Below, in pieces: positions 1 to 64,000 of a DNA stretch of 64,000 bases. The stretch lies in NCBI RefSeq assembly GCF_000422945.1, contig NZ_AUHA01000006.1, forward strand, positions 1-64,000. Reading direction: 5' to 3'. Below the pieces are notes generated by a model, which was given only the letters and a program-made list of their open reading frames with translations, made no database searches and was not told the origin of the DNA. The stretch comes from Daejeonella oryzae DSM 19973 (GTDB lineage Bacteria; Bacteroidota; Bacteroidia; Sphingobacteriales; Sphingobacteriaceae). The stretch's first letter is position 1. Each line of letters begins with the position of its first letter. Both the position numbers and the translations under genes were made by a program.

Positions 1-20
1 TTACCCGAAGCTTTCTTCAT
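1..20 (+). rRNA. 23S ribosomal RNA, 3' end only (partial)
   Basis: The first bases (TTACCCGAAGCTTTCTTC) match the expected 3' terminus of a Bacteroidota 23S rRNA: the usual TAATTACCCG tail followed by the strand that pairs with the 23S 5' end in helix 1. Only about 18-20 bases lie in the window, so the exact end is approximate. A 5S rRNA follows on the same strand, as in a standard rRNA operon. The call is pattern recognition supported by position. Confidence 0.7.
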
Positions 21-179
21 GCACCCAAACCCTTGCGGCTTGGCATGCATAAGGCAGATAGAATATATTGTTGTTTTCTTATTCAAGTACTTTTTCCAGT
101 GTGTTAAGATATTAGTAGTGAAATTCAGAAGTGAGTAGTTCCAAGGAACTTCAAACGGATGAACGGAAGCTCAAAAGCT
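21..179 (+). other. 23S-5S internal spacer of the rRNA operon
   Basis: About 160 bases between the 23S tail and 5S rRNA with no tRNA and no open frame. Bases about 19-52 can fold into an imperfect stem (ATGCA with TGCAT at the base, CCAA with TTGG inside), which could be part of an rRNA processing stem; that role is inference. Confidence 0.6.
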
Positions 180-290
<111 letters not shown>

Positions 291-300
291 TTTTATAATC

Positions 301-334
301 AAAGCCTTGTCCCTTAAAGACAAGGCTTTTTTTG
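301..334 (+). terminator. Rho-independent terminator of the rRNA operon
   Basis: AAGCCTTGTC and GACAAGGCTT form a perfect 10-bp stem with a 7-nt loop, followed by an uninterrupted T run. It lies 10 bases after the 5S rRNA and ends the rRNA operon. Confidence 0.95.
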
Positions 335-477
335 TTAAAAAAAATTGGTTTAGGAGACGGACATAAACCTTCTATTTTATTTCCTGACTTTAATTTGTAT
401 TTTTAAGTACACAGCATATAATTAATATTACTTTTATATTGTCCTCTTTTCAGCGAGGACTTTTTTATTTTTACTTT

Positions 478-792
478 ATGGAAGAACCAAACACCGACAA
501 CCAATTAAACATCGAGTTATCTGAAGAAGTTGCTGAGGGTATTTACTCAAACCTAGCCATCATAACTCATTCGAATACAGAATTTGTAGTTGATTTTATT
601 CGCGTTATGCCCGGTGTGCCTAAAGCGAGGGTGAAGTCAAGGATAGTATTAACTCCTGAGCATGCCAAGCGGTTCTTAAGAGCCTTGGAAGATAACATCG
701 AAAAATTTGAATCACTCAATGGCCGAATTAAAATTAATGAAGAGCCGCCCGCTTTTCCACTAAATTTTGGCGGCCCAACAGCCCAAGCATAA
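478..792 (+). CDS. DUF3467 domain-containing protein
   Basis: A 104-residue soluble protein with no signal peptide or membrane segment. The stretch reading VDFIRVMPGVPKARVKSRIVLTP and then HAKRFLRALEDNI is typical of the DUF3467 family, small Bacteroidota proteins of unknown function that resemble phage and plasmid DUF3467 proteins. The reading frame opens upstream, but ATG at 478 gives the family-like start MEEPNTDNQLNIELSEEVAE; the upstream TTG would add a Phe-rich stretch unlikely to be translated. The next gene, a potassium channel, starts at or before this stop codon, so the two are probably cotranscribed. No biochemical role can be read from the sequence. Confidence 0.85.
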   Translation: MEEPNTDNQLNIELSEEVAEGIYSNLAIITHSNTEFVVDFIRVMPGVPKARVKSRIVLTPEHAKRFLRALEDNIEKFESLNGRIKINEEPPAFPLNFGGPTAQA

Positions 793-793
793 A

Positions 794-1492
794 GTGAAGC
801 AACATCTTAAAAAGTTAGTTTATGGAAATACTGATCCCCGTAAGGGGACCAAAGTACACGTCATATCTCATTTTAAGAAGATTGAGAATGTATGGAATAG
901 CTCCCAATATTATGATTTTGGAATTGAGCGAATTACCAGACTTTTTTTAGTTGTATCTAAAGTGTTTTTTCCCGGAATTTACATTGATTATTTATCAAGG
1001 AATTCTACATATCAGCACCGGAAAATAACAGGGGAATTCTACATAATATTTAAAACTGTAATGCCATTTCTAATGCTCTACTATAGCTTATGGCATGAGC
1101 ACTGGCTTTTTGTAATTAATATTTATTTATTGATTGAGACTTTTCTATATATTTTTCACAAAATATTTCTCCCGGAGCATAATCATTACAAAACTCATAA
1201 CCGCTCACTCATTTTGTTGTTCTTTAATTTTATAGAGGTTATTGCTTCTTTTGGAGTTGTTTACGCTGCTGGTAATTATCTAAACCGTCCTGTAGATAAT
1301 TGGGCAGATGCCTTGTATTTTAGCTTTATAACGGGTGCAACTATCGGCTACGGCGATTATCACCCGGTAAACGAAGCGGGTAAATTACTGGTTATGCTTC
1401 AAATTATAAGTACACTTTCTTTCCTGATCCTATTTTTTAACTTTTTTGCTCCCCGGGTTCAGGATACTGGATTTGTTGATCTAGATAAATAA
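794..1492 (+). CDS. Potassium channel family protein (single-pore, TIGYGD filter)
   Basis: An inner-membrane potassium channel subunit. The filter motif TIGYGD lies at residues 183-188, just after a short pore helix (ADALYFSFITG), and is followed by a last hydrophobic segment (about 197-220). Three to four further hydrophobic segments lie at about 46-66, 84-99, 103-124 and 139-159. There is no cytoplasmic RCK domain, so gating is unknown. No in-frame ATG exists near the start: GTG at 794, one base after the DUF3467 stop, is chosen, while TTG at 767 would overlap DUF3467 by 26 bp. The 3' end overlaps the end of miaA on the other strand by 56 bp. Confidence 0.8.
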   Translation: MKQHLKKLVYGNTDPRKGTKVHVISHFKKIENVWNSSQYYDFGIERITRLFLVVSKVFFPGIYIDYLSRNSTYQHRKITGEFYIIFKTVMPFLMLYYSLWHEHWLFVINIYLLIETFLYIFHKIFLPEHNHYKTHNRSLILLFFNFIEVIASFGVVYAAGNYLNRPVDNWADALYFSFITGATIGYGDYHPVNEAGKLLVMLQIISTLSFLILFFNFFAPRVQDTGFVDLDK

Positions 1493-2369
1493 TAATTTTA
1501 GAAATATCGTTAGGATCAAACCACTTAATATCTTTGGATTTATTGAACCAGGTTAATTGCCTTTTGGCAAACCTTCGGGTGTTTTGTTTAATCTTATCTA
1601 TGGCTTCCCCAAATGTAAAATTCCCATCAAAATAATTTAGAATCTCAGAATATCCTACCGTATTTAATGCATTAGCTGTACGGAATGATTTTAGTTTTTC
1701 AACTTCCTCCACTAAACCATCCGAAATCATTTGATTCACACGGTTATTTATCCGATCATACAATTTTTTTCGATCTGTATTCAGTCCGATTTTAGCAATA
1801 TTGAAAGGCCTTTTCTTAGCTATGCGTGTACGATATTCTGAAAAACGTTTACCTGTACTTTCAAAAACTTCCAATGCCCGGATGATTCGCTGTGGATTAT
1901 TAATGTCAACCTCATGATAATAATCCGGATCAACTTCCTTCAGCCTTTGCTGTAAATATTCAATCCCTTTTTGGGAAAATACATTATTGATATGACTTCT
2001 TATTTCTTCTGAAACCTGCGGCAAGTCATCAAAACCATTACAAACAGCATTAATAAAAAGTCCCGATCCTCCAACTAAAATAACCTGGTTATGGGTTAAA
2101 AATAACTTTTGAAGTAATTTAATAGCTTCTTTTTCATAATCACCAACAGTGTAGTTTTCGTGAATGGAAAGTGAGTCTATAAAATGATGAGGTGCAGCAG
2201 CAAGCTCTTCTTTCGAAGGCTTTGCAGTTCCAATATCCATCTCCTTATAAAATTGCCTCGAATCGGCTGAAATAATTTCTGTATGGTAATACTCTGCCAG
2301 CTGAATTGCCAAAGCCGTTTTGCCTATGGCTGTTGGGCCGGCAATAACAATCAGGGTTTTAATACTCAT
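1437..2369 (-). CDS. miaA: tRNA dimethylallyltransferase MiaA
   Basis: Transfers a dimethylallyl group from DMAPP to N6 of A37 in tRNAs reading UNN codons. The P-loop GPTAIGKT is at residues 11-18, followed by the signature SADSRQFYKEMDIGTAKP and the NPQRIIRALEVFESTGK segment; the C-terminus has the RRFAKRQLTWF motif of tRNA-binding MiaA. The length of 310 residues is normal. It starts at ATG, 36 bp after the stop of the upstream pRiA4b-like gene, so the two are likely cotranscribed. Its last 56 bp overlap the convergent potassium channel gene. The assignment is secure. Confidence 0.97.
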   Translation of the reverse strand: MSIKTLIVIAGPTAIGKTALAIQLAEYYHTEIISADSRQFYKEMDIGTAKPSKEELAAAPHHFIDSLSIHENYTVGDYEKEAIKLLQKLFLTHNQVILVGGSGLFINAVCNGFDDLPQVSEEIRSHINNVFSQKGIEYLQQRLKEVDPDYYHEVDINNPQRIIRALEVFESTGKRFSEYRTRIAKKRPFNIAKIGLNTDRKKLYDRINNRVNQMISDGLVEEVEKLKSFRTANALNTVGYSEILNYFDGNFTFGEAIDKIKQNTRRFAKRQLTWFNKSKDIKWFDPNDISKIIIYLDQQIQYPEPGEQKS

Positions 2370-2405
2370 TATGTGATAAAAGGCAGAAGCCTTAATTTTT
2401 AGAAC

Positions 2406-3041
2406 TTAATAATCTTCTTTTTCCAAATCATCCGGATCAAAACTTTCATTGTCTGAAAATTCATCCATTTCTTCGTCAGAATCCTCTTCTTCAGTTTCGT
2501 TATCAGAAGTAATGCCCATATCGTTCATTTTTTCCAACTCTTCGTGATCTTCCGGATTAAAATCCATTTCATTTAAAAAGTCAAATTCTTCAGAAACTGC
2601 TGGTGCAGTTGGTGGCATCAAACCTGTTCCGGCAAGGCGTGGAGCTTCGCCAGCACTCCGGAAAACATATGGATAGGTTTTACCTGCCTCATCATTAAGC
2701 AGAATTTTAATCAGCTCCACATGGAAATCAAGCGGCCTGTCAAAATTATAGGTATAATAAAATTTTTGATGAGGATCATCAATAAAGGAACTTAATTTGG
2801 AGTTCTCCATGGTTGCCACACCATTTTTGACTTTGCGCTCATTAGGCAAATAAGCAATTTCCTCACTTTTTATCCACTGATCGTTGCTTACATAAAACGA
2901 TGAGGATGTCTCGGGATTATATTTTGTAGATGCATGAATTGCATGATGTAAATCCTGAAAAGTCTGATTTGATTTAATGTCGATTTCCCTTACAACATCA
3001 TCATAATCTTCAAAAGAAACCTTAAATCTGTAAATCGCCAT
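2406..3041 (-). CDS. pRiA4b ORF-3-like / IS1096 TnpR-like domain protein with acidic tail
   Basis: A 211-residue cytoplasmic protein. Residues 1-115 fit the plasmid pRiA4b ORF-3 (TnpR-like passenger) fold: IYRFKVSFEDYDDVVREIDI, then TFQDLHHAIHASTKY, and later FYYTYNFDRPLDFHVELIKI. The C-terminal 60 or so residues are strongly acidic (runs of E and D, such as ETEEEDSDEEMDE) and probably disordered. Despite the domain name there is no transposase or terminal repeat nearby, so it is not part of an insertion sequence. It lies immediately upstream of miaA on the same strand (36-bp gap). Its function is not known; family membership is the only firm statement. Confidence 0.8.
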   Translation of the reverse strand: MAIYRFKVSFEDYDDVVREIDIKSNQTFQDLHHAIHASTKYNPETSSSFYVSNDQWIKSEEIAYLPNERKVKNGVATMENSKLSSFIDDPHQKFYYTYNFDRPLDFHVELIKILLNDEAGKTYPYVFRSAGEAPRLAGTGLMPPTAPAVSEEFDFLNEMDFNPEDHEELEKMNDMGITSDNETEEEDSDEEMDEFSDNESFDPDDLEKEDY

Positions 3042-3125
3042 TATAATTGTTTTTCAATTAGAATTCAAAATTAATATTTTACCAAAACGATTAACTATAA
3101 TCGCTCAATAATGTTTTCAAGATAT

Positions 3126-4538
3126 TTAATTAGTAGGGATTACCGGGATGAGTCCCATTTCTTTCCCTTTTTCTATCATAAAATGCAATGCCTCATGTCG
3201 GGAATTTTTAATATCCCCCTCTAAAATTGCTTCGCGTATCTGGTTTTTGATCATTCCCACTTCTTTACCTTCTTTTAAACCGAATGCTTCCATAATATCA
3301 GATCCGCTAATTGGTGGCTGCCAGTTTCTGAGCTGATCCTGCTCTTCTACATCTTTTAATTTTTGCTGTACAAGCTCAAAATTTTTACGGTATTTTTTAA
3401 CTTTGTATTCATTTTTAGTTGTCACATCTGCGAAACATAGCATCATTAAACTATCAATGTCATCGCCAGCTTCAAATAATAAACGTCTGACCGCTGAATC
3501 GGTTACAATATCCTGAGCTAAGACAATTGGCCTTAAATGAAGTTGTACAAGCTTTTGAACAAATTTCATCTTTTCATTCAGTGGTAGTTTGAGCGAAGCA
3601 AAGATTTTTGGAACCATTCGGGCACCTTTATCTTCGTGTCCGTGAAATGTCCATCCATGTCCTTTCTCAAATCGTTTGGTTGCTGGCTTTGCTATATCAT
3701 GTAAAATAGCGGCCCAACGTAACCACAAATCAGTTGTATGTTCTGAAATATTATCAAGTACCTGCAGCGTGTGATAAAAATTATCTTTATGACCTTTGCC
3801 CTCTATAATCTCCACTCCATGCAATTCATGCATCAGCGGAAAAATATGTTTTAATAAACCTGTATCAAATAAATATTTAAAACCTATGGAAGGGATTTCA
3901 GACAAAATTATCTTGTTGAGCTCATCTGTAATTCTTTCTGCCGATACAATTTTAATCCGCTGATTATTTTGTTTTATGGCTTCAATAGCTTGCTGATCAA
4001 TTGTGAATTTTAGCTGGCTTGCAAAACGGATTGCACGTAGCATGCGCAATGGATCATCTGAAAATGTTTCTTCCGGATTTAGAGGTGTACGAATTAATTT
4101 CTGCTCCAAATGCTTTATTCCGTTAAACGGATCAATCAAAACTCCGAAATTATTCTTATTCAATCCTAATGCCATTGCATTAATGGTAAAGTCGCGGCGC
4201 TTTTGGTCATCTTCCAGAGTTCCGTTTTCTACAATCGGTTTCCGGGAATCGGAGCGGTATGATTCTTTTCGGGCGCCCACAAATTCAATTTCCAGATCAT
4301 TATACCGAAGCATTGCTGTGCCGAAATTTTTAAAAACGGAAACCTTGCTTTTTATCATTTCCCCTGCAGCTTCAGCAAATTCAATTCCGTTGCCAATTAC
4401 CAAAATATCGATATCCTTTGAATTGCGGTTCAGAAAAATATCCCTGACAAATCCACCTATCACATACACTTCTGTATGGGTTTGGTCAGCAAGTTTGGAA
4501 AGTTTATTGAAAATTGGGTTTTGAAGATATTTTTCCAT
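3126..4538 (-). CDS. cca: CCA-adding tRNA nucleotidyltransferase with HD domain
   Basis: A class II nucleotidyltransferase that adds or repairs the 3' CCA end of tRNA. Motifs in order: GGFVRD (28-33), the metal-binding DID (42-44), RRDFTINA (114-121), and DDPLRMLRAIRFASQ (about 161-175) of the neck region. A C-terminal HD phosphohydrolase domain carries ILHDIAKP (about 278-285) and HGHEDKGARM. The 470-residue length fits the HD-bearing Bacteroidota enzymes annotated as CCA transferase or poly(A) polymerase family. A pure poly(A) polymerase is less likely, because no other cca gene is visible and the motif set is that of CCA enzymes. Monocistronic or first of a minus-strand cluster. Confidence 0.9.
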   Translation of the reverse strand: MEKYLQNPIFNKLSKLADQTHTEVYVIGGFVRDIFLNRNSKDIDILVIGNGIEFAEAAGEMIKSKVSVFKNFGTAMLRYNDLEIEFVGARKESYRSDSRKPIVENGTLEDDQKRRDFTINAMALGLNKNNFGVLIDPFNGIKHLEQKLIRTPLNPEETFSDDPLRMLRAIRFASQLKFTIDQQAIEAIKQNNQRIKIVSAERITDELNKIILSEIPSIGFKYLFDTGLLKHIFPLMHELHGVEIIEGKGHKDNFYHTLQVLDNISEHTTDLWLRWAAILHDIAKPATKRFEKGHGWTFHGHEDKGARMVPKIFASLKLPLNEKMKFVQKLVQLHLRPIVLAQDIVTDSAVRRLLFEAGDDIDSLMMLCFADVTTKNEYKVKKYRKNFELVQQKLKDVEEQDQLRNWQPPISGSDIMEAFGLKEGKEVGMIKNQIREAILEGDIKNSRHEALHFMIEKGKEMGLIPVIPTN

Positions 4539-4647
4539 GTTTATTTACGCATCAGGCTTTTAAATTGCAGCCGGAAAGGCATAATTTCAGAATGTATTCA
4601 AAGGAGGGAATATTATTGCGTTTTTTCAAGAAAAAGAACAAAAGCTT

Positions 4648-5211
4648 TTACTTACGGATGAATTTAAATCTTCCGTCAGCTTCTAATTTCATAATGGTGG
4701 ATGGCTTTCCAATCGATGAATCATTCTGCTGCCAGTTTACAACATAATCTACGCCATTAATAATGTCATCACTGATATCACTAAACATTTGCGGAGAAGG
4801 TTCTCCGCTTTTATTAGCAGAAGTTGAGATGATAGGTTTTCTAAATCGCTGAATTAATTGCTGACAAAAATCGTTTTTCACAATGCGAATAGCTACACTG
4901 CCATCTTGTGAAATGGTATTTGGAGCCAGGTTCTTTGCTCCCGAATAAATTATGGTAAGCGGATTTTCAGCATATTCAATCAGATCATAAGCTACTTCAG
5001 GAATATCGCTGACATAGGATGCCAATTTATTTTCCGAATCCAGAAGAATAATCATGCTTTTACTTTCATCTCTTCCTTTTAATTTAAATATTTTATCCAC
5101 TGCTTCTGCATTTGTAGCATCGCAGCCAATTCCCCAGATGGTGTCAGTTGGATAAAGTATTATGCCTCCATTTTTCAGAACTTCTAAAGCTTTATTAATT
5201 TCTTCTTTCAT
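4648..5211 (-). CDS. tsaC: L-threonylcarbamoyladenylate synthase (TsaC/Sua5/YrdC family)
   Basis: Makes threonylcarbamoyl-AMP from threonine, bicarbonate and ATP, the first step of t6A37 tRNA modification. The YrdC-fold signatures are present: YPTDTIWGIGCDAT near residue 20, KGRDESKSMIILL, and the SISTSAN-type motif STSANKSGEPSP, with GKPSTIM near the C-terminus. It is 187 residues, the short YrdC-only form without the Sua5 C-terminal domain. Its first codons overlap the end of the upstream glycosyltransferase gene by 17 bp, so translation is probably coupled. Confidence 0.93.
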   Translation of the reverse strand: MKEEINKALEVLKNGGIILYPTDTIWGIGCDATNAEAVDKIFKLKGRDESKSMIILLDSENKLASYVSDIPEVAYDLIEYAENPLTIIYSGAKNLAPNTISQDGSVAIRIVKNDFCQQLIQRFRKPIISTSANKSGEPSPQMFSDISDDIINGVDYVVNWQQNDSSIGKPSTIMKLEADGRFKFIRK

Positions 5212-6199
5212 TTATTGTTGATGCTAACGTTTCTGGAGCAATTGTTAGTGCACATTTAAAGTGTTTTTCCGGACAGGATTTATAGCCATGAAGTCCGCAA
5301 GGTTTACAACTCAGATTTTCAGTTGTTTGAATAATTGTTTGAATATCTGATAAAGGCCCAAATCCAAATTCGGGTACAGTGGAGCAAAAAATAGCAGTTG
5401 TAGGGGCATTCATAGCAGATGCAAAATGTAAAGGTGCCGAATCGTTGACATAATTCATGGTTGCATCTTTCATCAAAGCTGCAGATTGCAAAAAGTTTAG
5501 TTTTCCGCAAAGATTAATGCAATTCTGGTTTTTCGAATTTCTGATAATCAGTTCACAATTTTCAAAATCAGAAGGTGCTCCGAGTAAAAAAATATGCAGA
5601 TGCGGAGGTACTAGATTCAAAAAAGTTTCCCAGTGCTGATGAGGATATTGTTTGGTGAACCAAACCGAATTAGGTGCAATGGTAATATATGGTCTTGATT
5701 TATATGCAGCTACTTTCGTAAAATCAATTTCAGAAGGATAGAGTCTTGGCTTTTCGGCGAAACTGTCTGTCAGATCTTCAATCAGCAACTGGTTACGATC
5801 AATTTCATGCAAGGTTCCATTGGCTTTTATGATATGCGGGATTTTAACGTTGAAAAATGCAGAAAGTGGATTTTTATCAAAGCCGCGTGTTTGTTCAGCC
5901 CCCGATAAAACAGTTAACATACCTGATGAAAAATAACGCTGCAAATTTATGAGCAGATAGTATTTTTCGTTTCTGATTTGTAAAGATAATTTAAGAAGGT
6001 TTATAGTTTTTTGCCTTTTTTTATCCCAAACAAATACCTTTTTGATAAAGGGATGATCAGTTAAAAGTGATTCATTTCCTTTACGTACCAGAAAATCAAT
6101 AGTTGCATCCGGATAATGACGATGCAGCTTTTCTGCCAGAGCAGTTGCTAAAACTACATCGCCAATAAATGCCGGCTGTACAATTAAAATTTTAAACAT
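5195..6199 (-). CDS. Glycosyltransferase family 9 (heptosyltransferase-like)
   Basis: Related to ADP-heptose:LPS heptosyltransferases (WaaF/RfaF type), cytoplasmic GT-B enzymes acting in LPS core synthesis. The N-terminus reads ILIVQPAFIGDVVLATALAE, followed by the second-domain motif APNSVWFTKQYP and the donor-binding segment NDSAPLHFASAMNAPTTAIF with a trailing Pro-Glu-Phe-Gly-Phe-Gly-Pro. The last 50 residues contain several cysteines (CKPCGLHGYKSCPEKHFKC), common in GT9 proteins. It overlaps dapD (TAATG) upstream and tsaC downstream, giving a dapD-GT9-tsaC operon. The exact sugar transferred is not visible. Confidence 0.88.
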   Translation of the reverse strand: MFKILIVQPAFIGDVVLATALAEKLHRHYPDATIDFLVRKGNESLLTDHPFIKKVFVWDKKRQKTINLLKLSLQIRNEKYYLLINLQRYFSSGMLTVLSGAEQTRGFDKNPLSAFFNVKIPHIIKANGTLHEIDRNQLLIEDLTDSFAEKPRLYPSEIDFTKVAAYKSRPYITIAPNSVWFTKQYPHQHWETFLNLVPPHLHIFLLGAPSDFENCELIIRNSKNQNCINLCGKLNFLQSAALMKDATMNYVNDSAPLHFASAMNAPTTAIFCSTVPEFGFGPLSDIQTIIQTTENLSCKPCGLHGYKSCPEKHFKCALTIAPETLASTINERRN

Positions 6200-7017
6200 T
6201 AAACAGCAACATTATTTTCTCTCAGTGCATCATTTAATGATGTTTTTTTATCTGTAGACTCTTTACGCTGTCCAATAATTAAAGCGCAGGGAACCTGGAA
6301 ATCTCCGGCTGGAAACTTTTTAGTATAGGAGCCTGGTATAACTACCGAGCGAGCAGGCACATATCCTTTATATTCTATGGGCTCATCGCCGGTAACATCA
6401 ATGATTTTTGTGGATGCCGTTAATACAACATTGGCTCCTAAAACAGCTTCTCTCTCAACACGAACTCCTTCAACTACAATGGCACGTGATCCAATAAAGC
6501 AATTGTCCTCAATTATAACAGGTTCTGCCTGAACGGGTTCTAATACGCCTCCAATTCCAACACCTCCGCTTAAATGAACATGTTTACCAATTTGCGCACA
6601 TGAACCAACTGTTGCCCAGGTATCCACCATCGTTCCTTCATCCACGTAGGCACCAATATTTACATATGAAGGCATCATGATCACGCCTTTTGCTAAGTAT
6701 GAACCATAACGAGCTAATCCATGCGGAACAACCCGAACACCTATTTCTTTAAAATTGGTTTTGAGCTTCATTTTATCATAAAAAACAAAAGGACCTGCAT
6801 TAATTTCTACCATTTCTCTGATGGGAAAATATAGAATTACTGCTTTTTTTACCCACTCATTTACATGCCATCTGGTACCTATTGGTTCGGCCGCCCTCAG
6901 TAATCCATTATCCAGATGATGAATTACCCTCTCAATAGCATCTCTATATTCCTTGAAGTTGGTCAGGTTACGGTCTTCCCAGGCTTCTTCAATTAGTTTT
7001 TTTAATTCGGTAGTCAT
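6199..7017 (-). CDS. dapD: Tetrahydrodipicolinate N-succinyltransferase DapD
   Basis: Succinylates tetrahydrodipicolinate in the succinylase branch of lysine and meso-diaminopimelate synthesis. A left-handed beta-helix domain occupies the middle, with hexapeptide runs around VNIGAYVDEGTMVDTWATVG and VHLSGGVGIGGVLEP, preceded by a helical N-terminus starting ELKKLIEEAWEDR. The 272-residue length is typical of the proteobacterial-type DapD. It is the first gene of a minus-strand operon; its stop codon overlaps the start of the GT9 gene (TAATG). Confidence 0.96.
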   Translation of the reverse strand: MTTELKKLIEEAWEDRNLTNFKEYRDAIERVIHHLDNGLLRAAEPIGTRWHVNEWVKKAVILYFPIREMVEINAGPFVFYDKMKLKTNFKEIGVRVVPHGLARYGSYLAKGVIMMPSYVNIGAYVDEGTMVDTWATVGSCAQIGKHVHLSGGVGIGGVLEPVQAEPVIIEDNCFIGSRAIVVEGVRVEREAVLGANVVLTASTKIIDVTGDEPIEYKGYVPARSVVIPGSYTKKFPAGDFQVPCALIIGQRKESTDKKTSLNDALRENNVAV

Positions 7018-7098
7018 AATGTTAATTTTACAGGCAAATTAAAGGATTTTATGCCGGTTTTCGCTGATTGCTTTAATTGTTATGTAATTTAGTCATCT

Positions 7099-7494
7099 AT
7101 GGCAATTATTGAAAAACTTCGGATTGATAAATATTTATGGGCTATCCGGGCTTTTAAAACCAGAAGTATAGCTACCGAAGCATGCAAAGCCGGGCGGGTA
7201 AAACTATCCGGACAAAATTTGAAAGCTTCTCACATTGTTAAAATTGGGGAAACTTATACTGTTCAAAAAGGGATAGAAAGAAAAGTTATAAAAGTGATTG
7301 ATTTGCTTGAAAGACGAGTAGATGCTAAAACGGCGGTGAATTTTTACGAAGATCTTACTCCTGTAGAAGAAACTCAGGCTTATAAATCTGTTTTTCATGC
7401 ACCCACATTAACCCGCGACAGAGGAGCAGGCCGCCCAACCAAACGGGATCGAAGAGATATTGATGATTTACAAGAGGGTTGGTTTGATGAATAA
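7099..7494 (+). CDS. S4-domain RNA-binding protein (Hsp15-like)
   Basis: A 131-residue basic protein. An S4 domain covers residues 1-65: LRIDKYLWAIRAFKTRSIAT, then EACKAGRVKLSGQNLKASH, the usual alpha-L RNA-binding pattern. This architecture with a basic tail (RDRGAGRPTKRDRRDIDDL) matches the Hsp15/HslR family, which binds stalled 50S subunits after heat shock. The C-terminal part differs from E. coli HslR, so the ribosome-rescue role is inference. It stands alone on the plus strand between dapD and a metallophosphoesterase. Confidence 0.88.
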   Translation: MAIIEKLRIDKYLWAIRAFKTRSIATEACKAGRVKLSGQNLKASHIVKIGETYTVQKGIERKVIKVIDLLERRVDAKTAVNFYEDLTPVEETQAYKSVFHAPTLTRDRGAGRPTKRDRRDIDDLQEGWFDE

Positions 7495-7556
7495 TAAAAC
7501 TATCAGCCCTAAATTTTTTAAATTTTTATCTATCTCTTAATAGTTGGAAGTGCTAT

Positions 7557-8393
7557 TCAGGATTTGGTTAAATTAAAAATCGCTATTTCAGCACGCGAGC
7601 CGAACCTGATGGGATAAGCCGTAGTACCTATTCCTTTTGAAACGTACAAATGAGGACGACTTTCTTTATACCAGCCATTAACATATCTTCCGCTTCCTCC
7701 GGGAGTAAACGGAGCATATCCCAAGATTTTTATTTGGCCGCCATGAGTATGGCCGGATAATACCAAATCAATTGGAATATTTCCCATCTCATCCTTTATA
7801 ATATCGCGGTGCTGAGGACAATGAGTTAAAACTACATGATGATCTGCGGATTTATAGTTTTTCACTGCTTTTTTAAAATCCGCAGTTCCTGCCATAAAAT
7901 CATCTATTCCTGTAATAGAAATGCTTGAATTGCCGAATTGATATTTTCTGGATTCGTTTATTAATAAATAACCATTGTGCTTTTTATAAATATCGCCTAG
8001 CTCATTAATAATAATGCCCCTTTCATATTCGCGGTTTCCCAGAATTGCAACTTTTTTAATATGATGATCAAACAAACTTAAAAATTCATCAAAAACAATT
8101 TGCTTTTTGTACCGATCAATAGAATCGCCTGTAAATAACAGGAGATCGGGATTTATCTTATTAATTTTTTTGGCGAGGTTTCGGTGATTTCTTCCAATTG
8201 ACTGAAGGTGCAGATCAGAGATTTGTATAATTTTTAAATTATCTGAATTGCGGTCAGCATCATCTAAATAATATTCATTCGTTTCTATAAAATACTTTTC
8301 CAGCCAGAAAGCATCCAGAATAAATACAGAGCTGGTTAGAGTAAACATATCTATCAGAAACTGCCGTCTGGATATTTTAGGGATTTTAAACAT
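7557..8393 (-). CDS. Calcineurin-like metallophosphoesterase (YkuE-like), probably exported
   Basis: A 278-residue metal-dependent phosphoesterase. Motifs: DLH (60-62), GD in FTGDSIDR (89-90), GNRE (119-122), THCPQH, and GHTHGGQ (214-220). The third motif is normally GNHD/E; here Arg replaces the histidine. The N-terminus has KISRRQFLIDMFTLTS followed by a hydrophobic stretch, a twin-arginine-like signal or signal anchor, so it probably acts outside the cytoplasmic membrane. ATG at 8393 is used; the codon one step upstream is TTG. The substrate is unknown; YkuE-type proteins act on membrane lipids or UDP-lipid intermediates in some bacteria. Confidence 0.85.
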   Translation of the reverse strand: MFKIPKISRRQFLIDMFTLTSSVFILDAFWLEKYFIETNEYYLDDADRNSDNLKIIQISDLHLQSIGRNHRNLAKKINKINPDLLLFTGDSIDRYKKQIVFDEFLSLFDHHIKKVAILGNREYERGIIINELGDIYKKHNGYLLINESRKYQFGNSSISITGIDDFMAGTADFKKAVKNYKSADHHVVLTHCPQHRDIIKDEMGNIPIDLVLSGHTHGGQIKILGYAPFTPGGSGRYVNGWYKESRPHLYVSKGIGTTAYPIRFGSRAEIAIFNLTKS

Positions 8394-8458
8394 CAATATT
8401 TAACGTTAACTATTATTAGATTATGTATATGATGAAGATAAACTTGGTTTGTTAGTTC

Positions 8459-8947
8459 TTAATAGGAAATTTTCATAGGAGATACGTCCCACAATTTAAA
8501 GGCTTCCTGTGCTTCATTTCGTAATATCTGCACTACAGGTAGTTTTCGATCTTCCATTGGCATATCTATCTCATCATAAATAAACTGATCATCGAAGCCT
8601 ATTTCGGCAGCATCACTTTTAGTATTTGCATAATAAATAATATCCAAATGCGACCAATAAATTGCTCCCAGACACATAGGGCATGGTTCGCAGCTGGTGT
8701 AAATCACACAACCTGTTAAGTCGAAAGTGTTTAATTTTTTGCAGGCCTGCCGGATGGTTGAGATCTCGGCATGTGCTGTTGGATCGTTAGTTGTGGTTAC
8801 TTTGTTTGCACTTTTAGCTATTACTCTGCCCTCTTTTACAATTACAGCTCCAAAAGGTCCTCCTTTATAATTTTCAACATTTTTTTTAGAAAGGCTGATT
8901 GCCATTCTCATGAACTTTTGATGCTCTCTATCCTCTTTTTTTAGCAT
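8459..8947 (-). CDS. guaD: Guanine deaminase / nucleoside deaminase (CDA fold)
   Basis: A 162-residue zinc-dependent deaminase of the cytidine deaminase superfamily. Zinc ligands and catalytic Glu are HAE (59-61) and PCPMC (88-92). The segments GGPFGAVIVKEGRVIA, TNDPTAHAEISTIRQAC and SDAAEIGFDDQFIYDEID closely follow Bacillus GuaD, which deaminates guanine to xanthine, rather than the tRNA deaminase TadA. The C-terminus includes the LWDVSPMKISY tail seen in GuaD-type dimers. Guanine is the likely substrate; nucleoside activity cannot be excluded. Confidence 0.9.
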   Translation of the reverse strand: MLKKEDREHQKFMRMAISLSKKNVENYKGGPFGAVIVKEGRVIAKSANKVTTTNDPTAHAEISTIRQACKKLNTFDLTGCVIYTSCEPCPMCLGAIYWSHLDIIYYANTKSDAAEIGFDDQFIYDEIDMPMEDRKLPVVQILRNEAQEAFKLWDVSPMKISY

Positions 8948-8978
8948 TTCCTGTTTGATTATAATAAGTAATGTTGTA

Positions 8979-9008
8979 AAACAATAAACCCCGGCATTTG
9001 CCAGGGTT
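8979..9008 (-). terminator. Terminator after the OmpH-like gene
   Basis: Read on the minus strand, AACCCTGGC and GCCGGGGTT pair over 9 positions with one mismatch and a 4-nt loop, followed by TTTATTGTTTT. It lies 25 bases beyond the stop of the OmpH-like gene, between it and guaD. Confidence 0.65.
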
Positions 9009-9033
9009 CAAATGTATCCCAAGGGATAGAATA

Positions 9034-9618
9034 TTATTTATTTTCTTTTTTGTATTCGTCATTTAAGCCCGAAACCACTTCCTTGGTTACATCCAGGCTT
9101 TCATCAGCAAAAAGAACTGTTGGATTGGCTTTTGAATAAGTTAAAACCATTTTATATCCTTTTGTTTTTGCATGCTTTTTTAAGAAATCAGAAACCTTAT
9201 TGTAAAGTTTTTCATTCTCTGCAGCTTCTTCACTTGCTAAAGCATTGCCTGCATTCTGATTAAAAGCAGCAAGTTCCTGTTGCTTACGGGCCAAACGCTC
9301 TTCAGTAGCAGCACGCTGCTCGGCGCTTAAATTTGCAGCACTTTGCTGATAGGCAGCAACTTCTCTCTGAAATGCAGTTCCTTTTGAAGTTAGATCTGTT
9401 TGGGCTTTTTTAGATTTAGCCTGAAATTTATCTTTAATAGTTTTAAAATACTCGTAATTGTTGAGTAAGGAATCAGAATTCACAAAGACAATCAGTTCCG
9501 TTTTTTTATCTGTTGCAGATACTGCAGTTTTAGGTTGTTCTTTATTGCAGGAGATTACTACCGCTGCCAAAACCAATGCGGCAGTAAATTTTGTTAGAGT
9601 TGCCAATGCTTTTTTCAT
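9034..9618 (-). CDS. OmpH/Skp-family periplasmic lipoprotein
   Basis: A 194-residue envelope protein. The N-terminus is a lipoprotein signal: Lys-Lys, a hydrophobic stretch and VVISC with Cys24 as the lipidated residue. Residues 40-150 are a long amphipathic helix rich in A, Q, E and K, as in Skp/OmpH chaperones that hold unfolded outer-membrane proteins. The end, AKTKGYKMVLTYSKANPTVLFADESLDVTKEVVSGLND, is the conserved OmpH C-terminal strand region. Bacteroidota often have several OmpH proteins; here bamA and lpxD are not neighbours, so a dedicated chaperone role is uncertain. A good promoter lies about 100 bp upstream. Confidence 0.88.
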   Translation of the reverse strand: MKKALATLTKFTAALVLAAVVISCNKEQPKTAVSATDKKTELIVFVNSDSLLNNYEYFKTIKDKFQAKSKKAQTDLTSKGTAFQREVAAYQQSAANLSAEQRAATEERLARKQQELAAFNQNAGNALASEEAAENEKLYNKVSDFLKKHAKTKGYKMVLTYSKANPTVLFADESLDVTKEVVSGLNDEYKKENK

Positions 9619-9718
9619 TTATCTAATTTGTTTCTAAGGGTGATGAAGACCTCATATGTACAGCTAATTTAATGCTGTTTTAACACATGGAAAATTCATT
9701 CTTTTTTTAAAATTTAGG

Positions 9719-9749
9719 CAAATATAAACTTTCAGGCCAAGTATCCCAA
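9719..9749 (-). promoter_or_regulatory. Predicted Bacteroidota promoter for the OmpH-like gene
   Basis: On the minus strand, TATATTTG (9726-9719) fits the -7 consensus TAnnTTTG, with TTG 20 bp upstream as a -33 element. Transcription would begin near 9713 and give a leader of about 95 nt before the ATG at 9618. Confidence 0.5.
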
Positions 9750-9830
9750 TCATTTAACTTTACTTAACAATTTGTAAATAAAACTGACGTTAATTTTCTC
9801 CACAATGGGTCAATATCCGGCTAAATTGGT

Positions 9831-9838
9831 TATTTTTG
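9831..9838 (+). promoter_or_regulatory. Predicted -7 element for gyrB
   Basis: TATTTTTG matches TAnnTTTG and lies 22 bp upstream of the gyrB ATG. No clear TTTG is found at the -33 spacing, so the call rests on the -7 element and position. Confidence 0.4.
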
Positions 9839-9857
9839 ATACTTGTTGTTATACTAA

Positions 9858-11819
<1,962 letters not shown>

Positions 11820-11848
11820 TTTATGTTTTATGAATATTTGAAATAATC

Positions 11849-11879
11849 AAACCCTTCCATTTTCGGAGGGTTTTTTTTA
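11849..11879 (+). terminator. Terminator after gyrB
   Basis: AACCCTTC pairs with GGAGGGTT over 8 bp (one G-U) with a short loop, followed by eight T residues. It sits 30 bp after the gyrB stop and just before the end of a convergent gene. Confidence 0.85.
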
Positions 11880-11892
11880 TTTGCCAAAAAAA

Positions 11893-12795
11893 TCAGGGAC
11901 CATCCGGTACATACCTAAGATAAATTACAGCACTTATTTCCTTGCTGGACCTTATGGTGATATTGTGTTTTATTTTACCGTCCCAAACCGTAAGGTTTGA
12001 CGTATTTGGCGGAACCAAACCTAAATTCTCCGCATAAAGTACTAATTCATTTAATTCTGAATTTTTATCAAGCCTGAAGTTTTGTTTATACGGCTTTTTG
12101 AAAATCCCTATTTTCTGCAACAGGGGACGTCGATTAAGGTAAATAGAAACAGTGTCATTATCCTCCCTTAAATAATCCCTGATTTCTAACTTAAGTACAT
12201 TATTTTTTACGTTAATAATTATCGGCTTTGCCAGTTTGGTTTCAAGAAAATTTACCGAATTAGATTTGTCAGCTAAAATTGCTTGTAAAATTTCTGCGGG
12301 GATAGGTTCAAGATCCTTAACCATTTTTGAATTATATCTTCTGAGGTATACATTTCCCGGTGTGCAAGGCGAATTATTGATCAGCGAGCCGGTCCATTTC
12401 CCGGTTAAAAAATCAGTGCTGTCTTTTTGAATAAATTCAAGTCCCATGTATTTAATACAAAGCTTTAAAACATCATTTGGCATTTTTTCTTTTAAGATAA
12501 CCAGCTCAGTAAGCTTGGAGGATTTTTGATTTACAGTTCCAATAAAATCAAGAATGCCATCAAATTGCAGGGGATCTTCATTTCTGTATATATACGCAGT
12601 TCCTGTTATTAAGTCTCCGGTTTGATCTTCGATATGAAGAGCATAACCTGAATTATAGGAGCTTTGGGCGGTTATATATCCCTGCCAAATTCCTTTGTAA
12701 TTAATTTGCGAAAAAGTATTTGATGTGAAGCACAGAAATAAAAGACTGAAAAACGTAAAACACTGACCAGATTTTTTCCAAAAATTTTGCTTCAT
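11893..12795 (-). CDS. Secreted protein of unknown function, downstream member of a tandem paralogue pair
   Basis: A 300-residue protein with a Sec signal peptide ending near SNTFSQ. Residues 30-160 look like a lipocalin-like beta domain (YKGIWQGYI, LTGKWTGSL and CTPGNVYLRRY). The last 100 residues form a second module: IRDYLREDNDTVSIYLNRR followed by ELNELVLYAENLGLVPPNT. The neighbour upstream has the same two-part layout and about the same length, so the pair arose by duplication. Only one base separates the two genes, implying coupled translation. I do not recognise a named family; an envelope or extracellular location is inferred from the signal peptide. Confidence 0.8.
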   Translation of the reverse strand: MKQNFWKKSGQCFTFFSLLFLCFTSNTFSQINYKGIWQGYITAQSSYNSGYALHIEDQTGDLITGTAYIYRNEDPLQFDGILDFIGTVNQKSSKLTELVILKEKMPNDVLKLCIKYMGLEFIQKDSTDFLTGKWTGSLINNSPCTPGNVYLRRYNSKMVKDLEPIPAEILQAILADKSNSVNFLETKLAKPIIINVKNNVLKLEIRDYLREDNDTVSIYLNRRPLLQKIGIFKKPYKQNFRLDKNSELNELVLYAENLGLVPPNTSNLTVWDGKIKHNITIRSSKEISAVIYLRYVPDGP

Positions 12796-12796
12796 A

Positions 12797-13699
12797 TTAT
12801 CTTGGTTTTTTCCCCTTATATTTTAAATAGACTGCTGCTGTTTTTTGTTTATCTGATGAGATCATTATACGATGGATTTGATCGCCGTCAATTACTAAAA
12901 GCTGAGATGTATTGGGTGGAATTTCGCCCAGATTTTCTGCGTAAAGCAGCAATTCATTTAATTCGGTATTTGGATCTAATTTAAAATTAATGAGTGTGGC
13001 ACGCTTAGAAATCCTCACGTTTTTGGCTAATATATTCCGATTTAAATAAACCGAAACGGTATCATTATCTACTTTTAAATAATCTATTAACTGGATTTGC
13101 AGATTTAAACTGGTTACAGATATTTCCGTAACTTTTCGCGGTTCAGTAGCTAGAAAAGGCGAATCGAAATTAATTTCCGTTACCGGATTGTCAGAAATCG
13201 TTAAGGGGGCAGCCGTTATAACAGAATCCCTGTTCTCATGCAAAAATTGGTCTAAGCCGGCAACTGTTCTGGATAATATAACTCTTCCGGGTATGCACTT
13301 ATCGTTTGGATCATCTTTATTAAATCCTGTCCAGCTGCCTTCCAGATATTCATTATTATTCTCTTTACGATAAACTACCTTGATATCTTTAATACAAGCT
13401 ACCCAGTTCCAGGGTACTTTATCAATTTTAACCCAATCTCTGCTCTCAATTAACCGGATAGTATCATTTTCAAAATATCCTGACAAGCCAATTTTTATTT
13501 CAACATAATTTTCGAGATAGGCGTAGGAATCTCCCCAGATATTTTTTTTCTGATTTAGTTCCAGCTCAAAATCGTAAAGTTCGCTATAGCCTCCAGGTTG
13601 CTGGGTAATTTTTCCAAACCATTTACCGCTTACATTTCGCTGAGAAAATGCAGGGGTAAGGCTGGTAAATAAGATCAGTAAGCAGACAAGCGTTTTCAT
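12797..13699 (-). CDS. Secreted protein of unknown function, upstream member of a tandem paralogue pair
   Basis: A 300-residue secreted protein with a clear signal peptide (MKTLVCLLILFTSLTPAFSQ). The N-terminal beta domain contains VSGKWFGKI, LEGSWTGFN and CIPGRVILSR, matching the downstream paralogue. The C-terminal module has LIDYLKVDNDTVSVYLNRN and ELNELLLYAENLGEIPPNT, again matching. This C-terminal module resembles segments seen in other Bacteroidota envelope proteins, but I cannot name it. The two domain halves are joined by a short variable linker. Its stop is one base from the start codon of the next gene. Confidence 0.8.
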   Translation of the reverse strand: MKTLVCLLILFTSLTPAFSQRNVSGKWFGKITQQPGGYSELYDFELELNQKKNIWGDSYAYLENYVEIKIGLSGYFENDTIRLIESRDWVKIDKVPWNWVACIKDIKVVYRKENNNEYLEGSWTGFNKDDPNDKCIPGRVILSRTVAGLDQFLHENRDSVITAAPLTISDNPVTEINFDSPFLATEPRKVTEISVTSLNLQIQLIDYLKVDNDTVSVYLNRNILAKNVRISKRATLINFKLDPNTELNELLLYAENLGEIPPNTSQLLVIDGDQIHRIMISSDKQKTAAVYLKYKGKKPR

Positions 13700-13752
13700 A
13701 AGTAAAGCTATTGGTAATCAATATACTGATTTTCAATGGCTTTACGAATAGG

Positions 13753-14181
13753 CTATTTACTCAACTTTAACAATAATTTCTTGTAATTGATAATTGCATT
13801 ATACTCCTGTAATATATCTCCACCTAAAACACCAATAACGGGGGGTAGCTGCAGGTTTTCATACGCAAGGCAAATGGAGGATAGGTCGAGCACGGCGGCT
13901 TCAAAGTTTTTAATCTTTATTTTGCCTATTTTAATTTCAGCCAGCTGAATCGTAAAACTTTCCATAGAATCAGTTCCCAAGCCTGTAGAAAGTTTGTCGG
14001 AAAATAGCAGATCTGAAGAAGCTGTGTATTTTTCTACGGTATTTTTGTCCAAAACAGTTTTAGACGCTCCCGTATCCAAAACCACATTAAAGGGATTGCC
14101 AAAAACAACAACTTCCACTAAAATGTGGAAGCCGTCGTTTTGTAAATTTATGAGTTCTAGAGGAACTGAAATCGTTTTCAT
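13753..14181 (-). CDS. Retropepsin-like aspartic protease (clan AA)
   Basis: A 142-residue protein with the single-lobe retropepsin layout. The catalytic motif is DTGAS (36-40) in VVLDTGASKTVLD, followed about 80 residues later by the hydrophobic-hydrophobic-Gly segment PPVIGVLGGDILQEY, characteristic of these folds. One lobe implies an active homodimer. There is no signal peptide or membrane helix, so it is predicted to be cytoplasmic, unlike many bacterial relatives. It lies 38 bp downstream of mdh on the same strand and could be cotranscribed. Substrates are unknown. Confidence 0.82.
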   Translation of the reverse strand: MKTISVPLELINLQNDGFHILVEVVVFGNPFNVVLDTGASKTVLDKNTVEKYTASSDLLFSDKLSTGLGTDSMESFTIQLAEIKIGKIKIKNFEAAVLDLSSICLAYENLQLPPVIGVLGGDILQEYNAIINYKKLLLKLSK

Positions 14182-14219
14182 ATGCTGCTATTTCCCTTTA
14201 GGGGGAAATTTAAGAACAA

Positions 14220-15158
14220 CTATATTACATGGGAATCACGTAAGACCTGATTCATATTACGGACAGCTTCTGCACTTTTGTTAAAAGCAGCCTGCTCTTC
14301 TTCGTTCAATTTGTAATCAATGATTTTCTCCCACCCGTTTTTCCCAATTACAACAGGTACGCCCATACAGATATCATCCTGACCATATTCTCCGCTTAAA
14401 GAAACACAGCAAGGGAATACTTTTTTCTGATCGCGAACGATACTCTCAACTAATGCAGCACCGGCAGCTCCGGGAGCATACCATGCAGAGGTTCCTAATA
14501 ATCCGGTTAATGTTGCACCACCGACCATAGTATCTGCAGCAACTTTCTTTAAAGCTTCGCCGTCAAGTAAATTTGAAACAGGGAAGCTGTTCATTGTAGC
14601 TAAACGCGTTAAAGGAATCATTGTGGTATCCCCATGACCGCCAATAACAACACCCTGAAGATCATTTGGAGAACAGTCCAAGGCAAGACTTAAATAACAT
14701 TTAAAACGTGCGCTATCAAGAATTCCACCCATTCCAATAATCCGGTTTTTAGGTAATCCACTTGATTTTAACGCAAGGTAAGTCATGGTATCCATCGGGT
14801 TGCTGATCACCACGATGATGGCATCAGGAGAATACTTTAAAATATTTTCCACTACACCCTTAACAATATTTGCATTGGTTCCAATTAATTCCTCGCGGGT
14901 CATTCCGGGTTTACGTGGAATTCCTGAAGTAATTACTACAACGTTTGAATCAGCAGTTTTGCTGTAATCGTTGGTGCTTCCGGAAACTTTGGTGTTGAAG
15001 CCAAGCAAAGTTGCGGTTTGCATCATATCAAGAGCTTTACCTTCTGCAAAACCTTCTTTGATATCTAACAAAACCAATTCTTCTGCTAATTCTCTTCTGG
15101 CAATATTATCTGCACAGGTTGCACCAACAGCGCCGGCGCCTACAACGGTAATTTTCAT
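14220..15158 (-). CDS. mdh: Malate dehydrogenase
   Basis: NAD-dependent oxidation of malate to oxaloacetate in the TCA cycle. The Rossmann motif GAGAVG is at residues 7-12, and Asp/Glu of LLDIKEGFAEGKALDM indicates NAD specificity. Substrate-binding arginines appear in SGIPRKPGMTREEL, and the catalytic histidine lies in VIGGHGDTTMIPLTR. The 312-residue length and sequence match the LDH-like malate dehydrogenases of Bacteroidota. A 161-bp gap upstream separates it from tamL and probably holds its promoter, although I see no perfect -7 element. Confidence 0.96.
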   Translation of the reverse strand: MKITVVGAGAVGATCADNIARRELAEELVLLDIKEGFAEGKALDMMQTATLLGFNTKVSGSTNDYSKTADSNVVVITSGIPRKPGMTREELIGTNANIVKGVVENILKYSPDAIIVVISNPMDTMTYLALKSSGLPKNRIIGMGGILDSARFKCYLSLALDCSPNDLQGVVIGGHGDTTMIPLTRLATMNSFPVSNLLDGEALKKVAADTMVGGATLTGLLGTSAWYAPGAAGAALVESIVRDQKKVFPCCVSLSGEYGQDDICMGVPVVIGKNGWEKIIDYKLNEEEQAAFNKSAEAVRNMNQVLRDSHVI

Positions 15159-15319
15159 ATAGTGATTTTTTGATTAGAAATAAATCTTGCCGAATATAGA
15201 TATTCTTCTTCTTTTTTGAGAGGATAACAGGATTATTTGAAAGCCAATTATAGAATATTTACGCTTTTTATATGATCGCTAATAACAGTTTTAATTTAAC
15301 TCCTTTTCTATTCAAAATA

Positions 15320-17620
15320 TCAGAATGGATATCCGATAGCCAAATTAAAAACCAAATTATCTCTTCGCCATTGTTTATCTGCAAATTTAATCTGATCCAC
15401 TACCCAGCGATCTCCTTTTGGAAGCCAGGGCTTCCGCAGGGGGAAAGCAAGATCTGTACGCAGAACCAGGAAAGAAAGATCAAAGCGCAAACCAAAACCG
15501 GTTCCAACAGCAAGTTCACTTAAAAATTCTTTGCTGAATTTGGCCCCCGGCTTGTTGGGGTTTTCATTGAACAGCCAAATGTTACCCGCGTCCAGTAAAA
15601 GAGCTCCATGAACAATGCCGGCAAGTTTCTGGCGATATTCGGTATTAAATTCAAGCTTTAAATCTCCGGATTGATCTGGCAGGAAATTGTCGATACTTGA
15701 ATCATCCGGACGGTAAGTTCCAGGCCCCACAGAACGGGCCCTGAAAGCACGGATACTATTGCTACCGCCAATAAAAAATTGTTTGATAAAAGGAAGCTCT
15801 GAAGAGTTTCCGTAAGGGTAACCTAATCCAGCTATTAAACGACTGGCTATTTTTGAGTTTGTTCCTGTTTTAAAATAGTATCTCAGGTCTCCATCGATTT
15901 TTGCATACTGGGAATACCGTGCTCCGAATAATGTTGCCGTATCGCCTGTTGTATAATCTGCTTTCTGCAATAGTCCCAGAATGTTTCCCGCCAGATCTAC
16001 ATTTCCGTTGAAAAAAATATTGTTTTTACGGGTAACTTCCAGCTGATCATTATAAGTAAAAGAATATGTTGAACCTACGATGAATTGTTTTTCAATCGTT
16101 TTTGCAAGAGTAATATTGTTTCTAACACTATCGCTGTATAAAGGAGTAATATTGGCCGGCTGAACATAATTAAAGCTCAATAAATTCACTTCATGTTCTT
16201 TGCGAATATTTTCTTTCCAGTTGTATCCGGCAGATGCACGGAAGGAATTTAAAGAATAGAGTTTTCGTTTATTTAGGATTTCATACCCCAGAGTGAATTT
16301 AGAGCGGGGAACAAAAGCATTGGATGTGTTTACATCAAAAAATGGGATCAGAAAACGGGGTACAGAAAGAGTTGCTTCAGTTCCTGCACGGAAAGTGTTA
16401 TAACCCCTTTGTGTGCCGCTTACCTGCACTTCAAAACTTCCGTATCCTCTAATACTTAACTGTTCGGCGCCCCGGAATGCATTTCGATTTCTCCAGCTAA
16501 GCGATAATTCAGATCCTGTTAAATTATTTGATTTTGTAGTGCCTAAAACTTCAGCCCGCAACGATTTTTTGGGCAGGGGAGTGAGATAATAAAATGCGTC
16601 AAGCGAAGGATTACTCTGACTATCATTACGCTCAAAACGGTTTTTTACAAATTTGAAAGAACCCAGAGTTGTAAGGCGGCTTAAAGATAAGTTGTGATCT
16701 TTTCGATTATAGACTTCTCCGCTTTTAAAAAACATAGAGCGACTGAAAACGGATGGCTTGAATGTGCTGTCTTTATCAATTACATAATACCCGTCAAACA
16801 GAACCGCACTGCTTTTAGACGTGTCGGCCTGTGATTGTGCAAGGGTAAAATTAGGATATATATAAATGTCATCTATTGTATAAACTTTCCGGGCTAATGA
16901 CGGGGTTGAAGGTTTTACGGTTACATATAAATTTACTTTATGTTGCCCGATGGTACTATCTACACGAACAAATAAATAATCAGGACCGAAATAATAAAAC
17001 CCGTTTTCTTTTAAATTCTGATCAATACGGTCACGTTCACCTTTTATTACATCCAGGTTGTACGGATCATTAACCTTTAAAAGGGTTTTTGAGGCTGTTG
17101 CAGAAATTGCCTTTTCTAAAATACTGCTGTCCGAAGGAAAATTAACAGAACTAATAAGGTATCGCGGACCTAACTCTGCAATATATTCCGCCTTAACTTT
17201 ACTATTTTTTGAAATGGTATCACCGGTTACTACTGCCTGGAAATAACCTTTATTTTGAAGACGGTTTTGTAAAATATTCTGGTTATTCTGAAGATCAACA
17301 TAGCTAGCAAAAACAGGTGGTTCGCCTATTTTATTTTTTAGCCAGTTACGCAAACCTTTGGGTTTTTTAGGAGTTCCGGCAATATTAAAGGCAAAAAGCT
17401 TAGGCCTTAAACCCAAAATGGAGGTATTGGGTTTAGGACGCAATAATCCTTTTAATTCAGTGCGAAGTGCTTTTGTCTCTTTTTTCTTAATACTATCGCC
17501 TTCAATTTTTACATCACCGCCTATATATAACTTTTCGCCTTTTGGCAGATACTTTATATTGCTGCATGAGGCTATAATAAGTATTGCGAATAACCAGAAG
17601 TATTTAATCAGATTCAACAT
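15320..17620 (-). CDS. tamL: TamA-like Omp85 protein, lipoprotein subtype (TamL)
   Basis: A 766-residue outer-membrane protein of the Omp85/BamA superfamily. The N-terminus carries a lipobox (ILIIASCSNIKYLPKGEK), so it is probably lipidated; lipoprotein TamA relatives of Bacteroidota are called TamL. POTRA-like repeats occupy about residues 20-330 (for example LQNRLQNKGYFQAVVTGDT). The C-terminal half is a 16-strand barrel with the Omp85 signature near FFIGGSNSIRAFRARSVGPG and a terminal strand ending FNLAIGYPF. Its ATG overlaps the stop of tamB (TAATG), so the two are made as one unit for envelope lipid or protein transport. Confidence 0.88.
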   Translation of the reverse strand: MLNLIKYFWLFAILIIASCSNIKYLPKGEKLYIGGDVKIEGDSIKKKETKALRTELKGLLRPKPNTSILGLRPKLFAFNIAGTPKKPKGLRNWLKNKIGEPPVFASYVDLQNNQNILQNRLQNKGYFQAVVTGDTISKNSKVKAEYIAELGPRYLISSVNFPSDSSILEKAISATASKTLLKVNDPYNLDVIKGERDRIDQNLKENGFYYFGPDYLFVRVDSTIGQHKVNLYVTVKPSTPSLARKVYTIDDIYIYPNFTLAQSQADTSKSSAVLFDGYYVIDKDSTFKPSVFSRSMFFKSGEVYNRKDHNLSLSRLTTLGSFKFVKNRFERNDSQSNPSLDAFYYLTPLPKKSLRAEVLGTTKSNNLTGSELSLSWRNRNAFRGAEQLSIRGYGSFEVQVSGTQRGYNTFRAGTEATLSVPRFLIPFFDVNTSNAFVPRSKFTLGYEILNKRKLYSLNSFRASAGYNWKENIRKEHEVNLLSFNYVQPANITPLYSDSVRNNITLAKTIEKQFIVGSTYSFTYNDQLEVTRKNNIFFNGNVDLAGNILGLLQKADYTTGDTATLFGARYSQYAKIDGDLRYYFKTGTNSKIASRLIAGLGYPYGNSSELPFIKQFFIGGSNSIRAFRARSVGPGTYRPDDSSIDNFLPDQSGDLKLEFNTEYRQKLAGIVHGALLLDAGNIWLFNENPNKPGAKFSKEFLSELAVGTGFGLRFDLSFLVLRTDLAFPLRKPWLPKGDRWVVDQIKFADKQWRRDNLVFNLAIGYPF

Positions 17621-20600
17621 TAATTATCAATATTAACCACTTGTTTAGCTTCAATTTTTTCTTGCTTTTTACTTTCTTTTTCTAGTCTTCTGCGCCCTTT
17701 TTCCTCTTCTGTTTTGCGGGCGAATATTTCTTTGAATTGATTGTAATCTAGGGTGATGATAAAGCCTACCCCGGTTTCGATAAGGTATCCTTCAACAACT
17801 CCCTGGTATTCATTTTTTCGGTAAGCCCGTAGCATATAGCGGCCATCTTTCGAAAGCTGGTAATCAAGTGCTACGTTACCTGCTATATTATTTGAACTCT
17901 GATTTGAATTTCTTGGGCCTTCTAATTCAAAATTACTTCCGATACTAACTTTTAAGCGGTCGTTAAGAAGCCTTTTGGAAAGACCAACATTCAGATCTGT
18001 CCGGTTTTGCAAAGAACCTGTAGTATAATCTTCGGATGAAACCAGATCAAAATTCAGATCTACTCCTTCAATTAAGTTACCCGCCAAATTGTTCAACTGA
18101 TCGGACAAGATTTTGCTTACACTATTTCGAGCCATCGATTCAATTCCGCCGCCGCCTGCACTGCTGGCAAATGGATTTTCGGCAACAAAACGATTAAGTA
18201 ATAGCAGAGCGAACACCTGTTTATTTAATTCGGAGGGCTGTGATTCAAGTTGGGTAAGACGATACTGAACATTGTCCAATACATCGCGGGCAACATTATA
18301 GTTTTTGTTGGTTGGAAGTTCAATATCAAAAGTGATCTCCGGCTTCATTAATTCTCCTTTCATATTCAGAGATACTTCAAAAGGCAACTTTTGCTTGTAG
18401 CGGTTTAAAGAGGCAGCAGGCTCATCCAGCTGACTTTCCACCAGATCAATCGGAGCGGTGTTGGCAACATAGATTGCTGTAACATTTACATCTGCAGTTG
18501 TTGGTTCTCCCTGCCAGTTAATGGTACTTCCTTTTTCTATTTCAAAACGTCTTTTTATAAAATTGAAGGAAAGTTCATAGGCACCTTTTACCAATTGAAA
18601 TGCGCCGGTAAGATTTACTTTTCCGCTTGGGTCAATACCTGCAGTTAACTGTGCATCGCCTTGTACCTGCAGAAAATCGCCGTTGCCTTCATCAATAACA
18701 ATATTGAAAATTGCTGCAGAATCTACTTCAATATTAACGGCTACATCCATGCCGCTGATGGCCATTGTATTTAATGTATCCAAACCTGAAGTAAGAGCGC
18801 TTGCATTTTCAGGATTCGAAAAGTCAACAAATTCAACAATTCCTTCACGGGAAATTACGCCCGGATCGCTTTGCGGAACAACTACCGTAAAATTTGTTCC
18901 TTTATTAATCTTCACGCTGCCGTCCACTTCGGGGCTATTCATATCTCCGCGAATGCGTAAATCACTATTCAGGAATACATTTCCGTAAAATAATTTATTA
19001 TCTTTTTTAGTACTGCTTAAAACTTTAAAGTTTTCTGTTCTGGCTGTTAGTCCAAATCTGTAATCCAGGAAATTATTTGTAAAAACTGTACCGTCAACTA
19101 CTGCTTCATTACCTATAGAATCTACCAATGTAAATGAGTCAAACTGAATCCCATCTCTGGTAAAGGCGATTTTTTCCTCATCAATCGTATAATAGGAGTT
19201 TAACATAGAAATGTTAAATGCGGCCTTGTTAAAGTTAATGTCGCCCCGAACAGAAGGTACATCCGGAGAACCTGTTAATTTTAATTCACCACTAAGATTG
19301 CCGCTTGCATTTTTAATATTTCCCATAGATAAACCTTCCATAGTCGCCAGGTTTACGTTTCTGATATTCAGATCAAAATCGAATGTGCTTTTATTTTCAG
19401 GTCTCAGATAATATTCTCCATCCAGAAAAATATCATTTCCTTTTCCGGTTATATTTACTGTTGCCGCGTAGGTATTGGCTTCGCGATTATTAACCTTCAT
19501 GCTGATATCGCCCAGCGTATCGCTCCGGAAAGTGAAATCCTTAATATTCAGATCTCCAACAAATACCGGACTGCTTGCAAGGTTACTCAGGATTATGTTC
19601 CCGTTAATAGTCCCATCCGCTAAAAGTGAATCCTGTTCGGCAATTGCTGTAAGGGTTGCAATTTTAAAATTCGAAAAATCAACGCTGAGAGGAGCATTAA
19701 TCTGAGCCGGGTTACTGGTCACCGAGAGGTTTTGGTTGTTATTTGAAATGATGAAATCATTTGCCAAAATCCCTTTAGTGCCGAATTGAATGAAGTTTTG
19801 CGAAGATACAGCCCATTCTTCATAATTCATGAGCAAACCGCCCGGATTAAAACTAAAGCGGTATTGATCTGTGAAGGCTGATAATAATCCCGCAATGCGA
19901 TATTTATTTTTATCTGCCTGATCTTTAATGTTAAGATTTAAATCTAACTGATCATTTTTAGCACTGCCATCGAGACTGGTTTTATTTATTTGAATGGATG
20001 ATGTAGAAATGTTGTCGAGATTTAAACTGTAATTTAAAGCTGTTTTATCTGAATTTATATCCAGCAGTAAATTATTAATAGTATTCCCGTTGTAAATTAT
20101 TTTTGGAGCATTTGCTTCTAACGTTAAATTGCTTTGGGTGCTATTAAAAGATCCTTTGATGCTTACGGGTTCTAATCCTGTAAGTGCAGGCATAAATTCC
20201 TGAATTATTGGGCGGTTGGTTATGTTGGCTGTAAAAACGAAATCCTGTGCTGTACTTACCGGCAGCATTTTCCCATCGCCAATTTTAAAATGTCTGTTGA
20301 TTTCATTAAAAAGAATATTTCCGGTTTCTGTAAGTTTATAATTTCCGATAATAGAGGCAGTTAAAAATTCAGATCGAATTCTTAGATCTTTTTGGTTGCC
20401 ATTTACCGAAGCATCTACATTAATGCTGTCTAATTTATAGCGGTTTCCTTTTACAACAAGCAATAAATCAGAAGCTTTAATTGTTCCAATGAGCCGGTCG
20501 GGATCAGTGGATGGAAGGTCGGCAACAATTCTTCCGCGAAAGCGGAGATCTTCATTATATAAATTAAGTTTTTGAAAGTTGGCGCTATCCAGATCTAAAA

Positions 20601-22707
20601 CCAGGCTGACTGCAGGAAACGTATTTTTAATATTGGCCCTGGCTTTTAAATTAAACCGAAGATTCTGATCATTCATTTTTGCAGAAAGATTCACATTCTG
20701 GTTAGCGATGCTTCCGTTTAATCCCAGATTCTGGTAGGTATATCCATTTACGTCGGCCCTGCGGGATGTTCCGCTGAATTGGGCAGTCATATATTTTGGA
20801 TCCAACCCGGTTCCTGAAACTTTTGCATCAGCGGTAATCCGGCCAAGAGAGGCTTCCTGCTTTATCAGGCGTCCCGCATTAAAATTATTCAATTTTATAG
20901 CAGCATTAAAAGTTTCTCTGCCGGCACGGTTTCCGTTCTGTAAATTCCCGGCAATTTGAGCAGCACCATAACTAGAATTCAGGTTAAGGTTAGTTCTAAA
21001 ACTATTTATGCCGCCATTAAATTTTCCGGTAACATTAAAGGATTCGGGCAGGCGAATGTTTGCCGGTATAATGCCGGCCGATAAAAGTTGATTTAAATCA
21101 TCTCTGCTAGATTTAAACTCGCGAATATTTACATTAAAATTAGCCCGGTTCATGTCGGGTAACCCTGCTATATTGCCTGAGGCCTGTATTCGGGTATTTC
21201 TAAATCCTGTAATCCGGAGATTTGGTATAGTCATATTGCTTAAACTTCCTTTAACAGCTCCGTTAATATTCACAATTGCATTGGGATTATTTTTAAATGG
21301 ATCTACATCGGCAAGCAGCGGGACAAATGTTAATACATCTTTAAAAGATAACCGACTGTTTTCAAGATTAACATTCAGGCTCATTTTTCCGGGATCTTTA
21401 GCCAGCGCATCCAGGGATGGATAACCTATTCGTACATAATCACGCAAAGTTGATCCCGGCGTTTTGATATACAAATCCTCTAAAAGTGCACCTGTATTGC
21501 TGTAAATAAAATTAGTTTGAAGTTCGTTCAAGACAAAGCCATCCTTGTTTTTAAAACTTGCGTCAGCAATACTACCAGAAATTGTATCCAGACTATAAGA
21601 AAAATTATCTGCCTGCAGGTTTAAATCAGTTATTCCCAAATGCGCATAATCCATACCTTTTTTTAGAACCGGCATGTTAAAATCATCATACTTTAAATTG
21701 GTATTGCTGAAATCCGCATTTCCAATGGTCAGCCTCCAATCATTGTTCAACGTCGCTGTTGCTACTTTTTTGACCTCGGTAACTACAATTTTAGCCTGCT
21801 CTGACCTGCCCAGAATTACTTCTGATTTTGTATTGGATAATTTAAGATTTTTTAATGCTACCCTTTGTTTCTTAAGATTTATAGAATCTACATCGGCAAG
21901 TAGCTGACCCAAATCTAAATTGGTTTTTAAGCGGGAAATATCGTTTTGGTAATTGAGCTTTATTTTCGAAAGATCGATTGTTCCCAGCTTTAAATCCAGA
22001 TCAAAAGGTTCATTACTATCGGCTTCAACTTTCGCTGTGCTTTCCTGTTTAAGAGCCGGCTTGCTCTGAATGATATTTGCATTTAATCCAGATAATTTAA
22101 TATTTGGAATCGAAAATTTCATTTTATCCAAATCAAATTCCCGGATACGGGTATTAAAATGATTTAGTTGAAAACGGACATCATTCGCAGTAACCGCATC
22201 CTGAAAAGAAACATTTATCCGGTCGAGATTGATCTTGTCTAATGAGAATTTCATGGCGGCCGCAGAATCGGCTGGAGGAGCATTCTTGCTTTGTTCGGTA
22301 ATAAATGCCTTTAGGATGTAGTCGAAATTAAAGACACTGTCGGGCATTGTTCGCTGCACCTTAGCGGTTATTCCTCTGAGGTCGATTTCATTAATCTCAA
22401 CCTGATTTTTTAAAAGTTTTAATAAGCTGATATCTACTTTTAAAGTATCGCCAGCCAATAATGTATCTTGATTCTGATCTTCAAAATATACATCTTCCAA
22501 AACAATTAACTTAGGGAGATCAAGACTTAATTTTTTGATTTCAACCTTTGTTTTGAGTTTATTCTGCAAGAAAGAAACTGTTTTTTTGCGTGCAAAATCC
22601 TGAACGGCCGGAACCTGGATTAATACAAAAATAAGCAGCACCAAAAAAATGATACTGCCTGCAATCCATAAGAAAATCTTTAGTGCTAAAGTTGTTCCTT
22701 TATTCAA
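17620..22707 (-). CDS. tamB: TamB-like translocation/assembly module protein
   Basis: A 1695-residue AsmA/TamB-type bridge protein. One N-terminal transmembrane anchor (ALKIFLWIAGSIIFLVLLIF) is followed by a very long periplasmic beta-rich region, and the C-terminal TamB/DUF490 domain spans about residues 1220-1660 (including DFLQVQGDAQLTAGIDPSGK and EGVDLNFDLVSSEDY). Such proteins form hydrophobic grooves between the membranes and move phospholipids or assist outer-membrane protein assembly. A short charged tail (EEEKGRRRLEKESKKQEK) follows. The start codon is TTG at 22707; no in-frame ATG or GTG precedes it. The stop overlaps the tamL start. Confidence 0.9.
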   Translation of the reverse strand: MNKGTTLALKIFLWIAGSIIFLVLLIFVLIQVPAVQDFARKKTVSFLQNKLKTKVEIKKLSLDLPKLIVLEDVYFEDQNQDTLLAGDTLKVDISLLKLLKNQVEINEIDLRGITAKVQRTMPDSVFNFDYILKAFITEQSKNAPPADSAAAMKFSLDKINLDRINVSFQDAVTANDVRFQLNHFNTRIREFDLDKMKFSIPNIKLSGLNANIIQSKPALKQESTAKVEADSNEPFDLDLKLGTIDLSKIKLNYQNDISRLKTNLDLGQLLADVDSINLKKQRVALKNLKLSNTKSEVILGRSEQAKIVVTEVKKVATATLNNDWRLTIGNADFSNTNLKYDDFNMPVLKKGMDYAHLGITDLNLQADNFSYSLDTISGSIADASFKNKDGFVLNELQTNFIYSNTGALLEDLYIKTPGSTLRDYVRIGYPSLDALAKDPGKMSLNVNLENSRLSFKDVLTFVPLLADVDPFKNNPNAIVNINGAVKGSLSNMTIPNLRITGFRNTRIQASGNIAGLPDMNRANFNVNIREFKSSRDDLNQLLSAGIIPANIRLPESFNVTGKFNGGINSFRTNLNLNSSYGAAQIAGNLQNGNRAGRETFNAAIKLNNFNAGRLIKQEASLGRITADAKVSGTGLDPKYMTAQFSGTSRRADVNGYTYQNLGLNGSIANQNVNLSAKMNDQNLRFNLKARANIKNTFPAVSLVLDLDSANFQKLNLYNEDLRFRGRIVADLPSTDPDRLIGTIKASDLLLVVKGNRYKLDSINVDASVNGNQKDLRIRSEFLTASIIGNYKLTETGNILFNEINRHFKIGDGKMLPVSTAQDFVFTANITNRPIIQEFMPALTGLEPVSIKGSFNSTQSNLTLEANAPKIIYNGNTINNLLLDINSDKTALNYSLNLDNISTSSIQINKTSLDGSAKNDQLDLNLNIKDQADKNKYRIAGLLSAFTDQYRFSFNPGGLLMNYEEWAVSSQNFIQFGTKGILANDFIISNNNQNLSVTSNPAQINAPLSVDFSNFKIATLTAIAEQDSLLADGTINGNIILSNLASSPVFVGDLNIKDFTFRSDTLGDISMKVNNREANTYAATVNITGKGNDIFLDGEYYLRPENKSTFDFDLNIRNVNLATMEGLSMGNIKNASGNLSGELKLTGSPDVPSVRGDINFNKAAFNISMLNSYYTIDEEKIAFTRDGIQFDSFTLVDSIGNEAVVDGTVFTNNFLDYRFGLTARTENFKVLSSTKKDNKLFYGNVFLNSDLRIRGDMNSPEVDGSVKINKGTNFTVVVPQSDPGVISREGIVEFVDFSNPENASALTSGLDTLNTMAISGMDVAVNIEVDSAAIFNIVIDEGNGDFLQVQGDAQLTAGIDPSGKVNLTGAFQLVKGAYELSFNFIKRRFEIEKGSTINWQGEPTTADVNVTAIYVANTAPIDLVESQLDEPAASLNRYKQKLPFEVSLNMKGELMKPEITFDIELPTNKNYNVARDVLDNVQYRLTQLESQPSELNKQVFALLLLNRFVAENPFASSAGGGGIESMARNSVSKILSDQLNNLAGNLIEGVDLNFDLVSSEDYTTGSLQNRTDLNVGLSKRLLNDRLKVSIGSNFELEGPRNSNQSSNNIAGNVALDYQLSKDGRYMLRAYRKNEYQGVVEGYLIETGVGFIITLDYNQFKEIFARKTEEEKGRRRLEKESKKQEKIEAKQVVNIDN

Positions 22708-22873
22708 AATGACATTTTTTATTTGAATGCAATTTTAGTACCATCTTAATACCTAGAAAGATAAAACCTTGAGAATGGAAAATGTTTTTAAAAACAGAGA
22801 CTGTTTAATAATTAATGCGAAGCTATGAGGAATTAAAAAGAGAATTTACTTTCTGCCCGCTCTAAAAGATTAG

Positions 22874-22881
22874 TAAATTTG
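22874..22881 (+). promoter_or_regulatory. Predicted -7 element for dnaE
   Basis: TAAATTTG matches TAnnTTTG and lies 17 bp upstream of the dnaE ATG. A TCTG that differs by one base from the -33 TTTG sits 18 bp upstream. The leader would be about 12 nt. Confidence 0.5.
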
Positions 22882-22898
22882 GAGCTCAATAATTAAGA

Positions 22899-25800
22899 AT
22901 GCCAGATTTTTCCCACCTCCACGTACACACCCAGTTTTCCCTTCTTGATGGTGCTGCCGATATATCCCGATTGTTCAAAAAAGCCAAGGCTGATGGTATG
23001 AAAGCCATGGCTATTACAGATCATGGCAATATGTTCGGTGCTTTTAAATTTGTTGCCGAAGCCGGAAAACAGGGAGTTAAGCCAATTGTAGGCTGCGAGT
23101 TTTATGTGGTGGATAACCGTCATATAAAACAGTTTACCAAAGAAAAAAGAGATAAGCGCTACCATCAGTTATTACTGGCCAAGAATGCTCAGGGATATAA
23201 AAATCTCGTGAAACTGTGCTCGTTGGGATATATGGAAGGTTTATACAGTAAATGGCCACGTATAGATAAGGAGTTGATTTTGCAATATCACGAAGGATTA
23301 ATAGCAACCACATGTTGTATTGGTGCTTCTGTTCCTCAAACCATTTTAAAGAGCGGCGAAGAAGATGGAGAAATTGAATTTAAATGGTGGCTGGATCTTT
23401 TTGGCGAGGATTTTTACATCGAGTTACAGCGCCATGATATTCCAGAACAGCATATTGTCAACAACGCCTTGCTGAAATATGCTAAAAAGTATAATGTTAG
23501 AGTAATCTGTTCAAATGATTCGCACTATGTAGATCAGCAGGATGCCAATGCCCATGATATTTTACTTTGCGTGAATACGGGCGATATGCAAAGTACGCCA
23601 ATTGCCACTGACGAAGAAGGCGGCAAAGGATTTCGTTTCGGGTTTCCTAATGATCAGTTTTATTTTAAAACTCAGGCAGAAATGGGCCAGTTATTTCATG
23701 ACTTGCCAGAATCTCTGGACAATACCAATGAGATTGTTGATAAGGTAGAACACCTTCAGCTGAAGCGGGATATTATGCTTCCTAATTTTCCGATACCTGA
23801 TGAATTTAAAATTCATACAGGAGCAGAAGCGGAGAATATGAATCAGTGGGAATATCTCAAGGATTTAACTTTTAAAGGAGCAAAAGAGAGATATAAAGAT
23901 ATTACACCCGAAGTAGAAGAGCGATTGAATTTTGAGCTTTTCACTATCCGCACCATGGGTTTTGCTGGTTATTTTTTGATTGTTGCCGATTTTATTCAGG
24001 CGGGTAGAGATATTGGGGTATTTATTGGTCCGGGGCGTGGATCGGCGGCCGGTTCTGTGGTAGCTTACTGTACCGGAATTACCAACATTGATCCTATGAA
24101 ATATGGATTGCTGTTCGAGCGTTTCCTCAATCCCGATCGTAAGTCAATGCCCGATATCGATACGGATTTTGATGATGCAGGCCGCCAGAAAGTAATTGAT
24201 TATGTAGTTGAAAAATATGGCAAGAACCAGGTAGCACAGATTATTACATACGGCTCTATGGCTGCAAAATCCAGTATAAAAGATGTGGCCAGGGTTCTTG
24301 ATCTTCCCTTGTCAGAATCAAATATGCTTGCAAAATTAGTTCCCGACAGGCCCGGAACCAATCTGGTTCAGGTAATGACCACACCACTGGAAAAAATAAA
24401 AAAAGAGCTTAATCCCGAAGATTATGATAATGTTGTAAAACTGCGGGATATTCTTGCTGAAGGTAAAAGCGTTCATGCAAAAGTATTGAAAGAAGCCTTG
24501 ATTCTGGAAGGCTCGGTAAGGAACGTGGGGATTCATGCCGCAGGAATTATTATTGCCCCTTATGATCTGACAAATATTATCCCGGTAGCAACTTCTAAAG
24601 AATCTACTTTACTGGTAACTCAATATGACGGAAGGGTAATTGAAGATGCAGGTGTAATTAAAATGGACTTTTTGGGTCTGAAAACTCTGACCATTATTAA
24701 AGACGCATTACGTCTCATCAAACAAAACCATGATGTTCATATCGATATAGATTATATATCTCTGGAGGATCAGAAAACTTTTGAATTATACCAGCGGGGT
24801 GATACGAACGGAACATTCCAGTTTGAAAGTGATGGAATGCAAATGTATCTGCGTGAACTAAAGCCCGATAAATTTGAGGATCTGATTGCGATGAACGCAT
24901 TGTATCGTCCGGGGCCTATTGAATATATCCCAAAATTTATTTCGCGGAAGCATGGCCGGGAACAGGTTACTTATGATCTGGGTGATATGCAGGAATATCT
25001 CGAAGAAACTTACGGAATTACAGTTTACCAGGAGCAGGTAATGCTTCTTTCGCAGAAGCTGGCCAATTTTAGTAAGGGAGATGCCGACGTTTTACGTAAG
25101 GCGATGGGTAAAAAGCAAATTGAAGTCCTCAATAAAATGAAGGCGCAGTTTATGGATGGCTGTAAAATTAACGGACACGATTTAAAAGTTGCCGAAAAAG
25201 TCTGGACAGACTGGGAGGCTTTTGCTCAGTATGCGTTCAATAAATCGCATTCTACCTGTTATGCTTTTGTAGCGTATCAAACCGCATACTTAAAAGCGAA
25301 TTATCCTGCCGAATACATGGCAGCAGTGTTAAACAATCAAAATAATATTGAAAAGATTTCTTTCTTTATGGAAGAATCACGGCGGATGGGAATACCGGTT
25401 TTGGGGCCGGATATTAATGAATCTGAACTAAGTTTTACCGTAAATAAAAAGGGTGAGGTCCGTTTTGGAATGTCGGGTATCAAAGGTGTCGGAGAGAAAG
25501 CTGTAGAGAGTATAGTTGAAGAACGGCTGGCTAATGGCCCGTACAGCAGTATTTATGATTTTGCACGCCGCACCAATTCCAGAGCAGTAAGTAAAAAAGT
25601 TTATGAAAACCTGGTTTATGCAGGAGGTTTTGATTGTTTTGGCTTTCACCGGGCTCAGTTCTTTTTTTCTCCGGAAGGAGGGAATTATAACGGAATTGAG
25701 CGGCTGATTAAATACACCAACGATTATCAGAACAATGCCAATTCCTCTCAGGCTTCGCTATTTGGAGGAACTAACGATGCGGATATCTCTGAACCTGTTT

Positions 25801-26531
25801 TGTCTGAATGCACTGAGTTCGGTCTGATTGAAAAGCTGAAATACGAGAAGGATGTGATCGGGATTTATCTTACAGGGCATCCGCTGGATAATTATCGTTT
25901 CGAAATGGATAATTTTTGCAGTCATCAGGTTAAACATTTAAGCCTGATCAGCCGCATGAAATCAGCCGAAGTTTCTGAAGAAGATAAAGAGGAATTTAAT
26001 AAAATTAAAAACCGTGAATTGGTTATTGGGGGATTAGTATCCATGTGTACACATCGTACTACAAAAACCGGGAAGCCTTTTGGCTCATTCATGCTCGAAG
26101 ATTACAGCGATACATTTGAAGTAGTATTATTTGGAGAAGATTATGTAAAAATGAGGCAATATCTGAATGATGGATTTTTTCTTCAGATCAGGGGAATGGT
26201 TTCTGAACGCTTTAAACAGAAAGATAACTGGGAATGGAAGGTAAGCAACATGGTATTACTTTCAGAACTTCGTGATAAAATGTCAAAATGCCTTACCATT
26301 CAAATGCCTTTAACAGAAGTAAATGAAGAATTTATTTTAAAAATAGACGAAATAGTAAAAATTAATACTGAACACAATCCCAGTAGAAATTGCCAGCTAA
26401 AGTTTTTAATTATGGATTATGAGAATGAAACAACTTTAGAGATGCCCTCTAAATCTGTAAAAATAAACCCAAGCAATGAATTTCTGGAACATATTGCCAA
26501 GCTGAACGGCGTTCGGTATAAGTTGAACTAA
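22899..26531 (+). CDS. dnaE: DNA polymerase III subunit alpha
   Basis: Catalytic subunit of the replicative polymerase. The N-terminal PHP domain begins HLHVHTQFSLLDGA with intact metal-binding His residues, and AITDHGNMFG follows. The palm carries GPGRGSAAGSVVAYC and the catalytic aspartates in PDIDTDFDDAGR; the fingers and thumb include NALYRPGPIEYIP and the KAMGKK helix; the C-terminus has the helix-hairpin-helix and OB fold (ELVIGGLVSMCTHRTTKTGK). At 1210 residues it is a full DnaE1-type enzyme. It is transcribed divergently from tamB and is followed by its own-promoter trxA. Confidence 0.97.
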   Translation: MPDFSHLHVHTQFSLLDGAADISRLFKKAKADGMKAMAITDHGNMFGAFKFVAEAGKQGVKPIVGCEFYVVDNRHIKQFTKEKRDKRYHQLLLAKNAQGYKNLVKLCSLGYMEGLYSKWPRIDKELILQYHEGLIATTCCIGASVPQTILKSGEEDGEIEFKWWLDLFGEDFYIELQRHDIPEQHIVNNALLKYAKKYNVRVICSNDSHYVDQQDANAHDILLCVNTGDMQSTPIATDEEGGKGFRFGFPNDQFYFKTQAEMGQLFHDLPESLDNTNEIVDKVEHLQLKRDIMLPNFPIPDEFKIHTGAEAENMNQWEYLKDLTFKGAKERYKDITPEVEERLNFELFTIRTMGFAGYFLIVADFIQAGRDIGVFIGPGRGSAAGSVVAYCTGITNIDPMKYGLLFERFLNPDRKSMPDIDTDFDDAGRQKVIDYVVEKYGKNQVAQIITYGSMAAKSSIKDVARVLDLPLSESNMLAKLVPDRPGTNLVQVMTTPLEKIKKELNPEDYDNVVKLRDILAEGKSVHAKVLKEALILEGSVRNVGIHAAGIIIAPYDLTNIIPVATSKESTLLVTQYDGRVIEDAGVIKMDFLGLKTLTIIKDALRLIKQNHDVHIDIDYISLEDQKTFELYQRGDTNGTFQFESDGMQMYLRELKPDKFEDLIAMNALYRPGPIEYIPKFISRKHGREQVTYDLGDMQEYLEETYGITVYQEQVMLLSQKLANFSKGDADVLRKAMGKKQIEVLNKMKAQFMDGCKINGHDLKVAEKVWTDWEAFAQYAFNKSHSTCYAFVAYQTAYLKANYPAEYMAAVLNNQNNIEKISFFMEESRRMGIPVLGPDINESELSFTVNKKGEVRFGMSGIKGVGEKAVESIVEERLANGPYSSIYDFARRTNSRAVSKKVYENLVYAGGFDCFGFHRAQFFFSPEGGNYNGIERLIKYTNDYQNNANSSQASLFGGTNDADISEPVLSECTEFGLIEKLKYEKDVIGIYLTGHPLDNYRFEMDNFCSHQVKHLSLISRMKSAEVSEEDKEEFNKIKNRELVIGGLVSMCTHRTTKTGKPFGSFMLEDYSDTFEVVLFGEDYVKMRQYLNDGFFLQIRGMVSERFKQKDNWEWKVSNMVLLSELRDKMSKCLTIQMPLTEVNEEFILKIDEIVKINTEHNPSRNCQLKFLIMDYENETTLEMPSKSVKINPSNEFLEHIAKLNGVRYKLN

Positions 26532-26552
26532 TGTCACAATGGCATCAGCATT

Positions 26553-26583
26553 TTTGTGGCAAGCATATTGAATACTATATTTG
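26553..26583 (+). promoter_or_regulatory. Predicted Bacteroidota promoter for trxA
   Basis: TTTG at 26553-26556 and TATATTTG at 26576-26583 are separated by 19 bp, a full match to the Bacteroidota -33/-7 promoter pattern. The predicted start near 26589 gives a leader of about 20 nt before the ATG at 26609. This is the best promoter in the window. Confidence 0.75.
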
Positions 26584-26608
26584 ATTATAAACTTGAAATC
26601 TAATTATT

Positions 26609-26929
26609 ATGGCATTAGAAATAACAGATGCAAACTTTGATGAGTTAGTACTTAAATCAGACAAACCGGTATTGGTAGATTTTTGGGCAGAATGGTGTGG
26701 CCCATGTCGCATGGTTGGTCCGGTTGTAGAAGAATTAGCTAAAGAATTTGATGGCAGAGCCGTTATAGGTAAAGTAGATGTAGATAGCAATCCAGAAATT
26801 TCAATGAAATTTGGAATACGCAATATCCCGGCTTTATTATTCTTTAAAAATGGTGAAATTGTTGACAAACAAATTGGTGCGGTTCCTAAATCTGTTTTAG
26901 CAGATAAATTAAGTAAGCAATTAGCTTAA
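26609..26929 (+). CDS. trxA: Thioredoxin
   Basis: A 106-residue cytoplasmic disulfide reductase with the active site WCGPC in VDFWAEWCGPCRMVGPV and the cis-proline segment NIPALLFFKNG. Length, lack of a signal peptide and motif spacing are those of classical thioredoxin TrxA. It is preceded by a strong promoter and followed by a terminator, so it is a single-gene transcription unit after dnaE. Confidence 0.96.
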   Translation: MALEITDANFDELVLKSDKPVLVDFWAEWCGPCRMVGPVVEELAKEFDGRAVIGKVDVDSNPEISMKFGIRNIPALLFFKNGEIVDKQIGAVPKSVLADKLSKQLA

Positions 26930-26960
26930 ACTTAATTCAATATTTATTTATTAATTATGC

Positions 26961-26990
26961 AAAACTCCGGCTTTAGCCGGAGTTTTTGTT
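26961..26990 (+). terminator. Terminator after trxA
   Basis: ACTCCGGCT (26964-26972) pairs with AGCCGGAGT (26975-26983) as a perfect 9-bp stem, preceded by A residues and followed by TTTTT. It can also act on the minus strand for the facing gene. Confidence 0.9.
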
Positions 26991-27002
26991 TCTAGGCTGT
27001 TT

Positions 27003-27413
27003 TTACTTTTTTCGTCTCCACACTTCTTCCAGCTTCCAGTTTCCGATTAATCCGGTATGATACCATTTATCGCCTACTACTTTGGCTTTAAAGCGATAAG
27101 TTTGATTCAACGCATCCGGACGGCTGGAATAATCAATTATTTCTGTGTAATTGTCGCCATCAATAATGGCTCTTCCGCCCGAGGCCATGATAAATGAATT
27201 ATCGGAAGTTTTATTAATAATGAATATGAAATGGCCCGGAGATACAATTTTCATCTCTTTCTTATAACTTTCACCTTCACGGTATACACTGTCTTCTGTA
27301 GTAAATACAGACGATTCTAAAATCCAGGTTCCGTATAATTTCGATTTTTTGGGTTGGCAAAATCCTGCAAAAAATAGAGCGAGCAGTAAACTCGTTAAGA
27401 GTAGTTTTTTCAT
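27003..27413 (-). CDS. Small secreted protein, lipocalin-like
   Basis: A 136-residue secreted protein with the signal peptide MKKLLLTSLLLALFFAGFCQ. ATG at 27413 was chosen because it begins this signal peptide; the longer frame adds 11 residues without purpose. The mature part has a GTWILESSVF strand near its start, the hallmark of small lipocalin-like proteins of Bacteroidota, and a final NWKLEEVWRRK strand. Its precise family and ligand are unknown. It faces trxA and is bounded on both sides by nearly identical terminators. Confidence 0.78.
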   Translation of the reverse strand: MKKLLLTSLLLALFFAGFCQPKKSKLYGTWILESSVFTTEDSVYREGESYKKEMKIVSPGHFIFIINKTSDNSFIMASGGRAIIDGDNYTEIIDYSSRPDALNQTYRFKAKVVGDKWYHTGLIGNWKLEEVWRRKK

Positions 27414-27612
27414 GTCTTTAATAATTAAGTGATATTTATAGTTCATTCTGAAATTTCAGGTTGATCTGGCAAACAATCGGACTTAACTATTCGACAGGTC
27501 TTTTAAAAAGATGCAGTGAAGTTTATTTGTATTGGTAAATAGTTGCTCATTAATAATCGTATAAAAATTTATAGTCTGATTTAAAATAAATATCAAATTC
27601 TATTTTAAATAT

Positions 27613-27647
27613 AAAAAAAAACTCCGGCTCAAAGCCGGAGTTTTTTT
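27613..27647. terminator. Bidirectional terminator between the S9 peptidase and the lipocalin-like gene
   Basis: ACTCCGGCT (27621-27629) and AGCCGGAGT (27633-27641) form a perfect stem flanked by an A run on one side and a T run on the other, so it can work in both directions. It lies 17 bp beyond the stop of the minus-strand S9 peptidase. Confidence 0.88.
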
Positions 27648-27663
27648 ACTTCCTGTGGAGGTT

Positions 27664-29811
27664 TTATTTCCAATAATTTGAAAATTCTGCAGGGAGAGGT
27701 TTATCCAGCATATACTGGTACATAAACCGGGTATTTTCCTGAGCGGAATGCCTGGACTTGGCTCCGCGGAAACCATGGCGTTCGCCCGGGTATAGCATAA
27801 ATTCAAAATGCTTGTTCAAATCTTGTAATTTATTAACTAACTGAATACTGTTTTGCATGTGCACATTATCATCCATTGTACCGTGAACAATACGCAAGGT
27901 GCCTTTTAATTTCTCAGCGTAGGTCAACGGCGCAGTAATTTTATAACCTTCCGCATTATCCTGCGGGGTATCCATAAAGCGTTCTGTATAATGTGTATCG
28001 TACAAAGCCCAATCAGTTGGCGAGAAATTTGCAATTCCGTGAGTAAATACATCGGCTGCATAGGTTAATGCCATTGCAGTTATATATCCACCAAAACTAC
28101 CGCCGGTTATGCCCACTTTGTTTTCATTCACATATCCTTTGGTTTTTAAAAAATTTACAGCATCCACATAATCGTCAATTTCATATTTACCAAGCTGGCG
28201 ATAGATGTAATTCATTCCTGTTTTACCTAAATGGCCGGCGCTGCGATTATCAATAGCTACCTGAATTACTCCTTCTTTTGCCCACCAGTAGTTTTGTCCT
28301 ACCGGACTTTTAAAACGATCATAAACCGTTCCTGCATCCGGGCCACCATAAATGGAGATCCAAACCGGATATTTTTTGGAAGCATCAAAATTAAGAGGCA
28401 AAGTTACCGTCATTGGTAATTCAAGACCATCACGGGTTTTATAATACACCAGGTTTGTTTCAGGAAGATTGTAATTACTAAACTCAGGGCCTTTAGAATT
28501 TGCCAACTGGCGTATAATCTTTCCATTTTTATCTAGCAAAGCTGTTTGTGGCGGAGTTTGCAGGTTTGAAAAGTTACTTATAAAATACGATCCGTTTGGA
28601 GACAAACTAATCGTATGATCGTAGTTTCCGAATGTTAAGCGCTTAGGTTCGCCTCCTTTTAAAGAAACCCGATATAAATCAAAACGGGTGGTTGCTTCTT
28701 TACGGGCTGTAAAAAATATTTCCTGGGCTTTTTCATCAACCATCAATAAATTAGCAACTCTCCATTTTCCGGAAGTTAATTGCTTTTTAAGCTTTCCGTT
28801 CAGATCCATATAATAAAAATGGCCGTATCCGGATTTATCGCTTTTTAAAATGAATCCCTGTCCATTTTTCAAAAAGTACATGTCGTCAAACCAGTCAATC
28901 CAGGTTTTTTGCTTCTCTTCATAAATTACTTTCTTCTTGCCATCAGTTGGCGTTACAGAATAAATAATCAGGTCGTTTTGGTCGCGGTTCATCCACTGCA
29001 TCCACAAAGTTTTACTGTCGGCCATCCAGAAGGGAGTTCCAAAGTATTGATCGTCTTTGGCATTAAAATCTGTCCACACAATTCCTTCGCGGTCTGCATT
29101 TACAATTCCCATTTTTACTTCCGGATTTTTATCTCCGGGTTTTGGATATCGTGTGTTTTCTAAAAAGCCATGTTGTCCGCTTGAGTTATAAATGGGAAAT
29201 ACAGGAACTTGCGAATCGTCAAAACGCATAAACGCCAGGCGTTTGCTATCTGGACTCCACCAAAAAGCTTTATATCGGGTTGCACGACCTAAAATTTCTT
29301 CGTAGTAAACCCATGATGCCCAGCCGTTATATATAACGTCAGAACCATCGGTGGTATAACGAATTTCATTTTTCCCTGTGATATCCGCTTTATATAAGTC
29401 GTTGTTGCGGGTAAATGCAATTAATTTTCCATCCGGAGATAGGGTTGGGTTTTTTTCTTCAATAGTATCGTTAGTGATTCGGGTCTCTGTTCCCTGGGCA
29501 TCTTTATAATAGATATCTCGATTTTTAATAGTTACCGTAGCCACATTAACCTGGGCAGGTGCAGAAGGTACAGCATTTCCTGTTTTTACATCAACTGTAT
29601 AGGGCTTAGATTGCTGACCTTCGGGACGGTATTCAATATAATGCGTGTCATCCGCCCAGCCCCGCTGAACAGGAATGGCATTAATAATGTCTTTGGGAGA
29701 TTTTTCATAAACTTCCGAAAACGAGAGTTCTTTCTTTTGCTGGCTAAAGGCCGAAGCTGATAAGCAAACTGTGCCTGCCAGTAAAATAATTCTGCTTTTA
29801 TTTATCATCAT
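27664..29811 (-). CDS. S9 family serine peptidase (dipeptidyl peptidase IV-like)
   Basis: A 715-residue exported peptidase with a signal peptide ending SASAFSQ. An N-terminal DPPIV beta-propeller (for example YYEEILGRATRYKAFWWSPDSKRLAFMRF, with the conserved YEE motif) is followed by an alpha/beta-hydrolase domain. The nucleophile Ser is in GGSFGGYITAMAL, and Asp and His follow in GTMDDNVHMQNS and GERHGFRG. Likely releases X-Pro dipeptides from peptides in the periplasm. It is a single-gene unit with a terminator just downstream and a divergent DUF58 gene upstream. Confidence 0.93.
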   Translation of the reverse strand: MMINKSRIILLAGTVCLSASAFSQQKKELSFSEVYEKSPKDIINAIPVQRGWADDTHYIEYRPEGQQSKPYTVDVKTGNAVPSAPAQVNVATVTIKNRDIYYKDAQGTETRITNDTIEEKNPTLSPDGKLIAFTRNNDLYKADITGKNEIRYTTDGSDVIYNGWASWVYYEEILGRATRYKAFWWSPDSKRLAFMRFDDSQVPVFPIYNSSGQHGFLENTRYPKPGDKNPEVKMGIVNADREGIVWTDFNAKDDQYFGTPFWMADSKTLWMQWMNRDQNDLIIYSVTPTDGKKKVIYEEKQKTWIDWFDDMYFLKNGQGFILKSDKSGYGHFYYMDLNGKLKKQLTSGKWRVANLLMVDEKAQEIFFTARKEATTRFDLYRVSLKGGEPKRLTFGNYDHTISLSPNGSYFISNFSNLQTPPQTALLDKNGKIIRQLANSKGPEFSNYNLPETNLVYYKTRDGLELPMTVTLPLNFDASKKYPVWISIYGGPDAGTVYDRFKSPVGQNYWWAKEGVIQVAIDNRSAGHLGKTGMNYIYRQLGKYEIDDYVDAVNFLKTKGYVNENKVGITGGSFGGYITAMALTYAADVFTHGIANFSPTDWALYDTHYTERFMDTPQDNAEGYKITAPLTYAEKLKGTLRIVHGTMDDNVHMQNSIQLVNKLQDLNKHFEFMLYPGERHGFRGAKSRHSAQENTRFMYQYMLDKPLPAEFSNYWK

Positions 29812-29847
29812 AATTTAACGGTGAATATTAGAAATTATAAAGGTTGT

Positions 29848-29870
29848 AAGATAATATCTTATTATAAGAT
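29848..29870. promoter_or_regulatory. Overlapping palindromes in the divergent S9 peptidase/DUF58 intergenic region
   Basis: AAGATAATATCTT (29848-29860) and ATCTTATTATAAGAT (29856-29870) are two perfect odd-centred palindromes sharing their middle arm. They lie 37-59 bp upstream of the S9 peptidase start. An operator role is inference; AT-rich chance palindromes are possible. Confidence 0.3.
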
Positions 29871-29979
29871 TGAGGTGTAAAATTGTAAATACAAATTTTG
29901 TGAATACTCAACGATGGTTCTTCTTTACATAGAATACATTTTTTATTAAAACTGCCTAAATTAAATAGTACTTTTCGGT

Positions 29980-30903
29980 ATGCAGATAAAGCTTAGTGAC
30001 TATAAAGAGCTTCAGGATTTTGGTAATCTGGAATTACTGGCAAAACAGGTTGTTGAAGGATTTATAACTGGTCTCCATAAAAGTCCGTTTCATGGCTTCT
30101 CTGTAGAATTTGCAGAACACCGTCTGTATAATAGTGGAGAATCGGTGAAAAATATTGACTGGAAGTTATACGGACGAACAGATAAACTTTTTGCTAAACG
30201 ATTTGAAGAAGAAACTAATTTACGCTGCCATGTAATTTTGGATGTTTCATCATCCATGTATTATCCCGAAAAGGATTTTAATAAACTGTTATTTTCTATT
30301 TATTCTGCAGCCTCATTAATATATCTGTTTAAAAAGCAGCGTGATGCTTTTGGATTGGGAGTTTTTTCTGATAAACTTGAGTTTTTAACTCCGGCCAAAT
30401 CTACATCGGTACATCAGAAATATCTTTTTGCAGAGCTGGAAAGTTTGCTTACCCGTGAAGGCCGCGGTCAAAAAACATCGGTTGCATCAGCATTGCACAG
30501 CATTGCAGAACAAATCCATAAAAGGTCACTGGTTATTATTTTTAGTGATATGCTTGAAGGGGGAAATTCTCCTGAAAAATTGACTGAAATATTTTCTGGT
30601 TTGCAGCACTTAAAACATAATAAGCATGAAGTTGTAATTTTTAATGTGATGGATCACAAAAGAGAAATGGATTTTGAATTTGAGAATCGCCCGTATCATT
30701 TCATAGATTTAGAAACCGGAGAAGAATTAAAAGTGCAGGCAAACGAAGTTAAAGAGACCTACTTGAAAGCTATACAAACCTATCATCAGGAGCTAAAGCT
30801 AAAATGTGCTCAATTTAAAATTGATCTGGTAGATGCAAATATTCACGAAGGTTTTTATCACGTTTTAAATTCATATATCATTAAACGCGAAAAAATGATT
30901 TAG
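29980..30903 (+). CDS. DUF58 domain protein
   Basis: A 307-residue cytoplasmic protein with the DUF58/von Willebrand A-like layout. The core DUF58 signature is GESVKNIDWKLYGRTDKLFAKRF, followed by a MIDAS-like LDVSSSMYYPEK. DUF58 proteins usually sit with a MoxR ATPase and BatA/BatB in chaperone-type clusters; here it stands alone between an S9 peptidase and a GH130 gene. No membrane helices are seen, unlike the longer two-helix DUF58 proteins. The function is unknown beyond the family's link to MoxR-mediated assembly. Confidence 0.9.
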   Translation: MQIKLSDYKELQDFGNLELLAKQVVEGFITGLHKSPFHGFSVEFAEHRLYNSGESVKNIDWKLYGRTDKLFAKRFEEETNLRCHVILDVSSSMYYPEKDFNKLLFSIYSAASLIYLFKKQRDAFGLGVFSDKLEFLTPAKSTSVHQKYLFAELESLLTREGRGQKTSVASALHSIAEQIHKRSLVIIFSDMLEGGNSPEKLTEIFSGLQHLKHNKHEVVIFNVMDHKREMDFEFENRPYHFIDLETGEELKVQANEVKETYLKAIQTYHQELKLKCAQFKIDLVDANIHEGFYHVLNSYIIKREKMI

Positions 30904-31112
30904 TGCATTTTGGTTGTTGTAAAGATCTTATACAATTGCCGCTATTTATTGCATTTTGTTGCCAGTAAATTAACTTTAAGATTAATAAATTCACACAAAA
31001 TAGTGTTTGCCGAAATTTAATTTTATTCTTTAAATTCTTTAAACATAGTGGTTGATAAGTGCGTACAATTGCCCCATAATTGATATTTGCCCCGGAAAAT
31101 AAACCAAAAAAA

Positions 31113-31130
31113 TTAATTGGGGCCAATTAA
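31113..31130. promoter_or_regulatory. Perfect inverted repeat just upstream of the GH130 gene
   Basis: TTAATTGG-GG-CCAATTAA, two perfect 8-bp arms with a 2-bp centre, ends 9 bp before the GH130 ATG. A copy of TTGCCCC occurs twice further upstream (31069-31075 and 31087-31093). The position suits an operator or a hairpin near the ribosome start site; neither is proven. Confidence 0.4.
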
Positions 31131-31139
31131 AAAAATAGT

Positions 31140-32630
31140 ATGAGATTATCTATAGAACGCAAACAAGAGAAAGTTTATCCGGATCCGAAAAGGGTTATAG
31201 CCCGCTTTTTTTTTAGTTATGACGGCAGGGCAAAAGAGTTGATTTTAAGAGTCATGAATTTATCGGATGAAGAGGTATTCTCTATCATATCTCCGGTATT
31301 GCAGGAATATTCTAAAAGACATCGTAATATCACCCGAATTTTGAATCGCCATTGCGATAAAGTAAAATATTTATTTCAGGAGCTTGAGATTAATTTTGAT
31401 GAGATTCCTTCTTATCGCAAATTGCTGATCGGCTCTTATTTTACCCACGAGTATTCAATTGAATCTGCAGCTTTTTTTAATCCCTCTATAGTCGAAGATC
31501 CGGATCAGTCTGAACTTGAAGAAGGGCAAAAACGAGTAATTATTAGTTTTAGAGCAGTAGGCGAGGGTCATATTTCATCTATTGTTTTCAGACGTGCATT
31601 ACTCGATAAACACGCAAATATTCATGTGATGCCGGCAGGAAATTATATTGATGAGGCTGAAGTAATTTTAAATGCCACCTATAACAAAAAACTATTTTTC
31701 GAGAAAGCGGCCGAAACTAAAATCGACGTTCATATTCTGGAAGAGGTTAAAGATAAACTGGCAGATAAGTTCGAATATTTAAACCTGCGCAAAATTATCA
31801 TGGATTCTAAAAATTTGCAGGAAGATTATCGGACTAAAATAGAATATGATAAAGTTCTCTGGCTGTCTGATTCTTACCACAACATCAGTTTTTCAAAAGA
31901 CACGGATATATCTGACCGCGTTATATTCCCCATCTCAGAATTTGAGCGGAAAGGTATAGAAGATGCCCGCTTTGTTAAATTTGTTGATGATGATGGTAAA
32001 ATTAGCTATTATGCAACCTACACGGCGTATGATGGTGCTTTAATAATGCCTAAACTTTTAAATACTACAGATTTCTATGATTTTAAAATAAGTCCTTTGT
32101 TTGGTGTCGGGGCTCAGAATAAAAATCTGGCGCTTTTTCCACGTAAAATAAATGGCAAATACGCCATGATGTCCCGAATTGATGGATGGAATAATTATAT
32201 CATGTATTCTGATAAAATTACCATCTGGCAAAATCCGATAAAATTACAGGAACCAAAATTTTCCTGGGAATTCTCTCAGATTGGAAATTGCGGTTCTCCA
32301 ATAGAAACCGAGCATGGATGGTTGGTGATTACTCATGGAGTGGGACCGATGCGCCGCTATTGCCTGGGTGCAAGTCTGCTCGATTTGGAAGATCCTTCTA
32401 TAGAAATTGGCCGTTTAGAAGAGCCATTACTCATCCCTAACCAGGAAGAACGTGAAGGATATGTGCCTAATGTTCTATATTCCTGCGGATCAATTATTCA
32501 TAACAATAAACTTATAATTCCGTACGGACTTTCAGATTATTGCTCATCATTTGCAACAGTAGATCTTCAGGAATTATTAATTAAGCTTAGAGAAACAAAT
32601 CCGGTTCAGGCTTCAGGCTTAATCAGCTAA
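31140..32630 (+). CDS. Glycoside hydrolase family 130 protein (mannoside phosphorylase-like)
   Basis: A 496-residue protein of the PH1107/GH130 group, five-bladed propeller enzymes that phosphorolyse or hydrolyse beta-mannosides. Recognisable GH130 segments are GAQNKNLALFPRKINGKYAMMSRIDGW and GNCGSPIETEHGWLVITHGVGPMRRYC. About 150-200 residues precede the propeller, as in the long GH130 proteins of environmental bacteria. No signal peptide, so cytoplasmic, fitting phosphorolysis of imported or internally made mannosides. It converges on two GT4 genes and overlaps the first by 12 bp. The exact linkage cut is unknown. Confidence 0.88.
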   Translation: MRLSIERKQEKVYPDPKRVIARFFFSYDGRAKELILRVMNLSDEEVFSIISPVLQEYSKRHRNITRILNRHCDKVKYLFQELEINFDEIPSYRKLLIGSYFTHEYSIESAAFFNPSIVEDPDQSELEEGQKRVIISFRAVGEGHISSIVFRRALLDKHANIHVMPAGNYIDEAEVILNATYNKKLFFEKAAETKIDVHILEEVKDKLADKFEYLNLRKIIMDSKNLQEDYRTKIEYDKVLWLSDSYHNISFSKDTDISDRVIFPISEFERKGIEDARFVKFVDDDGKISYYATYTAYDGALIMPKLLNTTDFYDFKISPLFGVGAQNKNLALFPRKINGKYAMMSRIDGWNNYIMYSDKITIWQNPIKLQEPKFSWEFSQIGNCGSPIETEHGWLVITHGVGPMRRYCLGASLLDLEDPSIEIGRLEEPLLIPNQEEREGYVPNVLYSCGSIIHNNKLIIPYGLSDYCSSFATVDLQELLIKLRETNPVQASGLIS

Positions 32631-33626
32631 TATTTGATTATAACAATCGATATAATCACTTACCATTTTATTACGGGAAAATTGTGATTGGGACCATTTC
32701 CGGCAATTTTCCCGTTTTATTTTATGCAAATTCTGAAGAGCTTCCAGAGCTTCGTCGACCGTGTTTACTAAAAATCCCGTTTCTTGATCTTTGATCAGTT
32801 CGGACATACTTCCCTTATTAAAAGCGATAACCGGTGTTCCGCACATCATTGCTTCAGCAATACTTAAGCCGAATGGCTCATTAAAATTGATAGGATGGAG
32901 TAATGCAGCAGCCTTACCTAAAATATTGTTTCGTCCTACCGGATCTGAGTTTCCAACGTATTTAATTTGCTCATTTAAAAAAGGCTCAACTTTTTCTTTG
33001 AAATAATTCCCATCCTGTATAAGTCCGGATATAATCAGATTACGTTTACTTTTTTGGGCTATTTCAATAGCTTCCGCAGTTCCTTTATCAGGATGAATGC
33101 GGCCAAAATATACTAAATAATCTTCCGGATGATTGTTAAATTTAAAGTCAGCTACATTTATCCCGTTATAAACTGTTGCCAGGTAGTTTAATTCCGTGCT
33201 ACGGTCTGAGTTGCTTATTGAAACGTAATGCGTATTGCTGTTATACTTCTTATAAACCGGAATTATTTTAGGTGACGAAAAACCGTGTATCGTAGTAATT
33301 AGAGGAGTTTTAATTAACCTGGAATAGCTAAGGGGCAGAAAATCAAAATGATTATGAATAAGATCAAATTTGGAAGCCTTTTCCATCAAATTACTGATAT
33401 GAAGACATTCAGCCACTTTTGCGTCAACTTGCCTGTCTTCTTCATAGCCGTCGTCTATCACACCGTCTAACTTACCGCTTGTAATAGAATTTTTAGTAGC
33501 AAATAAGGTTACATCGAAACCCTTATTTACTAATCCTTCCGCTAAGTTAGAAGCCATTTGCTCCCAAGGTCCATAATGTTTGGGCGGAGTTCTCCAGGCT
33601 ATGGGAGAGAGAATGGCGATCCGCAT
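32619..33626 (-). CDS. Glycosyltransferase family 4
   Basis: A 335-residue GT-B fold glycosyltransferase. The N-terminus has ILSPIAWRTPPKHYGPWEQ, with the glycine-rich acceptor-side loop shape of GT4 enzymes, and the C-terminal half has YFGRIHPDKGTAEAIEIA and the donor-site motif EPFGLSIAEAMMCGTPVIAF (E-x7-E). Cytoplasmic, no signal peptide. Two bases separate it from the larger GT4 fusion gene upstream, so they share an operon. The likely donor is a nucleotide sugar such as GDP-mannose, inferred from the GH130 neighbour. Confidence 0.9.
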   Translation of the reverse strand: MRIAILSPIAWRTPPKHYGPWEQMASNLAEGLVNKGFDVTLFATKNSITSGKLDGVIDDGYEEDRQVDAKVAECLHISNLMEKASKFDLIHNHFDFLPLSYSRLIKTPLITTIHGFSSPKIIPVYKKYNSNTHYVSISNSDRSTELNYLATVYNGINVADFKFNNHPEDYLVYFGRIHPDKGTAEAIEIAQKSKRNLIISGLIQDGNYFKEKVEPFLNEQIKYVGNSDPVGRNNILGKAAALLHPINFNEPFGLSIAEAMMCGTPVIAFNKGSMSELIKDQETGFLVNTVDEALEALQNLHKIKRENCRKWSQSQFSRNKMVSDYIDCYNQILAD

Positions 33627-33628
33627 TA

Positions 33629-35908
33629 TCAGGCTACTTCCGTTTTAATCTCAGTTATTTCAACAGGTGCTGCCGGTTCATATTCATACTCTATTTCCAG
33701 TGCTTTTAAAACGGTTAAATGAGATATCAAATACGCCAGTGTGCTTTCAGCGCCCTGATTACGGTTAATTCCATGAGGCTGTAAGCCATCGCAACATCCG
33801 TGTGTTTCATGATCATATAGCGGAATCCTGAGTGTATTTTCTCCAAGAAACCATTTATAACTTAAATACATTTTGCTAATAAAAACCGTTTTCTTGGTTA
33901 CATGAAATGCTTCAAAATACATCAGAACCATTGCCATTACTTCAATTGCCTGCTGATCGAAAACAGCCATCTGCTTGTTTTTGAAGAACCAGCCCTCACT
34001 TCCAACAGGATGCAAATAACCGTTGCTCATGGTATGCTTATCTAAAAACTCAAGGGATTCCAAAGCGATTTCCATCACTTCTTCATCAGAGGTTATTTCA
34101 TAAGAATACAATAATGCCAACGGCAAAATGGCGTTGTCATAAGTAAGTTTTTCTTCAAACCAATGCCAGTCTGTTGATTTATGGTTTTGATAGGCTTTTA
34201 CCAATGGTTTGGTCAATTCCTTAAGCTGATAGTTCATCCCTTCATTATAGGGGTGTACCCGCAGATAATTCACAACCCCGATAATGGTGTTTCCAATCCC
34301 TCTTAAATGTTCAAGATTTTTGAAATGAGGTACAGACCTGAAAAAAAGCTCTTCCGCGAACTCTCTGTAGGAGTTATTTGGTGCGCAATTGATTAGGTAT
34401 CCCAACGACCAAACCGTTCTTCCAAAAGAATCTTCTGAACCAACCTCGTCCAAATATTTTCTGTCAAAGCTTAAAAAGTTTCTGAAATTACCATCATCCT
34501 GCTGCATGTACTGAATATAACTCAGATATACAGGCAGCAATTCAAGAGCAATTTTACTTTTGTTTTGCTGATACGACATTAAGGCCATAATGAGCGCCCG
34601 GGCATTATCATCCAGACAATAACCTTCCTTTAAATTGGGTATACCGTATTTGGCATGCTGAACAATTCCCGTATCATCTGTAAGACGCTTTACATGAGAG
34701 AGGTTAAATGTGGGAATACTTTCGGAGTCTATTATCGGCTTTGCCTTTTCAATACGAATAAGTTTTCGCCTTGCATGATTCAAAACTTTGATATATTCCT
34801 GACCAATTACAGGCCATCTTAAATGCAAACCATAATCGTACGCATTCTTTTTCAGTTCAGCTAATTTTTTTGGATGGTCCAGTAAATCTATGATTTGTAA
34901 GGATAAAGCTGCTGAATCTTTAAAGTCAAATAATTTTCCCCTATTATCTGCTAAAAGTTCCTGAGCATGCCAGTATGGTGTAGAAATAACTGCTGAGCCC
35001 GAACCCACTGCATAGGATAATGTTCCACTGGTAATTTGCGCTTCGTTCAGATACGGAGTTATGTAAATTTCTGAGGCTGTCAGATAATTAAATAACTCAT
35101 CTTCCGAAACAAATTTGTTGATGAAGACCAGGTTTTTTTCCACTCCTAACTGGGTAGCAAGAGATTTTAAGCTATCGCGATATTCTTCACCAGAATTTTT
35201 TCTTACTCCGGGATGAGTATTTCCCAAAACAACGTACATAACATCCGGATGTTTTTCAACAACCTGTGGTAAAGCTTTTATTACCGTTTCTATTCCTTTA
35301 TTTCGGCTGATCAGTCCAAAAGTGAATAACACTTTTTTATTTCTGAAAGGACTTAAGCTTTTAATAGGGTTAAATGCATTTGGTTCCAGATCGGGCACAC
35401 CATGTTCTATAAATTGAATCTTATCCCTGGGAATGTTGTAGATTTCTGTTAAAAAATCAACTGCCCGCCTGCTCATTACTACAATTTTAGCTGACTGATT
35501 CGCTATTTCCTTGATGATTATTTGCTGCAGGTACGAAGGCTCTTTTAAAACTGTATGGAGAATCGTTATTAATGGTTTTTCCAAGCGATTGATCAGGGGT
35601 AAAAGGTAAACGCCATTTTCCCCGCCAAAAATCCCGAATTCATGCTCAACGATACATACATCAGTATCGCTGGTATTGATATAATTGGCAGCTTTTATAT
35701 AATCCTTCTGATGTTCCTGCCTGATAGTTAATTTCACTTCATCCGGATATTCGTATTCGTGAATGTCGTCTGAGTCGGTCATGGCTACAACAAAACCATT
35801 TGGCGATACAGCTTTGCTATCAGCTCCAATTGCTCTGAATAAGTTAAAATTAAATGTTGCAATACCACATTCTCTCGGTGGATATGTAGAAATGTATGCT
35901 ATTTTCAT
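33629..35908 (-). CDS. Glycosyltransferase family 4 fused to a C-terminal (alpha/alpha) toroid-like domain
   Basis: A 759-residue two-part protein. Residues 1-380 are a GT4 enzyme beginning IAYISTYPPRECGIATFNFN, with FTFGLISRNKGIETVIKALP and ASEIYITPYLNEAQITSGTL in the donor half. Residues about 395-745 are a helical region with repeated aromatic helix pairs (EGYCLDDNARALIMALMSYQ, SFGRTVWSLGYL, FDQQAIEVMAMVLMYF), which looks like an alpha/alpha toroid as found in glycoside hydrolases; catalytic residues cannot be assigned. The second GT4 follows 2 bp downstream. Substrate unknown; a mannose-type glycan is inferred from GH130. Confidence 0.82.
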   Translation of the reverse strand: MKIAYISTYPPRECGIATFNFNLFRAIGADSKAVSPNGFVVAMTDSDDIHEYEYPDEVKLTIRQEHQKDYIKAANYINTSDTDVCIVEHEFGIFGGENGVYLLPLINRLEKPLITILHTVLKEPSYLQQIIIKEIANQSAKIVVMSRRAVDFLTEIYNIPRDKIQFIEHGVPDLEPNAFNPIKSLSPFRNKKVLFTFGLISRNKGIETVIKALPQVVEKHPDVMYVVLGNTHPGVRKNSGEEYRDSLKSLATQLGVEKNLVFINKFVSEDELFNYLTASEIYITPYLNEAQITSGTLSYAVGSGSAVISTPYWHAQELLADNRGKLFDFKDSAALSLQIIDLLDHPKKLAELKKNAYDYGLHLRWPVIGQEYIKVLNHARRKLIRIEKAKPIIDSESIPTFNLSHVKRLTDDTGIVQHAKYGIPNLKEGYCLDDNARALIMALMSYQQNKSKIALELLPVYLSYIQYMQQDDGNFRNFLSFDRKYLDEVGSEDSFGRTVWSLGYLINCAPNNSYREFAEELFFRSVPHFKNLEHLRGIGNTIIGVVNYLRVHPYNEGMNYQLKELTKPLVKAYQNHKSTDWHWFEEKLTYDNAILPLALLYSYEITSDEEVMEIALESLEFLDKHTMSNGYLHPVGSEGWFFKNKQMAVFDQQAIEVMAMVLMYFEAFHVTKKTVFISKMYLSYKWFLGENTLRIPLYDHETHGCCDGLQPHGINRNQGAESTLAYLISHLTVLKALEIEYEYEPAAPVEITEIKTEVA

Positions 35909-36174
35909 CTAGTAATTTTTTTTCTCTATAAATAAGTAACGCTTTTTATCTAAAGATTGTTCGCAGGGTTATGTCATCAAAATTCATTTAAAGTTATTGC
36001 TGATGATTAATGAAGCTAAATCTTTAAAATTTCAACAGTATATCCTGACTTTTTTATCGAAGATTAAGATGCTTGTTAATTTATCTGAGAAATGATGTGC
36101 TGACTTTTAGCAATTTTTTATCCCTGACAAATTAATTGTAAACTTTTAGAAGCTAATGTGTTATATAATATAAG

Positions 36175-36705
36175 ATGGAGAAAAGAGAATTAGTTCAAAA
36201 AGCACATATGGTATGTACTTTACTTGAAGATGATGGAGTTTTTCCGAACAATGGATATTTAACTATGCTGGTTTACAAAGGTGCATTGCTCTTGCAACCC
36301 GAAGATGAATCTTCTGTTATTGAAAAATTATTTGAAAGTAATCAATGGTCTAATTCATGGAAGAACGGCATTTTTGATTATCACCATTATCATAGCAACA
36401 CGCATGAAGTATTAGGGGTATTTTCAGGGACAGCTGAATTGCAAATTGGCGGACCTCAGGGATTGCGGGTGGAGGTTGTAAGGGGAGATGTAATTATTTT
36501 GCCGGCCGGCGTAGCCCACATGTGTCTTAAAAAAAGCGATGATTTTGTAGTGATCGGGGCGTATCCCGAAGGAAAAATTCAGGATATGAATTATGGGAAA
36601 GAGGGGGAAAGGCCGGCTGCTGATACAAACATTGCGAATGTTCAAATGCCTCATACAGATCCAGTGTACGGAAAAAATGGACCTCTTATAGAAAACTGGA
36701 AATAA
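36175..36705 (+). CDS. Cupin domain protein (YjlB-like)
   Basis: A 176-residue cytoplasmic protein with a single beta-barrel cupin. Metal-ligand motif 1 is FDYHHYHSNTHEVLGVFSG (the G-x-HxH-x-E pattern), and motif 2 is GDVIILPAGVAHMC. The last part KIQDMNYGKEGERPAAD matches the YjlB-like subfamily, which lacks an assigned reaction. It sits alone on the plus strand, divergent from the GT4 fusion and convergent with the RhlE-type helicase, sharing a stem-loop at its stop codon. Confidence 0.88.
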   Translation: MEKRELVQKAHMVCTLLEDDGVFPNNGYLTMLVYKGALLLQPEDESSVIEKLFESNQWSNSWKNGIFDYHHYHSNTHEVLGVFSGTAELQIGGPQGLRVEVVRGDVIILPAGVAHMCLKKSDDFVVIGAYPEGKIQDMNYGKEGERPAADTNIANVQMPHTDPVYGKNGPLIENWK

Positions 36706-36734
36706 GACTTGGCGGATTTCCGCTAAGTCTTATT
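36701..36734. terminator. Stem-loop between the cupin and helicase genes
   Basis: AATAAGACTTGGCGG and CCGCTAAGTCTTATT pair over 15 bp with a single G-U and a 4-nt loop. The cupin stop codon lies in the left arm. The T run downstream is weak, so this is a probable shared terminator of the two converging genes. Confidence 0.65.
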
Positions 36735-36751
36735 TGTAGGATTTTTTAAGG

Positions 36752-38020
36752 TTATCTGCCGGCAGGTCTTTTTCCGCTAAATCTACGGTTAGCTCCGCTT
36801 AATCCCGAGCCGCCGGATGATGGTCTGGATTTTTTTTCGGGAGCCTTTTTCTTTAATGGCTGGGAAAATTTGAAATCAGCGCCTTTCATGTGATAAGGTT
36901 GTTCTTCAACAACCGGTATAGTTTTAGAAATTAATTTCTGGATGTCTTTTAAGAATTCCATTTCCTCATCATCACAAAAAGAAAATGCAATACCGCTTGA
37001 GCCGGCCCGGCCTGTTCGGCCAATACGATGAACGTAAGTTTCCGGTACGTTTGGCAATTCATAATTCACTACATGAGAAAGCTCATCAATGTCAATCCCG
37101 CGGGCTGCAATGTCTGTTGCAACCAAAGCTTTTATTTGTCCGCTTTTAAAATTGGTTAAAGCTTTTTGTCTGGCATTTTGCGATTTATTTCCATGAATTG
37201 CCTCCGCTTTTATATTTGCTTTAATAAGGTCTTTTACAATCTTATCAGCGCCATGCTTGGTTCTTGCAAAAACGAGTGCAGATTTAATGGTTCTGTCATT
37301 TAATAAATGAATCAGCAATTTTTTCTTATCCCCTTTTTCTACAAAATAAATGGCTTGCTCAATGGTATCAGCCGTAGAAGAAACCGGTGTAACTTCAACT
37401 TTTTCCGGATCTACCAGGATTGTGTTTGCGAGTTTTTGAATTTCCTGAGGCATTGTTGCCGAGAAAAACAAAGTCTGTCTTTTTTGAGGGATTTTGGTGA
37501 TGATCTTTTTTACATCATGTATAAATCCCATATCCAGCATCCGGTCTGCTTCATCAAGTACAAAGATTTTTAAATGATGGAGATGAACAAATTTTTGATT
37601 GATCAGATCTAAAAGCCTTCCGGGAGTTGCAATTAAAATATCAACTCCATTTCTTAAAGCCGTAACCTGGGCGCCCTGAGATACTCCGCCAAAAATAACA
37701 GAATGCTTAAGTCCGGTGTGCTTTCCGTAAGCTGCAAAACTTTCACCTATTTGTATGGCAAGCTCTCTTGTTGGAGTCAAAATTAGTGTTTTTATAGCTT
37801 TTGGACCATTCTCGTATATTTTTCCGTTATTCAGGATTTGAAGAATAGGGATAGCAAATGCAGCAGTTTTTCCCGTACCTGTTTGTGCACAGCCAAGGAG
37901 ATCTTTTCTGTCTAATATAATTGGGATTGATTGTTCCTGAATAGGAGTGGGAGTAGTATAACCTTCAGTTTTTAAAGCCCTGAGGATAGGCTCAATTAAA
38001 TTTAAATTTTCGAACGACAT
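36752..38020 (-). CDS. rhlE: DEAD-box RNA helicase, RhlE type
   Basis: A 422-residue ATP-dependent RNA helicase. Motifs: the Q motif near TPTPIQEQSIP, Walker A AQTGTGKT (45-52), PTRELAIQ, VLDEADRMLDMGF, SATMP, and, in domain 2, VATDIAARGIDIDELSHV and HRIGRTGRAG. A basic Gly/Ser-rich tail (KKKAPEKKSRPSSGGSGLSG) follows, as in RhlE proteins that act on ribosome assembly or RNA decay. A -7 element with a short leader hairpin lies upstream. Confidence 0.93.
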   Translation of the reverse strand: MSFENLNLIEPILRALKTEGYTTPTPIQEQSIPIILDRKDLLGCAQTGTGKTAAFAIPILQILNNGKIYENGPKAIKTLILTPTRELAIQIGESFAAYGKHTGLKHSVIFGGVSQGAQVTALRNGVDILIATPGRLLDLINQKFVHLHHLKIFVLDEADRMLDMGFIHDVKKIITKIPQKRQTLFFSATMPQEIQKLANTILVDPEKVEVTPVSSTADTIEQAIYFVEKGDKKKLLIHLLNDRTIKSALVFARTKHGADKIVKDLIKANIKAEAIHGNKSQNARQKALTNFKSGQIKALVATDIAARGIDIDELSHVVNYELPNVPETYVHRIGRTGRAGSSGIAFSFCDDEEMEFLKDIQKLISKTIPVVEEQPYHMKGADFKFSQPLKKKAPEKKSRPSSGGSGLSGANRRFSGKRPAGR

Positions 38021-38070
38021 TCAATATGATTAAAGTATTCAGGCTAAAATGTCCTGAATTTTATTGCTGG

Positions 38071-38078
38071 CAAAGATA
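38071..38078 (-). promoter_or_regulatory. Predicted -7 element for rhlE
   Basis: On the minus strand TATCTTTG matches TAnnTTTG, about 50 bp before the start codon. Between them TTCAGG (38038-38043) and CCTGAA (38053-38058) can pair to form a small leader hairpin. Confidence 0.4.
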
Positions 38079-38123
38079 ATGCTTTTAAAATGAAATGTCT
38101 GCGTCAAAAAATCAAGCTTCATT

Positions 38124-39326
38124 TTAAGCCGCAGCCTCATCAAAAACATAGTCGATAGCCTCTGAAATTACTTTGCATGCTTCTATAATTTCAGTATCAG
38201 TAATAATTAATGGAGGCGCTAATCTTAAAGCAGTATCACAATGTAAAAACCAGTCGATGATTACTCCGTTTTCCACACATCTTTTACTGATGTTTTCTAC
38301 ATGCTCAAACGTGTCGAGTTGGATAGAGAGCATTAATCCTTTTCCTCTTATCTCTTTAATATGGCGATTTTGTAAATGTTTGCGGAACAGGTTCTCCTTT
38401 TCTTCAACCGAATTTATAAGATTTTCCTGAAGAATTACTTTGAGGGTTGCTAATCCGGCCGCACAGCTTACCGGATGTCCGCCGAAAGTAGTGATATGCC
38501 CAAGAATTGGATTATCCTTTAATACATCCATAATTCTTTTATCGGAAATGAAAGCACCAATGGGCATTCCACCGCCCATACCTTTCGCAAGCAATAAGAT
38601 ATCTGGAATGATGTTGAAATTTTCAAAGCCGAACAGCTTTCCGGTTCTTCCGAAACCGGTTTGAATTTCATCCAGTATCAAAAGGGTTCCGGTTTCATCG
38701 CAACGCTTGCGTAACGCCTGCATATAAGCTATATCCGGCACTCTTATTCCGGCTTCTCCCTGGATAGTTTCCATAATTACCGCCGCAGTTTTTTCAGTAA
38801 TTAATTCCAGTTCTTTGCTCTGATTAAAATTTATGAAACGAATACCGGGAAGTAAGGGGCGGTATTTTTGTTTATAATATTCATTACCCATTACACTTAA
38901 AGCACCTTGCGTACTTCCGTGATATGAATTATTAAAAGCAATGATCTCCCCTCTGTTGGTATAACATTTAGCGAGTTTCATAGCACCTTCTGTTGCTTCT
39001 GTTCCAGAGTTTACAAAATAAACCGAATTCAATTTTCCGGGTAATACACTGCAAATTTTCTCTGCAAATTTTATTTGAGGAGCCTGAATATATTCTCCGT
39101 AAACAGTTATATGTAAATATCGGTCCACCTGATCTTTGATGGCCTGCACGACTCGAGCATGCCTGTGGCCGATATTGCTTACCGCAAAGCCAGAAACAAG
39201 ATCCATGTACTTTTTGCCCTTCGTGTCATGTATGTAAATTCCCTGGGCGAAGTCAACTTCCAGAAGCCTGGGAAAGTTGGATGTTTGGGCCGTGTTCAGT
39301 AAAAATAACTGGCGATTTGTGATCAT
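38124..39326 (-). CDS. Class III pyridoxal-phosphate aminotransferase (acetylornithine/ornithine type)
   Basis: A 400-residue PLP-dependent aminotransferase. The PLP lysine is in LLAKGMGGGMPIGAF; the phosphate-binding region has NSGTEATEGAMKLAK and the aspartate of LILDEIQTGFGRTGKLF. It resembles ArgD and 4-aminobutyrate-type enzymes; substrate choice cannot be read. ATG at 39326 is used because the codon that opens the frame two residues earlier is TTG. A terminator hairpin ends only 15 bp upstream, so it needs its own promoter or a readthrough mechanism. Confidence 0.85.
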   Translation of the reverse strand: MITNRQLFLLNTAQTSNFPRLLEVDFAQGIYIHDTKGKKYMDLVSGFAVSNIGHRHARVVQAIKDQVDRYLHITVYGEYIQAPQIKFAEKICSVLPGKLNSVYFVNSGTEATEGAMKLAKCYTNRGEIIAFNNSYHGSTQGALSVMGNEYYKQKYRPLLPGIRFINFNQSKELELITEKTAAVIMETIQGEAGIRVPDIAYMQALRKRCDETGTLLILDEIQTGFGRTGKLFGFENFNIIPDILLLAKGMGGGMPIGAFISDKRIMDVLKDNPILGHITTFGGHPVSCAAGLATLKVILQENLINSVEEKENLFRKHLQNRHIKEIRGKGLMLSIQLDTFEHVENISKRCVENGVIIDWFLHCDTALRLAPPLIITDTEIIEACKVISEAIDYVFDEAAA

Positions 39327-39340
39327 TTTCAAAAATAAGA

Positions 39341-39367
39341 AAGGCTTTCAGGTTTAACCTGAAAGCC
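39341..39367 (-). terminator. Terminator after the small periplasmic gene
   Basis: AGGCTTTCAGGT and ACCTGAAAGCCT form a perfect 12-bp stem with a 3-nt loop, read on the minus strand and followed by TCTTATTTTTG. It closes the ECF sigma unit 26 bp after the stop of the last gene. Confidence 0.75.
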
Positions 39368-39393
39368 TGTATTTAACCTGACTATTTTAGTAA

Positions 39394-39810
39394 TTAATTT
39401 TTTCTCCGTTCTTTCAGCTCCTTAATCAGATGTTCCCTGAATTCTCGTTCTGCACGATAAAGTTGTAAAACTTTTTCTGACGGAATTACTTTTGAAAATT
39501 CCTGCTTATACTTTTTGCGGATATCCAGCAAACGGCCTTCAAATTCCAGTTCACTATTTAAAACGTCATCTGCATTATTATCCTGATTGCTTTTGGCTTG
39601 CTTTTTAAGTTTCAGCAATCCGTACACCTCTTTCTGATAATTGTTATAAACAGGCCAGAATTTTTCAGCTTCCTCGGTATTCAGATCAAGTTTTTGTGTG
39701 ATAAAAGCAACTTTTACAGCTTCAATTTGCTGCGAGCGATTTTGAGGTGATTGAGCCTGCGCTGATGAAAACATTGCAAAACCAATCAATAAACTCCAAA
39801 TCCATTTCAT
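39394..39810 (-). CDS. Small periplasmic protein of the ECF sigma unit
   Basis: A 138-residue secreted protein with a signal peptide ending SSAQAQ. The mature part is mostly helical and charged (LDLNTEEAEKFWPVYNNYQKEVYGLLKLKKQ), a layout like the Spy/CpxP/LTXXQ family of periplasmic stress proteins, and the EEAEKFWPVYNNYQ motif is common in Bacteroidota genes next to ECF sigma factors. It lies 14 bp after the membrane protein gene, the last of three. A stress-sensing or chaperone role is inference. Confidence 0.78.
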   Translation of the reverse strand: MKWIWSLLIGFAMFSSAQAQSPQNRSQQIEAVKVAFITQKLDLNTEEAEKFWPVYNNYQKEVYGLLKLKKQAKSNQDNNADDVLNSELEFEGRLLDIRKKYKQEFSKVIPSEKVLQLYRAEREFREHLIKELKERRKN

Positions 39811-39823
39811 AATTTATTATAAT

Positions 39824-40456
39824 TTATAAGGTGGTATTAATATAAAACTCCAGATCCTCGGGAGAAATTTCTTTATTTAATTCTGCCAGATCTACGTTCT
39901 GTCCTAAATTTTCAAGAATTGCAGGAGTATCTCCCTCGTCAGTATGGACTTGCAGATAATTGATAATTTCCTGTTCTGGAACTTTCCCCAATTGCTTGTC
40001 TAAATTAGGAGACTGATTTAGATTTAAAAATGCGACAAAACCTATTACCGCAGTAATTGAGGCGGCAGCTGCATATTTGGCCCAGGCCGGAAATAATTTT
40101 CTGACTTTAACAGGAGATTTCCCCGCTGATTCATCCATCCTGGAAATAATATTATGATTCAGGCTTTCAAAATATCCGTCCGGAACTGCAAACCCGCCAT
40201 TATTTACATCCTGTTTAAGAGATTCTAAAGTAATTCTTGATTTGATGTTTTCTGAAAGCAAGTCAAAATAATTCTCGGGGATTTGAAATTCTTCCTCAAT
40301 ATCAAAACGGGAATTCTCAATTGTTATCCTCGCTTTAATAAGCTCAGCTGTATTCTTAAAATAATTTTCAGGTACAGAAAATGGATTTGAATTCCTGATT
40401 GCCGAAAGGGCAGGAACTTCATTTTTCCATTCATTCTCTGTATTGTCTAAATCCAT
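39824..40456 (-). CDS. Membrane-anchored putative anti-sigma protein with three FxxPxxYF repeats
   Basis: A 210-residue protein. Residues about 1-120 are cytoplasmic and carry three repeats about 31 residues apart: FSVPENYF (26-33), FQIPENYF (57-64) and FAVPDGYF (89-96), each followed by a helix ending I-x-x-R-(I/M). One transmembrane segment spans about 127-145 (KYAAAASITAVIGFVAFLNL), and about 65 residues lie outside the membrane. No zinc anti-sigma (H-x3-C-x2-C) motif is visible. The position directly after an ECF sigma gene (31-bp gap) suggests an anti-sigma role; this is inferred from context. Confidence 0.7.
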   Translation of the reverse strand: MDLDNTENEWKNEVPALSAIRNSNPFSVPENYFKNTAELIKARITIENSRFDIEEEFQIPENYFDLLSENIKSRITLESLKQDVNNGGFAVPDGYFESLNHNIISRMDESAGKSPVKVRKLFPAWAKYAAAASITAVIGFVAFLNLNQSPNLDKQLGKVPEQEIINYLQVHTDEGDTPAILENLGQNVDLAELNKEISPEDLEFYINTTL

Positions 40457-40487
40457 AGTGTTTAAGATACAATTATTGCAAAAAGGT

Positions 40488-41042
40488 TTAATCGGTATTT
40501 AGGAGATAATGCTCTATTTTCTTAACTGCCAGGTGGAATGATGCTTTGAGGGCGCCTACGCTGGTTCCTAAGATTGAAGATATTTCCTCATATTTCAGAT
40601 CATCAAAATATTTCATGTTAAATACCAAACGCTGTTTTTGAGGAAGAGTTAAGAGCGCTTTTTGAAGTTTCATCTGCGCTTTATCGCCGTCAAAATAAGA
40701 CGAATCGGCAAGAGTATCGGCAAGATTTAAACCGTCCTGATCCAGATCAAGTGATATATTATTCTTTAATTTTTTGCGATTCAAAAAGGTGATGCTCTCG
40801 TTAGAAGCAATCCTGTAAAGCCATGTATATAACTGAGAATCATTTCTGAAATTAGCCAGGTTTTTCCAAACCTTAATAAAAACATCCTGCACAAGATCAT
40901 CCGCATCATCGTGATTTATAACTAAACGCCGGATGTGCCAGTAAATTTTTTGCTGGTATTTATTTAATAATAAGTTGAAAGCCTCTTCACGGGTTTTTTC
41001 CTGAGCAAACTTTTCAAGAATTTCTGAATCTTCTATATTCAT
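40488..41042 (-). CDS. ECF-type RNA polymerase sigma factor
   Basis: A 184-residue sigma-70 family protein with only regions 2 and 4. Region 2 shows DDADDLVQDVFIKVWKNL and TWLYRIASNESITFLNRKK; region 4 shows LPQKQRLVFNMKYFDDLKYEEISSILGTSVGALKASFHLAVKKI. It is followed by a membrane protein and a small periplasmic protein, the usual Bacteroidota ECF arrangement. It begins 37 bp after the transketolase C-subunit gene and could share its transcript or use a promoter in that gap. The regulon is unknown. Confidence 0.93.
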   Translation of the reverse strand: MNIEDSEILEKFAQEKTREEAFNLLLNKYQQKIYWHIRRLVINHDDADDLVQDVFIKVWKNLANFRNDSQLYTWLYRIASNESITFLNRKKLKNNISLDLDQDGLNLADTLADSSYFDGDKAQMKLQKALLTLPQKQRLVFNMKYFDDLKYEEISSILGTSVGALKASFHLAVKKIEHYLLNTD

Positions 41043-41048
41043 ATATTT

Positions 41049-41079
41049 AGCTGCAGCTTGTCTTTAGCTTCCAGCTAAA
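41049..41079. promoter_or_regulatory. Inverted repeats between the transketolase and sigma genes
   Basis: TTTAGCT (41063-41069) and AGCTAAA (41073-41079) form a 7-bp stem with a TCC loop, and AGCTGCAGCT (41049-41058) is a perfect 10-bp palindrome next to the sigma start. Either could be an mRNA hairpin or a binding site. Confidence 0.35.
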
Positions 41080-42042
41080 TTATTTACCTGTTTTACGATT
41101 AATTGCTTTCTGTGCAGCCTTTATAATATCACCGCTTTCTAAACCATATTTTTCCATTAACTGGTCTGGAGTTCCGCTTTCACCAAAGCTATCATCAACA
41201 GCAACATATTCTTGCGGAGCCGGATTGTTTCTTGCTAAAACCTGTGCAACGCTATCACCTAAACCTCCTAAACGATTGTGTTCTTCGGCTGTAACTACGC
41301 AACCAGTTTTTGCAACTGAATCCAGGATCGCTTTTTCATCTAATGGTTTAATGGTGTGTATATTTATAACCTCTGCATTAATTCCCATTTCTGCTAATTT
41401 TTCAGCAGCTTCAATAGCTTTCCAAACCAGGTGGCCTGTAGCTATAATACTTACATCGGTCCCTTCGTTTACCATCCAGGCTTTGCCGATTTCAAATTTT
41501 TGATCCGGATCGGTAAAAACAGGAACACTTGGCCTTCCGAAGCGTAAATAAACCGGGCCTTCGTATTCTGCGATTGCCATCGTTGCCGCTTTGGTTTGGT
41601 TGTAATCGCAAGGATTAATAACTGTCATGCCGGGAAGCATTTTCATTAATCCGATATCTTCTAAAATTTGATGGGTTGCCCCGTCTTCGCCTAATGTTAA
41701 ACCGGCGTGTGAAGCACAGATTTTCACATTTTTATTGGAGTAAGCAATTGACTGACGAATCTGATCATATACTCTGCCGGTAGAAAAATTTGCAAAAGTT
41801 CCTGTAAAAGGAATTTTGCCGCCGATGGTCATACCTGCAGCAATTCCCATCATGTTTGCCTCAGCGATACCTACCTGAAAAAATCGATCAGGAAACTCAT
41901 TTTTAAAAGCATCCATTTTTAACGAGCCGATAAGATCAGCACAAAGTGCTACCACTTCTTTATTCTTTTTTCCGGCTTCTAATAAACCGGCACCAAAGCC
42001 AGAACGAGTATCTTTTTTTTCGGTATATGTATATTTTTTCAT
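41080..42042 (-). CDS. Transketolase, C-terminal subunit
   Basis: A 320-residue pyrimidine-binding plus C-terminal domain half of transketolase. It begins [21 protein letters not shown] and carries [27 protein letters not shown], the [18 protein letters not shown] segment, and [14 protein letters not shown] with the conserved thiamine-binding Glu. A C-terminal domain with [20 protein letters not shown] follows. The partner gene for the N-terminal half lies 164 bp upstream on the same strand. Together they move two-carbon units in the pentose phosphate pathway. Confidence 0.93.
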
Positions 42043-42156
42043 CAGTTTCTTTTTTAGCGTTGAAGCAAGTTCCGTAAAGTCCGTTAATTATTTTATTATC
42101 GGCTTGGAAAATCCATCGGAGTATTAACAGTTATAATTCGTCAGTTGTAATATATA

Positions 42157-42199
42157 AATCAGCCTGATACGGAAATCAATATTCATATTGAGGCTGATT
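42157..42199 (-). terminator. Stem-loop between the two transketolase genes
   Basis: AATCAGCCT and AGGCTGATT (9-bp arms) enclose an inner CAATAT/ATATTG hairpin, just after the stop of the N-terminal subunit gene. It could be a partial terminator or a processing site that sets the ratio of the two subunits. A T run is weak. Confidence 0.45.
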
Positions 42200-42206
42200 A
42201 AACTAA

Positions 42207-43052
42207 TCAATAATCTTCTTTAGTATCTTTTAGTTGAAGTAAGGCAGCAGCTAACTGCTCATCATTAGGAGCAATGCCATGCCATTTATGTGAGTGCATC
42301 ATGAAATCAATTCCATTACCCATTACGGTTTGCATCAAAATTAATATCGGTTTTCCTTTACCTGTTTTTGATTTGGCTAATTCCAGAACGCGTAATACAT
42401 CCTGCATATCATTCCCGTTCATTTCAAGAACATCCCATCCGAACGCTTCCCACTTGGCACGTAAATTACCTAATGAAAGTACGTTCTCTGTAGAACCGTC
42501 AATTTGCTGCCCATTAACATCAATGGTTGAAATCAGGTTATCAACTTTATTATGCGGAGCATACATTGCCGCTTCCCAGATCTGACCTTCCTGTAATTCG
42601 CCATCTCCGTGAAGTGTATAAACCAGGTTGGGATCGTTGTTTAATTTTTTAGTAATTGCCGCTCCGATAGCCACAGAAAGACCTTGTCCTAAAGATCCGG
42701 AAGCAATACGAATTCCAGGTAAATGCTCATGCGTAGTAGGATGACCCTGCAAGCGTGTATTTAATTTACGGAAAGTAGCAAGTTCTTCCACTTCAAAATA
42801 TCCTGAACGGGCTAAAACACTATACCATACCGGAGAAATGTGACCGTTTGATAGAAAAAATAAATCCTCATTTTTCCCATTCATCTGGAAGTCCGAATTA
42901 TGTTTCATCACCTGAAAGTATAAAGCCACAAAGAAATCTGCACATCCTAATGAACCTCCGGGATGCCCCGATTGGCTTCCATGAACCATTCTTACAATAT
43001 CTCGCCTAACCTGAGTGGCGATGCCCTCTAACTTATTTAAATCTGGAGTCAT
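42207..43052 (-). CDS. Transketolase, N-terminal subunit
   Basis: A 281-residue thiamine-diphosphate-binding half of transketolase. It contains HGSQSGHPGGSLGCADFFVALYF, LSNGHISPVWYSVLA, and the ThDP-binding motif GDGELQEGQIWEAAMYAPHNKVDNLI with GDG and the later Asn residue. Works with the C-terminal subunit encoded next on the same strand. The 164-bp gap between them holds a stem-loop. The split form is usual in Bacteroidota and several archaea. Confidence 0.93.
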   Translation of the reverse strand: MTPDLNKLEGIATQVRRDIVRMVHGSQSGHPGGSLGCADFFVALYFQVMKHNSDFQMNGKNEDLFFLSNGHISPVWYSVLARSGYFEVEELATFRKLNTRLQGHPTTHEHLPGIRIASGSLGQGLSVAIGAAITKKLNNDPNLVYTLHGDGELQEGQIWEAAMYAPHNKVDNLISTIDVNGQQIDGSTENVLSLGNLRAKWEAFGWDVLEMNGNDMQDVLRVLELAKSKTGKGKPILILMQTVMGNGIDFMMHSHKWHGIAPNDEQLAAALLQLKDTKEDY

Positions 43053-43217
43053 AATCTAACGCTTTACGCGGCGCTAAATTAGCCAATTTGTTGAATAAGC
43101 GGGATTTTCTGTTTAAAAGAAATCAACAGTAAATGTGGATAAGTTGTAACTATAATAGGTTGTCAACGTAAAAAAATAGATTTATTGTGACAAAAAATTT
43201 TTAGCATACAATTAATA

Positions 43218-43236
43218 TGGTAATATTGTTTTACCA
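43218..43236. promoter_or_regulatory. Inverted repeat in the collagen-like operon promoter region
   Basis: TGGTAA (43218-43223) and TTACCA (43231-43236) flank a 7-bp centre that overlaps the -7-like element TAATATTG (43221-43228, one mismatch to TAnnTTTG). It lies 24 bp before the ATG of the first gene. A regulator binding here would block the promoter; this is inference. Confidence 0.35.
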
Positions 43237-43259
43237 AAAATAAACTCAATAGCATTTTT

Positions 43260-45230
43260 ATGAAAAAAAAATTACTTAAAGCCTTATGGTTTAAAAAACT
43301 TTTAATAAAATCATCACTCTTTCTGGTTCTTATTTCGTTGTGTTTTCAGAAAGATTTATCAGCTCAAACCGGATCAGTGGGAATCGGTACAGAAACACCC
43401 AATAGTAAATCCATTCTGGATGTAGTTTCTACAAATAAAGGAGTATTAGTTCCACGACTAACATTAGCTCAAAGAGATGCCTTGCAGGCTGACGGAGTTT
43501 CAAATACCGCTATCAATGGTTTATTAATATATAACTCTACTGCCAATCGTTTTAATTTCTGGCTTACAAATAAGTGGTACGATTTGTCTGATGGACCAAT
43601 GGGACCTCAGGGTTTAAAAGGTGATAAAGGAGATATTGGTGTGACCGGATCTATTGGTTTAACGGGTCTTCAGGGAATTCAGGGAATAAAAGGTGATCAG
43701 GGTGATGTTGGTGCAACGGGTCCGATTGGTTTAACCGGCCCACAAGGTGCTCAGGGTATTCAGGGAATTAAAGGCGACAAAGGTGATCAGGGTGATGTTG
43801 GTGCAACAGGTCCAATCGGCTTAACAGGTCCACAAGGAATTCAGGGAATTAAAGGTGATCAGGGAGAAGTTGGTGCAACCGGTCCCATTGGTTTAACCGG
43901 CCCACAAGGTGCTCAGGGAATACAGGGAGTTAAAGGCGACAAAGGTGATCAGGGTGATGTTGGTGCAACAGGTCCAATCGGCTTAACCGGTCCTCAGGGA
44001 ATTCAGGGAATTAAAGGTGACCAGGGAGATGTTGGTGCAACAGGTCCGATTGGTTTAACCGGCCCACAAGGTGCTCAGGGTATTCAGGGAATTAAAGGCG
44101 ACAAAGGTGATCAGGGTGATGTTGGTGCAACAGGTCCAATCGGCTTAACCGGTCCACAAGGAATTCAGGGAATTAAAGGTGATCAGGGAGAAGTTGGTGC
44201 AACCGGTCCCATTGGTTTAACCGGCCCGCAAGGTGCTCAGGGTATTCAGGGTTTAAAAGGAGATAAAGGTGATCAGGGTGATGTTGGTGCAACAGGTCCA
44301 ATCGGTTTAACCGGTCCTCAGGGAATTCAGGGAATAAAAGGTGACCAGGGAGAAGTTGGTGCAACTGGTCCGATTGGTTTAACCGGCCCGCAGGGTGCTC
44401 AGGGTATTCAGGGTTTAAAAGGAGATAAAGGTGATCAGGGTGATGTTGGTGCAACTGGCCCGATTGGCTTAACCGGTCCTCAAGGCCTTCAGGGTATTCA
44501 GGGATTAAAAGGAGATAAAGGTGATCAGGGTGATGTTGGAGCAACCGGCCCAATTGGTGCAACCGGACTTCAGGGACCCCAGGGTGATAAAGGAGATATA
44601 GGCTTAACCGGACCTCAGGGTGTTACGGGCAGCACTGGTCCCATTGGTCCTGCAGGTGCAACCGGCCCGGCTGGTCCTCAGGGAGCTGACGGAAATGTTG
44701 GTATACAAGGTCCTGTTGGCCCTGCTGGTCCTCAGGGAATTGCCGGTGCAGCCGGTGCTCAGGGTCCTGCCGGTCCTCAAGGTGCGCAAGGTGATACTAA
44801 TGGCTGGTTGAAAGTTGGTAATACAGCGACAATTCCGGGTACCGGAGTAGGACAGAATTATGTAGGTACTGCTGATCTACAGGATTTTGTATTGGCTTCT
44901 AACAGAAATGAACAACTTCGTTTACTTTCTTCAGGTGGAATCAGAATCGGGACAAATGGTACAGCTATCAATACAGTTATTAAAAATATCGCGGTAGCTG
45001 ATGTAAATTCAATTGCAGCCGGAACGTCAGGAACACAAACTTTTTCAATTGCAAATGCTCCTTTAACATCTGCTGTTAATGTAAGTCCGGGTACTGCTTT
45101 GCCAGATGGATTGATCATTTCGTATGCACGTGTTTCGGCAACCGGAACTGTTGAAGTGAAGTTTATGAATGTAAGCGGTTCTTCTATTGATTTACCATCA
45201 ATGAGTTTTTACATCACTGTAATTCAATAA
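43260..45230 (+). CDS. Collagen-like surface protein with tandem Gly-X-Y super-repeat
   Basis: A 656-residue secreted protein. The signal peptide ends near DLSAQ. Residues about 38-100 match a Bacteroidota N-terminal module ([19 protein letters not shown] and [15 protein letters not shown]) found on many surface and fibre proteins. Residues 112-512 are unbroken collagen Gly-X-Y triplets built from a 54-residue super-repeat. A C-terminal beta domain (about 514-656, ending [10 protein letters not shown]) may serve as the trimerisation head. No T9SS sorting signal is evident in it. It is the first gene of a four-gene operon; 2 bp separate it from the type B sorting gene. Confidence 0.88.
43647..44546 (+). 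repeat. 162-bp collagen super-repeat array
   Basis: Five in-register units start at 43719, 43881, 44043, 44205 and 44367, each 162 bp (54 residues). Each unit is a 30-residue block beginning [16 protein letters not shown] plus a 24-residue block beginning [17 protein letters not shown] lone 24-residue block precedes the array at 43647, and in the last unit the second block is replaced by another 30-residue block. Copies are nearly identical in DNA, implying recent expansion or homogenisation. Confidence 0.9.
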
Positions 45231-45232
45231 TT

Positions 45233-46441
45233 ATGTTTAAGAAAACCCTTTTATTCCTCAGCTTGTGCTGGAGTTTTCCCTACATAAGTACTGCTCAGGT
45301 TGTAAATACAGGCGCTTTGATTTCTTTAGAAAGTAATTCTCTTTTATTTATAGAGCAGGATTATACGCACACCGGAGGTTCTATAATTAACCACGGTCTA
45401 ATAAAAATTAAAGGTAACTGGTATAACAATGATGCAGCATCCTCAGTTTTTGATCTCCGTTCTGAAACTCCGGTGGAGTTAAATGGCGCTGTTCAAACTA
45501 TCGGAGGTGCTTATAAAACTACCTTTCCGGGTCTTAGTTTAACAGGCACAGGAAATAAGATGATGCTTACCAATGCTGAAGTACTTTCGGTACTATCTTT
45601 AAATGATAAGGAGTTGGCTGCAGATCAGTTTTCGATAACTGTACTTAATTCAAAACCTGAAGCGGTAACACGTTCAACCGGATTTGTGAGTACAGGTAAA
45701 AAAGGAAAATTTATACGGGTTACCAAGGCTGCAGGGAATTATTTATTTCCAATGGGCTCATCTCAGAATTCAGCGGTTTTGTATCGTCCGCTGGTGTTTG
45801 AAGCTCAGGCTGCTACCGAAAACAGGTATGCTGTAACTTTTACCAAAGGTGATCCAACATTAAGTGGATATAATGTCAATAATAAGCGTCAGGATATTCA
45901 AAACGTTTTTGACAAATACCTTTATGTAATTGATCAGCCTGCCGGATCTTCAAATACATCAATTAAATTTCATCAGAATAGTATTGTTGATGGAGAATTT
46001 AAACAGCTTGTTAACTGGAGCCCATTTCAATTATGGGAAAAAGCAGGACCTTCTACTGCAACAGACGGCGGATTTGGTGATAATTTAAACCGGACTATTT
46101 CTTTCGTTTCTACAAAAACTATCAAAAATACTCCCTTTACATTTGCGAATACCACATCGGATGTAAATGATCCCTTATCATTTTTCAATGCATTTTCTCC
46201 GGATGGGGATGGTAAAAACGACAAGTGGATTGTAAATAATCTGGATCTGTTTCCGAATAACGATTTAACAATTTTTAACCGTTGGGGAGATGAAGTTTTT
46301 AGAACCAAAAGTTATTCTTCCTCAAAAGCATGGGATGGCGGTAATATGAATCCTGGAACTTACTTCTATGTTTTAAATGTAAACATAGATGGTACTACTA
46401 AATCTTACAAAGGTTTTATTACCATGCTAAAGAAAAATTAA
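45233..46441 (+). CDS. Gliding motility-associated C-terminal domain protein (T9SS type B substrate)
   Basis: A 402-residue secreted protein with a signal peptide ending YISTAQ. Residues about 25-315 form a beta-rich passenger domain with no named family. The C-terminal 85 residues are a typical type B T9SS sorting domain: FFNAFSPDGDGKNDKWIV, then LTIFNRWGDEVF, and finally SYKGFITMLKK. Such proteins need a PorP/SprF partner for export; the next gene encodes one, 1 bp away. It may anchor to or assemble with the collagen-like protein, which is inference. Confidence 0.9.
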   Translation: MFKKTLLFLSLCWSFPYISTAQVVNTGALISLESNSLLFIEQDYTHTGGSIINHGLIKIKGNWYNNDAASSVFDLRSETPVELNGAVQTIGGAYKTTFPGLSLTGTGNKMMLTNAEVLSVLSLNDKELAADQFSITVLNSKPEAVTRSTGFVSTGKKGKFIRVTKAAGNYLFPMGSSQNSAVLYRPLVFEAQAATENRYAVTFTKGDPTLSGYNVNNKRQDIQNVFDKYLYVIDQPAGSSNTSIKFHQNSIVDGEFKQLVNWSPFQLWEKAGPSTATDGGFGDNLNRTISFVSTKTIKNTPFTFANTTSDVNDPLSFFNAFSPDGDGKNDKWIVNNLDLFPNNDLTIFNRWGDEVFRTKSYSSSKAWDGGNMNPGTYFYVLNVNIDGTTKSYKGFITMLKKN

Positions 46442-46442
46442 T

Positions 46443-47426
46443 ATGAAAAGAATTTTACTAACGCTTTTACTTTTCTGTATTATTCAGCTGGCAGCCAAAG
46501 CTCAGCAGGATGCACATTACAGTCAGTATATGTTTAACAGTTTGGTTATTAATCCTGCTTACGCAGGATATAAAGAAGCCTATAACCTGAGCTTATTAAA
46601 CCGAAATCAATGGGTTGGAATAGAAGGCGCCCCTAAAACACAATCGTTTATTGCAGACGGCGCTTTTTTTAAAGGTCAAAAGGTGGGATTGGGATTAGCC
46701 GTTGTTAATGATAAAATCGGCTTGCAGGGTACAACTTCGGCATATGCCAATTATGCTTATCGCTTGCCGGTAGGTAAAGATAATGCCCGGTTAGCTTTTG
46801 GACTGGCTTTAGGTGTAACTCAATATACACTTAATGGCAACTCGGCAGTTATTGAAGATCCCAATGATCCCAATTATAATGACGGCAGATTAAATTATAC
46901 TGCTCCGGATGCAAAATTTGGTTTGTTTTTTAGCAATGATAAGTTCTACGCTGGTGCTTCTGCAACAAATCTACTTTCTGAATCTCAGGATTACCAGGAA
47001 ACCGGACAGAGTGTAATTGCCCGTCAGGGAAGACATTATTTCTTAACTGCAGGATATTTGCTGGATCTGAATCCAACTTTAAAGTTTAAGCCTTCTTTTA
47101 TGATTCGGGATGATGCGAAGGGGCCAACCAATATTGACCTGAATACGTTCTTTTTAATCAAGGAAGCGGTTTGGGTTGGAGCATCTTATCGTACGGGAGC
47201 TTATTTTAAAAACAATCCGGATGTTGAGGCTAATTCTTTTAAGCAGAATTCTTTGGTGGGAGCTGTAGAATTATTTGTCGCTAAAAAATTCAGATTGGGA
47301 TATGCTTATGATTACGCACTTTCAGATTTAAGTTCGTATTCAAATGGAACTCACGAAATATCGTTGGGTTTAATATTACAATCCTCAAAAACTACTAATG
47401 CCTTACCAACGCCAAGGTATTTTTAA
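46443..47426 (+). CDS. PorP/SprF family type IX secretion membrane protein
   Basis: A 327-residue outer-membrane beta-barrel protein with a signal peptide ending LAAKAQ. The PorP/SprF signature follows directly: QQDAHYSQYMFNSLVINPAYAGYKE, and VNDKIGLQGTTSAYANYAYR later. The C-terminus LGYAYDYALSDLSSYSNGTHEISLGL is also typical. SprF-like proteins act with type B sorting-domain substrates, and the gene lies 1 bp after one. This protein is therefore the likely dedicated partner rather than the core PorP. Confidence 0.93.
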   Translation: MKRILLTLLLFCIIQLAAKAQQDAHYSQYMFNSLVINPAYAGYKEAYNLSLLNRNQWVGIEGAPKTQSFIADGAFFKGQKVGLGLAVVNDKIGLQGTTSAYANYAYRLPVGKDNARLAFGLALGVTQYTLNGNSAVIEDPNDPNYNDGRLNYTAPDAKFGLFFSNDKFYAGASATNLLSESQDYQETGQSVIARQGRHYFLTAGYLLDLNPTLKFKPSFMIRDDAKGPTNIDLNTFFLIKEAVWVGASYRTGAYFKNNPDVEANSFKQNSLVGAVELFVAKKFRLGYAYDYALSDLSSYSNGTHEISLGLILQSSKTTNALPTPRYF

Positions 47427-47438
47427 CGCCTCCAAACT

Positions 47439-49346
47439 ATGAAATTTTACAAAATTACGTTAACGCTCTCCGCTTGCTTATTGCTCTATTTTACACCTCA
47501 GCAGGCATTTTCTGATGATCTCCAAAAAGCGAATAAATACTATGAGCAGTATGATTATAAATATGCTATTGATCTTTATGAAAAAATAATACAAAAAAAA
47601 CCGGGTCTGGAAGTTGCCGAAAAACTGGCTAATTGTTATCGCTTTGTTAATAATACAGAAAAAGCTCAGTTGGCATATGCACGGGTGCTTTCTTATCCGC
47701 AAGCTGATCCGGTAAACTATAAATATTTTGCAGATGCATTAAAGCAAAACGGGAATTTTAATGATGCCAGGGTCAATTATTTAAAATACGCCGCACTGGT
47801 TCCAGAAAAATCAGCAGATGCCAATAAAATGGCTGTTGCCTGTGATTTTGCAAAGAACATGTCTGAGAATCCTAATAAGAATGTTTTTCTGAGTAATGAA
47901 TCCCCGTTAAATTCCGAGTATTCTGATTTTTCTCCGGTAAAATACGGCGAAAGTTATGTGTTTGTTTCTGACAGGGATGCCGGTTCTAAGGATAATGAAA
48001 TCTCCGGCTGGACAGGAAATCCATATCTTAAATTATTCGAAGCAGATTATCGTCAAAAAAATCCTTCCATCAACCGCTTGTCAGAAGAAATTAATAATCA
48101 GTATCACAATGGTCCGGCTGTATTTACTACTGATGGAAATGGTGTTTACTTCTCACGTACAGACGTTAATCGTGATAAAAAAACAAAAGGAATTAAAGTT
48201 GGATCAAAACAGATTTACTATTCTGCTAAAATAGATGGAAATTGGGGAACAGCTCAAATTTTACCTTTTAATAAAGATGGTAAATATTCGGTACAGCATC
48301 CTGCATTATCTGCAGATGGAAGCACATTATATTTTGCCTCTAATATGCCAGGCGGTTTTGGTGGGATGGATATCTATTCTTCCAGAAAACTGGAAAACGG
48401 AGAATGGTCTGAAGCTGTAAATTGCGGATCGGTTATCAATACTTCAGAAGATGAGGTTTTTCCTTCTGTAAATTCTGAGGGTAAATTCTATTTTTCTTCT
48501 AAAGGACATCAGGGCATGGGTGGTCTTGATTTATTTTCTGCTAAGGGGTCAAATAATTCATTTACTGAAATCACAAATCTTGCATCTCCAATGAATTCAA
48601 GCAAAGATGATTTTGGAGTCTTGTTTTTTAATGCTGATTCCGGATTTGTTTCTTCAAACCGAAATGGTGGAAAAGGCCTTGATGATATTTACAGATTTAG
48701 CGGGATGAATTACATGAAGCCTGTTCCTGTTTTTGTGCTGAATGGTTCTGTTACTGAAGAAAGTAACGGGATGCCGGTTAGTGGTGCTGAAATCTTATTA
48801 CATAATAAATTAACGGGTGCCGATAGTATTCTTAAATCTGATGCTTCTGGTAAATTTCAGTTCTCACTAAAGGAAAAATCAGAATATTTGGTTAAAGTAG
48901 ATGATACCCGCTTTTTATTAATTCCTGAGAAGCACATCAGCACCGGATCAGAATCTTCTGTTCAGGATGCCAATTTCCTGGTTAATAGAATTGAATTTGT
49001 TAAGCTGAACAATATTTATTACAACTTTAATAAATGGAACTTAAGACGTGATGCGTATTCAGAGCTCAACAAACTAAATGAGTTTTTACGCACCAATTCT
49101 GCTATTAACATCCAATTGAATTCACATACAGATGCTCGTGGTTCTGCAGCTTATAATCAGTGGCTTTCTCAAAAAAGAGCTCAGTCAGTGGTTAATTACC
49201 TTATTAAATTAGGTGTGAGTCCGCAACGATTAAAAGCAGCCGGTTTTGGTGAGACACAGCTGTTAAATAAATGTGCTGATGGTATTAACTGCACAGAAGC
49301 AGAACATCAGTTAAATCGGAGAACAGAGTTTAATGTTAAAAAATAG
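47439..49346 (+). CDS. OmpA family protein with TPR, propeller and carboxypeptidase-regulatory-like domains (PorE-like)
   Basis: A 635-residue envelope protein. After the signal peptide come TPR-like helices (about 25-125, QKANKYYEQYDYKYAIDLYEK), a PD40 beta-propeller (about 155-400, with ALSADGSTLYFASNMPGGFGGMDIY), a regulatory-like domain (about 425-510, GSVTEESNGMPVSGAEILL), and a C-terminal OmpA domain (about 525-635, LNSHTDARGSAAYNQWLSQKRA) that binds peptidoglycan. The same domain order is described for PorE, a T9SS anchor. It ends the collagen-like operon, followed by a strong terminator. Confidence 0.92.
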   Translation: MKFYKITLTLSACLLLYFTPQQAFSDDLQKANKYYEQYDYKYAIDLYEKIIQKKPGLEVAEKLANCYRFVNNTEKAQLAYARVLSYPQADPVNYKYFADALKQNGNFNDARVNYLKYAALVPEKSADANKMAVACDFAKNMSENPNKNVFLSNESPLNSEYSDFSPVKYGESYVFVSDRDAGSKDNEISGWTGNPYLKLFEADYRQKNPSINRLSEEINNQYHNGPAVFTTDGNGVYFSRTDVNRDKKTKGIKVGSKQIYYSAKIDGNWGTAQILPFNKDGKYSVQHPALSADGSTLYFASNMPGGFGGMDIYSSRKLENGEWSEAVNCGSVINTSEDEVFPSVNSEGKFYFSSKGHQGMGGLDLFSAKGSNNSFTEITNLASPMNSSKDDFGVLFFNADSGFVSSNRNGGKGLDDIYRFSGMNYMKPVPVFVLNGSVTEESNGMPVSGAEILLHNKLTGADSILKSDASGKFQFSLKEKSEYLVKVDDTRFLLIPEKHISTGSESSVQDANFLVNRIEFVKLNNIYYNFNKWNLRRDAYSELNKLNEFLRTNSAINIQLNSHTDARGSAAYNQWLSQKRAQSVVNYLIKLGVSPQRLKAAGFGETQLLNKCADGINCTEAEHQLNRRTEFNVKK

Positions 49347-49371
49347 AAGCCAATCCACGTATTGCTGAAAA

Positions 49372-49406
49372 CAAAAAGAGCCTCAATATTATTGAGGCTC
49401 TTTTTG
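49372..49406. terminator. Bidirectional terminator after the collagen-like operon
   Basis: CAAAAAGAGCCTCAAT and ATTGAGGCTCTTTTTG form a perfect 16-bp stem with a 3-nt loop; both arms end in A/T runs. It separates the operon from the convergent bcp gene. Confidence 0.92.
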
Positions 49407-49419
49407 TTGAAATCGGGAT

Positions 49420-49878
49420 TTAAAGCAATTCCAGAATTTGTTCTGAAGAGTTTTTAGTATCCACTTTATCAATGATCTTTTTTATTATTCCTTCTTTATC
49501 TATTATAAAGGTTTTGCGGGCAGTGCCCATGTACTTTTTGCCGTAAAGATTTTTTTCTACCCAAACGCCGTATGCTTCAACAATTTTCTTATCTGTATCT
49601 GCAATAAGCGTAAATGGCAATTCGTATTTGCTGATGAATTTCTGATGTGATTTTTCATCGTCTATGCTTACTCCAATTACCTCAAATCCCTTTTGCAGGA
49701 GAGATTGGTAGTTATCCCTGAAATTACAGGATTCAGCGGTACAGCCCGGCGTATTATCTTTAGGATAAAAATACAGGATCACTTCTTTGCCCAAAAAATT
49801 ACTCAATGAAACCGATTGTCCGTTTTGATCATTTGCAGTAAAGCCGGGAGCCTGATCACCTTCTTTTAATTCTGACAT
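49420..49878 (-). CDS. bcp: Thioredoxin-dependent thiol peroxidase (BCP/PrxQ)
   Basis: A 152-residue peroxiredoxin that reduces peroxides with thioredoxin. The peroxidatic cysteine is Cys46 in TPGCTAESC, with a resolving Cys51 five residues on, the alpha-type PrxQ pattern. The N-terminus LKEGDQAPGFTANDQNGQSV is typical. Cytoplasmic. The gene starts four bases after the end of the upstream M23 peptidase gene, so the two are probably cotranscribed. Confidence 0.95.
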   Translation of the reverse strand: MSELKEGDQAPGFTANDQNGQSVSLSNFLGKEVILYFYPKDNTPGCTAESCNFRDNYQSLLQKGFEVIGVSIDDEKSHQKFISKYELPFTLIADTDKKIVEAYGVWVEKNLYGKKYMGTARKTFIIDKEGIIKKIIDKVDTKNSSEQILELL

Positions 49879-49882
49879 AGTA

Positions 49883-51598
49883 TTACCTATTAAAGTTCGC
49901 TCTGTATGTTTTGCTGTTATTTTTCATATCAATAACAGTAAGTTCTAAATTATGAAATCCCGGAAGAATTTTCTCATCAAATGTATGCGATAAAGTTGCA
50001 GTTTTTGCATCAAACTCCATCAGCACCCAGTTGCCATCAATAGTTCCCCTGTACGACCGTAATCCGGATAAATTATCAGATATCCGGAATGTAATTTTTG
50101 AAGTGCCGGACATGTTTTTGCCATCTGTCATATTTACCGGAACAATTCTCGGCGAAATTGTATCCACCATCACAGAAAAATCTCCGAAACTTCTGCTGCT
50201 GGTTTTAATATATCCATCTTCAAAAGTTCCTCCCTGGGATATTCTTTTAGAGTCCACAATTAAAGCTTTGGATTTTAATTCTTCAGACAGGGTAGAGTCT
50301 GGCTTGATCCAAAGAGAATAAAATAAATGGAGCGGTGTAAGATTATTGTGCACAGAGTAAATGTTTGAATAACTTCCTGCTTTCTTTGCTTTTGTATCGA
50401 ATTTAAAATTCAAATCGGTATAAAAAGTTCCTTTCGGCATGCTGATTTTGATACCTTCTGCTTCAAAATTATTTTCCTGATTATGAAGGAAATTGGCTTT
50501 AGAAATTACCTCCGGACTTTTAATAACCGCCTGAGGATTATATTTGATTCTGAAATTAAGCCTGCTTGTATTTCCGGCAACATCTTTAATAGTATAGCGC
50601 ACAGTATGAATTTCACTGTCAGCAATATTTAAAAGTCCGTTATCAATTAGAGTTTTATATAATTTTAATGGATTCCCCGGATCAACAAAACTCTTCTGGA
50701 TTCTTCTGCGTGAACTAATTAATGCCGGGAAATCTAAATGCGAATTAATTGCCCGGGAATTATCGAATGAAAAACGTTCCCAAACCGAGTTGTAAATAGT
50801 TTTCCCATCAAATTCAAGATCGATAGAATAAACTCCCAGAACATTTTCTGAAGCCGAGTTTTTATCGTGCGTCATAATTCCAAAAGCAAACTGACCGCTT
50901 ACGTTTATTAAAGGTGATTTTGTAAGGTTGTAAGCACCATTGGCACCTGTAACTTCAAAATATTGTTTAGGAGTATTTTCGCTGAATGGTTCATCATTCA
51001 TTCGGTAAAGATAAACTCCATTGATAACCGGCTTTACGCGATCAGGAATAGTTAAACCAAAAAGCTGCGGATTTATAGTTTCTTCAGTCTCGCTATCACG
51101 AAGTTCAAAATGAAGATGCGGACCACCGGAGCTTCCCGTATTTCCCGACCAGGCAATGATTTCGCCCTTTTTTACAGGAATTTCGACAGTTAACAGCGGA
51201 AAATCAACTTCAAATGATTCAATTCTGTATTGGTAATTTTTAACAGTCTGTGTAATACGGTTATTAAATCGTTTTAAATGCCCGTAAACACTTGTGAAAC
51301 CATTTGGATGCGTAATGTAAACGGCGTTCCCAAAACCTGTAGCCTGAACCCGTAAACGTGATATATATCCATCTGCAACTGCATAAATAGGATATCCTTC
51401 CCGCTGATTGGTTTTGTAATCCAATCCTGAGTGAAAATGATTTCCGCGAAGTTCACCAAATGAACCAGCTATAACCGGAGCAATGTCCAATGGCGGCCTG
51501 AAATAATTCTGCGGATAATTAATGCTTTTATAAATTTCCTGTGCGTTTGTAGAAGTAAAAAGGAACGGAATAAAAAGTAGAAGGTATATCTTTCGCAT
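49883..51598 (-). CDS. M23 family metallopeptidase
   Basis: A 571-residue exported peptidase likely to cut cell-wall cross-links. ATG at 51598 was chosen: it gives a clean signal peptide (MRKIYLLLFIPFLFTSTNAQ) and leaves the upstream FAH gene intact, whereas the longer frame has no signal and would overlap it. The LytM/M23 zinc site has HSGLD (56-60) and GGPHLHFELRD. The large C-terminal beta region (about 200-571) is not assigned. It may be a binding domain. Followed at 4 bp by bcp. Confidence 0.9.
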   Translation of the reverse strand: MRKIYLLLFIPFLFTSTNAQEIYKSINYPQNYFRPPLDIAPVIAGSFGELRGNHFHSGLDYKTNQREGYPIYAVADGYISRLRVQATGFGNAVYITHPNGFTSVYGHLKRFNNRITQTVKNYQYRIESFEVDFPLLTVEIPVKKGEIIAWSGNTGSSGGPHLHFELRDSETEETINPQLFGLTIPDRVKPVINGVYLYRMNDEPFSENTPKQYFEVTGANGAYNLTKSPLINVSGQFAFGIMTHDKNSASENVLGVYSIDLEFDGKTIYNSVWERFSFDNSRAINSHLDFPALISSRRRIQKSFVDPGNPLKLYKTLIDNGLLNIADSEIHTVRYTIKDVAGNTSRLNFRIKYNPQAVIKSPEVISKANFLHNQENNFEAEGIKISMPKGTFYTDLNFKFDTKAKKAGSYSNIYSVHNNLTPLHLFYSLWIKPDSTLSEELKSKALIVDSKRISQGGTFEDGYIKTSSRSFGDFSVMVDTISPRIVPVNMTDGKNMSGTSKITFRISDNLSGLRSYRGTIDGNWVLMEFDAKTATLSHTFDEKILPGFHNLELTVIDMKNNSKTYRANFNR

Positions 51599-51617
51599 AT
51601 TGTGGAATAAGGTTTTT

Positions 51618-52229
51618 CTAACGGATATAAAAATCCAATAGCTTTTCTTCTTCCAAATAGCCTGCCAAATGATCTCCAATATTCACTTTTCCTACTCCCG
51701 CGGGTGTTCCTGTATAAATTAGATCTCCTTTTTTTAGCGTGAAGTATTTTGATACAAACGAAATAATATAATCAAATGAAAAGAGGAGGTTAGCTGTATT
51801 TCCTGTCTGTACAGTTGAATCATTTACCTCCAGATGAAAAGTAATATTATTAAGATCTGTGAATTTCGATTTGGGTACAAACCGGCCTATTGCTGCAGAA
51901 TTATCAAAAGCCTTTGCAAGTTCCCATGGCAATCCTTTTTCTTTATGCTTCTGCTGAATGTCTCTTGCTGTAAAATCAATCCCCAAACCGATCTCTTCAA
52001 AATAATTGGAAGCGTGTTTTTCTGCAATGTGTTTCCCTTCTTTAGAGATTTTCAAAACCAGCTCAATCTCATGGTGAATATCATTAGAAAACTCAGGATG
52101 ATAGAAAGGCTTATTGTCTTTCAGTAAAGCTGTGTCTGGTTTTAGAAATATTACCGGAACAGTAGGGATAGCATTATTTAACTCTTTTGCATGTTCTGCA
52201 TAATTTCTTCCTATAGCAATTATTTTCAT
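51618..52229 (-). CDS. Fumarylacetoacetate hydrolase family protein
   Basis: A 203-residue protein of the FAH fold. Metal-binding acidic residues occur in HHEIELVLKISKEGKHI and YTGTPAGVGKVNIGD closes the fold; DFTARDIQQKHKEKGLPW is the conserved central segment. Members act as acylpyruvate hydrolase, oxaloacetate tautomerase or decarboxylase, so the reaction is not fixed by sequence. It lies 19 bp upstream of the M23 start, on the same strand. Confidence 0.9.
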   Translation of the reverse strand: MKIIAIGRNYAEHAKELNNAIPTVPVIFLKPDTALLKDNKPFYHPEFSNDIHHEIELVLKISKEGKHIAEKHASNYFEEIGLGIDFTARDIQQKHKEKGLPWELAKAFDNSAAIGRFVPKSKFTDLNNITFHLEVNDSTVQTGNTANLLFSFDYIISFVSKYFTLKKGDLIYTGTPAGVGKVNIGDHLAGYLEEEKLLDFYIR

Positions 52230-52345
52230 CTGAATAATTTTAGATAACAGTGCGGGTTTAGATTACAATTATCGAAAAATGAATCAGCGAATATAGAAAG
52301 GAATTTAAATTTAGGAGGAGAATTCGTCGGCGGGAAACAAATTAT

Positions 52346-52882
52346 CTACAGAACAGATATTCTTTTAATCACAGCCTCGTTCCCGGCAACCACCCGGACA
52401 AAATAAAATCCGCTGCTTAGCTTTGATGCAATATTAAATGAGTTGGTTTGTTCGCCGGCAGCTATGTGTTCAGAAAGAAGGGTTAAAATTTCATTGCCGA
52501 GCACATCCATAATCTTGATGCTGATATTAGAATCCTTATTTACTTTATAGCTTAAGTTTAGCTGATCAGAAACCGGATTGGGATACACTTTAACATTGGT
52601 GATCACTTTATCATCACTTGTATCAACCTTTATAGCAACAGGTAAAGAGGATGTATTTCCAAAAATCTTATCAACCGTAGGTTTAAACGGCACAAAATTT
52701 ACTTTTACACCATTTTTAAGATATGCAGGTTTGTTGGATCTTGTATCTGTAATTTTTGTTTTTGAGGTTTTGGTAGAATCACCAGTGCTTTGACGAATAT
52801 CTGCATGAGCAATACCCGTACCAGGCACAAACACGCCGGTAACGAAAAATATTACTAAATAGTACAGGTATTTGTGCTTCAT
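52346..52882 (-). CDS. Small secreted protein with T9SS type A sorting domain
   Basis: A 178-residue secreted protein. ATG at 52882 is preferred to the TTG that opens the frame, since it begins the signal peptide (MKHKYLYYLVIFFVTGVFVP). The mature N-terminal part is a short, Ser/Thr/Lys-rich stretch without a domain. The C-terminal 80 residues are a type A sorting domain: VKVYPNPVSDQLNLSYKV, ISIKIMDVLGNEI, and GFYFVRVVAGNEAVIKRISV. Nearly the whole protein is thus sorting signal with little passenger, which is unusual. Not obviously in an operon. Confidence 0.86.
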   Translation of the reverse strand: MKHKYLYYLVIFFVTGVFVPGTGIAHADIRQSTGDSTKTSKTKITDTRSNKPAYLKNGVKVNFVPFKPTVDKIFGNTSSLPVAIKVDTSDDKVITNVKVYPNPVSDQLNLSYKVNKDSNISIKIMDVLGNEILTLLSEHIAAGEQTNSFNIASKLSSGFYFVRVVAGNEAVIKRISVL

Positions 52883-53052
52883 ATTTATGATCAATTACAA
52901 AAATATAAATAATTAAGCTATACTTTAATACTCAATTATTGCATTCAATGTTTTTAACATAATTTAACATTCCTTCTCAGAGCACATCAAATTTTCGAAT
53001 TTTTTAAAATTTAATTAAGATATATGAATAAAATATTGTGGTGCTAAGATTG

Positions 53053-53060
53053 TACTTTTG
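53053..53060 (+). promoter_or_regulatory. Predicted -7 element for kup
   Basis: TACTTTTG matches TAnnTTTG and lies 17 bp before the kup ATG. The only TTG upstream (53036-53038) is at 14 bp, shorter than usual. No c-di-AMP riboswitch features are visible. Confidence 0.45.
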
Positions 53061-53077
53061 TGGCATAATTTTTACAA

Positions 53078-55036
53078 ATGTCAAGTCATAAAAATCTGCA
53101 CAAGCTAAGTGCCGGCGGTCTGCTTATCAGTTTAGGGATTATATATGGTGATATTGGAACTTCTCCATTATATGTATTCAAAGCTATTGTTGGCGATGGA
53201 ATTATCACTACTGATTTGATTCTAGGAGGATTGTCCTGTATATTCTGGACCTTAACTCTTCAAACTACCATTAAATACGTAATCATTACATTAAGGGCTG
53301 ATAATAAGGGTGAAGGAGGCATTTTTTCACTTTTTTCATTAGTCCGAAGGAGGGCAAAATGGCTCGTGGTACCGGCAATGATCGGCGGAGCCGCACTGCT
53401 TGCTGATGGAATGATTACACCACCGATTACTGTATCCTCAGCTATTGAGGGATTGCGGGTATTTTATCCCAATTTAACAACGGTGCCAATTGTTATTGCG
53501 ATCATTTCGGGCCTGTTTCTTATCCAGCAATTCGGGACTTCTTTTGTAGGAAAGGCTTTTGGTCCCTTAATGTTTGTATGGTTTAGTATGATGGCCGTTT
53601 TAGGATCGGTTTACATATTTCAGTTTCCCGAAATTCTTAAAGCGGTTAATCCGTATTATGCTTATCACATACTTGCAACTAATCCTTCGGCTTTATTTAT
53701 TTTAGGTGCGGTTTTCCTATGCACCACCGGAGCCGAAGCCTTATATTCTGATCTTGGACATTGCGGTCGCTCAAATATCCGGATTAGCTGGATTTTTGTA
53801 AAAAGCTGCTTATTACTAAATTATTTTGGGCAGGGTGTTTGGTTATGGCAGCACCAGGGAAGCCCTCTTGGCTTGGATAATCCATTTTTTAGCCTCATGC
53901 CCGAGTGGTTTTTGATTTTTGGAATTTGTATAGCAACTACTGCTGCAATTATTGCTAGTCAGGCAATGATTGCCGGATCATTTACTCTGATCTCTGAAGC
54001 TGTACGAATGAACTTATGGCCTAAAGTAAAAATAAACTATCCAAGTAATCAAAAAGGCCAGTTATATGTGCCTTCAATAAATATTTTGTTATGGGTGGGC
54101 TGTATCATTGTGGTTCTTATTTTCCGGGAATCACGAAATATGGAAGGCGCATACGGCCTGGCCATAAACCTTACATTTTTAATGACAACCATTCTGGTGG
54201 CTGTATTTTTAAAACGTAAAAAAGTTCCTACTTATTTGGTGGTTCTGTTTGTTTCTATTTATGGAGTAATTGAGCTGGTGTTCCTTGTTGGTAATATGGC
54301 TAAATTTCTTCATGGAGGCTGGTTTACTTTGGTTCTTGCATCTATATTATTATCAGTTATGTGGGCATGGTCATCCGCCCGCCGTATTAAAAACCGTTAT
54401 GTGCGGTTTGTGGAAATTGAAGATTATTTCCCCATCATGAGTGAATTAAGTGATGATGAATCTGTACCGAAATATGCATCTCAACTGGTTTATTTAACCA
54501 GCGCTAATTTCATCTCAGAAATTGAATCTAAGATTATGTATTCAATTTTACAGAAACAGCCAAAACGTGCAGATGTTTATTGGCTGGTGCACGTAGACGT
54601 AATGGATGAACCTTTTACTAAAGAATATAAAGTTGAATTTCTCATTCCGAATAAATTAATAAGAATTGATTTCAAGCTTGGTTTCAGGGTTGAACAGCAA
54701 ATCAATGTTTTATTCAGAACAGTTGTAGAAGAGTTGGTTCATAAAGGCGAAATAGATATAACCAGTAAATACGACTCTTTAAGAAAACACAAGATCGTTG
54801 GTGACTTTAGATTCATTGTATTAGAAAAAGTTTTATCAAGAGCCAATACGCTGAGATTTATTGAGCGGGTAATAATGGATTATTATTTTATCCTGAAAAA
54901 GTTCAGTTTATCAGAAGAACGTGGCTTTGGTCTGGACGCAAGTTTTGTAACCATTGAACGGGTTCCATTAATTGTTTCGGTTCCGGAGAATTCAGAACTT
55001 ACCAGGATATCGTATCCGGAAACAATTGAATCTTAG
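53078..55036 (+). CDS. kup: KUP/HAK/KT family potassium transporter
   Basis: A 652-residue inner-membrane potassium uptake protein with about 12 hydrophobic segments across residues 10-440. The KUP signature GDIGTSPLYVFKAIVG is near the start, followed by GGIFSLFSLVRRRAKW and GMITPPITVSSAIEGL. The cytoplasmic C-terminal part (about 445-652) is as expected. Probably proton-coupled, per the family. It is divergent from the small type A sorting gene and converges on an APC permease. Confidence 0.94.
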   Translation: MSSHKNLHKLSAGGLLISLGIIYGDIGTSPLYVFKAIVGDGIITTDLILGGLSCIFWTLTLQTTIKYVIITLRADNKGEGGIFSLFSLVRRRAKWLVVPAMIGGAALLADGMITPPITVSSAIEGLRVFYPNLTTVPIVIAIISGLFLIQQFGTSFVGKAFGPLMFVWFSMMAVLGSVYIFQFPEILKAVNPYYAYHILATNPSALFILGAVFLCTTGAEALYSDLGHCGRSNIRISWIFVKSCLLLNYFGQGVWLWQHQGSPLGLDNPFFSLMPEWFLIFGICIATTAAIIASQAMIAGSFTLISEAVRMNLWPKVKINYPSNQKGQLYVPSINILLWVGCIIVVLIFRESRNMEGAYGLAINLTFLMTTILVAVFLKRKKVPTYLVVLFVSIYGVIELVFLVGNMAKFLHGGWFTLVLASILLSVMWAWSSARRIKNRYVRFVEIEDYFPIMSELSDDESVPKYASQLVYLTSANFISEIESKIMYSILQKQPKRADVYWLVHVDVMDEPFTKEYKVEFLIPNKLIRIDFKLGFRVEQQINVLFRTVVEELVHKGEIDITSKYDSLRKHKIVGDFRFIVLEKVLSRANTLRFIERVIMDYYFILKKFSLSEERGFGLDASFVTIERVPLIVSVPENSELTRISYPETIES

Positions 55037-55053
55037 TAAGAGATTTTTAAACG

Positions 55054-55090
55054 AAGAAAGCCCTCAAAATTGAGGGCTTTCTTCATTTAT
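55054..55090. terminator. Terminator between kup and the APC permease
   Basis: AAGAAAGCCCTCA and TGAGGGCTTTCTT pair as a perfect 13-bp stem with a 4-nt loop in the gap between these converging genes. The T run is short, so strength is uncertain. Confidence 0.75.
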
Positions 55091-55101
55091 TTCAGTTTCA
55101 A

Positions 55102-56814
55102 TTATTCTTTTGTATTTAATTTACTCTTATGATAACCGTAAGAAAAATAAATTATTAAGCCTAATGCAAGCCATATAAGAAAACGAAGCCAATTGGTGTA
55201 ACCCAATTCAGTCATCAGATATAAACAGCTTAGTAAACCTAATACAGGGATCAAAGACAGGTTTTTCCGGAATGATAATACGGCCATAATTCCTGCAGCA
55301 ATGATAAACAGGAAGTACGGAAGCTTATCCTTGTAATTGTGCCAGTCGCCCTGGTAATCCATAAGAGATAAAATCGGGTTCCAGAAAAATACCAGTCCGG
55401 TTATAAATAAAGCCGGAATGATGAATTTTGAATTTACATACGGAATGCGGAATCTCTTTTTGTTAGATTCATCAATATTTTCCTTGGGGAGCAGAAGCAC
55501 ACCGCCGCAAACCAGTACAAATGCAAATAATGTTCCGATACTGGTTAAATCTGTAACTTCAGTCAGGTTCATAAATAAAGCCGGAATAGCTACAACAAAA
55601 CCGGTAACAATAGTTGCAAAACCCGGAGTTTTGTATTTTGGATGGATGCTGGAAAATCTTTTTGGAAGTAATCCGTCGCGACTCATGCTCATCCAAATAC
55701 GGGGCTGACCCATTTGAAAAATCAATAAAACACTCGCGGTAGCAATTACTGCACTAATAGAAATTACGTAACTGATGCCGTTTAAACCAATTCTCTTAAA
55801 AACAAATGCCAGTGGATCTTCAACCTGAAGTTCGGTGTAATTAACCATGCCGGTTAATACCAATGCAATTAAAATATACAAAACGGTACATATTATCAGC
55901 GAATAGATCATTCCTTTAGGTAAATCTCTCCTTGGATTTTCGCACTCTTCTGCAGTTGTAGAAATTGCATCAAAACCAATGTAGGCAAAGAAAACTCCCG
56001 AAACACCTTTCATCATTCCCGAAAATCCGTTCGGTAAAAATGGATCCCAGTTTGCCGGATTTACATAGAAAAAGCCGATAGCAATAACCCCGATAACAAC
56101 GGCAACTTTTAAAATTACCATCGCATTGGTTGCCTTTTTGGTTTCTTTAATTCCGATAAAAACTAACCAGGTAATCAGAAAAACGATTCCCAAAGCAGGG
56201 ATATCAGCAATTAATTTAAAATTACCCGAACCTGGCGCAGTTGCCCATGCCTGAGCAGCGTAAGATAATTTAGCTGTTGCTGCTGTGCCGCCTGCACCTC
56301 CCAATGCGCTTAACTCTTCGTGAGCTCGTAAGGCTGTCAGGTAATCCATGGTTAAATATGCGGGTATATGAATATTAAAACCTTCGAGAAGGTTTGTGAA
56401 ATATTCACTCCATGAAATAGCTACCGCGATGTTACCAATAGCATATTCCATCAGTAAATCCCAGCCTATAATCCATGCGATAAGTTCTCCGAAAGAAGCA
56501 TAAGCGTAAGTATACGCACTTCCTGATACGGGAATTCTGGAAGCAAATTCTGCATAACACAAAGCCGAGAATCCGCAGGTAACTGCTGTAATTACAAATA
56601 AAATACTAACCCCGGGTCCGCCCTGAAATGACGCATTGCCAATGGTTGAAAAGATACCTGCGCCAATTACGGCTGCAATTCCCATTAATGTTAGATCTTT
56701 TACTTTAAGAACCCGGTTAAGACCTGCAGATTCATGTTCTGCATCCGAAAATCCCGCCTTACGATCTCGCATAATCAGATCGATTGACTTTTTGCGGAAG
56801 AAGTTATTCGACAT
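55102..56814 (-). CDS. APC family amino acid permease
   Basis: A 570-residue membrane transporter with about 12-14 transmembrane segments. Typical APC signatures are GIAAVIGAGIFSTIGNASFQGGPGVS in segment 1 and a long stretch after FFAYIGFDAISTTAEECENPRRDLPKG in segment 6 that also marks the cationic amino acid transporter group. The N-terminal 45 residues before the first segment are cytoplasmic. Substrate is likely an amino acid; which one is not visible. Its start region shares the divergent promoter area with the PAP2 gene. Confidence 0.92.
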   Translation of the reverse strand: MSNNFFRKKSIDLIMRDRKAGFSDAEHESAGLNRVLKVKDLTLMGIAAVIGAGIFSTIGNASFQGGPGVSILFVITAVTCGFSALCYAEFASRIPVSGSAYTYAYASFGELIAWIIGWDLLMEYAIGNIAVAISWSEYFTNLLEGFNIHIPAYLTMDYLTALRAHEELSALGGAGGTAATAKLSYAAQAWATAPGSGNFKLIADIPALGIVFLITWLVFIGIKETKKATNAMVILKVAVVIGVIAIGFFYVNPANWDPFLPNGFSGMMKGVSGVFFAYIGFDAISTTAEECENPRRDLPKGMIYSLIICTVLYILIALVLTGMVNYTELQVEDPLAFVFKRIGLNGISYVISISAVIATASVLLIFQMGQPRIWMSMSRDGLLPKRFSSIHPKYKTPGFATIVTGFVVAIPALFMNLTEVTDLTSIGTLFAFVLVCGGVLLLPKENIDESNKKRFRIPYVNSKFIIPALFITGLVFFWNPILSLMDYQGDWHNYKDKLPYFLFIIAAGIMAVLSFRKNLSLIPVLGLLSCLYLMTELGYTNWLRFLIWLALGLIIYFSYGYHKSKLNTKE

Positions 56815-56844
56815 AGTTATTTACTTATATAAGGTTTTTTCTTC

Positions 56845-56852
56845 CAAACATA
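56845..56852 (-). promoter_or_regulatory. Predicted -7 element for the APC permease
   Basis: On the minus strand TATGTTTG fits TAnnTTTG, 30 bp before the permease ATG. It is only 9 bp from the opposing -7 element of the PAP2 gene. Confidence 0.45.
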
Positions 56853-56861
56853 AAAAATAAT

Positions 56862-56869
56862 TAGTTTTG
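56862..56869 (+). promoter_or_regulatory. Predicted -7 element for the PAP2 gene
   Basis: TAGTTTTG matches TAnnTTTG, 21 bp before ATG at 56891. A TTG inside this element looks like a start codon in the same frame but would be promoter, not coding, sequence. Confidence 0.5.
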
Positions 56870-56890
56870 AAATCACTTTCTTCTGAAATA

Positions 56891-57589
56891 ATGCCCAAAA
56901 GCTTCCTTTCTATTTTAAAACGCTATCCGGTTTTTTTGATCAGTTATCTGATATTTCTAGTTATAGCTCTTACCATACAGCTGAGCATTCCCAAAACGGA
57001 TTTCTTTTTATGGACGAATAGGCACCACACTAGTTTTATGGATGAGTTTTTTAAATTGAATACTTATCTGGGGGATGGCCTGACCATAATAATCATCGGG
57101 CTGGGACTGATGTTTGTGAAAATCAGATACGGTGTGTTAACCCTGATGGCTTACGCTTATACATCCGTATTTGTTCAGGTTTTAAAACGGGTGTTTCATT
57201 CGCCTCGTCCTGTAAAATTTTTCGAAGGAATACAGGAAATTCGTTCAATAGAAGGATATCCTTTACATCAGTGGAATAGTTTTCCTTCGGGTCATAGTGT
57301 TTCTGCTTTTACTCTGGCAGTTATATTAACTTACCTCTTGCCTTATAAAAATAAACACTGGATTTTATTGCCTGTCGCTATTATTACTTCTTTTTCAAGA
57401 GTGTATTTAGCCCAGCATTTTTTTGAAGATATTGTGGCAGGATCGGTCCTGGGCGTAATACTTACCTTTCAATTAATCTGGTGGTTAGAAAACAGCAACT
57501 GGTACAATTCAGCAAAACTGGATGGGAAACTTGATTACAGATTAAAACGGATCACTTCATCATTTTCTTCTGCGGAGACTGAAAAATAG
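56891..57589 (+). CDS. PAP2 family phosphatase
   Basis: A 232-residue inner-membrane acid phosphatase acting on lipid phosphates such as undecaprenyl pyrophosphate or phosphatidate. Six hydrophobic segments are apparent. The three PAP2 motifs are KRVFHSPRP, then FPSGHSVSAFTLA, then SFSRVYLAQHFFEDIVAGS. ATG at 56891 is preferred over an upstream TTG that falls in the -7 promoter element. Its last 30 bp overlap the end of a convergent gene. Confidence 0.92.
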   Translation: MPKSFLSILKRYPVFLISYLIFLVIALTIQLSIPKTDFFLWTNRHHTSFMDEFFKLNTYLGDGLTIIIIGLGLMFVKIRYGVLTLMAYAYTSVFVQVLKRVFHSPRPVKFFEGIQEIRSIEGYPLHQWNSFPSGHSVSAFTLAVILTYLLPYKNKHWILLPVAIITSFSRVYLAQHFFEDIVAGSVLGVILTFQLIWWLENSNWYNSAKLDGKLDYRLKRITSSFSSAETEK

Positions 57590-58201
57590 AATAATTCCCA
57601 GTATGACCAGCACAATAGCTCCGATCAGATAATAATTGGGTTGCGAACCCGGGATGTTATCTGCTGTAAACTGGTCGCTTCTATCCAAATCTTCCTTTAC
57701 AGAAATAGAATTGAAAAACTTATTGCATTCTTCTGCGGCGTAATCCTTATGGATTTCCTGGAAAAGAAATTCAAAGGTATAAGTAGCATTATTTGCATGT
57801 AAAATTCTGAATTTTCGAAGTTGCTTTCCACTTCCCGAATCAACAGCAAGTGTAAAATCTTTCACTTTTAAATTGCCCAGTAAAGTATCCTTTTCATCGG
57901 TTATTATCGCGTCTGAGCTGGATGACTTAACCCGCTCCAGGTAGCTGGTGTAAAATTGATTAAGGTGTTTATCTTTTTCAATGTCAGGGGTTACTTTTGC
58001 ATCATCAGGAGCCTTGAAAATTAAGATGGTACCAAAGGGAGTTTGCGCCGAAAAATTGTTTTCATCTGCAGTTTTGGTTTTTATAAATCCTTTAGGAAGT
58101 TTGAAGGATACCGCCGAATCAATATTAACCGTTTTCCATTCCTGAGAAAATAGAGGAAAGCTCAAAAAGCTGATCATTAACAAAAAAAGTAGTTTTTTCA
58201 T
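57560..58201 (-). CDS. Membrane-anchored periplasmic protein of unknown function
   Basis: A 213-residue protein with a signal peptide (MKKLLFLLMISFLSFPLFSQ), a periplasmic domain (about 20-180) and a C-terminal transmembrane segment (NYYLIGAIVLVILGIILFF) followed by a basic SLRRRK end. The periplasmic region has a beta strand pattern (AVSFKLPKGFI, TPFGTILIFKAP) and a Lys/Asp-rich middle, without a recognised domain. The C-terminal anchor faces the cytoplasm with its RRRK end. It overlaps PAP2 by 30 bp at the 3' end. No function can be assigned. Confidence 0.75.
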   Translation of the reverse strand: MKKLLFLLMISFLSFPLFSQEWKTVNIDSAVSFKLPKGFIKTKTADENNFSAQTPFGTILIFKAPDDAKVTPDIEKDKHLNQFYTSYLERVKSSSSDAIITDEKDTLLGNLKVKDFTLAVDSGSGKQLRKFRILHANNATYTFEFLFQEIHKDYAAEECNKFFNSISVKEDLDRSDQFTADNIPGSQPNYYLIGAIVLVILGIILFFSLRRRK

Positions 58202-58348
58202 ACGAGTATTTTTTAAGTAGTGTGGCTTTTCAAAGAACCAGAATGCTTAGTTATGAGAGTAAGTAAATTTCGGCTTGAAAGTTTTAAGCCGGGATTATTT
58301 CTTAAAGAAAATAAACCAAACGGACTTCGCAAATTTTTATCCCTAACC

Positions 58349-58386
58349 AAAAAAAGTCTTTAGAATATACTCTAAAGACTTTTTTA
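58349..58386. terminator. Terminator after the M3 peptidase gene
   Basis: AAAGTCTTTAGA (58353-58364) and TCTAAAGACTTT (58371-58382) form a perfect 12-bp stem with a 6-nt loop and A/T runs on both sides; it can work on both strands but serves the minus-strand M3 gene, which stops 16 bp earlier. Confidence 0.85.
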
Positions 58387-58401
58387 TTTTGAATTTGTTT
58401 T

Positions 58402-60117
58402 TTATTCCAGTTTCTCTAATTCAGTTTTTACAAAATCTGCCAGTTCTTTAACATAAGGTGCACTGAAGTTAAATTCAATACCTGCAGTTTCATATATTTC
58501 TTTGATTGTTTTAGTATATCCGAGCCTAAGCGCATCCAGATATTGATTTAAAGCCTTCTCCGGATTTTCTTTGTAATTTTTCCAAACGGCAATGGCTCCT
58601 AATTGGGCAATTCCATACTCAATGTAATAGAAAGGCACTTCGAAAATATGTAATTGTTTTTGCCACAGATTTCCTAATGCATCATCAAGGCCTTTCCAAT
58701 CGGCAAAATTATTTCCAAAAGGTTCGAATATTTTTTTCCATGCTTCCGTTCTTTCTGCGGCAGTATGCTCCGGATTGGTATAAATCCAGTGTTGAAACTG
58801 ATCAACCACTGCTACCCAGGGAAGTGTTTTAAGAACATCTTTTAACTGGTCCCGTTTGGCTCTTTTTAAATCTTCTTCGTTATCAAAAAACACATCCCAT
58901 TTATCCATGGAGATTAATTCCATACTCATTGAAGCAAGTTCTGCAACTTCAGAAGGGCAGTGTTTAAAGTCATTTAGTTCCAGTTCTGCGGTTACAAAAG
59001 TGTGAACAGCATGACCGCCTTCATGAACCATAGTTGTTAAATCACGAAAAGAATTGGCTGAGTTCATGAATATAAATGGGGCGCCTGTTTCTGCTAAAGG
59101 ATAGTTATATCCGCCCGGAGCCTTGGATTTTCTGCTTTCTACATCAAATAAGCCATTGGACTTCATGATCTCCAATCGTTCACCAAAATAAGGATGGAGG
59201 TTTTGAAAGCAGGAAATAGATTTGTCAATTAATTCCTGACCACTATTAAAAGGTTTTAAAGCCGGTTTGCCCGAAATGTCTACATCCATATCCCAAGGCT
59301 TTAATGATGGTAAATCAAGTGCAATACGCCTTTTTTCGGCTTGTTTTTCAAGAATCGGCACCATCTCCAGCTCAATGGCCTCGTGGAATTTGTAGCAATC
59401 ATGGGGACTGTAATCAAAGCGTCCCAAAGCCTGAAACATGTAATCTCTGAAATTTTCAAATCCGGCATTTAATGCAACCTGATGACGAAGTTTTAAAAGA
59501 ACCTGAAAAAGTTCATCCAGTTTCTCTTTGTCTTCCAATCTGCGTTTTGTAATTGCCTCCCATGCGTGCTGGCGAACGCTTCTATCTGTATCTTTTAAAA
59601 AAACAGAGGCTTGTTCCAGAGTATATTCTTTATCATTAATAATTACAGACATGGCGCCGGTAATTGCCTGATATTTCTGTTGCTCAATTTGTATCTGGGT
59701 AAATAAAGGAATGTTTTCTTCCCTGAAAAGCTCGAGCGCCTTTTTAATGCTTCGTGTATAAATAAAGAATTTATCCTGGTCTAATTTTTTCAGATATGGA
59801 CTACTGATAAATTTTTTATTTAAATCATTTGTAATGGGCGCAATTTTAGGTTCAATTTCGGTGGCGAAATATTGAAAATCCTCCAAAAGCTTTTCATCAG
59901 CGGTATTGCAGGTCATGCGAATGTATCTCCATCCAAAATCTTCCTCAAGAGCTGCTTCAAGTTCACTTCTGTTTAATAACCACTTTTCCAAATCGTCCGT
60001 TGAATTTATTTCCCTGCTTTTTAGTTCAGAAAAAAGAGGCTCCAGATTTTCCCATTTGGTCTCCAGATTTTGCGGTATATAAGTTCTTGGTTTTTTTAAA
60101 ATGTTTAGATCTTTCAT
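58402..60117 (-). CDS. M3 family oligoendopeptidase
   Basis: A 571-residue zinc metallopeptidase, probably cytoplasmic, that cuts short peptides. The zinc site is HEGGH in TTMVHEGGHAVHTFV, with a downstream Glu in ELASMSMELIS as the third ligand. The overall sequence matches the PepF/M3 oligoendopeptidase group. ATG at 60117 is used; the codon one step upstream is GTG. A perfect palindrome lies 32-48 bp upstream. Confidence 0.92.
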   Translation of the reverse strand: MKDLNILKKPRTYIPQNLETKWENLEPLFSELKSREINSTDDLEKWLLNRSELEAALEEDFGWRYIRMTCNTADEKLLEDFQYFATEIEPKIAPITNDLNKKFISSPYLKKLDQDKFFIYTRSIKKALELFREENIPLFTQIQIEQQKYQAITGAMSVIINDKEYTLEQASVFLKDTDRSVRQHAWEAITKRRLEDKEKLDELFQVLLKLRHQVALNAGFENFRDYMFQALGRFDYSPHDCYKFHEAIELEMVPILEKQAEKRRIALDLPSLKPWDMDVDISGKPALKPFNSGQELIDKSISCFQNLHPYFGERLEIMKSNGLFDVESRKSKAPGGYNYPLAETGAPFIFMNSANSFRDLTTMVHEGGHAVHTFVTAELELNDFKHCPSEVAELASMSMELISMDKWDVFFDNEEDLKRAKRDQLKDVLKTLPWVAVVDQFQHWIYTNPEHTAAERTEAWKKIFEPFGNNFADWKGLDDALGNLWQKQLHIFEVPFYYIEYGIAQLGAIAVWKNYKENPEKALNQYLDALRLGYTKTIKEIYETAGIEFNFSAPYVKELADFVKTELEKLE

Positions 60118-60148
60118 CACAGTATAGTATATTTTAAGATTGATGATA

Positions 60149-60165
60149 TGACCAGTTACTGGTCA
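60149..60165. promoter_or_regulatory. Perfect 17-bp palindrome upstream of the M3 peptidase gene
   Basis: TGACCAGT-T-ACTGGTCA, two perfect 8-bp arms around one base. The half-site TTGGTCA recurs at 60194-60200. The 1-base centre rules out a simple RNA hairpin, so a dimeric DNA-binding protein, for example TetR type, is the natural reading. No regulator gene is nearby. Confidence 0.5.
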
Positions 60166-60276
60166 ATTGTTTGTTCGGTTGCTGCCGAATTTATTGGTCA
60201 AATATTTATTTTCAAGAGATAGGTGAGCCCGATTTTTTCAGATTGGAAATTTAAATAAAATCAGTCAGAATTTGCT

Positions 60277-61137
60277 TTAGAACTGGTTTCTTAAATAAAT
60301 ATCCAGGAAAAAGAAAGCTGTAAAAACAACCGAAGCAATTCCGTTGGTTGTAAAAAATGCCCGGTCAACTTTGCTTAAATCATTTGGCTTAACTAAATGA
60401 TGCTGGTAAATGAGTAAAGTGATAAAAAATAAAACTCCGGAGATGTAGAACCAGCTAAGCGGAGTATAAAGAAGCGGTAATGCGATAAAAACTACGGCTA
60501 GTAAATGTAAAAAGCCCGATACCTGCAATGCTCTTTTTTTACCCAGCCAGGCAGGAATTGAATTTAAACCCTTTTGTCTGTCAAATTCTTCATCCTGTAA
60601 AGCATAAATGATATCAAAGCCGCTTACCCAGCATAAAACGGCCAGTGAATAAAATATCGGTAGCAGCGCAAACTCTCCGGTTACTACCAGATATGCGCCA
60701 ATTGGAGCAAGAGCCAAACCTAATCCCAGAATTAAATGGCATAAGGGAGTAAATCGCTTGGTATAGCTATATCCTAAAACTACCGCTAAAGCGACAGGTG
60801 AAAGATAAAAGCATAAAGGATTTATAAATAAGGTGGCAATAATAAAAAGTAAACTATTGATCACAGTAAATGTGAGAGCACCTTTAGCCGAAATTTTTCC
60901 GGCAGGGATATCACGTATAACAGTACGAGGATTTTCTGCGTCAATCTCACGGTCTAGATATCGGTTAAATGCCATGGCCGCATTTCTGGCAAACACCATG
61001 CAAAGGATCATCAGCAAAAGCTTTACCCAGTTGAACTGATATTCTGTAGTAGTAATTGCCAGGAAAAAACCGATTAAGGCAAAGGGCATTGCAAAAATTG
61101 TGTGAGCAAACAGTACCAGCGAAAAATATTTTTTCAT
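60277..61137 (-). CDS. UbiA-type polyprenyltransferase (menaquinone pathway)
   Basis: A 286-residue inner-membrane prenyltransferase with about eight hydrophobic segments. The two Asp-rich motifs are NRYLDREIDAENPRT and DIIYALQDEEFDRQKG. This UbiA-like type attaches a polyprenyl chain to an aromatic ring; in Bacteroidota such proteins are thought to act in menaquinone synthesis, including the futalosine route (MqnP). The neighbour ubiE/menG is across engB. The exact aromatic substrate is not visible. Confidence 0.88.
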   Translation of the reverse strand: MKKYFSLVLFAHTIFAMPFALIGFFLAITTTEYQFNWVKLLLMILCMVFARNAAMAFNRYLDREIDAENPRTVIRDIPAGKISAKGALTFTVINSLLFIIATLFINPLCFYLSPVALAVVLGYSYTKRFTPLCHLILGLGLALAPIGAYLVVTGEFALLPIFYSLAVLCWVSGFDIIYALQDEEFDRQKGLNSIPAWLGKKRALQVSGFLHLLAVVFIALPLLYTPLSWFYISGVLFFITLLIYQHHLVKPNDLSKVDRAFFTTNGIASVVFTAFFFLDIYLRNQF

Positions 61138-61197
61138 GCTTTATTCATACCTATTATAGCAACAGCAGTTTAAATTATGAAACCCCGACTGTCGCAA

Positions 61198-61812
61198 TTA
61201 TTTTATATCTAACTTTTCGAACCTTTGATTTATATCATGAATAAAGGAAAGCAATTCATCACGTCCTTCCTGGGTTTCTGCAGAAGTTATGAATTGCTGT
61301 GGAACTTCTTCGAAAATGGGTGTAAGCGCTTTTTTAAATTTAGCCATGTTCTGATCTGACTTTGTTCGGGACTGTTTGTCCGCTTTTGTAAAAACCAGAA
61401 CAAAGGGAATTCCATTCTCCCCAAGCCATGTACAAAACTCAATATCAATTTTTTGAGGTTCTAGTCTGCTGTCTATTAAAGTAAAAACGCATTGCAAATT
61501 TTCACGGTTACGTAAATAATACCGGATGAATTTCTCCCAGTCGTGACGATTGCTGCGGGATGTTTTGGCATAACCGTAACCTGGTAAATCTACCAGCTGC
61601 CAATCTTCATTTATTAAGAAGTGATTAATTAACTGAGTTTTACCTGGCGTTTGAGAGGTTTTAGCTAAACCTTTTTTCTGAACAAGCATGTTGATCAACG
61701 AGGATTTACCCACATTTGAACGGCCAATAAAGGCATACTCGGGTAATACCGGCGGAGGCAACTTATCAGTCCGGGTATTACTTACTTGAAATTCGGCGCT
61801 TTTAATGATCAT
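61198..61812 (-). CDS. engB: Ribosome biogenesis GTPase YihA/YsxC (EngB)
   Basis: A 204-residue TrmE-like GTPase needed for 50S subunit assembly. The G motifs are GRSNVGKS (30-37), the switch-II DLPGYG, and TKADK. It begins with the short extension SAEFQVSNTRTDKLPPPVLPEYAFIG seen in the family. ATG at 61812 lies only 5 bp after a -7 promoter element on the minus strand, so the transcript may be nearly leaderless. The ubiA-like gene follows at 60 bp. Confidence 0.96.
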   Translation of the reverse strand: MIIKSAEFQVSNTRTDKLPPPVLPEYAFIGRSNVGKSSLINMLVQKKGLAKTSQTPGKTQLINHFLINEDWQLVDLPGYGYAKTSRSNRHDWEKFIRYYLRNRENLQCVFTLIDSRLEPQKIDIEFCTWLGENGIPFVLVFTKADKQSRTKSDQNMAKFKKALTPIFEEVPQQFITSAETQEGRDELLSFIHDINQRFEKLDIK

Positions 61813-61817
61813 TTGGG

Positions 61818-61825
61818 CAAAGGTA
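61818..61825 (-). promoter_or_regulatory. Predicted -7 element for engB
   Basis: On the minus strand TACCTTTG matches TAnnTTTG and ends 5 bp before the start codon of engB, so the mRNA would have almost no leader. No clear -33 element. Confidence 0.45.
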
Positions 61826-61961
61826 GAAATTTGTATCGAGTTGACCGTTTGATTGCAGATAAAAGCAAAATGAATACAGAGCTAATAAACATGGGCCCGG
61901 ATAAAAACCATTTTGAAATCATAAAATTACATGAGCGGGTAAACAAACTCAATTGCATGAT

Positions 61962-61969
61962 TATCTTTG
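61962..61969 (+). promoter_or_regulatory. Predicted -7 element for ubiE/menG
   Basis: TATCTTTG matches TAnnTTTG and ends 7 bp before ATG at 61977. It supports that ATG over an upstream in-frame ATG at 61953, which lies before the promoter. The mRNA would be nearly leaderless. Confidence 0.5.
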
Positions 61970-61976
61970 CAGGCAT

Positions 61977-62708
61977 ATGTCGAAATCAGTAACGCCTTAC
62001 AATGATTCAAATGCTACCAAGAAGGAGCAGGTAGCAACAATGTTCAATAATATATCGGGTACATATGATTTTCTAAATCATTTTATGTCATTGGGCATTG
62101 ACGTAATCTGGAGAAAAAAGGCAATTTCAGAATTAATGGATAGTAAACCTCAGTATATATTGGATGTGGCTACCGGTACAGGTGATTTCGCTTTTGAAGC
62201 CATAAAAATATTAAAGCCCAAAAAAGTTATTGGAGTGGATATTTCCAGCGGAATGCTGGCAGTAGCCGATGAAAAAATCATTAAGAGAAATTTGCAGGAT
62301 ACCTTTGAAGTTCGGCTTGGAGATTCAGAAAAATTAATATTTGAAGCAGATACTTTTGATGCACTAATTGTAGCTTACGGAGTAAGAAATTTTGAAAACC
62401 TTGATCAGGGATTATCTGATATGTTAAGGGTGTTAAAACCCGGGGGCAAAGCCGTAATACTTGAATTTTCGAAACCAAAAGTTTTTCCGGTTAAGCAAGG
62501 CTATAATTTTTATTTTAAATATATTACTCCAACCATAGGTAAGCTTTTTTCAAAAGATGCGAGCGCTTACAGTTATTTGCCCGAGTCGGTTGCAGCTTTT
62601 CCGGATGGTGATGAATTTACAAGCCGGATGGAGAACGCAGGTTTTAGAAATACCAAATGCAGGCCATTAGCGTTTGGGATTTGTTCAATTTATACCGGCC
62701 TTAAATGA
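61977..62708 (+). CDS. ubiE: Demethylmenaquinone methyltransferase UbiE/MenG
   Basis: A 243-residue SAM-dependent methyltransferase for the last step of menaquinone synthesis. The SAM site is DVATGTGDFAFEAI; NNISGTYDFLNHFMSLGID and YGVRNFENLDQGLSDMLRVLKPGG are UbiE signatures. ATG at 61977 is chosen because a -7 element ends just upstream. Its stop overlaps the porT start by 4 bases (ATGA). The common pairing with porT in Bacteroidota agrees with this layout. Confidence 0.95.
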   Translation: MSKSVTPYNDSNATKKEQVATMFNNISGTYDFLNHFMSLGIDVIWRKKAISELMDSKPQYILDVATGTGDFAFEAIKILKPKKVIGVDISSGMLAVADEKIIKRNLQDTFEVRLGDSEKLIFEADTFDALIVAYGVRNFENLDQGLSDMLRVLKPGGKAVILEFSKPKVFPVKQGYNFYFKYITPTIGKLFSKDASAYSYLPESVAAFPDGDEFTSRMENAGFRNTKCRPLAFGICSIYTGLK

Positions 62709-63439
62709 TAATACGATTCTATCTCACTATTCTGATCAGCATTATTTCGGGTGTAACCGTGTTTGGGCAAAACAGCTGGGGAGGCGGGGTAGATGATGAT
62801 CCTTTTCATTTTGGTTTCACCTTTCAATATATATCATCTGAATATAAAATCGTCAAAAAACCGGATTGGCGAGCTCCTTTTATCGATCCAGAAGACGGAA
62901 GTCAGGTAAAACCCGATTTGTACAGCATCAGTTCTCCAACCTCTCCGGGCTTTGGTTTGGGCTTTGTGAGCAATTACCGTATGGGTAAAAACGCTGATCT
63001 TCGATTTACGCCGGCCCTGATTTTCTCTGATCGCTTTATAGATTACAGATATGAGGATCCTGAGGAATTTAAACAGCAACGGATTCAGTCTACTCTGGTA
63101 GATTTTCCTCTGGGGATAAAAATAAAATCAGACCGCCGCAAAAATTTCAGAGCATACTGGATTGGAGGAGCAAAGTACTCCATTGATATTGTCTCTAAGA
63201 AAAAGACAAACGACGAGGATAATATTCTGAGTGAAAAGTTTGTAAAAAATACCCGGAATATTTTGTGGTATGAAACGGGGATAGGTTTTGATCTGTATTT
63301 TGAGTTTTTTAAATTGTCGCCGGAGATTAAGCTTTCCAATTCATTTAAAAGTGTGCTTCGCCCCGAAGAACATCCATACTCAGCCCCGCTGGATAAACTT
63401 TTTCTTAGAAACTTTCAATTCAGTTTGTACTTCGAATAA
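62705..63439 (+). CDS. porT: PorT family type IX secretion protein
   Basis: A 244-residue outer-membrane beta-barrel protein with a signal peptide ending SGVTVFGQ. Regular strands continue to a final aromatic-ended strand (NFQFSLYFE), and the segment FHFGFTFQYISSEYKIVKKPDW matches PorT, a component needed for T9SS function. It starts inside the ubiE stop codon, an arrangement seen in other Bacteroidota. It is followed by an SDR gene on the same strand. Confidence 0.9.
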   Translation: MIIRFYLTILISIISGVTVFGQNSWGGGVDDDPFHFGFTFQYISSEYKIVKKPDWRAPFIDPEDGSQVKPDLYSISSPTSPGFGLGFVSNYRMGKNADLRFTPALIFSDRFIDYRYEDPEEFKQQRIQSTLVDFPLGIKIKSDRRKNFRAYWIGGAKYSIDIVSKKKTNDEDNILSEKFVKNTRNILWYETGIGFDLYFEFFKLSPEIKLSNSFKSVLRPEEHPYSAPLDKLFLRNFQFSLYFE

Positions 63440-63502
63440 TAAATTTCAAAGCGCTGTTAAACCTACACAGGTTTTAGTAATTTCGGCTTCACTTTATTGA
63501 AT

Positions 63503-64000
63503 ATGTCAAAAATTGCCCTGATTACGGGTGCTACCGCCGGAATTGGCGAAGCCTGCGCCCGCATATTTGCCAAACATCATTATGATTTAATTTTAGTAGG
63601 ACGTAGAACTAAAAGGCTAAAATCTCTTGCCAAGAATTTAAGTGCTGAATTTGGAATTAAAACGCAGCTGCTTACCATTGATGTAAGGAATAATGAAGAG
63701 GTGCAAAATCTAGAGTCATTACCCAAAGAATGGAAAAAAATCAAAGTTCTTGTTAATAACGCAGGTTTGAGTCAGGGTTTGGATCCCATACAAAGTGGAA
63801 ATATTGATGATTGGGATAATATGATTGATACGAATATAAAAGGTTTGCTGTATGTAACCAAGGTTGTTTCCGGATGGATGGTAAGTCAAAAGTCGGGTCA
63901 TATTATTAACATTGGCTCTATCGCAGGAAAAGAAACATATGCAAACGGAAACGTTTATTGTGCAACAAAACACGCTGTAGATTCTTTAAATAAAGCCATG
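63503..64000 (+). CDS. Short-chain dehydrogenase/reductase (partial, runs off the window)
   Basis: The first 166 codons of an SDR oxidoreductase; the frame is open to the end of the window. The NAD(P)-binding motif TGATAGIG is at residues 8-15, NNAG follows, and the catalytic tetrad has Ser in INIGSIAGKE and Tyr-x3-Lys in YCATK. The Arg pair after strand 2 (VGRRTKR) suggests NADP preference. Similar to the YdfG/serine 3-dehydrogenase group. The gene lies 63 bp after porT. The C-terminal third is not seen. Confidence 0.93.
   Translation, partial: MSKIALITGATAGIGEACARIFAKHHYDLILVGRRTKRLKSLAKNLSAEFGIKTQLLTIDVRNNEEVQNLESLPKEWKKIKVLVNNAGLSQGLDPIQSGNIDDWDNMIDTNIKGLLYVTKVVSGWMVSQKSGHIINIGSIAGKETYANGNVYCATKHAVDSLNKAM

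Follow-up and report, generated by a model that had tools for sequence, protein, structure and literature searches.

Several T9SS surface complexes resemble the locus described here. In Porphyromonas gingivalis, the type B protein PG1035 is bound to PorP, PorP to PorE, and PorE to peptidoglycan (PMC9143113). Flavobacterium johnsoniae has five PorE-type B-SprF operons, including Fjoh_3952-3951-3950, and a type B protein whose operon contains a PorE homologue forms static surface foci (PMC12618676). Type B proteins are, by evidence or by prediction, adhesins in their own right (PMC12618676). The gliding adhesin SprB moves, and its carrier SprF has a Cys-X-Cys tail that is disulfide-bonded to GldK (PMC12635249). 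Cardinium was considered as a precedent for the combination of collagen and T9SS and was rejected, as the available part of PMC12560110 describes collagen-repeat proteins in symbionts without a predicted T9SS.

We analyzed a 64,000-nucleotide stretch (the window) of a Daejeonella oryzae DSM 19973 contig, in which four ORFs, all on the forward strand, occupy positions 43260-45230, 45233-46441, 46443-47426 and 47439-49346 (genes 1-4). These coordinates bear out the original prediction of a four-gene set with gaps of 2, 1 and 12 bp. Genes 2-4 are the same three-gene set as Fjoh_3952-3951-3950 and would form the same anchor chain as PorE-PorP-PG1035; a fibre gene is not mentioned in the available part of PMC12618676, and no fibre subunit is reported in that of PMC9143113. 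The cassette also resembles SprB/SprF in pairing a type B substrate with a carrier of its own (PMC12635249). The type B, PorP and PorE-like proteins are a known wall-anchored T9SS complex, and only the fibre encoded by gene 1 and the N-terminal part of gene 2, here designated the mount, are new. The suggestion of a new fibre system would therefore apply to these two parts and not to the complex already described; that they work together as a fibre system we infer. The features are as follows.

43260-43364, forward strand: signal-peptide-like N-terminus of the fibre protein, ending ...LSA-Q (read from the translation)
43371-43598, forward strand: conserved fibre N-domain (Nd); 13 columns are invariant across 23 sequences from cassettes
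43593-44798, forward strand: collagen-like shaft of 134 uninterrupted Gly-X-Y triplets (PF01391, triplet count, tandem repeats)
44928-45227, forward strand: conserved fibre C-terminal domain (Cd), predicted all-beta (28-sequence alignment)
45233-46153, forward strand: signal-peptide-like start and mount part of the type B protein (alignment of 30)
46163-46438, forward strand: type B T9SS sorting domain, CTD (PF13585, TIGR04131; alignment of 24)
46443-47426, forward strand: PorP/SprF-family outer-membrane carrier, with a PRYF tail lacking Cys (TIGR03519)
47439-49346, forward strand: PorE-like TPR-PD40-CarboxypepD_reg-OmpA protein, a presumed peptidoglycan anchor (domain profiles)
49370-49408, no strand assigned: 18-bp hairpin, likely a bidirectional terminator (-25.4 kcal/mol, z -7.35)

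The alignments used 30 of 31 listed stretches for the mount, 28 of 29 for the C-domain, 23 of 27 for the N-domain and 24 of 31 for the CTD; the G148 (L102) stretch begins inside the type B gene. The original prediction regarded a single transcript as nearly certain; we consider it likely, given the tiny gaps, the order kept in relatives, the divergent 5' neighbour and the hairpin, beyond which lies a gene (49420-49878) convergent to the cassette. A promoter scan gave no excess of sites (29 vs 31.8 in shuffles), and the terminator scan run alongside it did not list the 49370-49408 hairpin.

Gene 1 is collagen-like, with a Gly-X-Y run and a match to Collagen (PF01391, E 1.4e-64) above the cut-off, which was its sole Pfam match at E<=0.01. 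Searches of the 3.45-Mb genome turned up no other gene matching collagen profiles or the N-domain. The shaft DNA is made of 5.4 copies of a 162-bp repeat (91% matches). The fibre is predicted to be a homotrimer with a collagen triple helix, Peptidase_S74 and sub-threshold YadA_head matches among relatives' fibres being signs of homotrimers; at the rise of 0.286 nm per residue of such helices, the shaft would be about 115 nm long. No C-terminal YadA anchor barrel was found in gene 1. Pfam and NCBIfam profiles also detected no type A or type B sorting domain, in agreement with the claim that the collagen protein has no sorting signal of its own. A single-sequence AlphaFold2 model of the C-domain had a pLDDT of 52, and its best structural matches, weak ones to 9qrm/6tku (Z 7.9, rmsd 2.6 A, 84 residues), are phage tailspike ends, much of the list below these two rows being dUTPases. 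This low-confidence model looks like a tailspike cap; a Foldseek search with it returned nothing at E 0.001. When C-domain and mount profiles were compared with solved structures, none was convincing: one search gave no match, another a single antibody at E 0.87, and a third, at E<=10, a single match that looked like chance.

Gene 2 encodes a type B substrate, with a CTD above cut-off (CHU_C, PF13585, E 1.2e-22; TIGR04131, 43.2 bits vs cut-off 35) and a PorP/SprF gene 1 bp away. Its mount region matched no Pfam family above cut-off, and a single-sequence AlphaFold2 model was unusable (pLDDT 33). At E<=1e-6, the mount profile had matches in 230 of the 395 genomes of the class. Weak mount matches in G011:C4, G048:C16 and G153 were left out of the loci analyzed. 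Gene 3 belongs to the PorP/SprF family (TIGR03519, 283.2 bits vs cut-off 90.55), and differs from the gliding-type SprF (PMC12635249) in having no Cys-X-Cys in the tail, which ends in PRYF. None of 31 cassette PorPs, the window's included, has a Cys among its last 40 residues. Four PorP frames joined to foreign sequence were excluded from a tail count. The PRYF ending is not a general rule for PorP tails and was rejected as such, being found in none of nine class loci. In gene 4, OmpA and PD40 scored above cut-offs, and CarboxypepD_reg (31.0 of 32.3) and TPR_19 (18.5 of 25) below. Its nearest NCBIfam models were CHU_0125_OmpA (451 of 620 needed) and PorE NF052230 (392.4 of 600), so that the earlier label "PorE-like" is appropriate and "PorE" would claim too much. 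The pairing of a type B protein with a cognate PorP/SprF and a peptidoglycan anchor, also proposed earlier, fits published complexes (PMC9143113, PMC12618676).

We consider it probable that the four genes form a static surface-display unit for a homotrimeric fibre. Gene 1 would supply the fibre, in which a collagen triple-helix shaft lies between an N-terminal domain and a C-terminal cap, and the N-terminal part of the short type B substrate would be the surface mount of the fibre. The SprA translocon would pass the mount to the PorP/SprF protein, which would keep it in the outer membrane, and the PorE-like protein would link this carrier to peptidoglycan. Because gene 4 would tie gene 3 to peptidoglycan, the fibre is expected to be static and off the gliding track, which suggests that the cysteine-free, PRYF-tailed carriers of this lineage are static and wall-bound. 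The fibre most likely binds the mount through its N-domain, and the predicted function of the cassette is adhesion. If so, the type B protein would be a mere base plate for a separate fibre without a T9SS signal, extending the range of T9SS display, and a widespread mount region without a Pfam family would gain a function.

As a tentative first guess, fibre and mount may leave jointly through the SprA pore, and carried-along export would then become a testable question. SprA was present in all 38 genomes given; since, to our knowledge, it is probably near-universal in this family, its presence is weak evidence. An unlikely alternative is that the fibre is itself a T9SS substrate, its C-domain serving as a so far unrecognised sorting signal for the same carrier. 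The position of this domain fits that possibility, as it stays at the extreme C-terminus even in shaftless fibre versions of 238-263 aa. However, gene 1 matches neither type A nor type B profiles, three fibres outside the family terminate in S74 instead of the C-domain, and the C-domain model, at its low confidence, resembles a tailspike cap. The C-domain was also unlike type A/B CTDs in hhalign, a weak test in which type A against type B scores 3%. It is similarly improbable that the fibre is exported by another route and then caught by the mount outside: its signal-peptide-like start and lack of a recognised CTD would suit such a route, but neither the ORF list nor the domain search revealed an additional exporter gene among the four, and the tight gene coupling suggests joint assembly.

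The gene set of the proposed display unit recurs in the host's family. In 29 of 30 further family loci, a fibre gene recognisable by its N- or C-domain lay immediately upstream of the mount, with a nearest gap of <=46 bp to the orthologous mount of ~400 aa, and the 30th locus had YadA-repeat-like fibre genes in this position. PorP and PorE-like genes were present in all 30. A very unlikely reading, that an ordinary type B/PorP/PorE operon merely adjoins an unrelated collagen gene with no tie to the mount, draws on the abundance of fibre-free sets (21 of 22 PorE-linked sets in the PorP sample had no mount part, and none of the PorE-linked type B/PorP sets without it had a fibre neighbour), but it is contradicted by the 29/30 family loci vs 0/59 controls and by the window's transketolase gene, which lies within the fetched stretch at all 28 C-domain loci, window included. 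Conserved gene neighbourhood strongly supports a tie of the fibre to the type B protein, and this part of the proposal that the type B protein carries or tethers the fibre stands; the tethering itself we infer. The fibre ends are conserved, and the shaft varies from 0 to 162 Gly-X-Y triplets among 28 loci, the window (134) included. On the tree of the other three cassette genes, two changes of shaft class were placed, and variation was mainly in the shaft. In distance-matrix tests on 24 of the 28 loci, the fibre ends gave partial r of 0.26 and 0.28 with the mount and 0.30 and 0.43 with PorP; coupling to the mount was no greater than to PorP, and the two ends were not separated as mount binder.

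Outside the family, 9 of 12 loci whose mount is a type B protein had a fibre gene with the N-domain upstream. One set of 20 loci in the survey was chosen by hand from a listing. Further mount loci comprised group A (36 of 38 rows among the matches listed, with 380-500 aa frames, outside three genomes already seen; G789:C38, with an internal stop, and G874:C170 were left out) and groups B and C (20 hand-picked loci each). Neighbours were labeled "typeA" with our own five-row profile and S74 with a three-row profile. Of the 76 further mount loci, 38 had a fibre-like neighbour, and positives occurred in 14 of 22 families; among type B loci with no mount part the count was 0 of 59, under a rule that was widened after reading group A neighbours and applied equally to the controls. 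The 59 controls count the overlapping loci L216 and L219 twice; at least 1 kb upstream was available in 12 of 18 and 26 of 41, and for 38/76 against these alone (0/38) p was 5.5e-9. The S74 part of the rule, run later on controls than on mount loci, found nothing there. Among group B mounts (570-660 aa) only 5 of 20 had a fibre neighbour. The stricter rule set beforehand, an N-domain gene as nearest upstream neighbour, held in 6 of 36 group A loci, six of which had <1 kb upstream, and PorP plus PorE were downstream in 7 of 36. Surveyed in this way, the four-gene order holds at the family level and was rejected as general in the class. The wider association, as read from gene neighbourhoods, is that of fibre and mount, which also occurs where PorP/PorE are absent and with signals resembling type A, and collagen, the shaft type of the window, is one among several shafts. 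That the fibre gene has a recurrent anchor-protein neighbour in many related bacteria hints at a display system new to the literature. It is doubtful, though conceivable, that this is a dedicated T9SS display in which a signal-less fibre is carried through SprA by a small mount, with collagen, YadA-like and S74 tail-fibre shafts exchangeable on a fixed base; such a system would be to Bacteroidota what trimeric autotransporters are elsewhere. Genes with a fibre-like N- or C-domain and no mount gene in the fetched stretch were seen at L103, L105 and L107-L111.

Collagen-like and S74 tail fibres of phages, and trimeric autotransporters, are known kinds of fibre. The shaft of gene 1 matches many phage families through its Gly-X-Y repeats. 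A phage origin was rejected: a tblastn search of 50,697 phage records with the C-domain gave nothing at E<=1, the N-domain gave only marginal matches against PHROG, and the shaft likeness reflects the repeats. IMG/VR scans returned one and three loci. The fibre differs from phage fibres in its signal-peptide-like start and the absence of a virion, and from trimeric autotransporters in that the cassette has no YadA anchor match and the mount is a separate T9SS protein. The likeness to both lies in the shaft types, collagen here and YadA-like repeats in relatives, and in S74: Peptidase_S74 was present in 3 of 10 relatives' fibres scanned, and the same scan gave one sub-threshold YadA_head match.

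The four-gene cassette is real, and its support is now stronger than a reading of the sequence by itself could give. The originally predicted coordinates matched the open reading frames exactly, with gaps of 2, 1 and 12 bp:

43260-45230 (+), fibre gene, coding for a collagen-like protein with an N-domain, a Gly-X-Y shaft and a C-domain
45233-46441 (+), type B gene, whose protein has an N-terminal part that we call the mount
46443-47426 (+), PorP/SprF gene
47439-49346 (+), PorE-like gene

Domain searches in Pfam and NCBIfam bore out the four assignments (collagen, type B sorting domain, PorP/SprF and OmpA/PD40 protein, respectively); in NCBIfam, CHU_0125 and PorE were the closest families for gene 4, which reached neither cut-off. 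The cassette is closed by an 18-bp hairpin (-25.4 kcal/mol, z -7.35), and the gene upstream is divergent and was read from the sequence as part of a transketolase. The proposed new extracellular fibre system would lie in the fibre-mount pair, which is what is new here, rather than in the operon of four as such. Genes 2-4 are of a known kind, because the PorE-PorP-PG1035 complex of Porphyromonas gingivalis ties a type B protein through PorP and PorE to peptidoglycan and, in F. johnsoniae, six porP-like genes adjoin porE-like genes (PMC9143113). Also in F. johnsoniae, a type B protein with a PorE homologue in its operon forms static foci, five operons of this type B and PorE-homologue make-up being counted (PMC12618676). 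A link of collagen or fibres to such sets was not described among the matches listed in the open-licence literature (titles and abstract starts). A candidate precedent, PMC12560110, was rejected, as it concerns symbionts with no predicted T9SS.

The survey of gene order began with the family of the window organism, in which the C-domain was matched in 37 and the mount in 32 of 251 genomes. Apart from the window, 31 mount loci were retrieved, of which 30 were counted, one (L102 of genome G148) being cut by a contig end. PorP and PorE-like genes accompanied the type B gene in all 30, and 29 had an upstream fibre gene that contained N- or C-domain sequence (nearest gap at most 46 bp); the remaining locus, L096, had two YadA-repeat-like fibre genes in this position. 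The type B, PorP and PorE-like genes mostly lay less than 20 bp apart or overlapped slightly, some larger overlaps being an artefact of start-codon choice in the script; locus L093 had gaps of 162 and 106 bp. C-domain fibres were present in 27 of these loci and in the window. All 28 shared the window's transketolase gene within the fetched stretch and 13 also its peroxiredoxin gene (the sequence fetched frequently stopped early on this side), in agreement with derivation from one ancestral site.

At the class level, the mount profile matched 230 of 395 genomes (E<=1e-6). Three groups of mount loci, A (36 loci, frames of 380-500 aa), B (20, mounts of 570-660 aa) and C (20), and a prediction were fixed before neighbours were inspected; two eligible group A rows (G789:C38 and G874:C170) were left out. 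Under the strict rule, an N-domain gene as the nearest upstream gene, this advance prediction failed: just 6/36 group A loci had such a gene and 7/36 had PorP and PorE-like genes downstream, with a type B domain in 32/36. The four-gene order held in the family but was not general in group A. Inspection of 17 of the 36 loci revealed fibres whose GIGT start had diverged, frequently located downstream of the mount. We then scored a widened rule, set after reading group A neighbours and applied equally to controls: a gene counted if it lay on the mount's (or control gene's) strand, no more than 1.5 kb away in either direction, and had a GIGT..P start, the N-domain, 12 or more triplets or Peptidase_S74. 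Fibre neighbours were found in 22/36, 5/20 and 11/20 loci of groups A, B and C, in none of the type B loci lacking the mount (0/18 and 0/41), and in 2/494 background ORFs. The difference between mount loci (38/76) and controls (0/59) gave a Fisher p of 1.6e-12, relatedness being ignored, or 5.5e-9 with controls restricted to those with at least 1 kb upstream (0/38). Of the 22 families, 14 had positives, as did 34 of the 64 genomes.

A phylum search with the mount profile gave matches in 76/395 genomes, many of them partial and to very long proteins. Among 20 hand-chosen loci, 12 had a fibre neighbour under the widened rule. Together with L194, the sole mount-type locus in a separate sample of 60 PorP loci from a phylum search and the sole one there with an upstream N-domain fibre, 12 mounts carried a type B domain; nine of these had an N-domain fibre upstream, four of them collagenous. 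The mounts of nine other loci showed no type B domain (L154 is cut by the fetched stretch), and some such mounts also have fibre genes alongside. A scan of five of them for a type A domain placed L158 over the cut-off and L151, L165 and L170 below it, with none in L152. Other arrangements were also observed. In L158, L261, L263 and L264, the mount is fused to a type A-like sorting domain, and N-domain or collagen genes adjoin. L285-L287 have two collagen-like N-domain fibre genes (383-385 and 575-836 aa) upstream of the mount, a PorP without the PRYF end and no PorE-like gene seen. In L274-L276, L278, L279, L281 and L282, all of family f92, the fibre gene directly follows the mount gene (4-22 bp), and no PorP or PorE-like gene was labelled.

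The C-terminus of PorP differed between gene settings. Cassette PorPs (n=31, window included) ended in PRYF in 29 cases and PRYY in two, with no Cys in the last 40 residues. In the PorP sample, a PR[YF]F end occurred in 19/22 proteins with a downstream PorE-like gene versus 1/34 without, and Cys in the last 14 residues in 3/22 versus 21/34. Of 22 PorE-linked type B/PorP sets in this sample, 21 lacked the mount. However, none of nine PorE-linked PorPs in class loci had the PR[YF]F end, so that, judged from these sequences, it is a lineage-limited sign. In the window (47403-47426) it is perhaps a PorE contact site, and it agrees with a static cassette. Nothing was found in the open-licence literature on PRYF combined with PorP.

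Across the 28 C-domain loci, the fibre gene varied from 238 to 1066 aa, and the other genes were nearly constant (type B 393-415, PorP 319-348 and PorE-like 635-717 aa). Gly-X-Y triplets numbered 12 to 162 in 17 loci and zero in 11, ten of which form a single shaftless clade; L077 has a different repeat. Two changes of shaft class suffice on a tree made without the fibre gene. Peptidase_S74, a chaperone domain of phage endosialidases, followed the collagen shaft in 3/10 scanned fibres, these three being from outside the family, and the L093 fibre had a sub-threshold YadA_head match. These matches point to homotrimers in relatives; for the window fibre itself, collagen is the only such sign.

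As originally proposed, the fibre has no recognised sorting signal of its own, with no known CTD on the gene 1 product; by inspection, its start resembles a signal peptide. SprA was found in 38/38 genomes given, which allows T9SS export of the fibre without proving it. Our preferred reading is that fibre and mount would be exported jointly, given that their genes remain neighbours and that none of the four genes codes for another exporter. The N-domain would sit at the base of the fibre, since it is retained with either ending, C-domain or S74; distance tests for which end goes with the mount did not separate the two. A six-stranded model of the C-domain (pLDDT 52) matched the C-terminal part of KP32gp38, a depolymerase from a Klebsiella phage, over 84 residues (Z 7.9, 2.6 A). 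The dUTPases ranked close behind, and the possible likeness is no more than a lead.

Searches of the whole genome (3.45 Mb, with a completeness of 99.48%) gave one SprA and three PorP matches, one of the latter in the cassette. The other two PorP genes are each preceded by a type B gene, and no PorE-like or fibre gene was beside them in the short stretches read. Collagen-profile matches were confined to the cassette fibre gene, and the fibre N-domain had one match. The CHU_0125/PorE-like profile gave two full-length matches, one being the cassette gene; the second, at G000:C2:568032-569900, lies on a contig that has none of the PorP matches. Elsewhere in the window we noted:

52346-52894 (-), 182-aa protein, whose sole Pfam match at E<=1e-5 is the type A T9SS sorting domain PF18962 (4.6e-15)
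15320-22707 (-), Omp85-superfamily protein adjoining a TamB protein
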